The translations under genes and the position numbers were made by a program. Under the pieces are notes generated by a model. The model worked only from the letters and a program-made list of their open reading frames with translations, searched no databases and was not told the origin of the DNA. A stretch of DNA of 64,000 bases from Leptospirales bacterium (GTDB lineage Bacteria > Spirochaetota > Leptospiria > Leptospirales > Leptospiraceae). Each line of letters begins with the position of its first letter. The first letter of the stretch is position 1. The stretch is from positions 62,001 to 126,000 of the forward strand of contig JAAFIR010000007.1 in NCBI GenBank assembly GCA_013297885.1. Reading direction: 5' to 3'. Shown here one piece after another: positions 1 through 64,000 of the stretch.

Positions 1-429
1 AAATTAACGAACTAGAAAAAATTTTTTAGAAAAAATTATTTGTGCTCCCTTAAATGGAATGCCTAAACTTTTAGAAGGGCGAATTTTTCTTTTTTTGCAA
101 AGCAAAAAAAAATGTACAATTAAAAATTAATAATTTGGAATTCAAAAAATTTTTAGTATCAATTTTTAATTCCACATTTACGAAAAAACACGCTCGCCTC
201 TTCGGTCAAAAAAATTGTATTCACAATTTTTTGACCACGAGTTGATCGTTTTCGCTAGTTCACCAAAATTTATTTTTTTATTCTAATTTTGTTTTGGATT
301 CAAACTTTACACAACTTAGAACTACATCCTCATAGCTTCACTTTTTTAAAATTCAAGATAAATTAAATCAAGTTATGTGGTTTTAAACTAAAGCTTGATA
401 AATTCCTAAAATAGTTGAAACATGACATC
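1..429. other. Non-coding left edge containing repeat copy E1
   Basis: No convincing complete gene lies here. A short frame on the plus strand (bases 3-29) reads INELEKIF and stop and could be the last codons of a gene cut by the window edge, but it is too short to judge. Most of the rest is the structured repeat E1 (77-255) and an AT-rich leader for the ATPase/nuclease gene that follows. Confidence 0.5.
77..255 (+). repeat. Structured intergenic element, copy E1
   Basis: This copy begins GGGCGAA and ends TTTTCGC. P1 is GCGAA/TTCGC and P2 is ACG/CGT, the P2 strands being flanked by the invariant CT and AT. The first hairpin region is unusually long (about 100 bp) and very AT-rich. The second hairpin is the palindrome with GGTCAAAAAAATTG and its complement, shared with E4, E5 and E7. 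A third short pairing, CTC/GAG, lies outside the second hairpin. Confidence 0.8.
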
Positions 430-1974
430 ATGAAGTCTTTACCAATTGGAATTCAATCTTTTAGAAAACTCATTGAAGGAAATTATATTTATTTAGATAA
501 AACTAAATATATTTATAAAATGCTAAAAAATGAATCTGGTGTGTATTTTTTATCAAGACCAAGAAGATTTGGAAAAAGTTTATTGATTTCTACTTTGAAT
601 GAAATTTTTCTTGGAAACAAAGAATTATTCAAAGGATTATTTATTTATGAAACCAATTATCAATGGAAAAAATATCCTGTAATCAGAATTGATTTTTCAA
701 AACAAAAAGCTGAAAACAAAGAGCAACTTAAAAATTTTATAATCACTCAAATTGATTCTATTGCAGAAAATTACAAAATAGTTTTAAATTCCAAAGAATA
801 CTTTTCAAGATTTGAAGAATTAATTTTAGAATTAAAAGAATTTGGAAAAATTGTAATCCTAATTGATGAATACGATAAACCAATTATCGACTACATCGAA
901 GAGACAGAAATTGCAAAAGATCTGAGAGAAGTCCTCAAAGGATTTTACACAATTATCAAAGCATCAGATGAATACATTCGATTTGTTTTTTTAACAGGTG
1001 TGAGTAAATTTGCTAAAGCTGGAGTTTTTAGCGGATTAAATAACTTGAATGATATAACTATGGATAGAAAATATTCAGCTATGCTTGGAATTACTCAGAC
1101 TGAACTTCAAGAAAATTTTAAAGAATATATATTAGATTATGCTAATAAAGAAAAAATTAGCACAGAAGATTTACTTGATAAAATTAGATTTTGGTACAAT
1201 GGATATTGTTTTACAGGAGAATGTGAAAAAGTTTATAATCCATTTTCTACTTTGTTGTTATTTGAAAGACAAGAATTTAGAAATCATTGGTTTGAAACAG
1301 GAACTCCAAGTTTTTTAATCAAACTAGCGAAAAAGAAAAATTTTGAAATTGAATCACTTCCAATTACACAAGAGGAAAGTTCTTTTAGTACTTATGATTT
1401 GGAAGAATTAAATATAATTCCACTTTTACTTCAAACAGGATATTTAACTTTAAAAAATTATGATAAAGAAACAAGACTTTATGGTTTAGATTATCCAAAT
1501 TTTGAAGTCAAAAATGCTTTTACTCATTATTTTCTTAGAAGTTATACTAGAGATGGAATTAACGACGGAAAGCTCTATCAATTAATTACAACTCTCAGAG
1601 AAAAAGATTTTGAATTATTTTTTCAAACACTGGAATCTTTATTTGCATCAATTGATTATGATCTTCACATCAACCAAGAAAAATACTACCAGACTATTTT
1701 TTATTTAATATTCACTTTAATTGGTCTCAGAATTTCTGCTGAAGTAAAAACCAATATTGGAAGAATTGATGTTGTGATTGATGATAAAGATTTATTTTTA
1801 TTTGAATTCAAACTAAATGACAGTGCTGAGAACGCCCTCGAACAAATTTACAAAAACAAATATTTTCAAAAATATTTATCTCCAGAATATGCTCTAGGAA
1901 ATAAAAAGATGTTTTTATTTGGTGTGGAATTTAAAGATAGGAATTTGGGAGAGTGGGTGGTGAAGGAATTATGA
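430..1974 (+). CDS. AAA-ATPase-like protein with C-terminal PD-(D/E)XK nuclease domain
   Basis: This 514-residue protein belongs to the bacterial family that joins an AAA-ATPase-like domain (PF09820 type) to a PD-(D/E)XK nuclease-like domain (PF08011 type). The N-terminus LPIGIQSF followed by a Y-DKT motif is typical. The Walker A-like RPRRFGKS lies at about residue 43-50 and Walker B ILIDEYDKP at about 140. Near the C-terminus RIDVVI followed by LFEFKL supplies the nuclease D and ExK residues. The family is common and often multicopy in anaerobes and host-associated bacteria; its biological role is not established. An upstream in-frame TTG at 415 is possible, but ATG 430 fits the family N-terminus better. 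It stands alone, between repeat E1 and a pseudogene. Confidence 0.85.
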   Translation: MKSLPIGIQSFRKLIEGNYIYLDKTKYIYKMLKNESGVYFLSRPRRFGKSLLISTLNEIFLGNKELFKGLFIYETNYQWKKYPVIRIDFSKQKAENKEQLKNFIITQIDSIAENYKIVLNSKEYFSRFEELILELKEFGKIVILIDEYDKPIIDYIEETEIAKDLREVLKGFYTIIKASDEYIRFVFLTGVSKFAKAGVFSGLNNLNDITMDRKYSAMLGITQTELQENFKEYILDYANKEKISTEDLLDKIRFWYNGYCFTGECEKVYNPFSTLLLFERQEFRNHWFETGTPSFLIKLAKKKNFEIESLPITQEESSFSTYDLEELNIIPLLLQTGYLTLKNYDKETRLYGLDYPNFEVKNAFTHYFLRSYTRDGINDGKLYQLITTLREKDFELFFQTLESLFASIDYDLHINQEKYYQTIFYLIFTLIGLRISAEVKTNIGRIDVVIDDKDLFLFEFKLNDSAENALEQIYKNKYFQKYLSPEYALGNKKMFLFGVEFKDRNLGEWVVKEL

Positions 1975-2072
1975 ATTTTGAAATAAATAAAAAAAGAATT
2001 TATTTTAAATTTTGAATCAGTGCTTCTCTTCCTCATTTGTATTCAATATAATATTTGAAATTACAGCTAATA

Positions 2073-2657
2073 TTATTTTTTAATATATCTTCTTCCTATT
2101 TTATAAAATTTAATACAGGAATTTTTTTTTAAGTTTTCAATTTTTTTTGTTTCTAAATTGATATTTTTTGCTAATTCTTCATAAAATTTTTCTCTGGATG
2201 TCGGCTCAGAAAATTTACTGGATTGATAATTTTCTAAATTAGAATAAATTGTAGTTATATAAAAATCACTAATATTTGAACATAAACTTCTGTCGTTATT
2301 TGCCCAACCAAAATCTCTTTCAGCTTCAATATCATTACTGCATGCAATAAAGAAACTACTAAAAGCTTAAATTGTACTTCCAGCTATTGGTAAAGTAGTT
2401 TGATTTTATAATCCAAAAGCTATTGCAATACCCCAGTCAGTTAATAGACCTAGAATAGTTCCAGCTTTACTAAATTCATATGAATAATTAAAATTAGTTT
2501 TATGAAATTCAAAATCTTCATATTTACAAATTTTATTTTTTTCTGGAATTTGATTAAAAGCAAAATCTAAAGGTTTCCCTGTATAACCACCAATTTTATG
2601 TAATAAGTATGTTGCACAATTTAGTTGGATTAAAATCAGAATGATAATAACAAATCT
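2073..2657 (-). pseudogene. Decayed lipoprotein gene
   Basis: The minus strand carries one continuous reading frame of about 195 codons with two internal TAA stops (after IAIAFGL and after IAGSTI) and no start codon; a TAA lies directly upstream of the first usable codon. The frame begins with a hydrophobic run ending LIQLNCATY, a spirochaete-type lipobox, and ends GRRYIKK. The frame is otherwise unbroken and protein-like, so decay is recent. I do not recognise the protein family. A sequencing error is unlikely to explain two stops plus a lost start. Confidence 0.7.
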
Positions 2658-2694
2658 TTATTTACTGAATAATTTTTATATAAAGTGAAGCCGT

Positions 2695-2829
2695 GCGAAA
2701 GGGATTGTAACGTTTCCATCAACTGCATCCTTTAGAATGTGGTTGATGGAAGTAGTGTAAAGCCCGGTTTTTTCCACCTAACTTAGTGATTTTATCGTTT
2801 AATCAAAGTTAGGTGGAAAAAATTCGCCC
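2695..2829 (-). repeat. Structured intergenic element, copy E2
   Basis: Read on the minus strand it starts GGGCGAA and ends CCCTTTCGC. P1 is GCGAA/TTCGC and P2 is GGG/CCC. The first hairpin has the long arm TTTTTTCCACCTAACTT; the second has TTCCATCAAC and its complement. The outermost G lies inside the TAG stop codon of the downstream Hsp20 gene, so the element abuts that gene exactly. Its first-hairpin loop shares an 18-mer with the end of glnN. Confidence 0.85.
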
Positions 2830-3179
2830 TAATTAATTGTAATGGAAATTTTTTTCATTTCTGGTTTTAATTTTTTTAATTCCAAAAATAATCTTCCATT
2901 TTTCATTTTGGCAGTTGTATTTTGTTCATCAATTTTTTGGTTTAGAATAAACTTTCTAAAATAAGAAGATTGTCTATATTCTTTATAAACCAAATTTTCA
3001 TCTGAACTAGTCTCTTCAGTTTTTGCTGAAATGGAAAGAATATCTTGTTCTATTTCAATCTTCACATCTGATTCTTTTATTCCAGGCAAATCCACCACAA
3101 ACGAAAGTTTATCTTCGTCTTCATAAACATTTACATTTGGAGTCGCCCATTTGATTTCAGTTGTTAATTCGTGATTCAT
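2829..3179 (-). CDS. Small heat shock protein, Hsp20/alpha-crystallin family (second gene of pair)
   Basis: This 116-residue ATP-independent chaperone should bind unfolding proteins during heat stress. An alpha-crystallin domain fills nearly the whole protein: VYEDEDKLSFVVDLPGI opens it, and the C-terminal part has the family pattern with KNGRLFLEL (the conserved N/G-x-L motif). The ATG at 3179 was preferred to the one at 3200 because a strong Shine-Dalgarno AAGGAGG (3185-3191) sits 5 bases before it and overlaps the end of the upstream Hsp20 gene. The two genes are therefore an operon under the CIRCE operator. The paralogues differ considerably, which suggests specialised partners in mixed oligomers. 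The stop codon overlaps repeat E2. Confidence 0.92.
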   Translation of the reverse strand: MNHELTTEIKWATPNVNVYEDEDKLSFVVDLPGIKESDVKIEIEQDILSISAKTEETSSDENLVYKEYRQSSYFRKFILNQKIDEQNTTAKMKNGRLFLELKKLKPEMKKISITIN

Positions 3180-3189
3180 ATATTCCTCC

Positions 3190-3624
3190 TTAATTTGCAA
3201 GTTCCACGTTAATTTTTTTTGGTTTTGAAATTTCAGATTTTGGTAACTTTAAGCTGAGAATTCCATTTTTGAAATTTGCCTCAACTTTATCTTTATCAAT
3301 TTGAAAACCAAATTCAATTCTTCTTTTGAAGCTAGTTTGAAAAATTTCTTCACGAATTAAATTTTCTTTTTTGAACTCACTTTCAGAAATTTTGCCAGAA
3401 ATTTCAACTGAGTTTTCACTCACTTGGATGTCTATATTTTCTGGCTCAAATCCTGTTAAAACTGATGTCAAAACTGCTTCATTTTCAGTTTGTGAAATGT
3501 TAACGCTTGGATGGAATGTAGATTTTAAAATTCCACCCGAAAAAAACATATCTTTATGAGCCTTATCTAGCTCTTTCCAAACTTTTCCAAAACCACCTGA
3601 TCTTTCAAGTAAACTGAGTAACAT
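3190..3624 (-). CDS. Small heat shock protein, Hsp20 family (first gene of pair)
   Basis: This 144-residue Hsp20 chaperone has a short N-terminal arm (about residues 1-35), an alpha-crystallin domain from FHPSVNISQ to about residue 135 with the conserved FKNGILSLKLPK, and a basic tail (KPKKINVE). A Shine-Dalgarno GGAGGAG lies just upstream of the ATG. Upstream of that, a near-perfect CIRCE inverted repeat predicts repression by HrcA. It is co-transcribed with the second Hsp20 gene 10 bases downstream. In Leptospira a tandem pair of small heat shock genes has been described as heat-induced; equivalence is inferred from arrangement only. Confidence 0.93.
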   Translation of the reverse strand: MLLSLLERSGGFGKVWKELDKAHKDMFFSGGILKSTFHPSVNISQTENEAVLTSVLTGFEPENIDIQVSENSVEISGKISESEFKKENLIREEIFQTSFKRRIEFGFQIDKDKVEANFKNGILSLKLPKSEISKPKKINVELAN

Positions 3625-3666
3625 TTTCTCCTCCTATCACTCATATAATAAAGTGCTATTTACTAA

Positions 3667-3693
3667 TTGGCACTCTATATATATGAGTGCTAA
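3667..3693 (-). promoter_or_regulatory. CIRCE operator (HrcA binding site)
   Basis: On the minus strand the sequence is TTAGCACTC, nine bases, GAGTGCCAA. The consensus is TTAGCACTC-N9-GAGTGCTAA, so the left arm is perfect, the spacing is exact and the right arm has one mismatch. It lies 43 bases upstream of the Hsp20 start codon, as expected for a repressor site at the start of transcription. Confidence 0.93.
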
Positions 3694-3806
3694 TAATTTG
3701 AAATTGTTCTTAAAATCAAGAAAAAAATTTTATTTTTAAGAAAAAAAATAGCTTTTTAGTAAAAATTGATAGTTATGCAGTTCTAAAAAGTCAAATTATT
3801 AAGAAA

Positions 3807-4316
3807 ATGTTTCAATTGCAGCCAAATCCTTTTTATTCAGATAGGTTTTTAGAATACCAATTTGAAAGAAAATTGTATTATTTTTATGTAATAACTTTAA
3901 ATATTTTGGGATATGGATGTTTTTTATCTTATATTTTGGTTTTGATTTTTAAAACCAAACCAAGTCCAGAATATTTATTTTTGGATGTATTTTCACTATT
4001 CACAAGACTTTCAGTTTTTGTAGTGTATAAATTTTTTGAAATTCCTAAATTAGTTTTGGAACTAAAAGATAAAAAACTATCATCTTCTGCCATGAAAACA
4101 ATTGAAAAAAACAGAGAAGAAATCCTTGGAACTTTTTTTAAAAATATTTACGGTTATGCTTATGATAGAAATTTGATCTACAAGAATAAATCTGAGTTAA
4201 TTCAATTTGTAAATTCTCTTGAAAGAGCCAATTGGAAAAAAATAGGTAAAATTTATTTTATATTTCATAGCATCATCACTCCCATTTTTTTTGTTTATAT
4301 TTTTAGAATTAACTAA
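3807..4316 (+). CDS. Hypothetical membrane protein
   Basis: This 169-residue protein is not recognised. It has about three hydrophobic segments: residues 25-48 (YFYVITLNILGYGCFLSYIL), about 54-75, and 148-166 at the C-terminus. Between the second and third is a charged region of about 70 residues with KNREEILG and YAYDRN. It is probably an inner-membrane protein. Its neighbours, a divergent Hsp20 operon and glpK, give no functional hint. The amino-acid composition matches the flanking genes, so it is likely a genuine lineage-specific gene. Confidence 0.6.
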   Translation: MFQLQPNPFYSDRFLEYQFERKLYYFYVITLNILGYGCFLSYILVLIFKTKPSPEYLFLDVFSLFTRLSVFVVYKFFEIPKLVLELKDKKLSSSAMKTIEKNREEILGTFFKNIYGYAYDRNLIYKNKSELIQFVNSLERANWKKIGKIYFIFHSIITPIFFVYIFRIN

Positions 4317-4410
4317 AATTTTTTCTGTAAGAACTATTAAATCAAAAACTTAAATTCTACTTTTCAAAAATGAATTTTAATTTATGTTTGGATTTGCTTG
4401 AGGTATTTTT

Positions 4411-5898
4411 ATGAAACAATATATTATTGGAATTGATGCTGGAACAACTGGAATTAGAACATTTTGTTTTGATACAAAAGGAAAAATAATTTCTGTCGCT
4501 TATGAAGAATTTAAACAAATTTTTCCTAAAGCTGGATATGTGGAACATAATGCTTTAGAAATTTGGACAAAAACTGAAAAATTAATTTTAGCTGCAATTA
4601 AAAAAGGAAAACTAAATCCAAAAGATGCAATTTGTATTGGAATCACAAACCAAAGAGAGACAACTGTTATCTTTGATAAAAAAACTGCAAAGCCCATTTA
4701 CAATGCAATCGTTTGGCAATGTAGAAGAACAACTGAAATTTGTAACGATCTCAAAAAACAAAATTTAGAATCTGAATTTAGAAATAAAACGGGTCTTGTT
4801 GTGGATGCGTATTTTTCTGGGACAAAAATTAAATGGATTTTAGATACAGTTCCTGGTGCTAGAGCTAAAGCTGAAAAAGGAGATTTGGCTTTTGGAACGA
4901 TTGATACTTGGCTTCTTTATAATTTAACAAAAGGTAAATCTCATAAGACAGATCATACAAATGCTTCAAGAACTTTAATTTATAATATCAAAGACAAAAA
5001 ATGGGACAATGATCTATTAAAGATACTATCGATTCCCGAGAGTATTTTACCAGAGGTGCATACTTCAAGATATTCTTTTGGATACACTGAAGGTGTAAAA
5101 GGTTTACCAAATGGAATTCCTATAACAGCTCTTGTTGGTGACCAACAAGGTGCTTTATTTGGACAACTCTGTACGGAAGTGGGTGAAGCAAAAAATACTT
5201 ATGGTACTGGATGCTTTTTGCTTTTTAATATTGGTAATGATTTTCAAATTTCTAAAAATGGTTTGATAACAACACTAGCTTGTGGTCCAGAAGGTAATAC
5301 TGTTTATGCATTAGAAGGATCTGTCTTTATAGGTGGAGCGGTGATTCAATGGCTTAGAGATTATATGCATTTTTTTAAAGAGTCCAAAGAGAGTTTGAAG
5401 TTAGTGAAGTCAGTTAAACAAGATGATGATTTAGTTTTTGTTCCATCATTTGCCGGTCTAGGTGCTCCACATTGGGATATGTCTGCTCGTGGAGCAATTT
5501 ATGGAATTACAAGAGATACCACAAAAGAACAAATCACTAGAGCAGCATTAAAATCAGTAGCACTTCAATCTTATGAACTTGTAAAAGCTATGGAAAGTGA
5601 TACTGGAAAACAATTAAAAATTTTAAAAGTAGACGGTGGTGCAACTTCAAACGATTATTTAATGCAATTTCAAGCGGACATAATTGGTAAAACAGTTCTA
5701 CGCCCTGATAATATAGATACTACTGTTCTAGGTGCTGCTTACCTCGCAGGTCTAGAAGCAAAAGTTTTTTCATCTGTAGAAAGCCTCAGAGCAAACTCAA
5801 AAAAATTCAAAGAATACAAACCCTCAATGAAAGAAGAAATAAGAAATTTAGAAATTGCAAAATGGAACGAAGCAATTAAAAGGACAAAAACAAATTGA
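4411..5898 (+). CDS. glpK: Glycerol kinase
   Basis: Glycerol kinase (495 residues, normal length) phosphorylates glycerol with ATP to glycerol 3-phosphate, feeding phospholipid synthesis and glycolysis in the cytoplasm. FGGY-family landmarks are intact: IIGIDAGTTGIR near the start (phosphate 1), GITNQRET, IVWQCRRT, the substrate-site DHTNASRTL, GDQQGALFGQ, YGTGCFLLFN and the adenosine-site DGGATSNDYLMQ. No glpF or glpD is adjacent. The stop overlaps the TTG start of the DinB-like gene, which suggests co-transcription with two unrelated genes. The TGAGGTA sequence before the ATG is a plausible ribosome binding site. Confidence 0.97.
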   Translation: MKQYIIGIDAGTTGIRTFCFDTKGKIISVAYEEFKQIFPKAGYVEHNALEIWTKTEKLILAAIKKGKLNPKDAICIGITNQRETTVIFDKKTAKPIYNAIVWQCRRTTEICNDLKKQNLESEFRNKTGLVVDAYFSGTKIKWILDTVPGARAKAEKGDLAFGTIDTWLLYNLTKGKSHKTDHTNASRTLIYNIKDKKWDNDLLKILSIPESILPEVHTSRYSFGYTEGVKGLPNGIPITALVGDQQGALFGQLCTEVGEAKNTYGTGCFLLFNIGNDFQISKNGLITTLACGPEGNTVYALEGSVFIGGAVIQWLRDYMHFFKESKESLKLVKSVKQDDDLVFVPSFAGLGAPHWDMSARGAIYGITRDTTKEQITRAALKSVALQSYELVKAMESDTGKQLKILKVDGGATSNDYLMQFQADIIGKTVLRPDNIDTTVLGAAYLAGLEAKVFSSVESLRANSKKFKEYKPSMKEEIRNLEIAKWNEAIKRTKTN

Positions 5899-6380
5899 TC
5901 GCAACAATTAAAAAATTACATGCCTATCATCACTGGGCGATGGAAAAAATTTTTTATGAGCTAGAAAATTTTTCAGAAGAAGAATTCACAAGAGACCTTG
6001 GTGAAGGTACTTCTTCAGTAAGAGATAAAATTTGTCATATCATAGCAGCAGATACAATTTGGTTAGATAGAATTGAAGGATTAGAAACTAAATTTATGGA
6101 TTCTAGTTTTTTTCCTTCTATTCAAACAACTAAAAAATATTTTTTAGAAGCAAAAACCAGATTTGAAAAAATTTTAACTGGCTTAAACGAAGCAAATTCA
6201 TATAGAAAAATTTCTTTTAAAAATAAAAAAGGTGATTTAATAGAATTTCAAATTAACGAAATTTTATTACATGTAGTAAATCATGGAACCTATCATCGAG
6301 GACAACTAGCTTCTTTAATTAGAAGAATTAAAGGTAAACCACCAACAACTGATTTAATTGAATTTTTTAAAAATGTTTAA
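5895..6380 (+). CDS. DinB-family protein (four-helix metal-binding)
   Basis: This is a DinB/YfiT-type protein of 161 residues. Family members are four-helix bundles with a three-histidine metal site; many act as thiol-dependent S-transferases (for example with bacillithiol or mycothiol), but the substrate here is unknown. HAYHHWAMEK opens helix 1, H48 is in KICHIIAADTIWLDRI and the pair of histidines in HVVNHGTYHRGQ completes the metal site. It starts with TTG at 5895, overlapping the glpK stop (TTGA), which retains the typical N-terminus; the next ATG (5940) would remove most of helix 1. Confidence 0.85.
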   Translation: MIATIKKLHAYHHWAMEKIFYELENFSEEEFTRDLGEGTSSVRDKICHIIAADTIWLDRIEGLETKFMDSSFFPSIQTTKKYFLEAKTRFEKILTGLNEANSYRKISFKNKKGDLIEFQINEILLHVVNHGTYHRGQLASLIRRIKGKPPTTDLIEFFKNV

Positions 6381-7632
6381 ATTATTTTTTTTTATTTTTT
6401 TAAGCTTAAATTGTAAAAAAGAAAAATCAGAATATTTAGAAAAAAATTATTCTGAAAAAAATTACTTTAATATTCTAAAAGAGCATCCTTTTAAAACAGA
6501 TAAAGAAAAATATTTTGCAAATCTTTCCATTTTAAATTTAAATTTGGAACTTGAAAAAGCTTCGCCAGAAGAAAAGAAAATAAAGTTAAAAGAACTTTCT
6601 AAGCTAAATTTTTTAAAATGGGAAATGGAAAGATTGAATACCTATGCTATTCTCGAAAATTCAGAGATTTATGAAAAATATATTTTGGAATCGTTTTTAA
6701 TTGAATTAGATTTAATAGATGATGATCAAATTGCTTTTAAGTTAAAACAAATTTTGGAACTTGATCCAAATAAAGAAAAAGATTTAATTAGTAAAGTTTT
6801 GCTTAGTTTTGTAAAAAAAAAGTCCATAGAAAATTCAAATATTAAAGAAAAATTTTGGAACAGAATGTATTATTTTTTTTCAAATTCAGAAAAATCAAGA
6901 TTCTACTTTGCAAAAGGAAAAAATATCAATTTGAGGTTTGGTCCAGGAGTTGAAAATCCGGCTACTGGAAAAATCACTGATGAAGATGTATTTGTAATTG
7001 AAGAAGATTTTAAAGAAATTGAAATTGGTAAAAAAAAAGGAAAATGGTTTTATATTTATTCTTTTGAAACCTATAAAAAAGGTTGGGTTTTTTCAGGATT
7101 TTTAGAAGAAAAAAAAATTGATAATTCGAAATTAGAAAAAATTAAAAATGAAATTTCTAAAGAATTTAGTTTCCAAAAAATAGATTTTGAAGACTGGGAT
7201 GAAAAAAATATTCCCAAAAATTTTTATGGCTCTTACTTTTCTAAAGAAAAATTTCTAGATTTAGGAAAAACTTACTTTCCAATTGATGAATCAGATTTTA
7301 AAACTGAAATTTGTTTTAAACCAAAACCAGATATAAAAAAAATTAACTTAATTTTTCAAAATAAATTAGAAAAAAAAATTAAATTTATAAAACTTAAATT
7401 TCCAAATCAAGAATTTGAATTTGATTTAGATGAAAAAAAAATCTATTTGCAAGAATTTGAATTTCTCTCAAAAAACAAAATTGAATTTGTTTTTCAAAAA
7501 AACCAAATATTTTTAAATAAAAAATCTTTTTTTGAATCTGATATTGAAATAGAAAAATTAGAAATTTGTTTTCCCACTTCTAAAACTAAAACAGAATCAA
7601 GAATTTTATTGGAATCCATTGAATTGTATTAG
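6373..7632 (+). CDS. Lipoprotein with bacterial SH3-like domain
   Basis: This predicted 419-residue lipoprotein starts MFKLFFFIFLSLNC, a short signal with lipobox LSLNC. The start overlaps the DinB stop by eight bases; an upstream TTG (6358) is in frame but would lengthen the signal needlessly. Residues about 178-250 resemble a bacterial SH3 domain (NLRFGPGVENP, then KGKWFYIY and KKGWVFSGFL), a module that often binds cell-wall peptides. The flanks are lysine- and glutamate-rich. It is probably anchored to the outer or inner membrane and may contact peptidoglycan; the overall family is not recognised. Confidence 0.7.
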   Translation: MFKLFFFIFLSLNCKKEKSEYLEKNYSEKNYFNILKEHPFKTDKEKYFANLSILNLNLELEKASPEEKKIKLKELSKLNFLKWEMERLNTYAILENSEIYEKYILESFLIELDLIDDDQIAFKLKQILELDPNKEKDLISKVLLSFVKKKSIENSNIKEKFWNRMYYFFSNSEKSRFYFAKGKNINLRFGPGVENPATGKITDEDVFVIEEDFKEIEIGKKKGKWFYIYSFETYKKGWVFSGFLEEKKIDNSKLEKIKNEISKEFSFQKIDFEDWDEKNIPKNFYGSYFSKEKFLDLGKTYFPIDESDFKTEICFKPKPDIKKINLIFQNKLEKKIKFIKLKFPNQEFEFDLDEKKIYLQEFEFLSKNKIEFVFQKNQIFLNKKSFFESDIEIEKLEICFPTSKTKTESRILLESIELY

Positions 7633-7721
7633 TTAGAAAAATTTAGAATAAATATAATTTTAACAAATTTCCACTAAGGAGAAGAAAATAAATAAAATTA
7701 ATGTAATTTTTTTAAATATTC

Positions 7722-7751
7722 TTGACAAACTTATCTTAACTTTCGTTATAT
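7722..7751 (+). promoter_or_regulatory. Predicted sigma-70-type promoter of the TRL lipoprotein operon
   Basis: A perfect -35 box TTGACA (7722-7727) and a -10 box TTATAT (7746-7751) are separated by 18 bases. A Shine-Dalgarno AAGGAG follows at 7759-7764, six bases before the first TRL gene. The leader would be very short. Confidence 0.65.
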
Positions 7752-7769
7752 TTATGACAAGGAGTTATA

Positions 7770-8144
7770 ATGAAAATAAAAATTTTATTATTATTTTTAA
7801 TTATTTTTTTTCAAAATTGTATGGGTTTGAGTTACGGTGCAATGATTGGTGCAATCCCAAATACTAATCCCAATAAACAATATGCCCATGGGATTATTAT
7901 TTATAAAAATGGTATAATATTCCATAAAACGAATAGCCCTGGACAGGCATTAGATGCAAAGCTAGTTAAAACTGGAGAATCATGTAATCATGGGATTTTA
8001 TGGTTAATTTCATTTGGTGATTCTAGCATTCAACAAGCTGCAAAATCTGCTAAAATAACTAAAATTGGCTCAGTTGATCATGAGATAACTTCAATTTTGA
8101 CGCTTTTATACCAATCAAATTGCACAATTGTCAAAGGAGAGTGA
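7770..8144 (+). CDS. TRL-like family lipoprotein (first of three)
   Basis: This 124-residue protein has a signal peptide with lipobox FFQNC and the pattern of the TRL-like family (PF13146 type): GESC, a hydrophobic strand LWLISFGD, SIQQAAKSAKITKIGSVDHE, and the C-terminal C-IVKGE. TRL proteins were first noted as part of a tRNA-linked locus; their function is not known. It is the first gene of a three-paralogue operon behind a strong promoter. The conserved pair of cysteines in the mature part could form a disulphide in the periplasm. Confidence 0.75.
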   Translation: MKIKILLLFLIIFFQNCMGLSYGAMIGAIPNTNPNKQYAHGIIIYKNGIIFHKTNSPGQALDAKLVKTGESCNHGILWLISFGDSSIQQAAKSAKITKIGSVDHEITSILTLLYQSNCTIVKGE

Positions 8145-8145
8145 A

Positions 8146-8448
8146 ATGAAAAAAATTTTAATTATACTATTATTTAGTCTAAATTGCGCAACTGGACCAA
8201 ATTCAGGTTTTATTTTTACAGGAACTGAATTTGCTGGTGAAATAAATCCATATTTTAATAAAATTGGTTCAAAAAAAGCAGAGGGTTGTACTCATCGAAT
8301 TTTGCTTCTAATTAGTTTTGGTTCTTCAAGTGCTGGAACAATTGCTTTACAAAATAAAATTCAATACATTTACGGTGTTGACCACTCATATACAAATGTT
8401 TTATCGGTTTTGTATAATAGTTACTGCACAATAGTTCACGGAGAATAA
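8146..8448 (+). CDS. TRL-like family lipoprotein (second of three)
   Basis: The second paralogue has 100 residues, beginning MKKILIILLFSLNC (lipobox SLNC). The ATG at 8146 follows GGAGA and comes one base after the stop of the first paralogue, so translation is probably coupled; a TTG at 8128 is less likely. Family landmarks are EGCTHRILLLISFGSSS, ALQNKIQYIYGVDHSYTNVL and CTIVHGE, aligning with its neighbours. It is the shortest of the three because the segment after the lipid anchor is reduced. The function is unknown. Confidence 0.72.
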   Translation: MKKILIILLFSLNCATGPNSGFIFTGTEFAGEINPYFNKIGSKKAEGCTHRILLLISFGSSSAGTIALQNKIQYIYGVDHSYTNVLSVLYNSYCTIVHGE

Positions 8449-8450
8449 TT

Positions 8451-8900
8451 ATGAAAAAAATTACACTTTATTTATTTATTGTACTACTTTTATTTAATTG
8501 TTCAACTCCATTACCGAGCTTGTTATTAAATATTACAGAAGAACATGTTTATGGAATATCACAAGGTAATACTCTTGGACCAGCTAAGGTTGAAGCACAA
8601 GGAGAATCTTGTACTTATAGCATTATTATTCTTTCTGCTTTTACAACATTACCTGGAAGATCTATTTCTAAAGCAGTCGAAGATGGTAAAATTGGTAGAA
8701 TTGCTTCTATTGATTATAAAACTGTAACAATACTACCAATATTAGGAGCCCTTATAAGTACCTTTATAATACCTTTCAACATGGACTGTGTAATTGTAAC
8801 AGGTGAAAGAGCGAATACTACAAACGCTGTTTCTTCACCACCGCCAGTGGTCGAAGAACCTTCTAAAACAGCTCCAGCTAAGGCTGCAAAAAAAAGATAA
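8451..8900 (+). CDS. TRL-like family lipoprotein (third of three) with Pro/Ala/Lys tail
   Basis: The third paralogue has 149 residues, a signal peptide with lipobox LLFNC, and the same core: GESCTYSIIILSAF, ISKAVEDGKIGRIASIDYKTVTIL and CVIVTGER. It differs in having an extra hydrophobic insert (PILGALISTFIIPF) and a low-complexity tail rich in proline, alanine and lysine (about residues 118-149), which might lie against the cell wall or outer membrane. It starts two bases after the preceding stop and is followed by a terminator-like hairpin, so the trio is a closed transcription unit. Confidence 0.68.
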   Translation: MKKITLYLFIVLLLFNCSTPLPSLLLNITEEHVYGISQGNTLGPAKVEAQGESCTYSIIILSAFTTLPGRSISKAVEDGKIGRIASIDYKTVTILPILGALISTFIIPFNMDCVIVTGERANTTNAVSSPPPVVEEPSKTAPAKAAKKR

Positions 8901-8905
8901 TTGAT

Positions 8906-8939
8906 TTAGAAACTAGTTTTTTTTAAAGCTAGTTTCTAA
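8906..8939 (+). terminator. Terminator-like hairpin after the TRL operon
   Basis: Perfect 11-bp arms TTAGAAACTAG and CTAGTTTCTAA enclose a 12-base loop. The T-run lies in the loop rather than after the stem, so efficiency as an intrinsic terminator is uncertain. Confidence 0.5.
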
Positions 8940-9011
8940 TTACAACAAATTTTTTTACAAACCAAATCATTTTCAAATAAAAATTTTAACTATAAAATTC
9001 TTGCAATACTA

Positions 9012-9107
9012 CGGTTAAAGATACAAAATGTCACGAAGTGAGTCACTAGCCTTGCGAAGTGACCAAGCATTTTGTAGCTTGACCTTTGCAGCGCAAAGGA
9101 AACCGCC
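9012..9107 (-). repeat. Structured intergenic element, copy E3 (divergent type)
   Basis: On the minus strand it reads GGCGGTT, first hairpin CCTTTG/CAAAGG, TC, AAG, CT, second hairpin region ACAAAATG to CATTTTGT, AT, CTT, T, AACCG. P1 (CGGTT/AACCG) and P2 (AAG/CTT) differ from the common copies at almost every position yet remain fully paired, which makes this the most informative copy. Confidence 0.75.
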
Positions 9108-9157
9108 AATATTTTTTCTAGTTTATTTATTTCCAAACTTCAAAAAATTAAACTTGT

Positions 9158-9910
9158 ATGTTAAGAATTAGTATATTTTTTTTGATAAGTCTATTAAGTT
9201 TTGGGCAAGAGCAAAATTTGCTAACTTATGAAAAAGCACTTGATGAATTTAAAAAATCAGAATTTCAAAAATCAATTGAAACAATTAGAGAATTAATTTT
9301 AAAAGATGGAACAAAATATGAATACCATTATTTGGCTGCACACGATTATTGGAGTCTTGGAAATTATAAATCAGCCATTAATCATTTTCAAGCAGCTATA
9401 AAATTTAAACCAGAAGATCCCAAAGCATATATTGATTTAGTTAAACTTTTTGAAAATTCAAAAAATTTAAAAACAGCTCTAAGTTTTTGTGAATCTAGTA
9501 TTGAAAAATTTCCAAATGAATATGAATTAAAAATCTTACAAGCTGGACTTTTACTAAAGTTTGGTCGTTTTGAATTTGTAAATTCAATTCTAGAAAAATT
9601 AAAAACAGAAAATCCAAATGACTATAGACCTATATTACTAGAATCTAATATATATTTTGCTAGAAAAGATTTTGAAAAAGCTGAGCTAACCTTAAAATGG
9701 GCAAATTCTTTATCTCCTGAAAATCCATTTGTAAATAATAATTTAGCTATTTTACATGAACAAATTTATTTATCTTTGATACAAAAAAAATCTCCTGATG
9801 CAAAACAAAAATTAAATCAAGCTTTAGAAGAAATTGATATTGCTGCAAAAAATTCTAAAGAGCCAAGCATTTTAGAAAACCAAAAAAGAATTTTAACATA
9901 TCCCAAATGA
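9158..9910 (+). CDS. Exported TPR-repeat protein
   Basis: This 250-residue protein has a cleavable signal ([16 protein letters not shown]) and about five tetratricopeptide-like repeats between residues 25 and 205 ([24 protein letters not shown] is a clear one at about 60; another is [21 protein letters not shown]). It is expected to be a periplasmic scaffold. It is the first gene of a five-gene string in which each start overlaps the preceding stop (mtaB, patatin, SDR, waaA), so it is probably co-transcribed with them. No specific partner can be named. Confidence 0.75.
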
Positions 9911-11202
9911 AAAAAAATACTGTTAGCTTTCACACACTTGGTTGCAGATTAAACATTTTTGAATCTGATGGTCTTTCCACTGCATTAAAAAAAGAAGGAA
10001 TTGAAACTGTTTCCGAATTAGAAAAACCTGAAATCATTATCATTAACACTTGCACAGTCACCAATAAAGCTGATTCAAAAAATAGATCTATCATTCGTGG
10101 TGCAATCAAAAATAATCCCGGTGCAAAAATTTGGGTTACGGGCTGTTATGCGGAAACAGACAAAGAAATAATCGAAAACATTCCTGGCATCACAGGTGTA
10201 GTAGGGAACACTGAAAAATCAAAACTTCCAAGTATCATTTTAAATACACTATATGGAAAAGAAATTGATACAAAAGAATTTGATCGATTTTCATATTCAG
10301 ATGTAATGCCAAGTTCTCATACACGTGCCTATTTAAAAATCCAAGACGGATGTAATAGGGTTTGTTCTTATTGTAAAATTCCTTCAGCTCGTGGAAAAGC
10401 AGTTTCAAGAAAAGAAGAAGATGTTCTGAACCAAGTTTCTTATTTACAAGACCAAGGGGTGGGAGAAATTATTTTAACAGGTGTAAATTTAGGTTGGTAC
10501 AAAGATTCTGAATCCAAAAAAAGTTTTAATACTCTTTTAAAAAAAATTTTAGATAGACTAGATTATTCTAGACTTAGAATTTCATCTATTGAGCCATCAG
10601 ATGTGGGACATGAACTTGCTGATCTCACTTTACATCCAAGATTTTGTAATTATCTACATGTTCCAATGCAAAGTGGGAATTCTAGAATTTTAAAAATGAT
10701 GAAACGGTCTTATACAGCTGAAACTTTTTACAAAAGAATTAAACTAGCAAAAGAAAAAAATCCTGCTCTATTTATTGGAACAGATATTATCACTGGATTT
10801 CCCGGAGAAACTGAAGATGAATTTTTAGATTCAGTGAATTTAGTTAATGATTTAGAAATTTCAAAAATTCATGCATTTCCGTTTTCAGTTCGAAAAGGCA
10901 CAACTGCTGAAAATTTAAAGGATTCAATTTCCAAAGAAGTTAAAAAAGAAAGAGTACAAATTTTAAATTCTTTATCTAGAAAAAAGTATAAAGAATTTGG
11001 TGAAAAATATATTGGTAAAACTCTAGAAACTATTTATGAAGATAATGAAACAGGTGTCACAGATAATTATCTGAAGGTCAAATTTGAAACTGATACAAAA
11101 AGTTTAAAACGTGGACAGTTTTTAAAAGCAAAAATTTTATCCTATAAAGAACCAAATGAACATTTAAAAGAAGGACATTTTTTATCTAGCTTTGAGTCAT
11201 GA
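9907..11202 (+). CDS. mtaB: tRNA ms2t6A37 methylthiotransferase MtaB
   Basis: This radical-SAM enzyme (431 residues) methylthiolates N6-threonylcarbamoyladenosine at position 37 of ANN-decoding tRNAs. The order is an N-terminal UPF0004 domain with [17 protein letters not shown] and VTGCYAE (three cysteines for the auxiliary cluster), the radical-SAM domain with [11 protein letters not shown] (C-x3-C-x2-C cluster), VPMQSGN, and a C-terminal TRAM-like region. The DSKNR and CKIPSARGK variants distinguish MtaB from MiaB and RimO. The start ATG overlaps the TPR gene stop by four bases. Confidence 0.95.
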
Positions 11203-12110
11203 AAAAAAAACTTATCTCAAAGAAAAAAAACTTAGAAATATGTTTAGCTTTTGCTGGTGGTGGTTGTAAAGCACTTTATGCAATGGGATTTGGTTCAATC
11301 CTAAGAAAAAAAAAAATTATCATTAAAGAAATTTCTGGAGTTAGTGCTGGTGCAGCGTCTGCCCTTGGTTTACTTTCTGAAACTGAAGATGAAACAATTG
11401 AATACCTTGCAGAATTAACTAAAAGAAATTCTTCAAATTTTAAATTACTAAGTTTATTTGGTGGAAGTTCTCCTTTCCCACATGAAAATATTTATAGAAG
11501 ACTTATTCGCCATGGAATGAATCTCGAAAAAATTAAAACATCAAAAGTTAAAATCAAAATTTTAACAGTAAGAGCTATTCCTAAAAAACAAACCTTGATG
11601 GAAGATCTTTGGACCAGAGCTAAATTGATAACTGAAACAAGTAAAGCTTATTTGTTGGACGAAAGAGATAAACAAAGAGGACTTCCTTGTAATCGAGTAA
11701 GTTTAATTATGGAAAAATGGAATATGGAAGAATTGGTATACCAAAATAGAGATTTAAAATCTCAAGAAATTATTGAAACTATTATTTTAAATTCATCATC
11801 TATTCCACCAGTAATTTCATTTCAGAATCACAATAGTATGTATTTTTTAGATGGTGGACTTACTAATAATTTATTAATTGAAAAATTTTCTAAGAAAAGT
11901 AAAATTCTTGGAATATACTATGAAGACACAACCTTATATGGAAAAAATAGAGAATTATTAGAAAAATGTTTTTTAGTAAAACCATCTAAAAAAATATCAA
12001 TTTCTTCTTTCGATTATACAAATCCTGATGGTGTTAAAGAATGTTATGAACTTGGGAAAGAAGATGCTAAGAATTTACTTCCTAGAATTATCGAGTATTG
12101 TAGTAGTTGA
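11199..12110 (+). CDS. Patatin-like phospholipase
   Basis: This 303-residue patatin-family serine acylhydrolase probably cleaves phospholipid or lysophospholipid acyl chains. The oxyanion-hole motif [11 protein letters not shown] lies near residue 20, the nucleophile elbow GVSAG near 49, and the catalytic aspartate in LDGGLTNN near 221, giving a complete Ser-Asp dyad. There is no signal peptide or membrane segment, so a cytoplasmic or peripherally membrane-bound enzyme is likely. It starts inside the mtaB stop (ATGA overlap) and overlaps the following SDR gene by one base, within the waaA operon. Confidence 0.88.
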
Positions 12111-12829
12111 TGGAAATTTTGACTGCATTAATTACTGGAACAAGCTCTGGAATCGGACTAGCAATCTCAAAAAAACTTTTGGGACTTGGTTATAAAGTTT
12201 ATGGCATATCAAGAAATTATTCTAATGATTTAAAATTAGAAAAAAATTATATTCATATTGAAAAAGATTTATCTGATTTAAAAAAAATTAAAGAGCTAAA
12301 AAGTTTATCCAAAGAAATTGAAAGTTTAGATTTACTAATTTTAAATGCAGGAATTGGATTAATTGGATTTCATGAAGAATTGGATGAAGAAAAAATGATT
12401 TCGATGCTAAATACAAATTTTACTTCAGCAATTTTATTAACTAAATATTTTTTAAAAAAAATTAAAGAAAATAAAGGTAAAATTATTTTTATTTCTTCAA
12501 GCACAGCTTCTAAAGCATCACCTTTGGCTTCTGCATATTCAGCAACTAAAGCCGGAATTTCTCATTTTGCAGATTCTTTATTTGAGGAAGTTAGAAAATT
12601 TGATGTAAAAATTTTTACTATTGAAGCAGATATAGTGAACACAAATTTTTATAATGATACAAGAATTTCAGTTTACCCAAATAGTGATTCTTATACTGAA
12701 GCCAGTGAACTCTCAGAAGTTGTCGAATTTTTCTTAAATCAAAAAAAATCAGTAATAAAAAAAATTTCAATTGAACCTCAAAAAAAAAGAGTAGAAAAAA
12801 AAACAAGAATTCAAAATGATTTTATATAA
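12110..12829 (+). CDS. Short-chain dehydrogenase/reductase
   Basis: This 239-residue SDR has the cofactor motif TGTSSGIG (residues about 10-17), the structural NAG (LILNAGIG), serine in ISSSTA, and an intact YxxxK (YSATK). The classical catalytic triad is therefore present. The substrate is unknown. The ATG at 12110 shares a base with the preceding stop (TGATG); a TTG one codon earlier is possible. The C-terminal 20 residues are very basic (KKKRVEKKTR). It overlaps waaA by 14 bases, so a role in envelope lipid or sugar metabolism is a context guess only. Confidence 0.88.
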   Translation: MEILTALITGTSSGIGLAISKKLLGLGYKVYGISRNYSNDLKLEKNYIHIEKDLSDLKKIKELKSLSKEIESLDLLILNAGIGLIGFHEELDEEKMISMLNTNFTSAILLTKYFLKKIKENKGKIIFISSSTASKASPLASAYSATKAGISHFADSLFEEVRKFDVKIFTIEADIVNTNFYNDTRISVYPNSDSYTEASELSEVVEFFLNQKKSVIKKISIEPQKKRVEKKTRIQNDFI

Positions 12830-14042
12830 TATTTTATTATTTTTTGTAACGATTTTGATTTTTATTTTAAAACCATTTTCAAAAAAACTGAATGATTTTT
12901 TAGAAATTAGAGAAGTAGAAAAAGAAAAATATAAAAATTTTACAACTCCAAAAAAAACAATTTGGCTACATTCTGCTTCAGTTGGTGAACTAGACCAAGC
13001 AAAAGCAGTAGCTCAGGTAATCAAAAAATACGAAAAAGAAACTTTTATTTTACAAACTGTTTTTTCAAATTCAGTAACTGAAAAAAATTTTGATTTTGAA
13101 AATACAGATTTGACCATTAGACTTCCACTTGATTTTCAAGGGTCTTATGATTGGATATTAAAAATTTTTCAGCCAAGTTCCATTATTTTTTTTGCATGGG
13201 ATACTTGGCCAAATTTGATCTATCAAGCTAAAAAAGAAAATGTAAAAATTTATCTGAATTCAGCAACATGGGATAAAAATTCTTCTAGAATCAAATTTTC
13301 TTTTTTTAAAAAATTATTTTCTAATTTTGATGGAATTTCTCCTGTAAAAAAAGAAATGGAAAAAAGTTTTAAAGAATTTTCTTTAAACAAACCAAAAGTT
13401 GTTTCTTGTGGAGATTCTAGGTTTGATTCTGTTTCTAAAAAAATTATTTCTAAAAAAACCAATTTAGAATTTGAAGAAAAAATTAGAATATTAGAATATT
13501 CTAAATTACTAATACTTGCTTCTACTTATTCTGAATGTGAAAAAATAATTTTTCCCAATTTAGAAAAAATTATATCTCTTGGGTTTAAAATCTGGATATT
13601 TCCTCATAAAATAGAAAAATCTAGAATCGAAGAAATTAAATCTAATCTAAAAAACTTTTCCATTGGAATTTATTCTGATTTAAAAAAAGAAGATAAGGAT
13701 AAACAAATTATTTTATTTGATGTTCTTGGTGTTTTGGCTTATTCATACCAATTTGCAAGTCTTGCTTATGTAGGTGGGGCAATTCACAATAAAGTGCATA
13801 ATGTTCTTGAACCTAGTTATTTTGGACTTGGTCTTATCACTGGAAAAAAAATCCAAAATTCATCTGATGCTATTGAACTAGAAAATTTAGGTTATCTAAA
13901 GACAATAAAATCAGGTGAAGAATTTTTTAATGCATTTCAATATTTTGATACAAAGAAATTTAAAGTAGAAATAGCAGAATATGTAAATAAAGGAATTGGC
14001 AGTTCAGAAGAATTCTATAAAATTTTTTTGAATAAAAATTAA
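12816..14042 (+). CDS. waaA: 3-deoxy-D-manno-octulosonic acid (Kdo) transferase
   Basis: WaaA/KdtA (408 residues) transfers Kdo from CMP-Kdo to lipid A precursors on the inner face of the inner membrane. A hydrophobic N-terminal anchor (residues 3-20) precedes HSASVGELDQAKA, the family glycine/glutamate motif with the catalytic glutamate. FFAWDTWPNLI corresponds to the usual E-E-LWPN region, and CGDSRFDSV and VGGAIHNKVHNVLEP match the nucleotide-sugar site. Its presence shows the organism makes LPS. It is the last gene of the operon from 9158. The A-W-D-T variant of the WPN motif is unusual, so acceptor specificity may differ. Confidence 0.9.
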   Translation: MILYNILLFFVTILIFILKPFSKKLNDFLEIREVEKEKYKNFTTPKKTIWLHSASVGELDQAKAVAQVIKKYEKETFILQTVFSNSVTEKNFDFENTDLTIRLPLDFQGSYDWILKIFQPSSIIFFAWDTWPNLIYQAKKENVKIYLNSATWDKNSSRIKFSFFKKLFSNFDGISPVKKEMEKSFKEFSLNKPKVVSCGDSRFDSVSKKIISKKTNLEFEEKIRILEYSKLLILASTYSECEKIIFPNLEKIISLGFKIWIFPHKIEKSRIEEIKSNLKNFSIGIYSDLKKEDKDKQIILFDVLGVLAYSYQFASLAYVGGAIHNKVHNVLEPSYFGLGLITGKKIQNSSDAIELENLGYLKTIKSGEEFFNAFQYFDTKKFKVEIAEYVNKGIGSSEEFYKIFLNKN

Positions 14043-14073
14043 AACAAATTTTTAAATTTTTATTTTAATCAAT

Positions 14074-15753
14074 TTAAAAACACATTACTCTTGAATTTCC
14101 ATATTCAGCCACACATAATGCTCCTGTTGAATCTAAAATTACTTTGATTGGATTATTAAACTTATCTGCTGAAATTCCAGCTGAATTTGAAACAAAATCA
14201 TTTTGACCAATTACATTTGATGCAGTAGTAGCACCAGAATGGAAAAATAAAACTCTGTTATTCGAAAAATCAGAAATATAAACTCCAGTATCTTCATCAG
14301 CAGTAATAGAATAAGGAGCACTCAATGAATTAGCGTTTGTACCAGAACTATTTGTATTAAAATTTCCATTCTGCCCATAAACTCTTGATGCAGTAGTTGA
14401 ACCAGTTTCATAAAATAAAATTCTATGATTTGCATAATCTGCTATATAAACTTGATTCAAATGATTTACAAAAAAATAACATGGAGAACTGAGTGAATTT
14501 GCTGAAATTCCTGAATTATTAACATTATTTGTAGTAAAACTTCCAAACTGTCCAAAAACTTTTGTAGCAGTTGTGGTATCTTTTGGAAAAACTAATCCTC
14601 TATGATTTAAAAATTCTATTAAATACAAGTTATCATTTGAATCTAATATGATTCCTCTTGGACCATTCAAATTTGTATTAGTCACTCCTGAAATATTTGT
14701 ATTAAAATTTCCATTTTGTCCATATACAACTGTAGCGGTTGTACTTCCATTTAAAAAAAATAGTAATCTATGATTGTTATAATCTGACACATATAAATTT
14801 CCATTTGAATCTAAAGCAGAATCAAGTGGTAAAGATAAATTTGTCGCACTAGTGCCTGCTACATTTGTATTAAAATTTCCATTTTGTCCGTAAACTCTTG
14901 TTGCAGTTGTAGAACCTTTTGGATAAAATAAAACTCGATTATTATCTCTATCAGAAATATATAAATTATCATCTTTATCAAAAGTAGCTGCTTCTGGCCT
15001 ATTTAAGGTATTCGCTGTTACCCCAGTTATGTTGGGTGTGTTTGTTGTAAAACTTCCGTTTTGTCCATAAACAGTTTTTGCAGTATAATCTCCAACTCGA
15101 ATAAAAATAGATTTTGTTTTTGAACCCATTAAACTTTTTGCAGTAATTTGGTATTCTGTTTCAATAGATGTAATTGTTGGAGTTCCAGAAATTTGCCCAG
15201 TTGAAGTATTGATGCTTAATCCTGCTGGTAAACTTGGAGAAATTGTAAATTCTGAAATTTGTCCTGTGAGAATTGGAATTTGTCTTGGAGCTAATTGGTT
15301 TTGGTAAAAAGTTTTTCTATTTCTAGGAAAATTAAAGTCAGGAGAAAAATCTGAATAAAGTGTCAAATTTCTTTCAACATTCGTATTATTTCCTATTCCT
15401 GTTATTTTAAAAGTTTTATTTGGAAAATAAGAATTTGGGATTCCTGAAATTTCACAAGTTGTTGTGTTAAAATTTAAACCAAAACCAATTAATTCTGAAA
15501 TAGAACATGAATTGATATTTTGAAATTGATTTGGTTTGATTAGTTGAATCGTATTTGTGATTAAATTGAATTGTGATAATGAATATTCTAAGATGGGATC
15601 ATTATTTGTTGGTATTGTTTGTGGAACTGGTAAATTAATCGGGTTGGAAGAAGTAATTTGACTTCCCAAACTAAAAAAGAATTTTAGAACTGGATTTTTG
15701 TTTTTAATATTACAATTTAAAAAAAGTGAGAGTAAAAATAAAAATTTAAACAT
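14074..15753 (-). CDS. Lipoprotein with Ig-like domain and six NHL repeats
   Basis: This 559-residue surface-type lipoprotein begins with a signal ending LFLNC. Residues about 110-220 contain a putative immunoglobulin-like domain (LPAGLSINTSTGQISGTP, typical of He_PIG modules). From about residue 220 to the end there are six repeats of about 56 residues, each starting with a VYGQNG-F block and carrying D-x-NLY(V/I)SD and NHR-LFF, as in NHL beta-propellers. Six repeats suffice for one closed propeller. Such proteins are frequent in Leptospira; ligand and role are unknown. It is convergent with waaA. Confidence 0.85.
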   Translation of the reverse strand: MFKFLFLLSLFLNCNIKNKNPVLKFFFSLGSQITSSNPINLPVPQTIPTNNDPILEYSLSQFNLITNTIQLIKPNQFQNINSCSISELIGFGLNFNTTTCEISGIPNSYFPNKTFKITGIGNNTNVERNLTLYSDFSPDFNFPRNRKTFYQNQLAPRQIPILTGQISEFTISPSLPAGLSINTSTGQISGTPTITSIETEYQITAKSLMGSKTKSIFIRVGDYTAKTVYGQNGSFTTNTPNITGVTANTLNRPEAATFDKDDNLYISDRDNNRVLFYPKGSTTATRVYGQNGNFNTNVAGTSATNLSLPLDSALDSNGNLYVSDYNNHRLLFFLNGSTTATVVYGQNGNFNTNISGVTNTNLNGPRGIILDSNDNLYLIEFLNHRGLVFPKDTTTATKVFGQFGSFTTNNVNNSGISANSLSSPCYFFVNHLNQVYIADYANHRILFYETGSTTASRVYGQNGNFNTNSSGTNANSLSAPYSITADEDTGVYISDFSNNRVLFFHSGATTASNVIGQNDFVSNSAGISADKFNNPIKVILDSTGALCVAEYGNSRVMCF

Positions 15754-16512
15754 TAAGCTTCTTTATTTATTAATTTTAAAATTTTCCTTTAAAAATGTCA
15801 AGGATATAATTTAATTAAAAATAACTGCTTTGTGTTGCTAAAATCGAATTCAAATAAAAAATCTGTTGCATCAAAAATAATTTTTAATGGCTTATAGAAT
15901 TTGATTTCAAATTATACATTTGAAGAAGTTTTAGATTCTAAAAAGTAAAATATAATCAAGCTTTAGTATTAGTTATAATATCAAATTTTTAAATTGATAC
16001 AAAAGTTGGTTTAAAAAAACAAAAAACGATTTTAAAACTGTATTATGATTCTTTGCATAAAAGTTGAAAAAAATTTTAAACAGGAGTTTTAAACTAAATT
16101 CTTTAAATTTGAATTATAAGTTGATAACTAATATTAGAGAAATTTTTTATTTTTAAATGAAAAGTAGAAAAAAAATTTTATTAACTAACTATTACTAAAA
16201 CCAGCTGCAGATTCAACCTTCACTGCTCTTTCACTCTATTTAAGGCTTTTACTACACTCCTAGCAAAACGGAAACTCACTACATAACCTCGTACAGAGTA
16301 GGAGAGGTTAGAAAGTAATTAAAAAATTTTCTGATTTACACTTTGTTTTGTATAGAAACTAGACCATTAAATTTTACCTTTTTTAAAAAATATAATAATA
16401 ATAAAGTAAATATTTTTGATTCAAAGTATTAAATTTAAAAAAGAATTTTCAAAATTAAAAAATCCTTGAAATCTATGTAAGATAAATAATTTTTGTAATA
16501 CTCGGAGTATGA
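15754..16512. other. Long AT-rich intergenic region upstream of infC
   Basis: No complete gene is visible in these 759 bases. A patch at about 16200-16320 has a clearly higher G+C content than its surroundings and contains the small inverted repeat AACCTC/GAGAGGTT. On its minus strand a 32-codon frame (16220-16318) ends KALNRVKEQ. The final 60 bases are the infC leader with a possible -35 TTGAAA. I see no recognisable L20-type autoregulatory leader, but cannot exclude one. Confidence 0.45.
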
Positions 16513-17064
16513 ATGCACAAAAAACCCAATATTAAACCTTCTAAGCAAAATGAAAAATTTAATGCCCCACGTATTAATGAACAAATTACTACACCAAACG
16601 TTCGTCTAGTTACAGAAACTGGAACTGAAGTTGTTACACTTGCATTTGCACTAAAAAAAGCTCAAGAAGAAACCCTTGATTTGGTAGAAGTTTCATCAGG
16701 TCAAGATATATCAGTTGTGAAAATAATTGATTATGGAAAATATAGATTCGAACTTTTGAAAAAAAGTAAAGAAGCAAAAAAAAAGCAACATGTTATAACA
16801 ATTAAAGAAATAAAGCTTCGACCTAGAATCGAGGGAAACGATTATGGCATAAAGCTTAGACAAAGTATAGATTTTTTGCAAAAGGGAGACAAGGTAAAAT
16901 TAACATTAAGATTTAAAGGTAGAGAAATGGCTCATACTGATTTAGGTATGAATATTATGAATAAGTTTTTAGATGACTTAAAACTTCATGGAATTCCTGA
17001 AAAATCACCTGCACAAGATGGTAAACAAATTGTGGTGTTAATCAATCCGAGTAATCATAAATAG
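16513..17064 (+). CDS. infC: Translation initiation factor IF-3
   Basis: IF-3 (183 residues) binds the 30S subunit and proofreads initiator tRNA and start codon. The N-domain begins at about residue 20 ([26 protein letters not shown]), a lysine-rich linker follows ([12 protein letters not shown]), and the C-domain has [15 protein letters not shown] and [12 protein letters not shown]. The ATG at 16513 follows GGAG at 5 bases. Many infC genes use AUU as an autoregulatory start; this one appears to use ATG. It heads the conserved infC-rpmI-rplT operon. Confidence 0.97.
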
Positions 17065-17073
17065 GAAGTAAGT

Positions 17074-17277
17074 ATGCCAAAGTTAAAAACAAATAGAGCC
17101 GCTGCAAAAAGGTTCAAATTTACAAAAACGGGAAAAGCTAAAAGAGCTAGAACCCATTTGAGACACAAACTAGAAAAAAAATCACCAAAACAAAAATCAG
17201 GTCTTGGTGGAACAATACTGGTTCATGAAACAGATTTAGGTAGAATTGTTAAACTTTTACCTTATGGAGGAAAATAA
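17074..17277 (+). CDS. rpmI: 50S ribosomal protein L35
   Basis: L35 (67 residues) is a small basic protein of the large ribosomal subunit. The N-terminus [15 protein letters not shown] followed by TKTGKAKR and a second basic stretch around RHKLEKKS is diagnostic. It begins nine bases after the infC stop, preceded by GGAAG, and its TAA stop shares a base with the rplT start (TAATG), so L35 and L20 are translationally coupled. Confidence 0.97.
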
Positions 17278-17630
17278 TGGCTAGAGTAAAAAACGGAACT
17301 ATTCACAAAAATAGAAGAGCCAAAGTTTTAAAAGCTGCCAAAGGTTTCAGAGGCGGAAGATCAAAACTTTATAGAACAGCAATATCAGCTGTTATGAAAG
17401 CTGGTCAATGGGCATACAGAGACAGACGTGCAAAAAAAAGAGAATTTAGAGCTCTTTGGATTACTAGAATTAACGCTGCAGTTAGAGAAAACGGAATGTC
17501 CTATTCAAAATTTATTTCTGCTTTAAAAAAATCGGGAATAGAATTAGATAGAAAAACATTAGCAGAAATAGCATTTAATGACAAAGAAACTTTTGCTGCT
17601 TTAGTAGAAAAAACAAAGTTAGCAGCATAA
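17277..17630 (+). CDS. rplT: 50S ribosomal protein L20
   Basis: L20 (117 residues, normal length) is an early-binding 23S rRNA protein required for large-subunit assembly. [26 protein letters not shown] at the N-terminus, [21 protein letters not shown] and [16 protein letters not shown] are classic. In other bacteria L20 represses its own operon by binding the leader mRNA; no such leader is recognised here. It overlaps rpmI by one base. Confidence 0.97.
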
Positions 17631-17659
17631 TTTTTGTCGATATTCAAAAGGGGTAAGAA

Positions 17660-18400
17660 ATGATTTCACTGGAAACAATCGAAGAACTAGAAGCAAAGAT
17701 TATGAAGGCTCTAGAACTTATCTCTGATTTACGCTCAGAGAACAATCGCTTAGAATCGGATAATGAAGCTTTAAGAGCTGAAAACGATAAAATGAAATTA
17801 GCGATGGAAGAAAAAGAAAGAGAGATTGCAACCCTTCGAGAAAAATTAGCTGAAGCTCAAAAAGAACTCCAAGAATTTAAAACCAAAGAAGGAAAATTAG
17901 ATTCTAAAATTTCAGATATGATGTCTAGGCTTGACAATTTACCTTCTGCTAAATCTTCTTCTACAGTAAAACAAGGTTTTTCTTCATCAATACCAACTCC
18001 AGTTCAAGAAGCAATTGCAACAACTCCACCAGTTGTTAAACAAGAGCAATTTGATTCTGTTCAAGTCCAAGACAGTTCTGAACCTACGAATTTACTTTCT
18101 CATTCTGTTACTCATGAAACCTCATCTAACTTTTCAGAAGAAAATGATGAAATTATTTTATTAGATGATGATGAAGATGAATTTACAAACACCCCAGAAG
18201 TAGTAGTAAAAAATGAATCTCAAATTGCTGAATCCCCAAAAGTTGAAACAGCACCAATTTCTGAACCCTCTCCAAATTCAAATCAAATTGTAGAAGATTC
18301 AGACGACATCATAATTGATGAATCAGATGATGATACAATTAATTTATTTGATCCAGATGAAGATGATGATTTTTTAATAATTGATGAGGACATTAAATAA
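17660..18400 (+). CDS. Coiled-coil protein with acidic tail, ZapB-like position
   Basis: This 246-residue protein has an N-terminal coiled coil of about 85 residues (ALELISDLRSENNRLESDNEALRAEN), as in ZapB-type division proteins, then a proline/serine-rich linker and a strongly acidic C-terminus (LLDDDEDEF; DSDDIIIDESDDD). It lies directly between rplT and zapA, with only six bases to zapA. The context suggests it works with ZapA at the FtsZ ring, but the long acidic tail is not a feature of enterobacterial ZapB, so the assignment is inferred. Confidence 0.65.
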   Translation: MISLETIEELEAKIMKALELISDLRSENNRLESDNEALRAENDKMKLAMEEKEREIATLREKLAEAQKELQEFKTKEGKLDSKISDMMSRLDNLPSAKSSSTVKQGFSSSIPTPVQEAIATTPPVVKQEQFDSVQVQDSSEPTNLLSHSVTHETSSNFSEENDEIILLDDDEDEFTNTPEVVVKNESQIAESPKVETAPISEPSPNSNQIVEDSDDIIIDESDDDTINLFDPDEDDDFLIIDEDIK

Positions 18401-18406
18401 CTTCAA

Positions 18407-18724
18407 ATGAGTTCTCCTCAAAATAGAACTGAAGTTTTAATTCATGGTTCAACTTATACAATTGCTGGTGATATTGAACCAGAATATGTTCAAAGATTGG
18501 CCAGTTTTTTAAGTTCCAAAATGGCTGAATTATCTGTTACAATTCCAAATGCTACACCACTTAAACTAGCTGTTTTAGCTGCACTTAATATTTCAGATGA
18601 ATTATTTCAATACAAAGAGTTACCTGTAGAAATTAATTCAGACAAAACGAATCAAGTTGTTGAAGAAAAAACTAAAAGATTAATTCATCTTTTGGATGAA
18701 GGTTTGATCGGAGATGTTTATTAA
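18407..18724 (+). CDS. zapA: Cell division protein ZapA
   Basis: ZapA (105 residues) binds FtsZ and bundles protofilaments at the division site. The family pattern is clear: an N-terminal strand VLIHGSTYTI, EPEYVQRLASFLSSKM, then LAVLAALNISDEL, with a short C-terminal coiled coil. The length is normal. It is preceded at six bases by the coiled-coil gene, which strengthens the idea of a division pair at the end of the infC operon. Repeat E4 follows ten bases after the stop. Confidence 0.88.
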   Translation: MSSPQNRTEVLIHGSTYTIAGDIEPEYVQRLASFLSSKMAELSVTIPNATPLKLAVLAALNISDELFQYKELPVEINSDKTNQVVEEKTKRLIHLLDEGLIGDVY

Positions 18725-18733
18725 TAAATTTTA

Positions 18734-18844
18734 GGGCAAATTTTTTGGGATTTCGACTTCGCTCAATCGCCAAAAAACTGGGCTTTCAGCTACTATCAAA
18801 AAATTGTATACACAATTTTTTGATACCGCTTCAATCCCGTTTGC
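18734..18844 (+). repeat. Structured intergenic element, copy E4
   Basis: It starts GGGCAAA and ends GTTTGC. P1 is GCAAA/TTTGC, a compensatory G-C to A-T change at the third pair relative to the common GCGAA/TTCGC. P2 is GGG/CCC. The first hairpin is TTTTTTGGGATT... closing to CCAAAAAA; the second is the shared TATCAAAAAATTG palindrome. An outer AGC/GCT pairing is also possible. Confidence 0.85.
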
Positions 18845-18926
18845 AAGTCTCACTTTATTGAAAAACTTCACTTAGATTTAATTTACTGTCTAATAGTTGA
18901 AGCTACACAAATATAGGATTTGAAAT

Positions 18927-19625
18927 ATGGAAGACAAAGAAAAAAATCTTTCCAGAAAAAAATTTATTAGTAATTCTACTAAATATGGTATTATTACTTA
19001 TGGAATTAGTTCTACTACCTCTGCAAAAGAAACAAAGTTACCACCTCAAACAAATAAAACAAAAAAGAAAAAAATTTTAGTAAATGTTTTTCATCCAAAT
19101 CTAAAAGAGTCTAGAATTAATAAAGCAATGATGTCTGAGCTGAAAAACCATCCGAATATAACAGTTCGAGATATTTATAAAGAGTATGGTAAGCTTAGAT
19201 TTATTGATACAATTCCATTAGAAAAAGAAAAAGAATTTTTAAAAAAACATGATAGAATTGCTTTCCAACATCCAATCTATTGGTACAATTGTACGCCATT
19301 GATGAAAAAATGGATAGAAGATATTCTTCTTGATGATTGGGATTGGGGAAAAGATGGAAATGATTTAAAAGGTAAAGATTGGCTACATGCAGTTTCATGT
19401 GCAGGGGATTTGAACTCTTATCGACCAGGAGATTTTAATGGTCATTCGTTAGGTGAGTATTTACGTTCTTTCCAACAAACTTCAGTTCTTTGTAAAATGA
19501 ATTTTTGTCCAACCTTTGCGATTCATCATGTATATCATATTTCAGATTTGGAATTAAAAAAAGCGACAGAGAGTTATGTGAAGTATATTACTTCAGACAA
19601 TTTAAATAGAGAATATGAGATGTAA
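18927..19625 (+). CDS. Flavodoxin-fold NAD(P)H oxidoreductase with Tat-like N-terminus
   Basis: This 232-residue member of the quinone reductase/KefF family (flavodoxin-like fold, FMN or FAD) has the core from about residue 48: KILVNVFHPNLKESRINKAM, FQHPIYWYNCTPLMKKWIEDIL and LHAVSCAGDL. It should reduce quinones or electrophiles with NAD(P)H. Unusually, about 45 residues precede the core, beginning with LSRKKFISNSTKYG, a degenerate twin-arginine-like motif (S-R-K-x-F-I) followed by a weakly hydrophobic stretch. This may be a relic or atypical Tat signal, or simply an extension. A quinone-reductase role is well supported; location is open. Confidence 0.82.
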   Translation: MEDKEKNLSRKKFISNSTKYGIITYGISSTTSAKETKLPPQTNKTKKKKILVNVFHPNLKESRINKAMMSELKNHPNITVRDIYKEYGKLRFIDTIPLEKEKEFLKKHDRIAFQHPIYWYNCTPLMKKWIEDILLDDWDWGKDGNDLKGKDWLHAVSCAGDLNSYRPGDFNGHSLGEYLRSFQQTSVLCKMNFCPTFAIHHVYHISDLELKKATESYVKYITSDNLNREYEM

Positions 19626-19673
19626 TTTTTTTCAGAAAATTTATTTTCAAAGAATCAAATTTAGAGGTAATTT

Positions 19674-20360
19674 ATGAACAATTACGGAAATTTTTTAATT
19701 TTAGGTGGAAGTGGTGGAATTGGTTTAGAAGTTTCAAAATATTTAGAAAATAAATGTGATAAATTATATACTGCTTCAAGAGCTAAATCAGCTTTTGGAG
19801 AATGGATTCAATGTGACTTTAGTAACCTAGAATCAATTATTGAGTTAGAAAAAAAATTAGAATCAGTTAAGTTGGATGCAGTTTTATATTTAGCAGGAAC
19901 ATGGGAAGAAAATGCTTTCACTAAAGATTATAATTTTTTAGAATGTTCAGATAAAGATATTGAAAATGTTTTAAATATAAATTTATTAGCTCCAATCAGA
20001 TTAATACAAAAATTGATTCCAAATTTACAAAAATCACAAAGAGGCAAAATTATACTAATCGGTGCAGCAATTGGAAATTTGAATTTAACATCATGTCCAG
20101 AAGTTTCAAATACTTCCTCAAAATTTGGTCTAAAAGGGATGGTTTTTGCTTTGAGACAAATTTTATCAAAATCTAGAATTGGAATAACATTAATTAATCC
20201 TGGAAACTTAGCAACTGAAGAAGTTCTAAATGATTTAAAAGAATCAAATAAAGAAAGTATTTATGCAATTCCATTAGAAGATTTATTTTTATGCATTGAA
20301 GCTATTTTAAAATTATCTAATAGAGCTAATATTAATGAAATTGATTTACCAAATATGTAA
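19674..20360 (+). CDS. SDR-fold protein lacking the catalytic tyrosine
   Basis: This 228-residue Rossmann protein has the cofactor loop GGSGGIG (residues about 11-17) and VLYLAGTW in place of NNAG. At the active site the expected YxxxK reads NTSSK, so the catalytic tyrosine is replaced by asparagine while the lysine remains. LINPGNLATE matches the usual PG motif after the active site. It is probably a divergent or non-catalytic SDR that may still bind NAD(P). It lies between an NAD(P)H oxidoreductase and mnmC without overlap; the Shine-Dalgarno is weak (AGAGGTAA). Confidence 0.8.
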   Translation: MNNYGNFLILGGSGGIGLEVSKYLENKCDKLYTASRAKSAFGEWIQCDFSNLESIIELEKKLESVKLDAVLYLAGTWEENAFTKDYNFLECSDKDIENVLNINLLAPIRLIQKLIPNLQKSQRGKIILIGAAIGNLNLTSCPEVSNTSSKFGLKGMVFALRQILSKSRIGITLINPGNLATEEVLNDLKESNKESIYAIPLEDLFLCIEAILKLSNRANINEIDLPNM

Positions 20361-20388
20361 AATTTAAATATATTAAACTAGGAAATGA

Positions 20389-22233
20389 ATAATCATACAA
20401 GAAAATCAAATTTTTACTTTTAATAAAGAAAAACTTTACTCCAAAATTTATGATGATATATATTCATCAGGTGATTTTGAAGAAAAAAAATATGTATTTC
20501 CAATTTCAGCGGGACTATTAGATAAAGTTCAAGAAAAAAAAGAAATTACTATTTTTGAATTTGGTTTTGGAATTGGTTTGAGTTTTTTTGCAACTTTGGA
20601 TTTAATCAAAGATTTAGATGTTAAAATTAAATACTATTCAATAGAAAAATTTTTATTCCCAAAATATTTAATTGAGGAGTATTACAAAAAATTTCCTTTT
20701 TTAGAAGATGAACTAAATTGGTTTTTAAACACTTATTCTGAAAAATCTGAAAAATCTATACAAGAATTCAATTTTAAAGATAAATTAAATTTATTTTTAG
20801 TGAATAAAGATGTAAATTCTGCAATTGATAAAATTAAAATCAAAACAGATATTTGGTTTTTAGATGGATTTGATCCAAAAAAAAATCCAGAAATGTGGTC
20901 AGAAAAAATTTTTGAATACATAAAAAATTATTCTAAACCAAATGCAACTCTAACAACTTATTCTGTTTCCAAATCAGTAAAAGATCCATTAAAAAAAGCT
21001 GGATTTGAAATAAAAAAACTAAAAGGTTTTGGAAAAAAAAGGGAAATGCTTTTTGCTAAATTTAATTCTAATAAATTTTTCCTTAAAGATAAACCTTGGT
21101 TTATGTATCCCAAAATACTTTCTAATAAAAAACAAATTTCTATAATTGGTTCTGGATTAGCTGGTGCAAATTTAGCTTATCAATTTTCTAATGCAGGTTT
21201 TGAAGTTCATGTTTTTGAAAAAGAATCAGAAATTAGTTCCAAAGCATCTTCCAATCCTTGTGCTTTATTTGTTCCTCAAATATATAAAAAAAATTCTTTT
21301 GAATCAATCTGGTATAAAAAAGCTTTTTTTGAATTAGAAAAATTACTGAAGAATATTCCTTCAGAAATTTATGAAGTATTAGGTGCTAGAGAAATTTTAC
21401 AAAATAAAAATTTATACTTGGAGAATAAAAGTGATGAAATTGATTTTTCAAAATATGATAATTCAGTATTTTTCAACAATGCAGGATTTTTATATCCTAA
21501 AGAATTAAATCAATTTTTGTTATCCAAGAAAAATATTCAATTACATTTAAATCAGAAAATTGACCAATTTGACAAAAAAAATGATCGCTGGATTTTATTT
21601 GAAAATAAAAAACCAATTTTTGAAACTGAAATTTTGATTTTAGCAAATTCATATTTTAGCAATGAGTTTCCTATTTCTAAAATTGATGAACTTGTTTCCA
21701 CAAGAGGTCAGGTTTTAATTTTTGAAAGAAATACGAATGAAATTTTAATTGAAGAAGACTTTTACTTAACAAAATTTAATGATAAGTTTTCGTTAATCGG
21801 TTCAACTTTTAATCCAGAAGAAAAATCTGAAGAAATCCTTGAAAAAGATAATCAAATTTTGGAGAAAAGATTTTTAAAAAAATTTCCAAATGAAAAAATT
21901 CCAATTAATAATAGAAATTCTTGGTTTGGTTTTAGAGCTAGTTCAAAAGATCATCTTCCAATATTAGGTCTAATTCCAAATTTTAATATATGTAATAAAA
22001 TTTATTCAGAAATTTGGAAAGGGAATCAATACCAGGAATTTCCTACTCCAATTTACCATGAAAATTTATTTATTCTCAGTGGACTTGGTTCTAAAGGAAT
22101 TTTGAATTCTGTTTTAGGTGCAAAATTAATTTTAAATTTAATATTAAATAATGATGATTTTCCAAAAGAATTTTATGATAAAACAAATCCAATTAGATTT
22201 TTAAAACAAAAATTAGCAAGAAACGAACACTAA
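20389..22233 (+). CDS. mnmC: Bifunctional tRNA mnm5s2U biosynthesis protein MnmC
   Basis: MnmC completes the mnm5s2U34 wobble modification: the C-terminal FAD domain demodifies cmnm5U to nm5U, and the N-terminal SAM domain methylates it. The methyltransferase motif FEFGFGIGLSFFAT lies near residue 60, WFLDGFDPKKNPEMWS near 160; the FAD motif ISIIGSGLAGANLA near 247. The full domain requires reading upstream of TTG 20578: the frame is open with family-like codons (IYSSGDFEEKKYVFP) back to a TGA at 20386-20388, but contains no ATG, GTG or TTG there. The start is either a rare AUA/AUC codon (20389 or 20392, five to eight bases after AGGA) or a one-base indel relative to ATG 20385. Confidence 0.85.
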   Translation: MIIQENQIFTFNKEKLYSKIYDDIYSSGDFEEKKYVFPISAGLLDKVQEKKEITIFEFGFGIGLSFFATLDLIKDLDVKIKYYSIEKFLFPKYLIEEYYKKFPFLEDELNWFLNTYSEKSEKSIQEFNFKDKLNLFLVNKDVNSAIDKIKIKTDIWFLDGFDPKKNPEMWSEKIFEYIKNYSKPNATLTTYSVSKSVKDPLKKAGFEIKKLKGFGKKREMLFAKFNSNKFFLKDKPWFMYPKILSNKKQISIIGSGLAGANLAYQFSNAGFEVHVFEKESEISSKASSNPCALFVPQIYKKNSFESIWYKKAFFELEKLLKNIPSEIYEVLGAREILQNKNLYLENKSDEIDFSKYDNSVFFNNAGFLYPKELNQFLLSKKNIQLHLNQKIDQFDKKNDRWILFENKKPIFETEILILANSYFSNEFPISKIDELVSTRGQVLIFERNTNEILIEEDFYLTKFNDKFSLIGSTFNPEEKSEEILEKDNQILEKRFLKKFPNEKIPINNRNSWFGFRASSKDHLPILGLIPNFNICNKIYSEIWKGNQYQEFPTPIYHENLFILSGLGSKGILNSVLGAKLILNLILNNDDFPKEFYDKTNPIRFLKQKLARNEH

Positions 22234-22386
22234 ATTTTATATTTTTATTTTAAAAAATAGTTATTAAGATTAAAATTTAATAAATAAATTAATTTCAATT
22301 TATAAATGTAAAAATAATAGACTATTTGTCTAAAATAAAATAAATTAATAAATTAAACAAACTTCATCTTTTAAACTAAATTAATA

Positions 22387-22414
22387 TTATCATTTAACAA
22401 CTATTAAATGATAA
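22387..22414. repeat. Perfect inverted repeat between mnmC and cheY
   Basis: Arms TTATCATTTAA and TTAAATGATAA (11 bp, perfect) enclose the loop CAACTA. CAGTTTTTAATTT follows. It could end mnmC transcription or act as an operator for the signalling operon downstream; nothing else decides between these. Confidence 0.5.
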
Positions 22415-22520
22415 CAGTTTTTAATTTAATTTCAAAATTCAATGAAATAATTCTTATAATAATATTTTTAATTTACTTTTTTTATGGAGTTATAATTGTA
22501 TTACCCTAAAAGGAAGTGAA

Positions 22521-22880
22521 ATGAAACTTTTAATTGTAGATGATTCCTCAATCATTAGAAAAGCAATTTCTAATTATTTGAAAGATAAAGGTTGGGAAGT
22601 TGTTGGTGAAGCTGGAGATGGAAAAACAGCTCTTGAGATTTTCAAAAAGAATATGCCAGATTTAGTCACGATGGATATTACTATGCCTGAAATGGATGGA
22701 TTAACTTGTTTAACTGAAATTTTGAAAATCGATCCAAACGTAAAAGTAGTTGTTATAACTGCACTTAATGATCAAGCAACAGCTTTAAAAGCTTTAAAAC
22801 TCGGAGCTAAAGCATTTGTTGCTAAACCGTTTAATCCAGATAAATTAAACGAAGCTTTAACTAAGGTAACAAACAAATGA
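22521..22880 (+). CDS. cheY: CheY-type response regulator
   Basis: This 119-residue stand-alone receiver domain has all switch residues: acidic pair D7/D8, phospho-acceptor D52 (VTMDITMPEMDG), T80 (VITA) and K102 (AKPF). With no output domain, it acts by protein contact, as CheY does at the flagellar switch. GGAAG precedes the start; a TATAAT at 22491-22496 may be its -10 box. Its ATGA overlap with cheX and tight spacing to a CheA-type kinase and a receiver-cyclase define a signalling operon. Confidence 0.9.
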   Translation: MKLLIVDDSSIIRKAISNYLKDKGWEVVGEAGDGKTALEIFKKNMPDLVTMDITMPEMDGLTCLTEILKIDPNVKVVVITALNDQATALKALKLGAKAFVAKPFNPDKLNEALTKVTNK

Positions 22881-23329
22881 TGAAATCTGAACAAGTAAAA
22901 CTTTTTTGTGAGGTTTTAGAATATTATTTTAAAGAAATTGCAAATGAACAAATTGAATTTGGTGTTCCTTTTAATAGAGAAAATAATTTTGAAACACTAA
23001 ATTTAACTGGTGCAATTGGAATTTCTGGTTCGTTCCAAGGTTGTATTTATATCACTGCTGAAGAAAAAATGATAGTAGATCTTGCTAAAATAGTTACTAT
23101 GTCTGATGAAATCGATCTCACTTCTATATATGATATGATTGGGGAATTAACAAACACAATTGCTGGAAATTTAAGAAAAGCTTTTGGTTCTGAATTTGAT
23201 ATTTCTGTTCCAATTATAATTCGTGGTAACTCAATGGACCTAGTTATTAATAAATTAAAGACTCCTGTTTTGGTGATTCCAATCAAATGGCGAGATTACA
23301 AATTTTATTTTAATATTGGAATCAAATAG
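22877..23329 (+). CDS. cheX: CheX-like CheY phosphatase
   Basis: This 150-residue protein belongs to the CheC/CheX/FliY phosphatase superfamily that dephosphorylates CheY-P. The catalytic ExxN motif is visible in YDMIGELTNTIAGN (Glu and Asn on one helix), followed by the usual GNLRKAF and a C-terminal strand pair. A single ExxN motif and the 150-residue length fit CheX. The start overlaps the cheY stop (ATGA), so regulator and phosphatase are co-translated. A second ATG three bases on is equally possible. Confidence 0.85.
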   Translation: MMKSEQVKLFCEVLEYYFKEIANEQIEFGVPFNRENNFETLNLTGAIGISGSFQGCIYITAEEKMIVDLAKIVTMSDEIDLTSIYDMIGELTNTIAGNLRKAFGSEFDISVPIIIRGNSMDLVINKLKTPVLVIPIKWRDYKFYFNIGIK

Positions 23330-23337
23330 GAGAAATT

Positions 23338-25224
23338 ATGTTAGCTGCACCAATTCCAGAAGATGATATTGAAAGAGTAGCAACTCTTCATGCATTAAAA
23401 ATTTTAGATACAATTCCAGAAGAAAGATTCGATAGAATCACCAGAATTGTAAAAACAGTTTTTAATGTTCCAATTGCTTTAGTAAGTTTAGTTGATGCAA
23501 ATCGACAGTGGTTCAAATCTTGTATTGGACTAGATGTTTCTGAAACTCCAAGAGATATTTCTTTTTGTGGGCATGCAATAATGGGATCAGATGTGTTTTA
23601 TATTCCTGATGCAACCAAAGACCCAAGATTTTCTGATAACCCAATTGTAACAGGCCCTCCATTTGTAATTTTTTATGCTGGTCAACCACTCACTGCAAAA
23701 AATGGAAAAAAACTTGGTACACTTTGTATCATTGATAGTAAACCAAGGATACTTTCTGAAACTGAGCTTCAAACGATTAGAGACATGGGTGTATTTGCAG
23801 AAAACGAATTAAATATTTTAACTCTAAGTCAAGCATTAATCATTCAAAGAGAAAGTGAAGAAAGAATCAGAGAAGTAATGGATAATATCAAAGAAGGAAT
23901 TTTTCTTTTAAATTCTAATTTTGAAATTGGGATAAAATACTCAAAAGTTCTAGAAAGTTTATTAAATAATGAAAATTTAGCCAAACAAAATTTATTTAAA
24001 ATCCTTGAAGGAAAAATTTCTGAAAAATCAAAAGAAAGTTTAAATGATTATTTAGATTTAATGTTTCAAATTTCTATGGATGAAGAAATGTTATCTGAAT
24101 TAAATCCTCTTCATGAAATTGAATTTCAAGTAAATTCTGAAAAGTATTTTTTAAATTTTAATTTTTCAAGAGTGATTAATGATTCTAAAATTGAACATCT
24201 TGTCTGTACAGTTCAAGATATTACCAAACAAACTTTACTTTCAAGAGAAATTAAAGAAGCTGAACAAAACGCAGCAGAATCATTACAAAAACTTTTTGGA
24301 ATTATTCATGTGGATCCAAATTTATTAAAAGAATTTATTGATTCAACTAAAGAAGAATTATTCAAAGTAAATCAAGTTTTACAAAATACTGAACAGAATC
24401 AATTAGAGAATTCAATTGAAAAACTTTTTAGGGCAGTGCACTCAATTAAAGGTGATGCTTCACTTTTAGATATTAAATTATTTGCAGATAAAGCTCATGT
24501 ATTTGAAACAGAAATTTCACACCTTAGAGGTAAAGCAGGTATTAATGGTAAAGATTTAATTCCATTTAGTATAAATTTAAATGAATTAGAAACTATGCTT
24601 ATGGAAGTAGAAAATATAATTCAAAAACTTTTGAAGTTTCAAGAATCATTTGGAGAAGATAAATTAAATTCTTCCAAATTACTTTTAAAAGCGATTAAGG
24701 AACAAATTAAAAATCTTACTTCAAATTCAAATATATCTCTAGTTTTGGATTCAAAATCTTTTGATATGAGTAATATGAATTATAAAATTCAAAAAAACTT
24801 AAAAGATATATTGATTCAATTAGTTAGAAATTCTATTGCACATGGAATTGAGGAAACGGATCATAGAGAAAAATTAAATAAACCAAAAATAGCTACGATT
24901 AAACTATCTTCATTTATTTCAAATGGGTTTTACGAATTGGAATATTTTGAAGATGGTTCTGGACTAAAATTAGAAAAAATAAAGCAAAAAGCTATTAGTT
25001 TAGGATTGTATCTTAGAGAAGAAATTGAGAAAATGGAAATTGAAAAAATTTATGAATTGATTTTTATTTCAGGACTCAGCACTTCCGATAAAATTGACAT
25101 GATGTCTGGTAGAGGAGTAGGAATGGATATTATTAAAGAGAGAATATTGGAATTGGGTGGAAATATAAGAATCAATTCTAAGGAAAATCAATTTATTAGT
25201 TTTCAAATTAAGTTACCTATTTAA
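23338..25224 (+). CDS. GAF-PAS-HPt hybrid CheA-type histidine kinase
   Basis: This 628-residue signalling protein has a GAF domain at about 20-165 (RFDRITRIVKTVFNVPIALVSL; RDISFCGHAI), a PAS-like segment at about 175-300, an HPt domain with phospho-accepting H368 (AVHSIKGDASLLD) and a CheA-type HATPase domain from about 450: N-box RNSIAHGIE (N498), G1 EDGSGL, G2 SGRGVGMDI. It lacks the CheA dimerisation and CheW-like coupling domains, so it probably senses through GAF/PAS rather than through chemoreceptors. No membrane segment is seen. It starts eight bases after cheX and should phosphorylate the CheY and the receiver-cyclase of the same operon. Confidence 0.88.
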   Translation: MLAAPIPEDDIERVATLHALKILDTIPEERFDRITRIVKTVFNVPIALVSLVDANRQWFKSCIGLDVSETPRDISFCGHAIMGSDVFYIPDATKDPRFSDNPIVTGPPFVIFYAGQPLTAKNGKKLGTLCIIDSKPRILSETELQTIRDMGVFAENELNILTLSQALIIQRESEERIREVMDNIKEGIFLLNSNFEIGIKYSKVLESLLNNENLAKQNLFKILEGKISEKSKESLNDYLDLMFQISMDEEMLSELNPLHEIEFQVNSEKYFLNFNFSRVINDSKIEHLVCTVQDITKQTLLSREIKEAEQNAAESLQKLFGIIHVDPNLLKEFIDSTKEELFKVNQVLQNTEQNQLENSIEKLFRAVHSIKGDASLLDIKLFADKAHVFETEISHLRGKAGINGKDLIPFSINLNELETMLMEVENIIQKLLKFQESFGEDKLNSSKLLLKAIKEQIKNLTSNSNISLVLDSKSFDMSNMNYKIQKNLKDILIQLVRNSIAHGIEETDHREKLNKPKIATIKLSSFISNGFYELEYFEDGSGLKLEKIKQKAISLGLYLREEIEKMEIEKIYELIFISGLSTSDKIDMMSGRGVGMDIIKERILELGGNIRINSKENQFISFQIKLPI

Positions 25225-25234
25225 AAGAGTTCTA

Positions 25235-26305
25235 ATGAAGTATAAAATCTTAATTATAGATGATGATGAAGTTTCCAGTCTTTTGTTAAGAAAAATTTTA
25301 ATGAATTTGAGTTACGAAGTAATAATTGCAAATTCTGGAATCGAAGGAATTAACATGGTTAATACTGAACTTCCAGATATTGTGCTTTGTGATTTATATT
25401 TAGGTGATGTTGATGGTTTTTTAGTTGGAGTGTCAGTTAAAGCTGATCCAGTGACATCAGAAATTCCGCTAATCATGATGTCAGCTGATTATTCAGAATC
25501 AGTTGTTGTGAATGCACTTGAAAATAATTTTGTGGATTTTGTTTCTAAACCGATTCGTAAAGCAGAACTTGCACTTAGAATTTCAAATGTTTTAAAAATG
25601 AAACAAAAAGAAAAAGAACTTGTTGAACTTAATTTAAAATTAGATAAAGAAAAAAAGATTTTATCCAAATACTTCTCGAATGAATTCGTTGAATCAGTAT
25701 TAAATGAAGAAATTCCTTTAGATTTAAATGGTGATATTTTAGATGTTACTATTTTGTTTTTTGATTTGAGAAATTCTACTTCCATTTCGGAAATTTTATC
25801 ACCTGAAGAATTTGCTGAGTTTTTAAGTTCAATGTTTACAGATATAATGGATTTAATTACAGGAACAAAAGGTTCAGTAAATAAATTACTAGGTGATGGT
25901 TTAATGGCAACATTTGGTTGTCCTTTTCCAAATCCTGAAGATACTTTAAATGCAGTAAAATGTGCAAAAAAGATTTTAGAATACTTTAAAACTTTTAATC
26001 AATTTAAACCAGATAAATTAAAAGATGAAGTAAAATTCGGAATTGGAATTTCTACTGGAAGAGTATTTGCAGGAAATATTGGCTCTGTAAGAAGAATGGA
26101 ATATACTGTTCTAGGTGAGGCAGTAAATATTGCTTCCAGACTTGAAGCAATTACAAAAACAGTTGGCAAACCAATTATTATTGATGGAAACACAAAAAAT
26201 TTATTAAATGGAAAAATTCTTTCTACTAAAGAAGATATTGATCATGTTAGAGGTAAAAAAGGGCAAGTTGAAATATATTCTTTAGATGAAATTTTAGGGG
26301 AATAA
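25235..26305 (+). CDS. Receiver domain fused to class III adenylate/guanylate cyclase
   Basis: This 356-residue response regulator has an N-terminal receiver (D9/D10/D11, phospho-site D53 in [13 protein letters not shown] in SKPI), a coiled-coil-like linker ([19 protein letters not shown]) and a class III cyclase domain from about 145. Both metal aspartates are present (FFDLRNST D177, [12 protein letters not shown]221) with the transition-state N298 and R302 (VNIASRLE), so it should be active. The purine-site position usually D is E295 (LGEAVN). It is the output of the operon: phosphorylation would change cAMP (or cGMP). Its end overlaps pdxH convergently by 12 bases. Confidence 0.9.
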
Positions 26306-26935
26306 TCTATTTAACTTCCAACCAGACTGAGTTTTTTTAAATGCCAATCTATCATGTAGTCTGCTTGGTCGCCCTTGCCAAAATTCAAAATAATTAGGTT
26401 TTAAAATATAACCACCCCAGTTTTTGGGAAATGGAACTTTTTTGTTTTCGTAAAAAACTTTGTATTCAGAAAATTTTTGTTCTAGTTCAGATTTTGAATT
26501 TAAAATTTCACTTTGATTCGAAATAAATGCCCCAATTTGGCTATCTTTTGGTCTGGAGTAAAAATATTCCTCTGAAATTTTTTTGGATATTTTTGAAACT
26601 TTTCCTTCAATTCTAATTTGTTTTTCTAAAACATCCCAAAAAAATAAAATTGATGCATTAGGATTTTCTAATATATCATCTGCCTTTCTACTTTCATAAT
26701 TTGTAAAAAAAATAAATCCTTTTTTGGAAAAATCTTTTAATAGTACAATCCTAGAGCTTACAATGCCTTTCTTATTTGCAGTGGAAAGACACATTGCATT
26801 TGCTTCTAAAATTTTTGAATCGTTTGCAAATTTGAACCAATTTTCAAATTCTAAAAATGGATTTTTTGAAATTTGATTTTCTGATAATTCTGATTTAGAA
26901 TAATTTTGCCTCATTGATGAAATATTTTTTTTCAA
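26294..26935 (-). CDS. pdxH: Pyridoxamine 5'-phosphate oxidase
   Basis: PdxH (213 residues, normal length) is the FMN enzyme that oxidises pyridoxine or pyridoxamine 5'-phosphate to pyridoxal 5'-phosphate. [26 protein letters not shown] and the C-terminal signature [14 protein letters not shown] with a final RLFP are diagnostic for FMN and substrate binding. It lies two bases downstream of the glycosyltransferase gene, on the same strand, and overlaps the cyclase gene on the opposite strand by 12 bases at the 3' ends. Confidence 0.95.
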
Positions 26936-26937
26936 AT

Positions 26938-27822
26938 TTATCTCCCAAAAAACTTTTTTATAGAATTATTTAAATCACTAAAACCAGTTTTAAATTTTTC
27001 TTCAAGCTCATTTGCTTTACTTGATAAATTTGTAGAGAATTGACTTAATTGTTTATCTAGATTAATAATTCCAGATTCAATTTCATTGAGTAATTTTTTT
27101 TGTTTCTCTTTTTCTAAAGTTTCAAAATTTCCAAATTCATATTCCACAATTTCGTCTTTCACTGAACCTTTTGTTAAAAGATGAAGTTCTACTTGAATGT
27201 ATTTTTGGAGTAGGGCAAGTCTTCCTTCTTTATCGAGTCTTCTCACGCTTACTTTTAATGAAGTGCTTTTTAAAAATTTTAACGGTCTAAATTTTGTTGC
27301 TCTAGTAACTAGATCATGATCTTCAGCAATTAAGACTTTCTCATCAAAACCATTAATTCGATTAAATAGTCTTCTATTTATAAAAATACAAAATCCAGCA
27401 GCACGAGGATTTATATTTAAATTTACTTTTACAATTAAATTTGATAGATCAAATAAAACCTTATCAATATTCAAATCTGAAATGGGAAGAAATTCACAAG
27501 TCGCTAAATCAATATAATTTTCATCTAATTCAATAATTGCTTTTTCTAAAAAATCTGGTGGGATTACTACATCTGAATCAAAGAAAAATAAAAACTCACC
27601 GCTTGCAACTTCTGCTCCACGATTTCTTCCGGGACCAGGCATTCCGCCTTTTACAACTTTTACTCCAAAAGAATTTGCAATTTCAACAGTTTTGTCTTTT
27701 GAACCAGCATCAGCTAAAATAATTTCATAGTCTTTATAAGTTTGTTTAGATATAGAATCCAATAATAATGGAATAAATTTTTCTTCGTTTAATGATGGTA
27801 TGACGATGCTTACTCTTGGCAT
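26938..27822 (-). CDS. Family 2 glycosyltransferase
   Basis: This 294-residue GT2 (GT-A fold) enzyme has [21 protein letters not shown] at the N-terminus, the nucleotide-binding D in [32 protein letters not shown] containing the DxD metal motif (DSD) and [10 protein letters not shown] as acceptor/base region. There is no transmembrane segment; the C-terminal 60 residues form a charged, coiled-coil-like extension ([19 protein letters not shown]) not typical of the family. It probably builds a surface polysaccharide or glycolipid. Donor and acceptor cannot be read from the sequence. Confidence 0.85.
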
Positions 27823-27891
27823 TATGAGTTCCTTAGGATATAATTTTTAGTCATTATATTTTTAGAAAAAAATTTTGATAGTTAAAAAAAA

Positions 27892-28230
27892 CTATGATTT
27901 TAACTTTTCATTTTCTAAATGTCGAGTGGAATCTCTTTCTGTATTTTTTTTAATAGTAGAAAGAAGTGCATCTTCCAAAGAAATATTCATTTGGTTTGCA
28001 AGACAAATCAGCACAAATAAAATATCTCCCATTTCAGAAGGAATGTCTTTTTTTTTGTCTTCTTTTTTAAAAGATTGATCTCCATAAACTCTAGCCATTA
28101 GTTTGGAAAACTCACCAACTTCTTCTACTAAAATTGCTAAATTAGTAAGTTCAGAAAAATACCTGACACCAAAAGTTTTGATCCAATCGTCAACTTTTTT
28201 TTGAGCATCATTTAAACTAAGTTCGCTCAT
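27892..28230 (-). CDS. MazG-like nucleotide pyrophosphohydrolase
   Basis: This 112-residue single-domain MazG-type enzyme hydrolyses NTPs or dNTPs to monophosphates, usually a house-cleaning role. The metal-binding EExxE appears as LVEEVGEFSKL and the second acidic motif as EMGDILFVLI, the E12-28-ExxD arrangement of all-alpha NTP pyrophosphatases. Its start codon overlaps the stop of the DUF1574-like gene (ATGA), although the two functions look unrelated. Confidence 0.88.
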   Translation of the reverse strand: MSELSLNDAQKKVDDWIKTFGVRYFSELTNLAILVEEVGEFSKLMARVYGDQSFKKEDKKKDIPSEMGDILFVLICLANQMNISLEDALLSTIKKNTERDSTRHLENEKLKS

Positions 28231-29261
28231 TTTAATTTATCAAGAACATAATTAGTAATTTCGTTATAACAAGCTCCACTTAAATGATGTGGATCCAAAA
28301 ATTTTTTACATTGAATTTTATCTAAATAATTACTCAGATCAATGATTGGAATTTGTTTTGATTCAAAATATTTTTTTTTGTTTTCTACAAAAGCAGTATA
28401 ATTTTTATTTTGGTTCAGTAAATCTTGGTAAGGTTTTGAAAGAAGTGGTCTGTAAATATAAAGTTTGATTTGGTTTTCATTTGCAAGACGAATAAATTCT
28501 TCAATGGATTTTACTTGTGTTTCAGATTCTTTAAAATTGAAATATTGGGTTTTGTAAAAAATTTCAGAATCTTTTTTTAAAGCTTCATCACTAGGTTCAT
28601 AAGAAAATAAATTTGGAATTCCACCAAAATTTTTTTCAACTGCTTCATCCACTTTGTTTAAAAATAATTCTCTCATAATTCTGGATTTTTCATTTTTAAT
28701 TCTGTCAAACACTACGGGAAGTTTTACAGGAAAACGAAACATTGAAAGCTCGCTAGAAATAAAAAAAGTTTCAAGCTCTGAACGAGAAAAAAAATTCCAA
28801 TATTTAAATATAAATTTATAATTATAAGAAAATTTTAAAGCATATTCATTTGCTTCTTCTTTTGTTGTCTCAGGAATAATTTCCAAAATTGCATAATCAA
28901 TTTTGATTCCAGATTTTAAAATTTCAGTGAGATTAAACAATAAATAAGAAGGTGTTGCCATTGGTGCTGAAAAATTGTAAGTGATTAAATTTGGATTTTT
29001 TTTCTGGATATAATCTTTTGAAAATTCTCCCATATGAGAAGTTCCAAATAAAACGAGTAATTTTTCATCTTTTCTATTTTTATGAAAATTTTCTAACTGG
29101 TTTAAAAGTTTTTTCTTACAATCATAAAAAGTAAACTCTGGTCTTGACTCAGTAAAATTTCTAAAAAATTCTAAACCAAATAATTTATCAAAAAAATAAA
29201 TTCCTAAAAAAAGAATCACGGGATAAAATAAAAATTTTTTCTGAAAAAAAGTATCACTCAT
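28227..29261 (-). CDS. DUF1574-like protein, probable SGNH-type acyl-group enzyme
   Basis: This 344-residue protein has one N-terminal membrane anchor (FLFYPVILFLGIYFFDKLF) and a large extracytoplasmic domain. LLVLFGTSHMGEF looks like the nucleophile loop of an SGNH hydrolase or DltD-like protein, and LDPHHLSGACYNEI near the C-terminus supplies Asp-x-x-His. It resembles the DUF1574 proteins that are expanded in Leptospira, which are often found near MBOAT acyltransferases; an MBOAT gene lies at 32832 on the same strand, beyond glnN. I infer a role in acylating a surface glycan; the reaction is unknown. Confidence 0.7.
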   Translation of the reverse strand: MSDTFFQKKFLFYPVILFLGIYFFDKLFGLEFFRNFTESRPEFTFYDCKKKLLNQLENFHKNRKDEKLLVLFGTSHMGEFSKDYIQKKNPNLITYNFSAPMATPSYLLFNLTEILKSGIKIDYAILEIIPETTKEEANEYALKFSYNYKFIFKYWNFFSRSELETFFISSELSMFRFPVKLPVVFDRIKNEKSRIMRELFLNKVDEAVEKNFGGIPNLFSYEPSDEALKKDSEIFYKTQYFNFKESETQVKSIEEFIRLANENQIKLYIYRPLLSKPYQDLLNQNKNYTAFVENKKKYFESKQIPIIDLSNYLDKIQCKKFLDPHHLSGACYNEITNYVLDKLK

Positions 29262-29332
29262 TTGCTCTAGACTTTAAATAAATCCAATTAAATCAATCTT
29301 AAAATAAGCTGATTTTCAATGTAAGTTTTTTT

Positions 29333-29519
29333 TGGTGAATTTTTCCCAAAGCACAGCTTTGGAATGCAAAATTAAAAATGAAAAATTAGGAATTAAAGTC
29401 TCATCCAAGTTTTAATTTTACATTTTTAATTTTCCTAAAAAGGTTGGAAAAACCGTGCTTTCAACTCTTGTCAAAAAATTTAATACAAAATTTTTCGACA
29501 CCGTTTCAATCACGTTCAC
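29333..29519 (+). repeat. Structured intergenic element, copy E5
   Basis: It starts TGGTGAA and ends CACGTTCAC. P1 is GTGAA/TTCAC, a compensatory change of the second pair from C-G to T-A. P2 is GTG/CAC, changed at the middle pair. The outer pairing is AAC/GTT. The first hairpin is long, with nested AT-rich palindromes, and the second is a variant of the TCAAAAAATT palindrome. The 3' end runs into the IS110 remnant. Confidence 0.85.
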
Positions 29520-29610
29520 TAGAATTGAAAAATCTTTTTTTTGAAAAATAAAATTTCACAACACAAAGCGAAGAAATATCTATCCCAATATAAAAATTAA
29601 CCTTATTCAT
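29506..29610 (-). pseudogene. 5' fragment of an IS110-like transposase gene
   Basis: A strong Shine-Dalgarno (AAAGGAGAA) precedes an ATG at 29610 that starts MNKVNFYIGIDIS. A short N-terminal leader followed by (Y/F)-(I/V)-G-I-D-(V/I)-S, whose aspartate is the first catalytic residue of the DEDD domain, is the hallmark of IS110-family transposases. After S13 the frame becomes unlike any transposase and stops inside repeat E5. The rest of the gene is missing, apparently replaced by E5 and its flank. This rests on 13 residues plus context, so it is tentative. Confidence 0.5.
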
Positions 29611-29938
29611 AAAATTCTCCTTTTAAGAAAAAAAGATGACCGAACAATATTTGAATGAACTTTTTCCACGATACTGATTTACATAGTGAAATCGATTACT
29701 CTATTTAGTTTTATCAAACAATACTATAGAGCCTTGTTCGCTATTTAGGTTGTAAACCTTGAAAGTGATGGTAGGCTTCTTCTACAGTTTGTTCTGTGAA
29801 CTTTTTTAGTGATAATTTAAAACAGGAAAATAGTCACTTTTTTATCTGAATTGAATAATCTTTCAATAAAATCCCTTCCTTCTCAAGGGAAGGGATTTAG
29901 GGTTAGGTGAAAAGAAAAATTCGCAAAGAAAATTGCCA
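29611..29938 (-). other. Upstream non-coding region of the IS110-like remnant; hairpin-rich
   Basis: No gene is visible. The 150-200 bases upstream of the transposase start contain an AGGTT/AACCT hairpin (near 29748-29762) and a patch richer in G+C than the flanks. In IS110 elements the non-coding end upstream of the gene can encode a structured guide (bridge) RNA, so this may be its remnant. A separate hairpin, AAATCCCTTCCTT with a near-perfect complement, lies at 29869-29898 and is followed by GGGTTAGGT, also found in the truncated repeat at 32781. Confidence 0.35.
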
Positions 29939-29973
29939 AAAAAAAGCCCTCGATTTCTCGAAGGCTTTTTTTT
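29939..29973 (-). terminator. Intrinsic terminator of glnN (bidirectional)
   Basis: A stem AAAAAGCC-TCGA/TCGA-GGCTTTTT with one C/A mismatch and a four-base loop is followed on either strand by a T-run. It begins about 22 bases after the glnN stop. Confidence 0.75.
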
Positions 29974-29994
29974 GTCTTGATCGTTTAACTTTGA

Positions 29995-32172
29995 TTAAAC
30001 GATGAACAACATTTCTGAATAAGTTGGGAGTGGCCAGAAAGCAGAATCCACTATTAATTCTAACTTGTCAGCAACTTCACGAACTTCATTCATTTTTGGA
30101 ATTACAGAAGATTTAAAATGCTCAGCGTGTTTTAAAACATCAGAATCTTCATGGTCAAGAGCTTTTTCTAAAGCATCCAATTTTGATTTTAATTGGTTGT
30201 TTAATCCAGCTACATCTTTTAAGTGTTCCAATTGCTCTTTCACAGAATCAGCACCAAGTAAATCTTTAGTTTCAGAAATACTTTCAGCAATTTGACCTTG
30301 GTACAAAATACAAGCTGGGAGAATTTGTCTTCTTCCCATATCAAGAGTAGTTTGACCTTCTTGGTTAATTACTTTATTGTATGCTTCAAGAGTGATTACA
30401 TAACGGCTTTCTAATTCTTTTGCACTCATTACTTTGTATTTTTCAAACAAAGCAATTTTGTCTTTAGTGATTAAAGCAGGCATTGCATCTACTAAAGTTG
30501 CAAAATTTGGTAGTCCACGTTTTGCAGCTTCTTGTTTCCAAGCATCTGAATAATTATCACCATTAAACACAATTCTTTTGTGTTTTTTGATATTATCAGT
30601 TAGAACTTCTGATACAGCAGTTGCAACAGTTGCACCACCCTTGATTTTAGATTCAAGCTCAGTAGCAATATCATCTAGTGCTTCAGCAACAATTGTGTTT
30701 AAGAAACAGTTTGGATCTCCAAGAGATAATGAAGAAGGAACTGCTCTAAACTCAAATTTGTTTCCAGTAAATGCAAATGGAGAAGTTCTGTTTCTATCAG
30801 TTGTATCTTTTGGAAATTTTGGAAGAGTGGAAACTCCAAGTTCCATAAATGTTTCTGGTTTAGAAGATTTTGCAGGACCTTTTTCAAGTTGCTCAATGAT
30901 GTCATTTAATTGGTCACCAAGAAATGCTGAAATGATAGCTGGAGGAGCTTCGTTTGCACCAAGTCTATGATCGTTACCAGGATTAGAAATTGCTACTCTT
31001 AAAAGATCACCATATTTATCAACACCACGTAATGTTGCTACAAGGAATACTAAAAATTGTGCATTGTTATGTGGATTGTCACCAGGCTCTAATAAATTTT
31101 GACCGTCATTTGAACTCATTGACCAGTTGTTGTGTTTTCCAGAACCGTTTACACCTTTAAATGGTTTTTCATGTAAAAGACAAGCAAGACCATGTTTGTT
31201 TGCAGTTTTTTTCAAAACATCCATAACTAGTTGGTTGTGATCCATTGCTATGTTTGTAGTAGAATAGATTGGAGCAATTTCGTATTGAGAAGGAGCAACT
31301 TCATTGTGACGAGTTTTTGCGTTTACACCAAGTAGCCATAACTCAGCTTCCACTTCTTTCATAAATTCCAAAATTCTTGGTTTGATAGAACCAAAATATT
31401 GGTCTTCAGATTCTTGACCTTTTGGAGGTTTTGCACCAAATAAAGATCTACCAGTTAAAATTAAATCTTGTCTTAGGTTGAAGAAATTTTTATCAATACA
31501 AAAATATTCTTGTTCTGGACCAACAGTAGTTGTAACTCTAGTTGCTTCATTGTTTCCAAAAATTTTTAGAATTCTAAGTGCATGTGTAGATAAAACATCC
31601 ATGGAACGAAGAAGAGGAATTTTTTTATCAAGTGCTTCGCCTGTGTAAGAACAAAATGCTGTTGGAATTACAAGAGTAGTGTCTCTTACAAATGCAGGAG
31701 AAGTTGCATCCCATGCAGTGTATCCTCTTGCTTCAAATGTAGCTCTTGAACCACCAGATGGAAATGAAGAAGCATCTGGTTCACCTTTCACTAATTCTTT
31801 TCCACTAAATTCCATGATTGCTTCAAAGCCCTCTTGTGGAGAAATAAATGAATCATGTTTTTCAGCAGTGAGTCCAGTTAGGGGGTGAAACCAATGAGTG
31901 TAATGAGTTGCACCAAGTTCTAATGCCCAATCTTTCATTGCATTTGCAACAGCATCTGCGATAGTTGGATCAAGTGCTTTTCCATCATTGATTGTTTTTT
32001 TGAGTGATTTATAAACAGCTTTTGGTAATCTTTCTTGCATTACCTTATCATTAAATACTTTGCTTCCAAATAATTCTGGAACCGGAGTTACTGAAAAGTC
32101 ATATTCAGATTCTACATGTAATAAATCAGAGATTCTTGCAATCGCATCCTGTCTTGCAGTTCTAAGAGTCAT
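29995..32172 (-). CDS. glnN: Glutamine synthetase type III
   Basis: Type III glutamine synthetase (725 residues, the usual large size) makes glutamine from glutamate, ammonia and ATP. The N-terminal GSIII-specific region includes FGSKVFNDKVMQERLPK, and THWFHPLTGLTAEKHDSF is characteristic. VGPEQEYF carries metal ligands, and GVNGSGKHNNWSMS and NPGNDHRLGANEAPPAI form the ATP/glutamate site. It is transcribed alone and ends with a strong terminator. The last two codons and stop lie in a hairpin (TCGTTTAA with its complement) that shares an 18-mer with repeat copy E2. No GlnB or GlnE partner is nearby, in keeping with GSIII regulation. Confidence 0.96.
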   Translation of the reverse strand: MTLRTARQDAIARISDLLHVESEYDFSVTPVPELFGSKVFNDKVMQERLPKAVYKSLKKTINDGKALDPTIADAVANAMKDWALELGATHYTHWFHPLTGLTAEKHDSFISPQEGFEAIMEFSGKELVKGEPDASSFPSGGSRATFEARGYTAWDATSPAFVRDTTLVIPTAFCSYTGEALDKKIPLLRSMDVLSTHALRILKIFGNNEATRVTTTVGPEQEYFCIDKNFFNLRQDLILTGRSLFGAKPPKGQESEDQYFGSIKPRILEFMKEVEAELWLLGVNAKTRHNEVAPSQYEIAPIYSTTNIAMDHNQLVMDVLKKTANKHGLACLLHEKPFKGVNGSGKHNNWSMSSNDGQNLLEPGDNPHNNAQFLVFLVATLRGVDKYGDLLRVAISNPGNDHRLGANEAPPAIISAFLGDQLNDIIEQLEKGPAKSSKPETFMELGVSTLPKFPKDTTDRNRTSPFAFTGNKFEFRAVPSSLSLGDPNCFLNTIVAEALDDIATELESKIKGGATVATAVSEVLTDNIKKHKRIVFNGDNYSDAWKQEAAKRGLPNFATLVDAMPALITKDKIALFEKYKVMSAKELESRYVITLEAYNKVINQEGQTTLDMGRRQILPACILYQGQIAESISETKDLLGADSVKEQLEHLKDVAGLNNQLKSKLDALEKALDHEDSDVLKHAEHFKSSVIPKMNEVREVADKLELIVDSAFWPLPTYSEMLFIV

Positions 32173-32282
32173 AAGTTCTACCTTAACCTTAATTTTTTCT
32201 AGTCATTTTACTATCTCTAAAGCTAGGCTTTTTTGAAAATGAAATTTTAACTTGAGATAGCTTGTTTTTGGATTTTTTTTCT

Positions 32283-32399
32283 GGCGATACTTGATTTCCA
32301 ATTTTTGGAAATCAAGTCCGAGCTGCTTCATGCTTCGCTAACGCTTCGGTCTCTTCGAGACTCTGGCGACACTTCCGCATCTCTATCGCAAAGAATTAT
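32283..32399 (+). repeat. Structured intergenic element, copy E6
   Basis: It starts GGCGATA and ends CTCTATCGC. P1 is GCGAT/ATCGC and P2 is GAG/CTC, both compensatory variants. The first hairpin is CTTGATTTCC with its complement; the second region is richer in G+C, with the nested stem GTCTC/GAGAC. It lies about 110 bases upstream of glnN, in the opposite orientation. Confidence 0.75.
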
Positions 32400-32626
32400 C
32401 CAATTAAATTGATGCAAGTTTTGTACCGTGAGGAACTAGTCGATCGATACAACAACAAATTCTGCTGACATTGAAATCTGACTACAATCTGGATTAATTT
32501 TCCTGGTTTAAAGTAATCCTTTTTAAATAAATTTTGATATTCATATAATCTTAAGTAGAATTATTTTTCAAATTGAAAAATTTTTCACTCGTATAAATCA
32601 AATCAATTAATTCAAAAAAATTTATA

Positions 32627-32776
32627 TTATTCATTTTTCCCTTCTACAATTTTGATTTCTTCTTCAGTTAAGTAGTACAATTTATAAATGGATTGATCAA
32701 TTACAGAGTCCAAAATTAAAAATTCTTTATTTGCTATTAAAATCTCTTTTTTTATTTGTATTGAATAAAGTTTTTC
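32627..32776 (-). pseudogene. C-terminal tail of an Eco57I-like DNA methylase/restriction enzyme
   Basis: A 49-codon frame without start codon ends LYYLTEEEIKIVEGKNE and stop. The pattern I-D-Q-x-(V/I)-Y-x-L-Y-x-LTEEEIKIVEG is the usual C-terminus of type II N6-adenine methylase/restriction fusions of the Eco57I class. Only the tail survives; a TAA and the truncated repeat at 32781 lie directly upstream. This indicates that a restriction-modification gene was once here and was lost. Confidence 0.65.
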
Positions 32777-32780
32777 TTAA

Positions 32781-32826
32781 GCCCCTTCCCTGTGAGGCTA
32801 ACAGGGTTAGGTAAAAAAATTCGCCC
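32781..32826 (-). repeat. Truncated structured element (5' part only)
   Basis: On the minus strand it begins GGGCGAATTTTTTTACC, forms a first hairpin AACCCTG/CAGGG and reaches GGGGCTT, matching the P2 strand and CT of the family. The 3' half is missing, and the methylase remnant follows immediately. Confidence 0.55.
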
Positions 32827-32831
32827 AAAGT

Positions 32832-34247
32832 TCAAAACTGAAAGTAAATAAAATCTCCACCACCGTCTCCAAATAATGCAAGCAATATAAACATTACAAA
32901 ACTAAAAATAGGAATGAGAACCTTTTCTAATTTTTTAAATTTTATAAGTTTAGAATAATCGTATTGCAACCAGTTTAATAAAAATCCTATTAAAACATAA
33001 AGAATGATTTGGTCTCTTGTTCCAACTGTGATTCCATTGTTTAAAGAAAAAAAAGTATAACTGAGTCTTTTCATTAAGACTATTGAATCTGTTCCAGCAG
33101 AGCCTGATCTAAAAAAAATTGCAGACATAGAAAAAAAGAAGAAAATTAATACACGTTTAAAAAATTTTAAAAATTCATTTTTGGGAGTGAGATTAATTTC
33201 TTTTGCTTGAAAAATTCTTTCTATCCAAAGTAAAATTCCAAAATACGCACCCCAAAAAACAAATGCTAAATTTGAACCATGCCAAAAACCACCAAGCACC
33301 ATTGTTAAAAACATATTCCAATTGCTTCCATGAAATCCTTTTTTGTTTCCACCAAGTGGAATGTACAAATAATCTCTTAGCCAAGTAGAAAGTGTGATAT
33401 GCCATCTAGTCCAAAGCTCTGTAAAACTTGCTGAATAAAAAGGTCCTTTAAAATTTTCTGGAATATCAAAACCGACAAGAAGAGCAAGCCCTCTTGCAAT
33501 ATCAGTGTAGCCAGAAAAGTCGCAATACACTTGGATTGCAAATCCCAAAAAGCCCAAAAAAATTGAAGTATAATGGTATTTTTCAGGACTAAAAAAAATT
33601 GGATTTATTAAACCCCCAATATTATCTGCAATCACTACTTTTTTAAATAAACCTAAGAGTAAAAATAATATTCCTTGATTCATTGAATCTTTTGTGATAA
33701 TTGGAGAATTAATTTTTGGCAAAAAATCAAATGTTCTCATAATGGGACCAGCAATTAGCTGAGGAAAAAAAATAATAAAAAGTGTATAATCAAAAAAAGA
33801 AATTTTTTCTTTAACATTCTCCCTATGAATATCCATTTGAATAGCAATTAACTGAAATGTATAAAATGAAATTGCAAGTGGCAAAATGATATTGTACTCT
33901 TTGGACAAATCTAAAAATAAATTTGAGTTTGATAATTTATAAAAACTATCTAAGAAAAAATAAAAATATTTAAAAAAAGCTAAATTGATTAAGTTTAAAA
34001 CTAAAATAAATCCCAAAACAAAATTTGTATTTTCCCCATTTTGTTTTTTTTTAAGTAATAAATTACTAAAATAATAGTTGATACTGATTACTGAAAAAAA
34101 ATGAATTGTTGCTAGAACATCATAATACAAATAAAATAAAAAAGAAGATAAAAATAAAATATATTTTTTAAATTTATCTTCCACATTCCAATAAATTATA
34201 TAAGTGAAAAAAAATAAAATTAGAAATGGAATGGAATTAAATAGCAT
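32832..34247 (-). CDS. MBOAT-family O-acyltransferase
   Basis: This 471-residue polytopic inner-membrane protein of the AlgI/DltB type (about 10-12 membrane segments) transfers acyl groups across the membrane onto an extracytoplasmic acceptor. FYTFQLIAIQMDIHR, IAGPIMRTFDFLP, YCDFSGYTDIARG, LWTRWHITLSTWLRDYLYIPLGGNKKG and GGFWHGSNLAF with the catalytic histidine are all present. It is the last gene of the operon DUF374 acyltransferase-sppA-MBOAT, sharing one base with the sppA stop. The acceptor is unknown; a DUF1574/SGNH protein encoded downstream could be the periplasmic partner. Confidence 0.92.
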   Translation of the reverse strand: MLFNSIPFLILFFFTYIIYWNVEDKFKKYILFLSSFLFYLYYDVLATIHFFSVISINYYFSNLLLKKKQNGENTNFVLGFILVLNLINLAFFKYFYFFLDSFYKLSNSNLFLDLSKEYNIILPLAISFYTFQLIAIQMDIHRENVKEKISFFDYTLFIIFFPQLIAGPIMRTFDFLPKINSPIITKDSMNQGILFLLLGLFKKVVIADNIGGLINPIFFSPEKYHYTSIFLGFLGFAIQVYCDFSGYTDIARGLALLVGFDIPENFKGPFYSASFTELWTRWHITLSTWLRDYLYIPLGGNKKGFHGSNWNMFLTMVLGGFWHGSNLAFVFWGAYFGILLWIERIFQAKEINLTPKNEFLKFFKRVLIFFFFSMSAIFFRSGSAGTDSIVLMKRLSYTFFSLNNGITVGTRDQIILYVLIGFLLNWLQYDYSKLIKFKKLEKVLIPIFSFVMFILLALFGDGGGDFIYFQF

Positions 34248-35209
34248 TAATTCATCCAGAGATATAAAAATTTATTTTGCATTTTTAATTGAATCAAATC
34301 TTCTAAACCAATTCTTGATGGGTTAGATGTTGAAATTTGATAAGGACTTTTTAAATGTCTATCACCATCATATGAATAATAAATGATTCTTGGATTTTTT
34401 GAACCATAATAATTTGGCTGAGATTTTGCCATTTCAATTGCATCTGGAAAATATCCAACTTTATCAATTAAATCTTCTTTTAGTGCGTCTCCAGCAGAAA
34501 AAATTCTACCATCAGCCACTGAAGAAATTCTAGAAGAAACAGATTTTCTGCTTTTTACAACTACACCTACAAATTGGTCATACAAATTATTTACTACACG
34601 TTTTAAAATTTTTTCTTGGTCTGGTTTTAATTCTACAAATGGTGAACCAATTTGTTTGTTTTCACCAGAAGTGATTGATTCGTCTTTTATGCCTAATTTT
34701 TCGAGTCCACCTTTTACATTAAATCTTTGCATAATGACTCCAATTGATCCTGTAACATTGGAAGGAAGTGCAACAATTTTATCTGCTGCCATTGCCACAT
34801 AATATCCACCGCTTGCAGCCGTACTCATAAACATAGCTATGACTGGAATTTTTGTTTGGCTCTTAAATTTCATAATTTCTTGGTAAATGATTTCACTAGC
34901 TGTAACAGTTCCACCAGGTGAATCGATTTTTAAAATTACAGCAAAAACAGAGCTATCATTTCTAGCTTCATCTAAAGCTGAAATTACAAATTCAACCATA
35001 GAAGGATTTCTTCCGCCTAAAAGACCAATAGATCCACCCTCAGATTCTGAAATAACACCTTCGATTGGAATAATAGCAATTCTTGAGGAACGATCCCCGG
35101 TGGAATCAATTTTATGTGTTTGAACAAATGAACTTCTTCCGCCACCACCTAAATTTAAAAATAAACAATTTTGTAAAAGGAACAAAAATCCTATTATCAA
35201 TAATCTCAT
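34247..35209 (-). CDS. sppA: Signal peptide peptidase SppA (lipoprotein-type N-terminus)
   Basis: This 320-residue S49 serine protease degrades cleaved signal peptides in the membrane. The domain runs from about residue 42 (RIAIIPIEGVIS), with ILKIDSPGGTVTASE, the nucleophile serine in STAASGGYYVAMAADKI and GSIGVIMQRF; the catalytic lysine would come from VSSRISSVADGRIFSG-region of the C-terminal half or the neighbouring subunit, as in short SppA. The first 15 residues end LLQNC, suggesting a lipoprotein anchor instead of the usual transmembrane helix. It overlaps its neighbours on both sides (four bases and one base). Confidence 0.9.
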   Translation of the reverse strand: MRLLIIGFLFLLQNCLFLNLGGGGRSSFVQTHKIDSTGDRSSRIAIIPIEGVISESEGGSIGLLGGRNPSMVEFVISALDEARNDSSVFAVILKIDSPGGTVTASEIIYQEIMKFKSQTKIPVIAMFMSTAASGGYYVAMAADKIVALPSNVTGSIGVIMQRFNVKGGLEKLGIKDESITSGENKQIGSPFVELKPDQEKILKRVVNNLYDQFVGVVVKSRKSVSSRISSVADGRIFSAGDALKEDLIDKVGYFPDAIEMAKSQPNYYGSKNPRIIYYSYDGDRHLKSPYQISTSNPSRIGLEDLIQLKMQNKFLYLWMN

Positions 35210-35871
35210 TTGGAACTCTCCGATTTAATTTTTTCTAAAATTTCAATTTGCTCTAACATAATTTTTTCTAATTGAATTTGGTAACTTTCTGTTTCTTTAA
35301 TTCCTTCAGGTACATAAAATGGTTCTGAATAATGAACCCACTGTTTTGCAAAAAATTTTGGGAAACGATGTTTGTCCCAAGATTTAAATTCATGGTAAGA
35401 ATCAAATGTGGAACAAAAACAAATAATTGGTAATTTTGTGAGTGAAGCAATTTGAATTACACCAGCTTGCACTTTGTAAATTGGACCTCTTGGACCGTCA
35501 GGTGTAAAAATGGGAACTCTTCCTGCTTTTATAACTTTTAGTAATTGTCTAAATGCAGCCGATCCACCTTTGGAAGATGAACCTCTCACAGATTCCATTT
35601 TGAATCGTAAAAATGTTTCGTAAATAAATTCACCATCTTTGGAGTGAGAAACAAGTGGGGTTAAAATAATTTTTCTATCACGTTGTAAAAAAACTGCCAC
35701 ATGTTTTGTGAGAGATAAAATTTGGTTGTGCCAACCAGCAAAAATAAAACCTGATTTTTTTTCTAAAAATTTTTTGGTTTCTTCAGGAATGATGATTTCC
35801 TTATTTCTAACAAAAAAAAACCAAACTCTTAAAATCAAATAAACAATATAACTAATGATTTTGTACTTCAT
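35206..35871 (-). CDS. Lysophospholipid acyltransferase-like protein (DUF374 family)
   Basis: This 221-residue protein of the DUF374 group is related to LpxL-type lysophospholipid acyltransferases. A hydrophobic N-terminus (ISYIVYLILRVWFFFV) anchors it to the inner membrane. Motifs are FAGWHNQIL (H-x-N instead of the usual HX4D first motif), VRGSSSKGGSAAFRQLL and FTPDGPRGP. It may add a Kdo- or lipid A-linked acyl chain, but the exact substrate is unknown. It heads the sppA-MBOAT operon, which makes an envelope-lipid role plausible. Confidence 0.85.
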   Translation of the reverse strand: MKYKIISYIVYLILRVWFFFVRNKEIIIPEETKKFLEKKSGFIFAGWHNQILSLTKHVAVFLQRDRKIILTPLVSHSKDGEFIYETFLRFKMESVRGSSSKGGSAAFRQLLKVIKAGRVPIFTPDGPRGPIYKVQAGVIQIASLTKLPIICFCSTFDSYHEFKSWDKHRFPKFFAKQWVHYSEPFYVPEGIKETESYQIQLEKIMLEQIEILEKIKSESSK

Positions 35872-35943
35872 CTAAAACTGTTATTTTAAATTAAATAAAA
35901 AAATCTATCTTTTTAAAATCGTTAAACTTGGTCTATTTTTTTT

Positions 35944-36034
35944 GGGCGAGTTTTTGCTATGCAAAAATCGGGCTTTCCTCTTTTGTCAAAAAATTGCATA
36001 AGCAATTTTTTGACATCGAGTCAATCCCTCTCGC
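35944..36034 (+). repeat. Structured intergenic element, copy E7 (shortest intact copy)
   Basis: It starts GGGCGAG and ends CCCTCTCGC. P1 is GCGAG/CTCGC (compensatory at the fifth pair), P2 is GGG/CCC and the outer pairing is CTC/GAG. The first hairpin is only TTTTTGC/GCAAAAA with a three-base loop; the second is the shared GTCAAAAAATTGC palindrome. At 91 bp it gives the minimal element. Confidence 0.88.
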
Positions 36035-36081
36035 ATAGGTTTGAAAAATTTTTTTTATAAAAACATCACACCATGTTAAAA

Positions 36082-36166
36082 GCCTGACAAAAAGTTTTTT
36101 ATCGAAAAACAAAAATTCAAAAGGAAAATTTGTAAATTTTTCTTAGGAAAAACTTTTTTTTCAGGC
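36082..36166. repeat. Long imperfect inverted repeat upstream of tesA
   Basis: Arms of about 19 bases (AGCCTGACAAAAAGTTTTT and its near-complement ending TTTTCAGGCT) are separated by about 46 AT-rich bases, with one base difference in arm length. The remainder of 35872-36251 is repeat E7 and AT-rich sequence with no gene. Confidence 0.6.
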
Positions 36167-36251
36167 TCTGATTCTATATTTGAGTAATTAGACTGAATTT
36201 AAAAATAAATTTTTTATTTGCTAAAATGAATTTATAAAAAAATCTAGAGGT

Positions 36252-36896
36252 ATGAAAAAAATTATTCTCATACTATTAATTATCATCAGTTGTAAAAACA
36301 AAGAAGAGCCTAGTTCAGTGGAAAAAAAAGAGCTTAAAAAAATTATTTTTTTTGGAGATAGTTTAACTGCTGGAATGGGACTTTCTCATCCGGAATATTC
36401 ATTTCCACATTTGATTCATAAACAATTAAAAAAAGATGGCATCGAATTAAAACTAATTCATGCAGGTCTCAGTGGGGACACAACTTCTGGTGGAATTTCA
36501 AGAATTGATTGGGTCTTATCTCGTGGTGTAGATTATTTTGTTTTAGAACTTGGGGCAAATGATGGAATGAGAGGAATTAAACCAGAGCTAATTGAAGAAA
36601 ATTTAGTTTCAATTATCAAAACTGTTCGTAAAAAAAATCCTGATACAAAAATCCTTTTAGTAAAAATGTTAGCATTTCCAAATCTCGGTCCAAAATATGG
36701 TAAAGAATTTAATGATGTTTTTGAAAAAGTTTCCAAATCTCAAGATGTGTCTTTGTCTCCATTTTTACTTGAAAAAGTTGCAGGGATCAAATCCTTAAAT
36801 CAAAAAGATGGAATTCATCCCACTGAAGAAGGACACCAATTGATTTCTGAAACAATATATGATTCAATAAAAAAATTAGTTTCTTATAAAGAATAA
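36252..36896 (+). CDS. tesA: SGNH/GDSL esterase, TesA-like lipoprotein
   Basis: This 214-residue SGNH hydrolase is of the TesA/arylesterase group, with thioesterase, esterase or lysophospholipase activity in the periplasm. A lipobox (LIIISC) follows the short signal. Block I is FFGDSLTAGMG (Ser nucleophile), block II GLSGDTTSGG, block III ELGANDGMRG and block V DGIHPTEEGH (Asp-His). All catalytic residues are present. TesA of enterobacteria is soluble periplasmic; lipidation here would hold it at a membrane. Short related sequences (near 36062 and 36927) flank the gene. Confidence 0.88.
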   Translation: MKKIILILLIIISCKNKEEPSSVEKKELKKIIFFGDSLTAGMGLSHPEYSFPHLIHKQLKKDGIELKLIHAGLSGDTTSGGISRIDWVLSRGVDYFVLELGANDGMRGIKPELIEENLVSIIKTVRKKNPDTKILLVKMLAFPNLGPKYGKEFNDVFEKVSKSQDVSLSPFLLEKVAGIKSLNQKDGIHPTEEGHQLISETIYDSIKKLVSYKE

Positions 36897-36999
36897 AAAT
36901 TTGGGTTAAATTTTTTCTGGCTTTAAAAAATATCACATTTTGTTAAAAGGCTGTTAAAAATTTACTTTACTATTTAAAAAAATATTTTACACTAGCAGT

Positions 37000-37203
37000 A
37001 TGAAAACTACAATTGATATTCCAGTTAAGATTCTAGATGAGGTGCTTTTATACAGCAAACAGAAGACTAAAAAAGATGCAATAATTATTGCTATGGAAGA
37101 TTATTTAGCTAGAAAAAAAATGGAAAAATTTGTTTCTAAACTAGGTACACTTGAAAATTTTATGACAAACCCTGAGCTCAATAAACTCAGAAGAAAAAAA
37201 TGA
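37000..37203 (+). CDS. vapB: VapB-type antitoxin
   Basis: This 67-residue antitoxin has an N-terminal ribbon-helix-helix domain (MKTTIDIPVKILDEVLLYSKQKTKKDAI) for DNA binding and dimerisation, and a C-terminal toxin-binding tail (NFMTNPELNKLRRKK). As with other RHH antitoxins it should neutralise the PIN toxin encoded next and repress its own promoter. Its stop overlaps the vapC start by four bases (ATGA). No strong Shine-Dalgarno is visible. Confidence 0.88.
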   Translation: MKTTIDIPVKILDEVLLYSKQKTKKDAIIIAMEDYLARKKMEKFVSKLGTLENFMTNPELNKLRRKK

Positions 37204-37580
37204 TTACATTAATTGATACTTCTGCTTGGATTGAGGCATTAAAAGCCAAAGGAAAAGAAGTAGTTAAATCAAAAGTGAAAGATTTTTTAATCTCTGGTGA
37301 GGCAAGAATTTCTGAACCGATTCTTCTTGAACTTTACAATGGTGCAAGAGGAACAAAAGAGTTAAACCTAATTGAAGAGTTAGAAAATACAATTCCAATT
37401 TTAACTTGTAACAAAGAAATTTTTTCTGAATCAAATTTAATTGCAATTAAACTTAGATCCAAAGGGGTAACAGTTCCATCAGTTGATATTTTAATTTTTA
37501 CAATTTCAAAAGTTTATAAAGCAAACCTTTATCACCAAGATTCAGATTTTTCTTTAATTGAGTCAAAAATAATTAACTAA
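37200..37580 (+). CDS. vapC: VapC-type PIN-domain ribonuclease toxin
   Basis: This 126-residue PIN-domain Mg2+-dependent ribonuclease typically cleaves initiator tRNA or the sarcin-ricin loop of 23S rRNA. The acidic active site is complete: LIDTSAWIE (first Asp), PILLELYNGAR (Glu), VPSVDILIF (Asp) and HQDSDFSLI (Asp). It is translationally coupled to vapB. The pair lies between tesA and a tRNA-Gly gene, a common neighbourhood for mobile toxin-antitoxin loci. Confidence 0.92.
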   Translation: MITLIDTSAWIEALKAKGKEVVKSKVKDFLISGEARISEPILLELYNGARGTKELNLIEELENTIPILTCNKEIFSESNLIAIKLRSKGVTVPSVDILIFTISKVYKANLYHQDSDFSLIESKIIN

Positions 37581-37601
37581 ACTCTAAACAACATACACTC
37601 T

Positions 37602-37697
37602 GTGAATTGGATTGAAGCGAAAATCCTTTTACTTATCTTGATAATTTTTATCAATAAAGTTAAAATACAAAAGAAAAGAGATTGGAAAAATTCGCCC
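37602..37697 (-). repeat. Degenerate structured element, copy E11
   Basis: On the minus strand it begins GGGCGAATTTTTCC and ends CGCTTCAATCCAATTCAC. The end sequences are recognisable, but P1 has a C/A mismatch and the GGGCT segment is lost. It lies between vapC and tRNA-Gly. Confidence 0.5.
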
Positions 37698-37798
37698 AAA
37701 ATTATAATTTAGCATTTACAATTCAACATTCGCTTGCAAAACTAGTGATATTTCTATTTACAAAAACAAGTTTTATAAGATTATGGCTTTATCTAAAC

Positions 37799-37871
<73 letters not shown>

Positions 37872-37904
37872 ATTTATTTCACATCTTTTTTTACCGAGTT
37901 ACCT

Positions 37905-39239
37905 ATGGAATACACAATCACAAGAAACGAAGAAGCAGAAGCAGATTTACTTATAACATTTTCAGTTGAAGACATCAACCAAGCATATGACAAAGCTTTT
38001 GAAAAAGCCCAAAAAAAAGTAAAGTTAAACGGATTCCGTCAAGGTAAAGCTCCTCTTGAAATGGTAAAAAAAGCTATCAAAGAAGAATCTCTCACTGAAG
38101 ATGCGATTAACGATTTGTTAAATGATTCCATCCATCACATTAGTCATAAACTAGAATTTGCGCCGTATGTTTTTCCAAAACTCCATATTGAAAAATTTGA
38201 CAGAAAATCTGAATTATCAGTAAAAGCTACTTATGAAAAATCTCCAGATGTAATCCTTGGTGAATACAAAAATCTACCAATTTCAAATTATAAAATCAAT
38301 CTTACTGACGATTTAATCGATAAAGAATTTAAAGCAATTGCAAAAAAACTTTCTAAAACTGCAAGCCGTGAAGAAAACGAAACTGTTCAAGAAAAAGATC
38401 TTGTTGAATTAGAAATCTCTTCAACAAAAGAAGGTGAAACAGTTGCAGATACTTCAACAGAAAATATTGAACTTGGAACAAACCCAGCATTTGAAAAATT
38501 TGATGTAGAAATCCTGGGATTAAAACTTGGTGAAGAAAAAACATTTAGTTTTACTTTCCCAACTGATAATGAAACTGTAAAAGATATCGCTGGTCAAACA
38601 TACAACTACCATATTAGAGTTCTTTCTATTTCAAAAATAGTTTATCCTGAAATAGATGATAATTTAGCAAAAGAATGGAATGAAAAATTTCAAACATTAC
38701 AAGAACTAAAAGATGAAATTATAAAAAATTATCATGAACAATTTGAAGCAGAATTTAAAAATAAAAATTTTGCAATTATGCTTTCTTCTATTGTTAAAGA
38801 TTCTAAATTTATTATTCCACCAACATTGATGTTAGATGAAAAAAATGGAATTTTTGAGAGAATTAAAGAAAGAACAAAACTAAACGATTTGACTATAGAA
38901 AAATATTCTGAAGTTTTAAAACAACCTCTTGAAGAAACAAATACAAATTTACTGGCTCAGGCTGAAAGAAATATAAAAAATTATTTAGCAATTCACAAAA
39001 TTTCTGCTACTGAAAGTTTAAGCATAACCCCAATTGAAGTTAATGATGTTTATGAATCAGTAACAAAAGGTTTAAAAACAAAACCAGATTCAAATCAAAA
39101 AAGAAATATTTTATCAAATATTCACAGTAATTTAGTTCAAGAAAAAGTAGAAAAATTTTTATTTTCAAATGCAAAACAGGCTTCAATTGAAGAAATTTCA
39201 GTTGAAAAAGCAAACGAGATTTTAAATCATCCAATATAG
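37905..39239 (+). CDS. tig: Trigger factor (ribosome-associated chaperone and prolyl isomerase)
   Basis: Trigger factor (444 residues from ATG 37905) binds nascent chains at the ribosome exit. The N-terminal ribosome-binding domain has the signature NGFRQGKAP (GFRxGxxP loop). An FKBP-like domain follows at about 145-230 ([29 protein letters not shown]), then the helical C-terminal chaperone domain. An upstream frame runs into the tRNA but is not real coding. The order tig-clpP-clpX is conserved in many bacteria. The Shine-Dalgarno is weak. Confidence 0.93.
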
Positions 39240-39248
39240 GAGTCTTAA

Positions 39249-39857
39249 ATGCCATATCTACCAACAGTAACAGAACAAACTAGTCGTGGGGAAAGAAGAG
39301 ACGATATTTATTCTCGTCTTTTAAGAGATAGAGTAATATTTATCGGAAGTGGAATTGATGATGAATTTGCAAATGCAATTATTGCACAATTATTATTCTT
39401 AGAAGCAGACAATCCAGAAAGAGATATTTCAATTTATATCAATTCACCAGGTGGGTATATTTCTTCAGGGCTTGCTGTTTATGACACAATGCAATATGTT
39501 AAACCTGAAATCAGAACTTTATGTATTGGACAAGCTTCTTCAATGGCTTCTTTGCTTTTAGCTGCTGGAACAAAAGGAAAAAGATACGCTCTTCCACATG
39601 CAAGAATTATGATGCACCAACCAAGTGGTGGAGCAACAGGTCAAGCATCTGATATTGAAATCCAAGCAAATGAAATTTTAAGAGTTAAATCTATCATCAA
39701 TCAAATATACAACAAACTCACTGGTAAAGAAATTTCAGTAATTGAAAAAGACACTGAAAGAGACTTTTACATGACTGCCGAAGAATCAAAAGCATATGGG
39801 ATTGTAGATACAGTGATGTCTTTAGATAGAAAAGCATCAAAGGCTTTAGCGAATTAA
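39249..39857 (+). CDS. clpP: ATP-dependent Clp protease proteolytic subunit
   Basis: ClpP (202 residues) forms the tetradecameric serine protease chamber fed by Clp[18 protein letters not shown] is the hydrophobic-pocket region, [14 protein letters not shown] precedes the nucleophile in [14 protein letters not shown] (Ser), and [10 protein letters not shown] carries His; the catalytic Asp is in [10 protein letters not shown]. It starts nine bases after tig with an AGGAG site and shares one base with the clpX start. Confidence 0.97.
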
Positions 39858-41101
39858 TGGCGAAAGAAAAATTACATTGTTCGTTTTGTGGAAAGGAGCA
39901 AGATTCTGTTAAACGACTTGTTGCTGGACCTGGGGTTTATATTTGTGATGAATGTATTTCTCTTTGTGTTGAAATTATTTCAGACGAGAACTCCGGAGTT
40001 GAAAAAACTAGTAATATTTCTGAAGTCCCTAAACCAAATGAAATAAAAAAAATTTTAGATCAATATGTAATTGGGCAACATGAAGCAAAAAAAGCTTTAT
40101 CTGTTGCTGTTTATAATCATTATAAAAGAATCCATTTTAATGCTGAAAAAGGTAAAGAGATTGATTTAGATAAATCTAATATTTTATTAATTGGGCCAAC
40201 AGGTAGTGGTAAAACATTACTAGCTCAAACACTTGCTAGAATCTTAAAAGTTCCTTTTGCAATTGTGGATGCTACTGCTTTAACTGAAGCAGGTTATGTT
40301 GGTGAAGATGTAGAAAATATTATTTTAAAATTAATTCAAAATGCTGAGAATGATATAAAAAAAGCAGAACTTGGAATTATTTATATTGATGAAATTGATA
40401 AAATTTCAAGAAAAAATGATTCTGCTTCCATCACAAGAGATGTAAGTGGTGAAGGTGTTCAACAAGCACTACTCAAAATCATTGAAGGCACTGTTGCAAA
40501 TGTTCCTCCTCAAGGTGGAAGAAAACATCCTCACCAAGATTATCTTTCAATTGATACTAGAAATATTTTATTTATTTGTGGTGGAGCTTTTGTTGATTTA
40601 GATAGAATTGTTAAAAATCGAATTGGTGTAAAAACAATTGGGTTTGGTGATAATGATAGCAAAAATTTTGATACTGCATCTAAAACTGAAATTTTAAAAG
40701 AAGTGATTCCAGATGATTTATTAAAATATGGATTAATTCCTGAATTTGTTGGACGACTTCCAATTCATGCTACTTTAGAAGAAGCTGATATTGAAACTTT
40801 AAAAAGAATTTTTACTGAACCAAAAAATTCTATTATCAAACAATTTCAAAAAATGTTTGAACTAGAAAATGTGGTATTAAAATTTACTGATAATGCTATT
40901 GATGCTATTGCAAAAAAAGCAATTGAAAGAGAAGCAGGTGCAAGAGGTTTAAGAGCAATCATTGAAGATATTATGATGGATTTGATGTTTCACATACCCT
41001 CTAGGTCAGATATTTTTGAAATTATAATTACAGAAGAAGCTGTTCTTAAAAAAGATCAACCTTTGTTACTTTTAAAATCCGAAGAAAAAAAAGCCTCTTA
41101 A
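39857..41101 (+). CDS. clpX: ATP-dependent Clp protease ATP-binding subunit ClpX
   Basis: ClpX (414 residues) is the AAA+ unfoldase that delivers tagged substrates to ClpP. The N-terminal zinc finger has CSFCGKEQ and CDECISLC, Walker A is GPTGSGKT, Walker [11 protein letters not shown], the pore loop GYVGED, and GAFVDL and the IGF loop (IGFG) for ClpP docking are visible. The start overlaps clpP by one base (TAATG). A small hairpin overlaps its stop. Confidence 0.98.
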
Positions 41102-41110
41102 AAAAGGCTT
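41091..41110 (+). terminator. Weak terminator-like hairpin at the clpX stop
   Basis: AAGCCT and AGGCTT flank an eight-base loop; GAATTTTCT follows. The stem is short and overlaps the stop codon, so some read-through into the next gene is likely. Confidence 0.4.
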
Positions 41111-41144
41111 GAATTTTCTAATATTCAACCGATAAATTTACCAA

Positions 41145-41861
41145 ATGGATTTAAAAAAAGTCAACCCAAGTGATATACTTGGATTTTTAGATAATTTAAT
41201 CTCAAAAATCCCAGATAATATACAAAGAATTATTAGAAATGTGTTTATAGGAATTTGTTTAATTTTTGCTTTTTATGTAATATACAAAGCAGTAGGTTAT
41301 GGCTGGGGACTTGCTAAACAAGAAGGACATGAACTTGCAAGAGATACTAAATCTATTTTTTTAGAAGAAATCGAAAGAGAACAAAATCGAAAAAGAAAAT
41401 CCATCAAAATGCCTGAAACAAATTTTATAGAAGAAGATTTATATAAGATTAAAAAAAAATATGAACCCTATGGTAGAGAAACAGATTCTGAATCAATTGT
41501 TCCAAATGATACAAATTTATTGGAAAAAGAAATCGGTTTAAGAGCACTTAAAGACAAAACTGCAACATCTCCATTAAGTGAGTTGGAAGATTCACCAAAC
41601 CAAAATCCAAATTATAAAGAAACCGAAAAATCTAAAAGAGATTTGAAACTAAGAGATAATTTTGAATCTGCTAATGATAGGACTTCCGACCCAACAGTAA
41701 TTTTTGAAAAATCAGATGATTATTATTCTACAAAATCAATTGATAAAAAAGAAAAAGAGGATAAATCAATTAAAATAGAAAAATCACTTCCCAACGAAAA
41801 TAAAAATCGTTTATTCATTCCGAATAAAAAATTTAATGAAAGAAAAACTTTACTTGAATAA
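41145..41861 (+). CDS. Hypothetical single-pass membrane protein
   Basis: This 238-residue protein has one transmembrane segment near residues 32-52 (VFIGICLIFAFYVIYKAVGYG) after a short amphipathic N-terminus. The remaining 180 residues are charged and low-complexity (rich in Lys, Glu, Ser, Asn), presumably disordered. I recognise no domain. It ends one base before the start of the TPR-like gene, and both encode exported or membrane proteins, so they may form an envelope unit downstream of clpX. Confidence 0.65.
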   Translation: MDLKKVNPSDILGFLDNLISKIPDNIQRIIRNVFIGICLIFAFYVIYKAVGYGWGLAKQEGHELARDTKSIFLEEIEREQNRKRKSIKMPETNFIEEDLYKIKKKYEPYGRETDSESIVPNDTNLLEKEIGLRALKDKTATSPLSELEDSPNQNPNYKETEKSKRDLKLRDNFESANDRTSDPTVIFEKSDDYYSTKSIDKKEKEDKSIKIEKSLPNENKNRLFIPNKKFNERKTLLE

Positions 41862-41862
41862 C

Positions 41863-43110
41863 ATGAAAAAAATAATTTTACTTTTACTAATTTCAATTTC
41901 ACTTTTTGCTGACGAAAAAAAAGAAATAAGAATTCCTTTTCCAGATTCAATTAATTTAGAAAAAGAAGAATTAATTAAAAAAGAAACTGGTTTTGAAAAA
42001 AAATCTACAATCACTATTCAATTTCCAAATGATTCTATTAAAGAAAAAAAAAATACTGATGTTGAATTCAAGGAACTAGGAAAAGAAAAAAACTCGATAT
42101 CAAAAGATTCTCTACCTCTACAGAAACTTCTTATTTTACCTGAAGAGGAAAATTCACTTTTAGAAAATAAAATTGAAACAATAAATGAAAATAAAAAAAA
42201 TAATGTTAATGAAAATTCTTTTAAAGAAGTTTCAAATTCTAAAGAAATTAAAGAAGCAAAAATTTCCAATTTATCTTCTAAAGATCAATCCAAAGAAATT
42301 AAAAAAGAAGAACCGAAAGAATCTAGACTTAAAAAAACTTTAACAGAAAATAAACCAAAAGATATCCGAGCTAATTCAAAATTAAATCCACTTAATGCTG
42401 AAGAAAATATTTCAAAAAAAGATAATACTAAAGTTGCTCTACCAAATCAATCACCAAAATCCAAAGCAAAAACTGTTAAAGAAGATGAATCTATTCCGCC
42501 ATACGAAAGATCTAAATACCAAATTAATAGAGACAATATTCCAGATGCAAATCCAGATTTAAGCCTCACAGCAAATTCAGGTGGGATTAAATCTAATCCT
42601 GCTAAGTTTGATCAAATCAGACTTCTTAGTATAGAAAGAAAAAAATCTGAAGCTTTAGCAGTGATTGATTCAATAGAAGATTTAGAAAATAAAATGAAAG
42701 CTTATTATGAATTAGCTATTGGGTTGGAGAATTCTGCAAAAAATAACAAAAAGTTAATGGCAGAATCAATTCCCTATTTTTTAAAAATTATTACTGAATC
42801 TCCTAAAGAGAATCAACTATTACCTAAGACTTTGTGGGCTATTTCACAACTTCATTTTAAAATAGATGAACCTACACAAGGGTTAGACCATCTATCAAAT
42901 TTAATCTTAAACTATAAAAATTCAGAATTTATTGATGATGCAATATATTTAAGTGCAAGAATCTATGAAGATGTCCCAAGTATTCGAAATCTGGATCGAG
43001 CAAAAAAATATTACTCAATTTTCTTAAAAAATCAGGATAAACCTTATTTCAAAAATAGTATTTATCTACCATTTATTAAATCCCGCTCTGAAAGATTTAA
43101 TTTAGAATAA
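41863..43110 (+). CDS. Exported TPR-like protein with long charged linker
   Basis: This 415-residue protein begins with a signal peptide (IILLLLISISLFADE). Residues about 20-260 are a Lys/Glu/Asn-rich low-complexity region. The C-terminal 150 residues form a helical repeat domain of TPR type (PKTLWAISQLHFKIDEPTQGLDHL; IYLSARIYEDVPSIRNLDRAKKYY). The ATG at 41863 is preferred to 41836 because it gives a normal signal peptide and starts just after the previous stop. The layout, signal-disordered linker-TPR, resembles cell-envelope scaffolds such as CpoB/YbgF, but there is no proof of that role. Confidence 0.7.
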   Translation: MKKIILLLLISISLFADEKKEIRIPFPDSINLEKEELIKKETGFEKKSTITIQFPNDSIKEKKNTDVEFKELGKEKNSISKDSLPLQKLLILPEEENSLLENKIETINENKKNNVNENSFKEVSNSKEIKEAKISNLSSKDQSKEIKKEEPKESRLKKTLTENKPKDIRANSKLNPLNAEENISKKDNTKVALPNQSPKSKAKTVKEDESIPPYERSKYQINRDNIPDANPDLSLTANSGGIKSNPAKFDQIRLLSIERKKSEALAVIDSIEDLENKMKAYYELAIGLENSAKNNKKLMAESIPYFLKIITESPKENQLLPKTLWAISQLHFKIDEPTQGLDHLSNLILNYKNSEFIDDAIYLSARIYEDVPSIRNLDRAKKYYSIFLKNQDKPYFKNSIYLPFIKSRSERFNLE

Positions 43111-43162
43111 TTTTATTAAAATTCTTCTTTACAAAAGATATTAAATAGTAAGATAGAATATA

Positions 43163-43831
43163 ATGTCACTTGTTTTAGATGAAAAAGAAATTGAACATAC
43201 CTTAATCCAAATTTTACAAGATGGTACAACTGGTGGATTAACTGATTTTATATCATGGATAATGCTTTATAAAAAACAATTCCTAAATCAAGAAGTTCAA
43301 ATCGATTCCAATATTGTAAAACTCAAATTGGAGTCACTAAAATCTTCTGGTTTTGCAGAAGCTGGAAAATTTGATCCAAAAGAATTTACAATTTCCTCCA
43401 ATGAATTACAAAAGAAAAAAATTCCATCTATTGATAAATTTAAAATACTAGGAATTGGAAAGTATTCTCCCATACAATATGCAAGATCTAGACAGGAAAA
43501 TTTTTTAAATTTAAATAAAGCAATTGAGGAAGATGCTACTGATATATCAATCGCTACAATTGAAGCAGTTGAAAATTCTGTTAAATATGGTGATGGAAAA
43601 ACTGTAATTTTTGAGCAAGAAATTGATTCGGAAAGAATTTATAAACTTAAAATTATTAATGGTATTAAAGAATTTGATTTATCAGATGAAATTGAAAGAG
43701 GAAAATATTCCTCCAACATCACTCTCATGAGAGGTGTAATGATTATGGAAAAATTATTTCATAAACTTGATTTACAAATTAAAAATGATTTGAACGAAGT
43801 TCATCTTTACGCTGAAAAAAAACTTTCTTAA
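43163..43831 (+). CDS. Anti-sigma-type ATP-binding protein (HATPase_c)
   Basis: This 222-residue protein has an N-terminal region of about 85 residues with no known domain and a C-terminal GHKL ATPase domain of the RsbW/SpoIIAB kind: N-box [13 protein letters not shown] near residue 140 and a G2-like loop [14 protein letters not shown] near 190. Such proteins bind ATP and phosphorylate anti-anti-sigma factors or sequester a sigma factor. No STAS partner is adjacent. Two bases separate it from uvrB, so they are probably co-transcribed. Confidence 0.75.
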
Positions 43832-43833
43832 GA

Positions 43834-45825
43834 ATGCCAAACTTTGAATTAATCACTCCCTTTAAAGCAGCAGGAGATCAAGTTAAAGCCATAGATAAAA
43901 TCATTACTTCTTTTGAAAAAGGTGAAGATAAAATTACTTTAATTGGTGTAACAGGTTCAGGAAAAACTTTTACAATGGCTGAAGTAATTCAAAAATTAAA
44001 TAAACCAACTTTAATTTTATCTCATAATAAAACTTTGGCTGCACAATTATTTAGAGAGTTTAAAGAATTTTTTCCAAAAAACGCAGTAGAATATTTTGTT
44101 TCTTATTATGATTATTACCAACCAGAAGCATATGTTCCATCTTCAGATACCTTTATAGAAAAAGATATGAGAATGAATGAAGAAATTGATATGTTAAGAC
44201 TTAGAGCAACTTCTTCATTATTAGAAAGATCTGATGTTATTATTGTCAGTTCAGTTTCTTGTATTTATGGTTTAGGTTCTCCTGAAGAATATACCAATTC
44301 AAGAATTATCTTAAAAAAAGGTCAAAGAATGGATCGAGATGAATTAATTAGAAAACTTCTCCATATCCAATACCAAAGAAATGATATTGATTTTTCTCGT
44401 GGAAATTTTAGAGTTCGTGGTGATAGCATTGAACTAATGCCTGCTTATTCAGAAGAAGGATATAGAGTAGAATTTTTTGGAGACGAAATTGATTCTCTCA
44501 CAAAATTTCATCCTGTTACAGGAAAAGCAGTTTTAAAAACTGATGTAATGCTTATCTTTCCCGCAAAACATTTTATTACAAGCGGACCAAAAATTGAAGA
44601 TGCAATAAAAATGATTCAAGCTGAAACAGAATTAAGAGTTGAAGAATTTAAGAAAAATGGAAAACTTCTTGAAGCTGAAAGAATTTCATCAAGAACTAGT
44701 TATGATATGGAAATGTTAAAAGAACTTGGATATTGTTCTGGAATTGAAAATTATTCAAGACATTTAACTGGAAAAAAAGAAGGTGAAAGACCAGCTTGTT
44801 TAATTGATTATTTTCCTGAGGATTTTTTGTTAATTATAGACGAGTCTCATGTTACGGTTCCTCAAATTGGCGGAATGTTTGCTGGGGACCGGGCTAGAAA
44901 AGAAACTTTGGTTAATTTTGGTTTTAGACTCCCTTCAGCTTTAGATAATCGTCCGTTGAATTTTAAAGAGTTTGAACAAATTACTAAAGATACATTATAT
45001 GTTTCTGCTACCCCAGCTGATTATGAATTAGAAAAAGCAAAAATTCATGTGGAACAAATTATTAGACCAACTGGTTTAATTGACCCCGTTCTAGAAGTGA
45101 GACCCACTTTAAATCAAATTGATGATTTGGTTGTAGAAATCAAAAAACGTGCTGAAATTAAAGAAAGAACTTTAGTAACAACTCTCACAAAAAAAATGTC
45201 TGAAGATTTAACTGATTATTTTAAGGAGATGGGAATCAAAGTTTCTTATTTGCATTCTGAAGTGGAAACAATTGAAAGAGTAGAAATCATTCGGGATTTA
45301 CGTAAAGGAATTTATGATTGTATTGTTGGGATAAATCTTTTGAGAGAAGGACTTGATATTCCAGAAGTCTCACTGGTTGCGATTTTAGATGCAGATAAAG
45401 AAGGTTTTTTAAGAAACTATAAATCTCTTATTCAAACAATTGGAAGAGCTGCAAGAAATCTAAATGGTAGAGCGATTTTATATGCTGATAGAACAACTGA
45501 CTCAATGAAGAAAGCAATTGATGAAACGAATAGAAGACGTAAAATTCAAGAAGAGCATAATATAAAATTTGGTATTGAGCCAAAATCTATCATCAAAGAA
45601 ATTGGGAATATTTTACCTAGAGAAATTAAAGAACTTAGTTCTGAGGATGAAATTTTAAATGAGATAGATAAAAATTTTACTCTAAAAAAATATAAAACAT
45701 ATGAAAATTTAAAAGAAAAATTAAAAGAAGCAATGTTAGTTGCAGCTAAAGAATTAAATTTTGAAAAAGCAACTCTTCTTCGTGACAAAATGCTTTCTAT
45801 TAGAATTAAACCAGAAGAAGATTAA
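43834..45825 (+). CDS. uvrB: Excinuclease ABC subunit B
   Basis: UvrB (663 residues, full length) is the damage-verification helicase of nucleotide excision repair. Walker A GVTGSGKT, the beta-hairpin region [12 protein letters not shown], helicase motif [16 protein letters not shown], motif [20 protein letters not shown] and QTIGRAARN, and the C-terminal UvrC-binding UVR motif ([17 protein letters not shown]) are all present. uvrA and uvrC are not in the window. Confidence 0.98.
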
Positions 45826-45855
45826 AAAATATTTATAGAAGTTTATTCAATTCTA

Positions 45856-45978
45856 GCGAAAGGGATTGAAGCGTTTCCCACCATTATCTCTGTGGGAAGT
45901 AGCGAAAAGCCCAGTTTTTTCTCACCTCGTTAAATAAAATTATCGTTTAATCAATGTTATGTGAGAAAAAATTCGCCC
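45856..45978 (-). repeat. Structured intergenic element, copy E8
   Basis: On the minus strand it starts GGGCGAA and ends CCCTTTCGC. P1 is GCGAA/TTCGC and P2 is GGG/CCC. The first hairpin has arms TTTTTTCTCAC/GTGAGAAAAAA around a long loop containing the E2-like 18-mer with one mismatch; the second is TTCCCAC/GTGGGAA. It fills the gap between uvrB and the convergent aldolase gene. Confidence 0.88.
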
Positions 45979-46010
45979 TTCGAGAAGCTCAGGACAAAAC
46001 CCAAATAAAA

Positions 46011-46655
46011 TTAAGGAATAATTTTTTTTGAATCTTCAATAAATTTTTCAAGACCAATATCTGTAAGTGGATGTTTTACTAAATTTAAAATTACTGCATA
46101 CGGTAGAGTTGCCACATCAGCACCAATCAAACTAACTTCTTTAATATGCATTGGATGACGAATTGAAGCAGCTAAAATTTCAGTTTTAAAATTATAATTT
46201 GTATAAATTGTTTTAATATCTTTAATCAATTCTAAACCATTATAACCAGTATCATCAATTCTTCCAATAAAAGGCGAAATATAAGTAGCACCAACTTTTG
46301 CTGCAAGTAATGCTTGGGAGGAAGAAAAACAAAGCGTTACATTGGTTTTAATTTTTCGTTTAGTTAGCTCAGAGACTAATTTGATTCCATCCATAATCAG
46401 AGGAACTTTAATAACCACATTTTCTGCAATTTCTGAAAGTGTATGAGCTTCTTTTAACATGGAATCATACTCAGTTGTTAAGACTTCGGCACTAACAGGA
46501 CCATTTGTTATTTTACAGATTTCAGAAATAACTTCTTTAAAACTTTTTTTGTTTGAAGCAATTATGCTTGGATTAGTAGTCACCCCATCCAAAATTCCGA
46601 TGGAGTGAATATGTTTAATTTCTTCTAGGCTAGCAGTGTCTAAAAAAAATTTCAT
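46011..46655 (-). CDS. fsa: Transaldolase/fructose-6-phosphate aldolase family protein
   Basis: This 214-residue short transaldolase (TalC/FSA group) is a class I aldolase using a Schiff-base lysine. [33 protein letters not shown] with the lysine and [12 protein letters not shown] are diagnostic. Members act either as pentose-phosphate transaldolase or as fructose-6-phosphate aldolase; the sequence alone does not settle which, though transaldolase is the more common physiological role. It overlaps the preceding gene (46655) by one base. Confidence 0.92.
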
Positions 46656-47518
46656 TAATTTTTTGTTGGAGCTACTTCAGTTTTCGCAGGAACAACTTCT
46701 CTATCTCTTTTTTCTTTGTCTTCTTCTTGATAAATACCTTCGTTAATTAAATCCAATAATACATCAGTTTCTCTTGCAGAAAAATAATCTTTATAATCGA
46801 TATTAATTAAATCTGATTTATCAACAGAAAAATAATCCATTCTTTTTGAAAAAGCTTTTTTATTATATGGTTCAACCCATTGTAAAATAAATTCACCTTT
46901 GCTTTGTGCTGCGGCTTTTGAAACTCCAGCTTCTGCAACTTCACCAGCTTTAGCCCTATTAAAAGTCCAAGAATAAAACCCAGCAATTTTTTTTGAATCA
47001 TCACTCATATCAGTTGAATCATCTTCATCTTCAGGTTTTGAAAATTTATCTTTTGGAATCTGAGCTTTTGGTTCTTTCATTGCTTTTCCATATTTATCTT
47101 CAATTTGCTTTTTAAGTTTGATACTCTCTACTGGGCTAAAATAAACACCAACTGAAAAAAGCATTGAAGTTCCAGAATGATCGTCTTCTTTTGATTTATT
47201 AAATTTTGCTAAAATTTTGGGTTTTTTGTAAAAGCGATACAAATAAGTGATATTATTTCTTTTTATAAGTAATGATTTATCTTTAACTTCATTTAAAATT
47301 TCTATTTTTTCTTTAGTTTCAGGATTATTTCTAATAGACATAATCTGTTCTCTGATTGAGTCAAAAGGTTTTCCCCAAGAAGCATCTCCAAGACCTGAAC
47401 CTGGACCGGGAACTGAAACAGCGATTTTGGATTGGTCGATTGCTGGTTTCTCAGTTTCAATTTTTTCTTGAGAAATTAAATTAGTTAAAAGAAAAATAAA
47501 TAGTATCGAATATTTCAT
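46655..47518 (-). CDS. Exported hypothetical protein
   Basis: This 287-residue protein has a cleavable signal ([15 protein letters not shown]) and then a mature domain with [14 protein letters not shown], resembling the start of periplasmic proteins that track a conserved 'wG.s..ev...' strand. The middle contains an acidic stretch ([12 protein letters not shown]), and the C-terminus is charged and rich in Lys, Glu and Pro. Function unknown. It shares one base with the downstream aldolase gene, so they are co-transcribed. It is divergent from the HPt gene. Confidence 0.65.
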
Positions 47519-47600
47519 AATTTTAATATCGGTTTTTTTCTTTTAAGTTTATCTGAAATTTAGTATCTTTTAAAGATTTTTTATTTTTTTTAGTAATTAA

Positions 47601-47894
47601 ATGCAAGTAGAGATAAAAAAAGAGTTCCAAGATTTAATTCCCAGATACATGGAATTATTAGAGCTAGATATTAAAACAATTGAAAATCTTATAGAAAACT
47701 CTGATTTTGATTCTTTAGTTTTAGAATTTCATAAACTCAAAGGACATGGGCAGACTTATGGTTTTGATTACATTTCAAATATCGCTTCAGCAATGGAACA
47801 TTTTTCTAGAAAACAAAACTTAGAACTCGTTGAAAAAAGTTTTTCTCAATTAAAAAAATTTATTTCTAGTATGGAAATTATTTTTACAGAATGA
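47601..47894 (+). CDS. Stand-alone HPt phosphotransfer protein
   Basis: This 97-residue all-helical histidine phosphotransfer protein carries its phospho-accepting histidine in EFHKLKGHGQTYGF (about residue 55), with the usual K-x-x-G that follows. It would shuttle phosphate between a hybrid kinase and a response regulator, for instance those encoded at 22.5-26.3 kb. The start of the O-antigen ligase gene overlaps its stop by four bases, an unexplained pairing of phosphorelay and surface-polysaccharide functions. Confidence 0.85.
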   Translation: MQVEIKKEFQDLIPRYMELLELDIKTIENLIENSDFDSLVLEFHKLKGHGQTYGFDYISNIASAMEHFSRKQNLELVEKSFSQLKKFISSMEIIFTE

Positions 47895-49162
47895 GAAAAT
47901 ATTTTTTATTTTTTTTACAAGCATCTATAATAGGTGCTGGTATTTCAATTTCTGTTGGGCAAAGTTTTTTATTTTTGGCATTAATTACTTTTTTATTTCA
48001 ATCTAAAAGAAAAATACATATTAGTCCTATTTTATATTTTGGATTTGGAATTTTTATTTTGTATTTCTTAAGCAGCTTTTATCAGTTTGTATTTTATAAT
48101 AAACAACTTATTCAAAAATCTTCTGAGTTTAAAGATGTATTTTTGTTTTCTGCATTTATTTTAGTAAATAATCTTGAAAGAGAAGAAGTTTATAAATTAA
48201 AAAAGACTTTTTTAATCTTAATAATTTTAATTACATTAGAAGGAATCCTGTCTGTTTTTTCTAATATAAGATTATCAAGACTCATAACAGATTTGTACAA
48301 ATTTAATCCTAATTATAGATTTGCACATCATTATGGTGATATTTTAAATATAAAACTTCATATACCTATTGGTTTGATGAATACTCATTTGACATTTGGG
48401 GGAATTTTAGCTTTACTTGTCCCAATTAGTTTTTTTGAAATTTTTTATTCTAAAAAAAAAATTTTTTATTTATTTATTCTTATTTTATTGGTATTCGTTT
48501 TTTTACTAAATAATGCCCGTTCAGCAATTATTGGAACAGGAATAAGTATCATTATTGGACTAACTATTTTTTTAATTCAAGAAAATCGAGTCAGTAAAAA
48601 ATTAATTAAACCATTTTTTATTTCTTTAATAATTCTAATTTTAATCAGTACGATAATTGTTCAGAAAACAGAAATCGGAGGAAAAATTTTAAAACCAATT
48701 CTAGGTCAGGAAAAGCATACTGATTCTGGAAGAACTTTTATTTGGCATTCAAGTTTTTCTTTAATTTTTAAAAATCCTTTTTTTGGAGTTGGAGCAGGAA
48801 ATTATAATGAGGAGGTGATAAAAGAAAGGAATTTTATCTCTCAGGAAAAAAAAGAATTAGTATTTTTTAATGAAGTAACACAAAAAGGACATGCTCATAA
48901 TGATTTTATTCATTTGTTTTTAGTTTCAGGATTTCTAGCACCGATTTCTTATTTGACGATTTTATTTTTAGTTTTAACTAAACTTTTCAATTTTAGAATA
49001 CCGTTTAAGAGCAAATATTTTTATTTTTCAATAATTGGATTCTATTTTGCAGGTTCATTTCAATGCTATTTTCAAGATGATGAAGTTGTAATACTTTTTT
49101 GGTATTTAGTTGGGTTATTTGAAATGGAAAGTTTTTATGATATTTCTCATAAAATCACCTAA
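47891..49162 (+). CDS. O-antigen ligase/polymerase family membrane protein
   Basis: This 423-residue protein has about 11 membrane segments and belongs to the WaaL/Wzy_C superfamily, which joins or polymerises undecaprenyl-linked O-antigen in the periplasm. The large periplasmic loop has the typical SGRTFIWHSS and NPFFGVGAGNY, then HAHNDFIHLFLVSGF, in which the His-x-x-Asp/Asn pattern is the signature of the catalytic loop. LNNARSAIIGTGISI matches the conserved arginine region. Whether ligase or polymerase cannot be told. With waaA it supports a complete LPS pathway. Confidence 0.85.
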   Translation: MRKYFLFFLQASIIGAGISISVGQSFLFLALITFLFQSKRKIHISPILYFGFGIFILYFLSSFYQFVFYNKQLIQKSSEFKDVFLFSAFILVNNLEREEVYKLKKTFLILIILITLEGILSVFSNIRLSRLITDLYKFNPNYRFAHHYGDILNIKLHIPIGLMNTHLTFGGILALLVPISFFEIFYSKKKIFYLFILILLVFVFLLNNARSAIIGTGISIIIGLTIFLIQENRVSKKLIKPFFISLIILILISTIIVQKTEIGGKILKPILGQEKHTDSGRTFIWHSSFSLIFKNPFFGVGAGNYNEEVIKERNFISQEKKELVFFNEVTQKGHAHNDFIHLFLVSGFLAPISYLTILFLVLTKLFNFRIPFKSKYFYFSIIGFYFAGSFQCYFQDDEVVILFWYLVGLFEMESFYDISHKIT

Positions 49163-49235
49163 TCGTTGTTAAACGAAAAAAATAAATTGAGTTTTGTTTT
49201 CTTGCTTTATTCATAATAGATGTTATAATGGCTGT

Positions 49236-50297
49236 ATGTATAGAATTATAGATAAAATTATTAGCTTTATCTTAGAAGAAATTAAATACAATCACGATAA
49301 GGTCAACTATACATTATATCAAATTACTTTAATTTTAATATTATCAATTTTTTTATGTATATTGTTATTTTTAGTCCCATATTTAAAAACAGAAAATAAT
49401 GTCGGAAGTTTCACCTATGAAAATAGAGATTTTTCTTATGAACCCATCAAACCAATTCCAATAGATTTAAAACTAAATGAAAAAAAAGTAAGTCTTGGTG
49501 AAAAACTTTTTCAAGATCCAATTATTTCAAGAGATGGTAACTTAGCTTGTTCAAATTGTCATGATATAAAAAGTGCGGGAATATTACCTAAATCAAAAGA
49601 GATAGAAACTGAAATAAATATTCCAACTGTTTTCAATTCTAGTTTTAATTTTAGACAATTTTGGGATGGTAGATCTCAAAATTTAGAAGAGCAAATTTCT
49701 GGACAAATTTCTGAAAATAACTTACATTGGAAAATTATAATTGATAGAGTAAAACAAAATTCAAATTATAATATAGAATTTAAAAAAATTTATAACGATG
49801 GAATCACAGTAAAAAATATAAAAAATTCTATTGCTGAATTTGAAGAGTCCTTACTTACACCAAACTCAAGATTTGATAAATTTTTGAGAGGTGAACAAAA
49901 CCAGCTCACTGAACTTGAAAAAAAAGGGTATGAAAAATTTAAAAGTTTGGGTTGTATTCATTGTCACCAAGGAATCAATATTGGTGGAAATATGTTCCAA
50001 ACTTTTGGAGTTTATGGAAATTATTTTAAAGATAAAGGAAAGTTAGATCCTTATGATTATGGCTTATTTAATCAAACCGGTGAAGAAAAAGATAAGTTTA
50101 AATTTAAAGTCCCAAGTCTCAGAAATATCGCTGTTACTGCACCATATCTTCATGATGGATCTGTTAAAACATTAGAAGAAGCTATTGAATTAATGGGAAA
50201 ATATCAGCTGGGAAAAAAAATCTCAAAAGAAGAAGTATTTTTAATCCTTAATTTTTTAAAAACTTTAACAGGTGAATACAAAGGTAAAAGTTTGTGA
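49236..50297 (+). CDS. Di-haem cytochrome c peroxidase (MauG/CcpA family)
   Basis: This 353-residue protein has an N-terminal membrane anchor (ITLILILSIFLCILLFLVPYL) and two c-type haem sites, CSNCH (near residue 106) and CIHCH (near 242), typical of bacterial di-haem peroxidases that reduce H2O2 in the periplasm. FNFRQFWDGRSQNLEEQ and VPSLRNIAVTAPYLHDGSVKTLEEAI are strong family motifs. ATG 49236 is chosen over an in-frame TTG at 49194, which adds a cysteine-rich stretch not seen in the family. The anchor is unusual but known in membrane-tethered members. Confidence 0.92.
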   Translation: MYRIIDKIISFILEEIKYNHDKVNYTLYQITLILILSIFLCILLFLVPYLKTENNVGSFTYENRDFSYEPIKPIPIDLKLNEKKVSLGEKLFQDPIISRDGNLACSNCHDIKSAGILPKSKEIETEINIPTVFNSSFNFRQFWDGRSQNLEEQISGQISENNLHWKIIIDRVKQNSNYNIEFKKIYNDGITVKNIKNSIAEFEESLLTPNSRFDKFLRGEQNQLTELEKKGYEKFKSLGCIHCHQGINIGGNMFQTFGVYGNYFKDKGKLDPYDYGLFNQTGEEKDKFKFKVPSLRNIAVTAPYLHDGSVKTLEEAIELMGKYQLGKKISKEEVFLILNFLKTLTGEYKGKSL

Positions 50298-51901
50298 AAA
50301 AATTTTTATTTAGTATTTTTTTTATTATAACAATTTTTTTATTAATTTTACTTACATATAAAATTTATTCATTTAAACAATCAAAATTATATAATAATAT
50401 AACGACTTTGCATAAAATAAAAGAAATTGATCTTAACTTAAATCAAAATATTTTAAAATCAAAATATTCAATCATAAAAAATTATGATTTGTTTTCGCAA
50501 ATTATTAAAGATTTGGATAAAGAATTGATTGATTTTGAATTAAATACTCATAGATTTTTTTTAGAGTCAGAACCAAACGAATTAATCGAAAAACTTTCTG
50601 AATTAATTTCTTTAAAAAAAAATTTGATAGAAAAATTTAAACCAAATGATTCGATTTTAAAAATAGGTATAACTGATTTAAATGAAAAAGTGCAGTTTTT
50701 GAAAAAAAAAGAAAAAAATACTTTTTTAGAAATTCATTCGATTATTCATCAAATTTATCTAGAGCAAAAAACTTATGAAATAAATGATTTATTAAATTTA
50801 ATTGATTCAAAAAGAAAAACTTTTAAAAGTAAATCTACAAAAGAAATTTTATTACAAGCAGAAATCATATTAGTAAAACAAAAAGAGCAAAACGAAATCG
50901 TTGAATCTACAATTTCACTTCCTTCAGAATTTGTAATTAATAGACTAATAAATTTAAGTAACCAAAATATTGAAAAAATGCAAAGAAGTATTAATATTAT
51001 GAGGCTAATAATAGGTTTTTTGGGAATAATTCTTGTCTTAGTTACTTTAACAAATTTAATTCAATTAAAAATTTTAGAAATTTCTTTAACAAGTTTAAAT
51101 AAAAATCTTTTAGAACAAACAGTTTTATTTGAAAAATTCTTTCAAAAAAATTTTTTAGAATCTATTTCAAGCTTTAATTTAAAAAATCTTTTAACTAGTA
51201 ATATAATAAAAAAAGATATGATTTTAATTTTTTTAGATTTAAAACCTATTTTTGAATCAAAACGATTAGAAAAAAAAGAAATTTATGAATTAATGAACCA
51301 ATTTTACAAGACCAGTTTTACTTATATAAAAAAAGAGGGTGGTCTTGTTGAAATTTTTGAATTTGATCAAATAAAAATTTTTCTGGATCCAAAATCAGAT
51401 AAGTATATTAATATAATATTTGAAATCCAAGATTTTTTTTCTAAAGAGTTAAAATTGAAAAATCAAATTCCAGTTTTATTATTTAAAGAAGAATTTGAGT
51501 TTGCTAAGTTAGGAGAATTATCCAATTTTAATATAACTATTTTAAACCCTGATAAGAATTTTTTTTCAGATTTTTATAAATTTTGTTTAATTTATTCTGT
51601 TCCAATTTTAACAAATAAAATGAGTTTTAATAGATCACGTTCTGATAAAAATTTAGAAGTCAGAAAATTAGATAAGGTTTTTTTAGAAAATAAAGAATTT
51701 GAAATTTTTGAATTAATCACCACTCGTGATGAAAATTTTAATATAAAAATAGATTTAAAATTGAATTATGAAAATGGACTTGTTCTTTTACAAAATAAAA
51801 AATTAAAAGAAGCAAAAAAAGAATTTCTTTATGCTCAAAAAATTTTTCCATCTGACATCCCTACTAAATTATTATTAAAAAAAACTAGTGGAGTAAGTTA
51901 A
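50294..51901 (+). CDS. Membrane protein with degenerate class III cyclase domain and TPR-like tail
   Basis: This 535-residue protein has transmembrane segments at about 5-26 and 236-256 flanking a periplasmic helical sensor region. After the second segment the layout follows membrane adenylate cyclases: a linker ending KFFQKNFLESI, then ILIFLDLKPIF (first metal position) and GGLVEIFEFDQIKIFL (second metal position altered from G-D to F-D). The catalytic VN-x3-R region is not found. The end, FEIFELITTRD then YENGLVLLQNKKLKEAKKEFLYAQKIFP, matches the usual cyclase C-terminus with a TPR-like tail. It is probably catalytically dead. The GTG start overlaps the peroxidase stop. Confidence 0.6.
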   Translation: MKKFLFSIFFIITIFLLILLTYKIYSFKQSKLYNNITTLHKIKEIDLNLNQNILKSKYSIIKNYDLFSQIIKDLDKELIDFELNTHRFFLESEPNELIEKLSELISLKKNLIEKFKPNDSILKIGITDLNEKVQFLKKKEKNTFLEIHSIIHQIYLEQKTYEINDLLNLIDSKRKTFKSKSTKEILLQAEIILVKQKEQNEIVESTISLPSEFVINRLINLSNQNIEKMQRSINIMRLIIGFLGIILVLVTLTNLIQLKILEISLTSLNKNLLEQTVLFEKFFQKNFLESISSFNLKNLLTSNIIKKDMILIFLDLKPIFESKRLEKKEIYELMNQFYKTSFTYIKKEGGLVEIFEFDQIKIFLDPKSDKYINIIFEIQDFFSKELKLKNQIPVLLFKEEFEFAKLGELSNFNITILNPDKNFFSDFYKFCLIYSVPILTNKMSFNRSRSDKNLEVRKLDKVFLENKEFEIFELITTRDENFNIKIDLKLNYENGLVLLQNKKLKEAKKEFLYAQKIFPSDIPTKLLLKKTSGVS

Positions 51902-51927
51902 AAAAACAATTATGGATATTAAACTGT

Positions 51928-53019
51928 ATGATTTTATTTCAATCCCTCTTTTATGAAACTTTTTTAAAACCAATTTTTTTTAAACTCAACCCAGAAAATG
52001 CTCATGAGTTTTCAAAAAACTTACTTCAATTGGCTGATAATATCCCATTCTTTTTTCAAAATTTAGAAAAATTTTCTACTTATGAATCTTCTAGGCTTAA
52101 AACAAAAGTTTCAGGAATTGAATTTCCTAACCCTTTAGGAATGGCTGCAGGTTTTGATAAGACAGGTGAGTTATTTCCATTTTTACAAAGACTTGGTTTT
52201 GGTTCAATTGAAGTAGGAACAATTACTCAATTTGGTCAAAAAGGTAATCCTAAACCTAGAATTTTTAGATATGAAAAAGAATCTGCTTTAGTAAACCGAT
52301 TAGGTTTTAATAACCCAGGAGCTGATAAAGCATTTGAAACTTTAAGCAAACAACAAAAAAAAATTCCGAGAGGGATTAATGTTGGAAAAACAAAACTTAC
52401 TCCAATTGAAAATGCTATAGAAGATTATACTTATTCACTAAAAAAAATATCACCTATTTCTGATTATGCGGTAATTAACATTAGCTCTCCAAATACGCCA
52501 GGGCTAAGGGGATTTCAAGAAAAGGATTCGTTTGTTTCTTTAATTGAAGGAATTAAAAAATCACTTGGTGGAAATTTTCCTATACCTACTTTTATTAAAC
52601 TAGCACCCGATTTAGAAGATTCAAGCATTGAAGAATTATTAGAAATTATATTAAGCTTAAAATTAGATGGGGTAGTTTTAACAAATACAACAATCAATCC
52701 AAGCTCAATGAAAGAATCTCAACTAGTTGAACAAGGTGGAATTTCAGGGAAGCCTGTTAGACAAAGATCATTAGAAATTATTAGACTTGCATTTAAAAAA
52801 CTAAAAAATCGAATTCCAATTATTGGAGTTGGTGGAATTGATTCTTATGAATCTGCGTTAGAAAAAATTTTAGCAGGTGCAAATTTAATTCAAATTTATA
52901 CTGGTTATATTTACAAAGGTCCATTTTTACCTTATATGATTTTAGAAGGACTGGATAAATTCTTGGAAGAAAAAAAAGTTAATTCTATTTCTGAAATTGT
53001 GGGTAAAGAAAATTCTTAA
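51928..53019 (+). CDS. pyrD: Dihydroorotate dehydrogenase (quinone), class 2
   Basis: Class 2 PyrD (363 residues) oxidises dihydroorotate to orotate with FMN and passes electrons to the quinone pool at the inner membrane. The N-terminal helical extension (FYETFLKPIFFKLNPENAHEFS) is the membrane-association module of class 2. PLGMAAGFDKTGE, RLGFNNPG, the catalytic serine in NISSPNTPGLRG, VVLTNTT and IGVGGIDSYESALEKILAGA complete the enzyme. Length and motifs are normal. Confidence 0.96.
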   Translation: MILFQSLFYETFLKPIFFKLNPENAHEFSKNLLQLADNIPFFFQNLEKFSTYESSRLKTKVSGIEFPNPLGMAAGFDKTGELFPFLQRLGFGSIEVGTITQFGQKGNPKPRIFRYEKESALVNRLGFNNPGADKAFETLSKQQKKIPRGINVGKTKLTPIENAIEDYTYSLKKISPISDYAVINISSPNTPGLRGFQEKDSFVSLIEGIKKSLGGNFPIPTFIKLAPDLEDSSIEELLEIILSLKLDGVVLTNTTINPSSMKESQLVEQGGISGKPVRQRSLEIIRLAFKKLKNRIPIIGVGGIDSYESALEKILAGANLIQIYTGYIYKGPFLPYMILEGLDKFLEEKKVNSISEIVGKENS

Positions 53020-53434
53020 ATTTGAACAAACTGAGGATTTAAATTTTTGTTTTGAGATAAGAAGAAAAGTTTTTATTTTAGAACAAAATATCAATCCTCA
53101 TGAAGAATATGATGAGTATGAAAGAAGTTCAAAACATTATTTGGTATTTAAAAAACTAAATCCAATTGGAACTTGTAGAATAAGAACAACCGAACTTGGA
53201 ATAAAAATTGAAAGAGTAGCAGTTTTAAAAGAATTTAGGAAACAAAATATTGGTCGATTTTTAATGGATAAAATTTTTGAAGAATTTAAAAATCAGGAAC
53301 TTAAAATTTTTTATTTATATTCCCAAATTGAAAAAATTGGTTTTTATGAAAAATTTGGTTTTAAAACAGAGGGTGAAATTTTCTTTGATGCAAATATTCC
53401 TCATAAATTGATGAAATTAACTCAAAAAATTTAA
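52997..53434 (+). CDS. GNAT-family N-acetyltransferase
   Basis: This 145-residue GNAT protein has RRKVFILEQNINPHEEYDEYE at the N-terminus as in the ElaA/YjcF-like group, the beta4 strand KIERVAVLKEFRKQNIGRFLMDKI containing the acetyl-CoA loop (R-x-x-x-I-G, close to the R/Q-x-x-G-x-G/A consensus), and a final FYEKFGFKTEGE. The substrate is unknown. The best start is TTG 52997, overlapping the end of pyrD by 23 bases; no ATG is available upstream of the conserved N-terminus. Confidence 0.85.
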   Translation: MWVKKILKFEQTEDLNFCFEIRRKVFILEQNINPHEEYDEYERSSKHYLVFKKLNPIGTCRIRTTELGIKIERVAVLKEFRKQNIGRFLMDKIFEEFKNQELKIFYLYSQIEKIGFYEKFGFKTEGEIFFDANIPHKLMKLTQKI

Positions 53435-53794
53435 TTTTAGCAAATCAAGTTTTTTAGTGTGCGAAATTGATTGAATTTATGCATATTCTCACTTTACTGA
53501 TAATGGCTTATGAATGATAAGAAAAACTAAAGAGTGTAGTCTTTCAAAAAAAGTCTTTAGCTCATTGATGAAAAACCTGTTATTTACTTAACCCAATTCT
53601 ATTTGTATTTAATAAAGTTTCTATTTATTCCTACTTATTAAGTTCAAGTGGTAAAGTAAAAAAAAACGCCCATTTTAAAAAATAGAAAAATTCTAACAAA
53701 TTAAATAAATTTCAAGAAGCAAATAAAAATAATATAAATCATTTTTTTTTATACTAGAAAAATAAACAATATTTCCTATATTGTCTTAAAAGCC
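53435..53794. other. Intergenic region with a degenerate structured element
   Basis: No gene is visible. On the minus strand, GGGCGTTTTTTTTTAC (ending at about 53675) and CAATCAATTTCGCAC (near 53461) resemble the two ends of the repeat family, but the P1 pairing is broken and the GGGCT core is gone, so this is a decayed copy at best. The remainder is AT-rich leader for the next gene. Confidence 0.4.
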
Positions 53795-54364
53795 ATGTTT
53801 ATTGAACTTTCTAATGAAAATTATGTAATGTTTATTCCCCCGGACATGAAGTATGTAAAATTGTTCAGGAAGGAAATTCAAAAAACTTTAGAAACTCATC
53901 AATTTAAAAAAGAAGATATTTTTCAAATCTCTTTAGCTTGTGATGAAGCTTTAACAAATTCCATAACAGCTAATATTTCTCAAAACTCTGAAGAAACAAT
54001 TATTTGTAAATGGAGAATTTTAAATATGAAATTCTCTTTGCTTATATTAGACTATGGTAGGGGATTTAAAATGTCTGAAACAACAATGAACAATCCAACA
54101 CCAACAAACTTAGAAGATTATACAAAACAAATCACAGATTACCAAAAGCAAGTAGATAGAAAACTTCCTTATAATGGAATTGAAAAATCACATAAAAATA
54201 TGGGTAAGGGATTAAAAATAATTCATAGCCTTATGGATACTGTGAAAATTTCTTTTCATTCAAATGCTGAAATCTTGGACACACCAGATGTAGCAAAAAT
54301 TAATGGTGCAATCTTAGAAATTGAATTTGATGCAATTAATCATGATAAAAACAAATCTATTTAA
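53795..54364 (+). CDS. RsbW-like anti-sigma/serine kinase (HATPase_c_2)
   Basis: This 189-residue GHKL ATPase of the anti-sigma factor type has N-box [13 protein letters not shown] (about residue 50), G1 LDYGRGF (about 87) and G2 [16 protein letters not shown] (about 135). It could phosphorylate an anti-anti-sigma factor or take part in a stress or motility switch. The insert between G1 and G2 (about 40 residues, [14 protein letters not shown]) is longer than in RsbW. Its 3' end overlaps the chemoreceptor gene on the other strand by eight bases. A partner is not encoded nearby. Confidence 0.8.
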
Positions 54365-56090
54365 TTTTTTCATCTAATTTAAAAAACGATACTGAATTTT
54401 TTAATTCTTCAGATTGGTTTAAAAATTCTGCTGATAAATTTTTAATTGTATTTGATTCATTGGAAACAAGCTGAGCTAATGAAGATACATTTACAATACT
54501 TTGATTAATTTCCATAACACCAGATTTTTGTTCTTTTGAAGAAATTGAAATTTCTTTAGATAATAAATTTACTTTAGAGGAATTATCAGAAATAATTTTT
54601 GCATTACTTACTTGGGAATTTACAGAAGTCAAAACCCCTTTTACAGAATTATCAATATTACTAACTGACCCTATAATACTTTTTAAAATAATTGCAACAT
54701 CACTAACTTTTGTATATCCTTCAGAAATAGATTTTTCAGTAGCAGAAATTAATGATTGAATTTGTTTTACCCCTGAAACAGTTCTATCAGCAAGTTTTGT
54801 TATACTATCAGCAACCACTGCAAAACCTCTTCCTGCATCACCAGCTCTTGCTGCTTCAATCGCAGCATTTAAAGCTAATAAATTTGTTTGTGAAGAAATA
54901 TCTGAAATCAATCCAACAATTTCTGTAATTTTAGATGAGCTTTCTTTTATTCTATCCATAGCACTCGTTGTTTCATTTACAATAATTTCACCTTTAGCAG
55001 CCTTTTCTAAGGATTCTTGAGAAATTTTTGATAATTTATCAGCTGAAGATTTAATTTCTAAAATGGATTCGTTCATTAATTTAATATTTGAATCAATTTC
55101 TGATAAATTATCAACTTGATTACCGATTTTGTTTACAACATTTTCTAATGAAGAACTCATTTGTTCAATTGCAGCCGAAGATTCTTCTGAACTTGCAGCC
55201 ATATCTTGAGATGAAGAATTTAGATTTTTGGCAACTGAACTTAATTCAGCTGAAATGTTTTGGATATTTGTAGAAAAAATTCTAATTTTTTTTACTGAGC
55301 TAGAAAGTTTTTCAATCATTTCACCTAAACCTAAGAGCATTTTACCAAATTCATCTTTTTTCTTTATATCAATTTGAACTCTAAAATCTCCATTTTTTAA
55401 TTTTTCTGAAACTTCAAGTGCCGTGTTAAGTGGAGTCATTATAGATTGAATAGTTGAATAGCTCAAATAGACTAAATAAGCCATAATAATTAAATTTGCT
55501 AGAATAATTACTGAAATTGTTGAAGCAAAAGCAATACTACCTGATTCAGTAAATTTATCAGCTTGATTGGATTTTAGATTTTTTAAATTCTCCAATAGCT
55601 CTTTTAATTCTAAATATTTTACATTTGCTACAGATTTCATAAAATCTTGAGCCTCTTTATTTTGATTTTCTTTTGATAAAGAGATAATTTTTTCATCTTC
55701 TACTAAATAGTTTTTCCATTTTAATTTTAGTTTTTCTAAAATTTCTTTTTCATTAACTGATAATGGAAATAACTCAATTCTTTTAAAATTATCTTCGACT
55801 TTAGCTTTAATATCCTTCACTTTAATAATTTCGTTTTTCATTTGCTCTTCATCAGTGTAAGCAATATGATTGTATTCTGTGATTCTTAATTCTGCAATAT
55901 TTTCATTTAAAATTGAAATCTCCACTAAAGAAGGAAATAGAACTTCAGAAATTTCATGGTTTGAATTTTGGAGTTGTTTCATTTGGTAAATTGTAAATCC
56001 CCCAAAGAGTATAGTTATTAGATTAATGATTAAAAATGAAAGAATTAGTTTTTTTCTAATACTGGAATTAGTTTGAAATTTCTCTAGCAT
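54357..56090 (-). CDS. Methyl-accepting chemotaxis protein
   Basis: This 577-residue chemoreceptor has a TM helix at about 14-33, a periplasmic four-helix-bundle-like sensor of about 150 residues, a second TM at about 187-210, a HAMP domain ([19 protein letters not shown]) and a long signalling domain. The signalling tip is almost consensus: [41 protein letters not shown], whose hairpin binds CheA and CheW. There is no CheR-binding pentapeptide; the C-terminus ends FFKLDEKIK. The ligand is unknown. Confidence 0.95.
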
Positions 56091-56338
56091 ATGTTCAAAT
56101 ATCGGTTAATTTCTCGGAATTCACAATGTAGTAATCTATATTTAATCGGTTTTAAGTATTATGTTTATTTTTATGATAACTTTTTAGTAGCTGTAGGATT
56201 GGTATTTTATAAAAAAACCTTATTTTTAGACCCATGCTTTTATAAGTTCATATCAAAGAAAAACTACCTATTCTAAAGCATAAACAGCTCAATCACTTTT
56301 GTTTATTATTGAAAAATCTATTTAATTTCAAATTTAAA

Positions 56339-56797
56339 TTATTTATTAAGTTGTTTAGATTTAAAGACTAAATCATTTAAAGAACTATAAAACTCTTTGT
56401 CTTTACCAAAATGATTGGATAGGAAAACTTTATATTCAGTTTTATCAGTTGAGATTTTTATAGAAGATTCAGATTCATTAAATTCCAATTTTTGAATTTG
56501 ACTCAAATTTGTTTTTCTAACATTAGGTTTTGTATATCTTGTAAAATCATAAAATGCTTCATTTGTAAAAAATTGTATATGTGTAAATTCGCCTTCTATG
56601 GAAAAAGAATTATAATAATAATTTATTAAATCTTCTTTATTTAAAATTTTATTTTTTAGTAAATATTCTTTTACAGAAGCTGAAATTTCTTCACCTTTAA
56701 TAACTCTATCTTGATAATAAAATATTGATAAGATAAAAAATATAAATAATAAAAAACAAAAACCTAAATAAAAAAAAACTCTAAAAAGAAATTTCAA
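56339..56797 (-). CDS. Hypothetical anchored protein
   Basis: This 152-residue protein has a hydrophobic N-terminal segment (VFFYLGFCFLLFIFFILSIFYY, about residues 7-28) and a charged extracytoplasmic domain of about 120 residues. No family is recognised. It lies 28 bases downstream of the symporter gene and on the same strand, so the two may be co-transcribed. Some small single-pass proteins assist transporters, but nothing specific supports that here. The final segment (SSLNDLVFKSKQLNK) is helical. Confidence 0.6.
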   Translation of the reverse strand: MKFLFRVFFYLGFCFLLFIFFILSIFYYQDRVIKGEEISASVKEYLLKNKILNKEDLINYYYNSFSIEGEFTHIQFFTNEAFYDFTRYTKPNVRKTNLSQIQKLEFNESESSIKISTDKTEYKVFLSNHFGKDKEFYSSLNDLVFKSKQLNK

Positions 56798-56825
56798 CTA
56801 ATTCCTTTTTTTTATTTTGCCCAAT

Positions 56826-58652
56826 TTAAGCAAAATAATATAATAAAAATACAGTAATAGATGTTAAAATTCCAGCCATCAATCTATCTGATTTATAAAA
56901 TGGCTCTTCTTCTTTTTTGTATTTTAAAATATAATGCAAAAAGAAGAATAAAACAAGAATTGAATTTGTTAAACCCAGAACAAACAAATTTACAAAATCT
57001 GATTTGTACAAATAGATCGAAAAAAATTGAATGATTAAAAAATAAATTACTCGATTTCGCACTTGGTACAAATCTCTTTTGTCTTCTTGGTATCGTGAGA
57101 CAAGAGTATATTGGATTTTATCTTCTTCTATTTCATTTTTCCAAATACAAATCAGATGAACTAAATAGGAAAATAAAACTGAAAAGAAAAACCGATGTAA
57201 AAAATTTAATTTTATTCCTAAATAGTTTTTAATAAATTCAAATTCAGATAGAAAATCATTATACAAAAATTCTATTAGAAAACCAAAAATAGGAGCTAAA
57301 ATGATAGATAGAATTGCTCCTTTTGAATTTGCACGTTTTGAAAAAATTCCAAGTATAAATGAAACCAAAAGTCCGGGGATAAAATAAGAGCTTAGGGCAG
57401 AGATTTTTAAAAAGAAATTTCCTTTTGTATCTGGAGTATAAGAAAAAATAGCTAAAAATGCAGATAAAATTACAATGCCTACAATTGAAAGTTGTCCAAC
57501 TTTTATAATTTTTTTATCATCAGCGTTTGGATTATAAAATTTTTTATAAATATCTAAAGTGAAAAGAGTAGAAGCAGAATTCATCATGGAATCAATTGTA
57601 GAAAAAATTGCACCAAGTAAACCAGCTGAAATCAAACCAACAAGTCCATACCCAACTGGAACAACAGAACCAACTAACACTGAAAATGCGGAGTCTGGGG
57701 AAATTTCTTTTCCACTAAATCTAGAATTAAATAAATAATATGCTGCAATTCCTGTTGAAATAGAAAAAAATGGAATTAATAATTTTAAATATCCACCTAC
57801 TAAAATCCCAATTCTAGCATGTTTTATATTTTTTGCAGCTAAAGCTCTTTGAACTAAATATTGATTTGTGCCCCAATAAAAAGCATGCATCATCATAAGA
57901 CCTGTAAATGCCCCAGTCCATGGAAGATCAGAATGATTACTAGGTAAATACAAATGAAATTTTTGTTTTGCAATTTCCTGACTTGCATCTAGTTTTAGTA
58001 AATTAAAAAATCCACCAATTTCCACTTGACTAAAAGTAAAATAAGCTGTGATGAGACCAGCAAGTAAAAGTAAAAAAGATTGAATCACATCTGTGTATAT
58101 CACTGCTTTGATTCCACCAAATATTGTGTAAGCTGCTGTTAGCACAACTAAGAACCAAACTCCATTTGCAAAACTTAACTCAAGAATTGTTCCTTTAAAT
58201 AAAATCATCATGGAGCGTGAGCCGATATAAAAACCAGAAACCATTTGAATCATGATTAAAGCTATCATGGTGATAGAATAAAATAATTGTGCATAATCAG
58301 AATATCTTTTTCCGAGATATTCGGACAATGTATAAATATTCATTCTCAGGTATACTGGTAAAAATCCATAAGCCAAAAGTAGCAAAGCAAAAATTGCCCC
58401 AAGTTCATAATGGCTTTGAGCAAATCCAATTGAGTAACCAACACCAAGCATTCCCACTAAATGATTTGCAGAAACATTTGTTCCAAATATTGAGCCTGCT
58501 ACACCCCACCAAGGAATGGAATGTCCACCTAAAAAATATTCTTCTTTATTTTCGCTATCAGACCCACCAAGCAAAAAACCAATTAGCATTACTAGAAATA
58601 AACTTCCAATAAAAATAAAATAATCCAAATCTGTAAAAATTGCAGTTTCCAT
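56826..58652 (-). CDS. Sodium:solute symporter (SSS family)
   Basis: This 608-residue inner-membrane symporter of the SLC5/SSS family has about 14 membrane segments and uses Na+ to import a solute. YFLGGHSIPWWGVAGSIFGTNVSANHLVG at the N-terminus and YTIFGGIKAVIYTDVIQSFLLL (the SSS signature region) resemble SglT-type sugar transporters. SAGLLGAIFSTIDSMMNSASTLFTLDIY contains the conserved Na2-site serines. A sugar or inositol is a likely solute by similarity to that branch, but it is not proven. Confidence 0.92.
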   Translation of the reverse strand: METAIFTDLDYFIFIGSLFLVMLIGFLLGGSDSENKEEYFLGGHSIPWWGVAGSIFGTNVSANHLVGMLGVGYSIGFAQSHYELGAIFALLLLAYGFLPVYLRMNIYTLSEYLGKRYSDYAQLFYSITMIALIMIQMVSGFYIGSRSMMILFKGTILELSFANGVWFLVVLTAAYTIFGGIKAVIYTDVIQSFLLLLAGLITAYFTFSQVEIGGFFNLLKLDASQEIAKQKFHLYLPSNHSDLPWTGAFTGLMMMHAFYWGTNQYLVQRALAAKNIKHARIGILVGGYLKLLIPFFSISTGIAAYYLFNSRFSGKEISPDSAFSVLVGSVVPVGYGLVGLISAGLLGAIFSTIDSMMNSASTLFTLDIYKKFYNPNADDKKIIKVGQLSIVGIVILSAFLAIFSYTPDTKGNFFLKISALSSYFIPGLLVSFILGIFSKRANSKGAILSIILAPIFGFLIEFLYNDFLSEFEFIKNYLGIKLNFLHRFFFSVLFSYLVHLICIWKNEIEEDKIQYTLVSRYQEDKRDLYQVRNRVIYFLIIQFFSIYLYKSDFVNLFVLGLTNSILVLFFFLHYILKYKKEEEPFYKSDRLMAGILTSITVFLLYYFA

Positions 58653-58746
58653 TTTATTACCAAATCTTGTTAAACATTCTTGTTCATTTTTAAAAACCCA
58701 AATTAATTTTTCTAGAATAAAAAACTACAAATTTAAAATTTATTTT

Positions 58747-58886
58747 GGGCGAATTTTTTTTGCAAGAATGGGATGCGGGTCAAGACCAACCGTCTTTCCA
58801 CAGTTGCAAAAAAAACCGTGCTTTTCGCTACTTCTGAATCCTTCAACTAAAGTCAGAGGATTCAGAAACGCTACAATCACTTTCGC
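58747..58886 (+). repeat. Structured intergenic element, copy E9
   Basis: It starts GGGCGAA and ends CACTTTCGC. P1 is GCGAA/TTCGC and P2 is GTG/CAC, a compensatory change at the middle pair relative to GGG/CCC. The first hairpin arms are TTTTTTTTGCAA/TTGCAAAAAAAA with a richer G+C loop; the second are TCTGAATCC/GGATTCAGA. It lies between the symporter start and the HxlR stop. Confidence 0.88.
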
Positions 58887-58899
58887 TTGTTTTGAAAAA

Positions 58900-59235
58900 C
58901 TATTTTTGAAAAGCAGTAAATTTTTTCCCCCAATCCCAGAGACCTTGAAGAATGGGACCAAGTTCAATCCCTTTTTTAGTTAGAATATATTCATATCTAG
59001 GTGGGTGTTCAGAATATAATTTTGCTTCAATAATTTCATATTTTTGAAGTTTTTTAATTCTATCTGAAAGTATATTTGGAGAAATTTTTTCTTCAGCTCT
59101 TAAAAACTCGTTAAATGTTTTAAATTTTTTTTTAAACATATCCCTTAAAATAAGTAAAGTCCATCTATCCCCAATAATTTCTAAGGTTCTTCCTACTGGA
59201 CAATTTATATCCAATAATATTAGTTTATTTTGCAT
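58900..59235 (-). CDS. HxlR-family winged-helix transcriptional regulator
   Basis: This 111-residue DNA-binding protein has CPVGRTLEIIGDRWTLLILRDMF at the N-terminus, including the conserved cysteine (C12) that serves as a redox or electrophile sensor in relatives such as YodB and HypR. The wing and recognition helix follow (ISPNILSDRIKKLQKYEII) and PPRYEYILTKKG. It is divergent from an SDR gene, and the shared 160-base region carries a perfect 16-bp palindrome, so autorepression together with control of the SDR is likely. Confidence 0.92.
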   Translation of the reverse strand: MQNKLILLDINCPVGRTLEIIGDRWTLLILRDMFKKKFKTFNEFLRAEEKISPNILSDRIKKLQKYEIIEAKLYSEHPPRYEYILTKKGIELGPILQGLWDWGKKFTAFQK

Positions 59236-59322
59236 AAAAATTAGAAAATTAGAAGTATTTTTTTTGTAAATAATTTCAAATATGAAATAAAATTTATTTA
59301 TTGAATAAATAGTTAGTTATTT

Positions 59323-59359
59323 ATTAGTAGTAACTATTTATTTAATAGTTACTACTAAT
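59323..59359. promoter_or_regulatory. Palindromic operator candidate for the HxlR regulator
   Basis: Perfect 16-bp arms, ATTAGTAGTAACTATT and its complement, flank the spacer TATTT. Inner half-sites AGTAACT/AGTTACT resemble HxlR-type operators with GTAAC/GTTAC. It lies 38 bases upstream of the SDR start and 88 upstream of the regulator start; a further partial TAGTTA repeat is adjacent. Confidence 0.7.
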
Positions 59360-59396
59360 TCATTATCAAATTGTATATTACTAAAAGGAATTACTT

Positions 59397-60191
59397 ATGT
59401 CAAACAATGAAAAATTTAGAAACAAATATGGTAGATGGGCATTAGTCACAGGTGCTTCAGATGGAATTGGAAAAGATTTTGTATGCGAACTTGCTAGAAG
59501 AGGATTTAATTTAGTTTTAGTTGCTAGACGTAAATCTATTTTGGAAGAAATCGGAAGTAAACTTAGAAAAGAAAATTCTATTGAAATACAAGTCATAGAA
59601 GCTGATCTTTCTGATTCAAACGACACTAAAAAAGTTATTTTGAATACAAAAAATTTAGATATAGGATTAATAGTATTAGCTGCTGGATTTGGGACTTCAG
59701 GAGAATTTATATCTATTTCAATTGAAAACGAATTAAATATGATTGATCTAAATTGTAGAGCAGTTGTAGAATTGACTCATTCTTTTGCAAATAAGTTTAA
59801 GCAAAATAAAAAAGGTGGAATCGTTTTATTTGGTTCAATTCTAGGATTCCAAGGTGTTGCTAGAACAGCAAATTATGCAGCAACAAAAGCATTTGTTCAA
59901 AGTTTTGCTGAAGGCATTAGATCTGAATTAAAACCATTTAATGTTAATTTAGTTTCAGTAGCTCCCGGACCTGTCAATTCAGGATTTGCAGGTAGAGCAA
60001 ATATGCAAATGGGATCAGCACAAAGTCCGGAAGGAATTGCAAACGAAACCTTAAATGCACTTGGGAAAAAAACAACAGTTCGACCAGGTTTTTTATCCAA
60101 GTTACTAGGTTATTCTCTTTCAACTCTACCGAGATTTGGAAGAAGTATTATTTTAAATAAAATTATGAGTGAAATGACAGGTAAGAAATAA
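59397..60191 (+). CDS. Short-chain dehydrogenase/reductase under HxlR control
   Basis: This 264-residue classical SDR has TGASDGIGKDF (cofactor loop), VLAAGFGTSG in the NAG position, serine in LFGSILGFQG and YAATK (catalytic Tyr-Lys). VSVAPGPVNSGF is the PG motif. It resembles the DltE/YqjQ-like group with a C-terminal hydrophobic helix, and may act on acyl or steroid-like ketones. It shares a promoter region with the HxlR regulator and one base with the downstream lipoprotein gene, suggesting a small inducible detoxification unit. Confidence 0.9.
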   Translation: MSNNEKFRNKYGRWALVTGASDGIGKDFVCELARRGFNLVLVARRKSILEEIGSKLRKENSIEIQVIEADLSDSNDTKKVILNTKNLDIGLIVLAAGFGTSGEFISISIENELNMIDLNCRAVVELTHSFANKFKQNKKGGIVLFGSILGFQGVARTANYAATKAFVQSFAEGIRSELKPFNVNLVSVAPGPVNSGFAGRANMQMGSAQSPEGIANETLNALGKKTTVRPGFLSKLLGYSLSTLPRFGRSIILNKIMSEMTGKK

Positions 60192-60646
60192 TGAAAATAA
60201 ATAAAGGAATAATCATGTTTAGTTTTTTGATAACATTAATTAGTTCATGTAAAATAGGTACTCCTTGGGAAGAAATAAAATCCAACAATTTTGATTCTGA
60301 AGAAGAAGTTGTTGTGGGTTTAACTTATGTTGAAGTTGGTGAAGATTCTACAAAAAATAAAATTTTTTGGAAATCTACTTTTGCATTAAAAAATAAATTA
60401 AAGGATTATCCCGGATACATTGGTGGAAGTATCCGTAAAGAAATTTTTGGTAATAAAGGTTGGACAATGTCAGTCTGGAAGGATGAAGAAAGTCTTGAAA
60501 AATTTGTTTATGGTGATAGGCATCAAGCTGCAATTGAAGAAGGTAGCCCTGCTTTAATCAAAACAAAATTTGCTAGAATAAAAGTTAAACGAAAAGATAT
60601 TCCACTTTCTTGGGATAAAGTAGAAGAACTTTTAAAAAAAGAATAA
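60191..60646 (+). CDS. Lipoprotein with dimeric alpha-beta barrel (ABM-like) domain
   Basis: This 151-residue protein has a signal ending LISSC (lipobox) after either of two starts (M1 or M9). The mature part has EEVVVGLTYVEVGEDS, YPGYIGGSIRKEIFGNKGWTMSVWKDEESLEKFVYGDRHQAAI, the strand-helix layout of antibiotic-biosynthesis-monooxygenase-like or DUF3291-like ferredoxin folds. Such domains include haem-degrading enzymes and quinol monooxygenases. It overlaps the SDR stop by one base. A lipid-anchored ABM protein is unusual; activity unknown. Confidence 0.65.
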   Translation: MKINKGIIMFSFLITLISSCKIGTPWEEIKSNNFDSEEEVVVGLTYVEVGEDSTKNKIFWKSTFALKNKLKDYPGYIGGSIRKEIFGNKGWTMSVWKDEESLEKFVYGDRHQAAIEEGSPALIKTKFARIKVKRKDIPLSWDKVEELLKKE

Positions 60647-60671
60647 ATTCATTACAATACTAAGGGATAAT

Positions 60672-60800
60672 GCGAAAAGGATACAAAAAGTTGCGAAGCA
60701 AGTCCGAGCTTGTGAGGACGAGACCCTTTTATAGCCTGACGGAATGCTAACGTTCTGCGATAGTATCACTAAACAGAAGTATTAGCATTCCGATTCGCCC
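60672..60800 (-). repeat. Structured intergenic element, copy E10 (divergent type)
   Basis: On the minus strand it starts GGGCGAAT and ends CCTTTTCGC. P1 is GCGAA/TTCGC; P2 is AGG/CCT, a compensatory change at the first pair. The first hairpin is CGGAATGCTAA with its complement; the second contains CAAAAAG-like outer arms and GTCC/GGAC. Together with E3 it carries the TCAGGCTA/TCAAGCTA core instead of CGGGCTTT. Confidence 0.82.
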
Positions 60801-60914
60801 AAAACAAAAAATAGAAAAAATCATAATTTCTGCAAATTACGAGCTTGATTCTAAATTCTGAACTTTATATTATTAGCTTTTAAGAAATTTCTATTTAAAA
60901 AGAAATTTAACGTA

Positions 60915-61142
60915 TTAGTTCTTTTTTTCTCCATCAGCACATGTTTTTTTTGCAGCAACTAGTTTATCCATTGATGTTTTTTTACATGTCTTTTGTTCAT
61001 CATTATTTTTTTTCTTTTCACACTCTTTTCTTTCAACCTGATTTAAATCCATGGCTTTGGTTGTACATTCTTGTTTTGATTCTGCTGAAAGAGTTGAGAT
61101 AGCAAAAAAAGTAGCCATCATTAATATTGAAATATTTTTCAT
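60915..61142 (-). CDS. Small exported cysteine-containing protein
   Basis: This 75-residue precursor has a clear signal peptide (ISILMMATFFAISTLSAES). The mature 54 residues are lysine-rich and contain four cysteines (in QECTT, KECEK, KTCKK, KTCAD) spaced by about 13 residues, which suggests two disulphides or metal binding in the periplasm. No family is recognised. The start codon and Shine-Dalgarno are embedded in a perfect palindrome, hinting at translational or transcriptional control. Confidence 0.65.
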   Translation of the reverse strand: MKNISILMMATFFAISTLSAESKQECTTKAMDLNQVERKECEKKKNNDEQKTCKKTSMDKLVAAKKTCADGEKKN

Positions 61143-61164
61143 AGTTTGTCCTTAAACAAACTAT
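61141..61164 (-). promoter_or_regulatory. Palindrome enclosing the Shine-Dalgarno and touching the start codon
   Basis: Nine-base perfect arms ATAGTTTGT and ACAAACTAT flank a six-base loop TTAAGG, which is the ribosome binding site. The 3' arm ends in the AT of the ATG start. In RNA the start codon is partly paired; as DNA it may be an operator. Confidence 0.6.
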
Positions 61165-61302
61165 ACTTCGTGTATCTTTTAATTGCAACTATTTAAAATA
61201 TTAATTTTTATTTGAATTAAATTCTTTTAAAATCAGACTTGATTTTTTAACTTGAAATATTTATTATGTCACAAAAGCTTCTTAACAAGAAAGTGAGGAT
61301 TC

Positions 61303-61743
61303 ATGTCAAAACTAGAAATTTTAATGCCTGAAAATTATTTTTATGAAACTGAACTTGTAGTAAGATTTGCTGATGTTGCAAATGCTGCAGTTCTTGGAAC
61401 CAATGTTTCGCATATGGTTTTTGATACATATCTTAGTTTTGTAAATGAAGCATTTGATTTGTTTTTAGAAAGTTACGGTTTTTCAAAATTTGATATTGCA
61501 GGTGCAAATTTAATCATACCAAATTGCCAATCTGTTTATTTGGGTGAATTAAATCCTCATGATAAAGTTAAAATTGAAGTATGCCCAACTAATTTTGAAG
61601 AAAAAGCTTGTGATATCTTTTTTAAAATGTCAAAAAATGGAAATACTGTTGCAAATATAAAACTTGGAATTATTTTTTATGATTATGCAAATCACAGAAC
61701 ACTTAAAGTTCCAGAAAAATTTTTGGAATTATTTAAGAGGTAA
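61303..61743 (+). CDS. Hotdog-fold acyl-CoA thioesterase-like protein
   Basis: This 146-residue protein is of the 4HBT/hotdog type. FYETELVVRFADVANAAVLGTNVSHMVFDTYLSFVNEAFDLF matches the first strand and long central helix; GANLIIPNCQSVYLGELNPHDKVKIEV the following strands. The usual catalytic Asp/Glu of the DWMGH motif is represented by FADVANAAVLG, so activity is uncertain. It starts GGATTC-ATG and lies two bases before a longer paralogue, making a likely heteromeric pair. Confidence 0.8.
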   Translation: MSKLEILMPENYFYETELVVRFADVANAAVLGTNVSHMVFDTYLSFVNEAFDLFLESYGFSKFDIAGANLIIPNCQSVYLGELNPHDKVKIEVCPTNFEEKACDIFFKMSKNGNTVANIKLGIIFYDYANHRTLKVPEKFLELFKR

Positions 61744-61745
61744 TT

Positions 61746-62528
61746 TTGTCTAAAAAAGAAATCCAACTCCCTGAAAAATTTTATTATACAACTGAAATTT
61801 TTATTAGAAAAACTGATCTCAGTTTAGACATTCATGTTTCATTTGCTTCTATTTTGGATTTAGTAATGGAAGCACATTTGCAGTTCCTTGTAAAAAGAAA
61901 TTTTACACCCACAAATATTTTTGGTAAAGGAATTATTTTTGCAGAAGCAAATATCCAATACCAAGGTGAGCTCTTTTATGAAGATGTAGTTAGAATTGAA
62001 GTTGGAATGATGAATTTTTTTGAAAAGGGCTTTGATTATGTTTTTCGATTAACAAAATCAAATGGTACAAAACCTGTTTCATATGTTGTGATTCGTGTTT
62101 TGTTTTTTGATTATGAATTAAGAAAAATTGCAAATGTTCCAGAAGAATTTAAACATCTTTTTTCAGAATCAAAAAAATCTAACCCTGTTTTAAAAATAGA
62201 CACTAACCTATGGAACAAGTCACATCAAATTTCTCTTGAAGCTTACAAACTCACTAAAAAACTTCCTTCAGAAGAGCTAAACCATTTAACAGCACGTATC
62301 CGCAAATCAGCAACTTCATTGCCTTTATCGATTAAAGAATTTGAATCCAAATCAGATAAAGAACAGAGACTTAAGTCTTATTCTCGTGTTAGAGGTTATA
62401 TAGAAGAATTAAGATATTATATCATACTATCAAATGATCTTGGTTATACTGATTCTAAAGAAGTGATTTCAAAACTAGATATGTTTATTATTGAGTTAAA
62501 GGAAATTTATTTATCTGGGAAAAATTAA
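61746..62528 (+). CDS. Fusion of hotdog thioesterase domain with a 23S rRNA-IVP-type four-helix bundle
   Basis: This 260-residue protein has two parts. Residues 1-145 are a hotdog domain paralogous to the preceding gene (FYYTTEIFIRKTDLSLDIHVSFASILDLVMEAHLQFL; QYQGELFYEDVVRIEV). Residues about 157-258 match the four-helix-bundle protein encoded in 23S rRNA intervening sequences: SLEAYKLTKKLPSEELNHLTARIRKSATSLPLSIKEF, then a KEQRLKSYSRVRGYIEELRYYIILSNDLGY region. The bundle is normally a stand-alone protein of about 120 residues and of unknown function. The start is TTG 61746. Confidence 0.85.
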   Translation: MSKKEIQLPEKFYYTTEIFIRKTDLSLDIHVSFASILDLVMEAHLQFLVKRNFTPTNIFGKGIIFAEANIQYQGELFYEDVVRIEVGMMNFFEKGFDYVFRLTKSNGTKPVSYVVIRVLFFDYELRKIANVPEEFKHLFSESKKSNPVLKIDTNLWNKSHQISLEAYKLTKKLPSEELNHLTARIRKSATSLPLSIKEFESKSDKEQRLKSYSRVRGYIEELRYYIILSNDLGYTDSKEVISKLDMFIIELKEIYLSGKN

Positions 62529-62647
62529 AAAAAGATTCCTAATTTTAAAAATTAATTTCACCACAGCTTTGAAATTTATCAATGAATATTGATAAGAGTT
62601 AATTTGCAAAAGATTAAAAAAGTAAGCTTTATTTTTTTCAAATTTTC

Positions 62648-63841
62648 TCACTGGCATGAAAGCCCTGAATCTGAATTGGGAGAAATATTATATTTTGAAC
62701 TTAAGTAGCAAACAACTTGGTTGTGTTCCGCAACAGTCATTAATCTATTGTAATGAATTATTTCTGCAAAATCCATATTTGCTCCTTCGTTTGTAGTGGC
62801 ACCGTCAAGAGCAGAGGCAATTGTAATTTGGTTTCCAATTGAGAAATCAGCAGCAGCTGTAAAGTTTAATACAGTACCTATTACTAAACCATTTATATAA
62901 ATACTTTCAGAATAACTAAGAGCAGCTAAATTACTTCTAAAAGATAAAATATTAAATCTACCAAGAAAACTAGAAAATGGAACTAAAATTGGTGAAGCAA
63001 AACCAAAATGAGCCCCATGACCAAGTGCAATACTTGTGGAATCAATATTGATTTTGTTCCACCTAGAAGCTGCTGGAGTGCTTCCAAAAGCAAAAATATG
63101 TTGAGACGTAAGAGCTGAAGTTCTAACAACAAGAAATGTTGTTTGAGGATATTGTGAAAGTCCATTATTCATTAAAGGACTTTGCCCTTGTGCTCTTGCT
63201 AAACAATTTGTATTTGCAGGTGAATTTAGAAATCTTACGACTGGTCTTGAATTTTGAATGTTGGTTCTAAAACTTCCACCAACTGTACAAGGTGTTGTTA
63301 CAGATAAATTGTACCCATTTCCACTTTCATCATTCCAAGTATTTACAATTGAAGCATCAGTTTGGTTTATTGAATCTGATCTTAAAAATAATGCAAGTCC
63401 AGTAGGGTTTGGAGAGTTTGATTTTTCTACAGATAAAATTTCTCTCCCTGAACTCATATATGAAACTCTATAAAATCTAGATGTAGTAGTTGATAAATTG
63501 GAATCAGCAAAACTTAAACTAGTTGTACCTCCATTAGTAATTTCAGTGTCAGAAGCAGTTACACCTGTAGTATCTTTTCGGTAAACTTTATAGGATGTAG
63601 CTCCAGATTGTGCCGTCCATGAAATTGAAATTAGTCTTGGACCAGAAAAAGTATTGATATTAAATTCTTGAGGAGTTGGACTAGGTGCAGGTGTAGGTGT
63701 AGGAATTTTTCTTGAATTTAAAATTATATCTGGTAAAACATAACCAAGAGTATTACAAGTAGAATCTAAAACAGAACATGGAGGGTTCATTTTACAGTGA
63801 AAATTTAAAATTGCAAGTATAAATAGGAGAATTATTTTCAT
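62648..63841 (-). CDS. Lipoprotein with fibronectin-III and LamG-like domains
   Basis: This 397-residue surface-type lipoprotein has a signal ending LNFHC (lipobox), a Pro/Thr-rich spacer (PTPTPAPSPTP), a fibronectin type III domain at about 65-145 (LISISWTAQSGATSYKVYRKD) and a C-terminal concanavalin/LamG-like beta-sandwich (ALFLRSDSINQTDASIVNTWNDESGNGYNL; GNQITIASALDG; MDFAEIIHYNRLMTVAEHNQVVCYLSSKY). The last segment is typical of secreted LamG proteins ('E-i-Yn-r-lt--E--qi--YL--KY'). It probably binds glycans or host matrix; no ligand is known. Confidence 0.82.
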   Translation of the reverse strand: MKIILLFILAILNFHCKMNPPCSVLDSTCNTLGYVLPDIILNSRKIPTPTPAPSPTPQEFNINTFSGPRLISISWTAQSGATSYKVYRKDTTGVTASDTEITNGGTTSLSFADSNLSTTTSRFYRVSYMSSGREILSVEKSNSPNPTGLALFLRSDSINQTDASIVNTWNDESGNGYNLSVTTPCTVGGSFRTNIQNSRPVVRFLNSPANTNCLARAQGQSPLMNNGLSQYPQTTFLVVRTSALTSQHIFAFGSTPAASRWNKINIDSTSIALGHGAHFGFASPILVPFSSFLGRFNILSFRSNLAALSYSESIYINGLVIGTVLNFTAAADFSIGNQITIASALDGATTNEGANMDFAEIIHYNRLMTVAEHNQVVCYLSSKYNISPNSDSGLSCQ

Positions 63842-64000
63842 GGTAGTTATAAAGTTTCAACTTAATAAATTTGCAATAAAATATTTATATTAAAAAAATT
63901 AATTTTGAATAAAAATTAAAATTTCAGTTTTTAAAAAATTGATCAGGCATATCTCTTGGGTGGCAAATATACTTCAAATAAAATTTCTGGGGTTAGAAAA
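63842..64000. other. Right edge, mostly non-coding
   Basis: These bases form the leader of the LamG lipoprotein gene. On the minus strand a frame open to the window edge ends EVYLPPKRYA and stop (63943); it could be the tail of a truncated gene, but with only 18 codons this cannot be judged. Confidence 0.3.

Follow-up and report, generated by a model that had tools for sequence, protein, structure and literature searches.

IVP is a small stand-alone four-helix protein that has been known since the 1990s and is often encoded in insertions of 23S rRNA genes, and the IVP insertion of Coxiella was described as a selfish element. To our knowledge, no function has been assigned to IVP proteins, as an earlier note on this DNA had also stated. 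That statement needs qualifying, however, since Avd, a related protein, plays a part in diversity-generating retroelements (DGRs; PMC10053308) and PF05635 genes, the Pfam family of IVP, are also found in cas loci (PMC3936711). The IVP signature is GxxRxxxSxxxNxxE (PMC3936711), and one protein of solved structure, 2GSC, is a homopentamer of four-helix bundles (PMC4990558). Many PF05635 members in the genomes of the phylum studied here also lie outside 23S genes.

In the window, the whole 64,000-nucleotide stretch of Leptospiraceae DNA that was analysed, an IVP four-helix bundle follows a 4HBT_2 hotdog domain of the thioesterase type within a single 260-residue protein (61746–62528, + strand), as judged from the list of open reading frames, Pfam and NCBIfam profiles, AF2 models and orthologues. 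This is a true, conserved and lineage-specific new combination of two domain families that were already known, and no IVP-thioesterase fusion was found in the open-licence papers searched.

Domain architecture and active site of the fusion

From the sequence, the frame opens with a TTG start codon, and a Shine-Dalgarno-like AAGAGG site (61735–61740, + strand) was read directly 5 nt before it, within the 3′ end of the preceding gene. Residues 29–137 (61830–62156) match PF13279 4HBT_2 with an E-value of 2e-13 and 51.3 bits (cut-off 25.5), the entire hotdog fold covering about residues 8–138. Residues 153–242 (62202–62471) match PF05635 23S_rRNA_IVP with an E-value of 3e-16 and 59.9 bits (cut-off 33.8), the entire bundle covering about residues 154–256, and the NCBIfam model TIGR02436 (four helix bundle protein) matches residues 155–254 with 60.9 bits (cut-off 24). 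Thus, the hotdog-IVP fusion that the earlier note had proposed is borne out by both Pfam domains, and the IVP profile match that it had looked for at residues 157–258 is given by both IVP models. The linker between the domains (residues 139–153; 62160–62204) is variable in length and sequence, with low pLDDT at residues 141–151. The fusion protein also matched the IVP crystal structure 2GSC in a phmmer search (E 1.4e-6). An assembly error or frameshift as the source of the fusion was considered and ruled out, since the same architecture is present in one unbroken frame in four other genomes. The gene is flanked by protein genes, with no 23S insertion as its host.

AF2 modelling of the whole fusion from five orthologues gave a modest pLDDT of 70 and a hotdog, with its long helix (residues 33–50) in the sheet, followed by four helices; the IVP part alone, modelled with 25 relatives, reached a pLDDT of 94.2. 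In Foldseek, the best matches of the IVP part are the 2GSC chains (XCC0516; TM 0.82–0.89), followed by 2RLD (BT_0352) and weakly by Avd (TM about 0.7), including the DGR ribonucleoprotein entries 4DWL and 8UB7. The hotdog part matches YbgC (1s5u and 5t06) with TM(target) values of 0.86–0.89, as well as YbaW/FadM, Aq_1494 and other 4HBT proteins. The fused domain is like the IVP (S23p) family in its above-cut-off profile scores, its four-helix bundle and its W..Y..fP.E subgroup motif, but it sits behind a hotdog and outside 23S genes and carries invariant residues of its own. Of the signature R-x3-S-x3-N-x2-E, all five known fusions keep R, S and E and replace the Asn by Ser or Thr, so that the domain is a divergent IVP relative by profile and fold rather than a standard IVP. 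With Avd it has a superfamily fold in common, whereas the identity is 8–10%, the NCBIfam Avd model scores 19.1 bits against a cut-off of 80, and no reverse transcriptase is nearby.

The hotdog shares Pfam family and fold with the 4HBT_2 thioesterases but differs from them in its extra C-terminal domain and at the position of YbgC Asp18, which we take to be the catalytic Asp (general base) of YbgC-type 4HBT enzymes. In the alignment, this position is Ser or Ala in all five fusions, which makes catalysis by the fusion hotdog uncertain, and Asn in the stand-alone hotdogs of a sister family; D24, H30, E42 and E75 are invariant among the relatives. The positions of catalytic residues vary among hotdog enzymes (PMC516016), and an activity of the fusion hotdog is thus possible, not assured. 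The two halves also differ in charge, the IVP part being basic (pI 8.9–9.5) and the hotdog part acidic (pI 5.4–6.4) in all five fusions.

Directly upstream lies a stand-alone hotdog paralogue of 146 residues (61303–61743, + strand), which has the 4HBT_2 domain only, in agreement with the earlier description of an adjoining paralogue without IVP. According to tree and alignment it is 37% identical to the hotdog of the fusion, and its active-site loop carries an insertion of 7 residues. Its stop codon is 2 nt from the TTG, and the two genes are likely to be translationally coupled.

Distribution, origin and selection

Whole-genome searches covering eight genomes of the family found the fusion, at about 50% identity, in five of them, all Leptospiraceae MAGs and together representing two genera. 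An alignment scan of 84,980 genomes, which reaches only relatives sharing the pattern stretches, gave no carriers beyond the four known MAGs; the window fusion protein as sole query against the genome contigs gave no match, and none was found in the viral contigs searched. Among about 90 IVP matches listed across 393 genomes of the phylum, only five are fused to a hotdog. Four IVP matches in long frames (in G109, G113, G154 and G320) were rejected as further fusions, since none contains a hotdog, and those of G113 and G154 are weak, below the Pfam cut-off. In G109 (contig C70, locus L074, 777–1913), the N-terminal half of an IVP is in frame with a different, nucleotide-sugar-enzyme-like C-terminal protein, probably a deletion joint.

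In the IVP tree, the domains of all five fusions group together as a single clade (support 100/99) with a long stem, which points to a single fusion event. The clade belongs to the W..Y..fP.E half of the tree, which also includes chromosomal free IVP copies. The hotdogs of the fusions likewise form one clade (92/98), with the stand-alone paralogue outside. Most simply, the fusion would have arisen once, and the window genome would have its stand-alone hotdog separately from it. As to the donor, the 23S gene of another family member (G003) is 4,056 nt long, compared with 2,925 in the model, and contains insertions, one of which holds a decayed IVP remnant. IVS-borne IVP genes therefore occur in the family, and a source for the fused domain is at hand. 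The IVP tree gives no sign that the fused domain derives from this remnant, and the assembly of the window genome yielded no 23S gene. In the G003 gene (contig C1, locus L079, 669–4724), the IVP remnant has a stop codon.

The window genome (G000) has another IVP, of a different type in the tree, on contig C28. This free gene stands near the contig end beside a weakly Avd-like gene (locus L051, 9663–12406; PF22296 E 1.7e-4, below cut-off), and the two are flanked by Lcl_C-type surface proteins. The window genome assembly gave no reverse transcriptase match above cut-off. From its gene content, the cassette looks like the target cassette of a DGR whose reverse transcriptase is missing or unassembled.

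Among the five fusions, pairwise identity is 50–86% in the hotdog, 43–60% in the IVP part and 7–28% in the linker. For the closest pair, G005 and G007, dN/dS (NG86) is 0.04 in the hotdog and 0.20 in the IVP part, values that are approximate because dS (1.8–1.9) is near saturation. All five keep the IVP core motifs ATSLPL[ST]I-x-E and RGY-x-EE without change, and likewise the fusion-specific residues H160, Y218 and E221 and the RGY-EE-YY pattern, which free IVPs do not share. By these measures, the IVP part is kept under purifying selection in at least two genera.

Gene neighbourhood and upstream leader

A FabG-like SDR gene directly follows the fusion gene in G005, G006 and G007, and in G005 and G007 a FabF-like KS gene is divergent from it at 186–194 bp, with a FabH-like (KASIII) gene behind. 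These neighbours agree with the link to acyl-thioester metabolism that the earlier note had suggested. In G004 and the window genome, the FabF/FabH-like pair lies elsewhere in the genome with a CoA-transferase gene between the two; the KS and KASIII genes of the window genome are on a separate contig (C34), so that the pathway link is not universal. Within the window, an SDR gene (mycolate-reductase/FabG-like; 59397–60191, + strand) is a loose neighbour, 1.1 kb upstream of the fusion on the same strand. Taken together, the neighbouring genes support an acyl-thioester role of the fusion, with no fixed operon. Two further features were seen in these regions. Behind the synthase pair (L046, 1323–6650; L047, 12718–18048) a protein of about 1,775 residues with a Ser/Thr-kinase-like N-terminal domain is encoded, which is conserved in G004 as well, and the window contains, at about 58808–58912, a copy of a repeat, about 100 bp in length, that is scattered over the genome in about 40 copies (79–91% identity).

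Just upstream of the fusion gene, a 17-nt leader, TATGTCTCATCRGGAGT, is exactly conserved in G005, G006 and G007 (C163, 32262–32278; C179, 6295–6311; and C310, 25528–25544; loci L046, L048 and L047, respectively), with no other exact copy there; it was not found in G000 or G004. The ribosome-binding site lies within the leader, and so may a short overlapping reading frame that starts ATGTCTCAT. Judged by eye, the upstream DNA around it has no obvious similarity among the three genomes, and an exact leader within seemingly unrelated DNA looks selected. No palindromic operator common to the fusion upstream regions was seen.

Possible roles of the fused bundle

The reading we prefer, although our confidence in it is evenly balanced, is that one ancestral fusion has been kept by selection and that its IVP bundle self-associates and clusters hotdog dimers into a larger particle. 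A single event in an ancestor of these Leptospiraceae would have placed an IVS-type IVP bundle behind a 4HBT_2 hotdog protein, at its C-terminus. Among solved structures the nearest homologue of the bundle is 2GSC, a pentamer, and the bundle most likely multimerises the fusion protein in the same manner; the self-associated bundles would then gather the hotdog dimers into one larger particle, which may bind or process acyl-thioesters of a fatty-acid-like pathway with FabF-, FabH- and FabG-like partners. By analogy, an oligomerisation role for the IVP part is plausible, and this part probably holds copies of the thioesterase part together. The fusion-specific invariants and the lost signature Asn could, on the other hand, reflect a function other than multimerisation. 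One such function would be the docking of another protein, namely a synthase, reductase or carrier protein, in place of self-association. We regard this as unlikely: the invariants absent from free IVPs and the synthase and reductase genes adjoining the fusion in relatives would fit it, whereas the neighbourhood varies among the five genomes and no partner was identified. Also considered was a hetero-oligomer in which fusion and paralogue would share active sites. Hotdog proteins often form dimers or tetramers of dimers, and the two genes are coupled in the window genome at a distance of 2 nt, but the other four fusion genomes lack the paralogue, which is therefore not needed for the conserved function. 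This leaves the hetero-oligomer as a very unlikely account and one for the window genome alone, and the hetero-oligomer with the preceding gene product that the earlier note had envisaged is not supported as a general feature.

A rather unlikely alternative is that the fusion acts as an acyl-thioester sensor, in which a non-catalytic hotdog binds an acyl-CoA/ACP ligand and the basic IVP bundle attaches to nucleic acid, RNA being the most likely, so as to regulate fatty-acid-type genes. The precedent is FapR, a malonyl-CoA sensor in which a non-catalytic hotdog has an added DNA-binding part (PMC516016). The fusion resembles it in pairing a hotdog that lacks canonical catalysis with another domain, and in some carriers it is close to fatty-acid genes; unlike FapR, its second domain is of a different kind and C-terminal instead of N-terminal, and there is no HTH. 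The change of the canonical Asp to Ser or Ala in all five fusions would suit a sensor, but the sister-family stand-alone hotdogs also lack this Asp, so that it was lost before the fusion arose and its absence does not have to imply sensing. The basic bundle on an acidic hotdog points the same way, as do the weak Foldseek matches to Avd, which itself acts within a ribonucleoprotein; free IVPs, however, carry similar charges, a DNA-binding motif is absent, and IVP is not known to act as a regulator. The divergent KS gene of G005 and G007 and the exact leader in three genomes would also fit, yet the leader is missing from the other two and includes the ribosome-binding site. In its full form this proposal seems quite improbable to us: a regulator that responds to acyl-thioesters through a non-catalytic hotdog sensor, binds RNA (or DNA) through an IVP/Avd-type bundle and controls fatty-acid-type genes, perhaps together with its own conserved leader. 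Finally, the joined form might be a neutral accident, in which an IVP gene or 23S insertion came to follow a hotdog gene in the same frame and has no role, in line with the patchy distribution of IVP genes and with the remnant inside the 23S gene of a family member. We find this hardly credible, because five genomes, drawn from two genera, keep the frame intact at an identity of about 50%, the IVP core is invariant, and the dN/dS of the IVP part is about 0.2.

Since selection has maintained the joined form in at least two genera, the IVP module does more here than selfish DNA would, and the long-selected bundle of the fusion shows that this module can do useful work. With the acyl-thioester ligands expected of its hotdog, the fusion would offer an assayable handle on the function of the IVP bundle.
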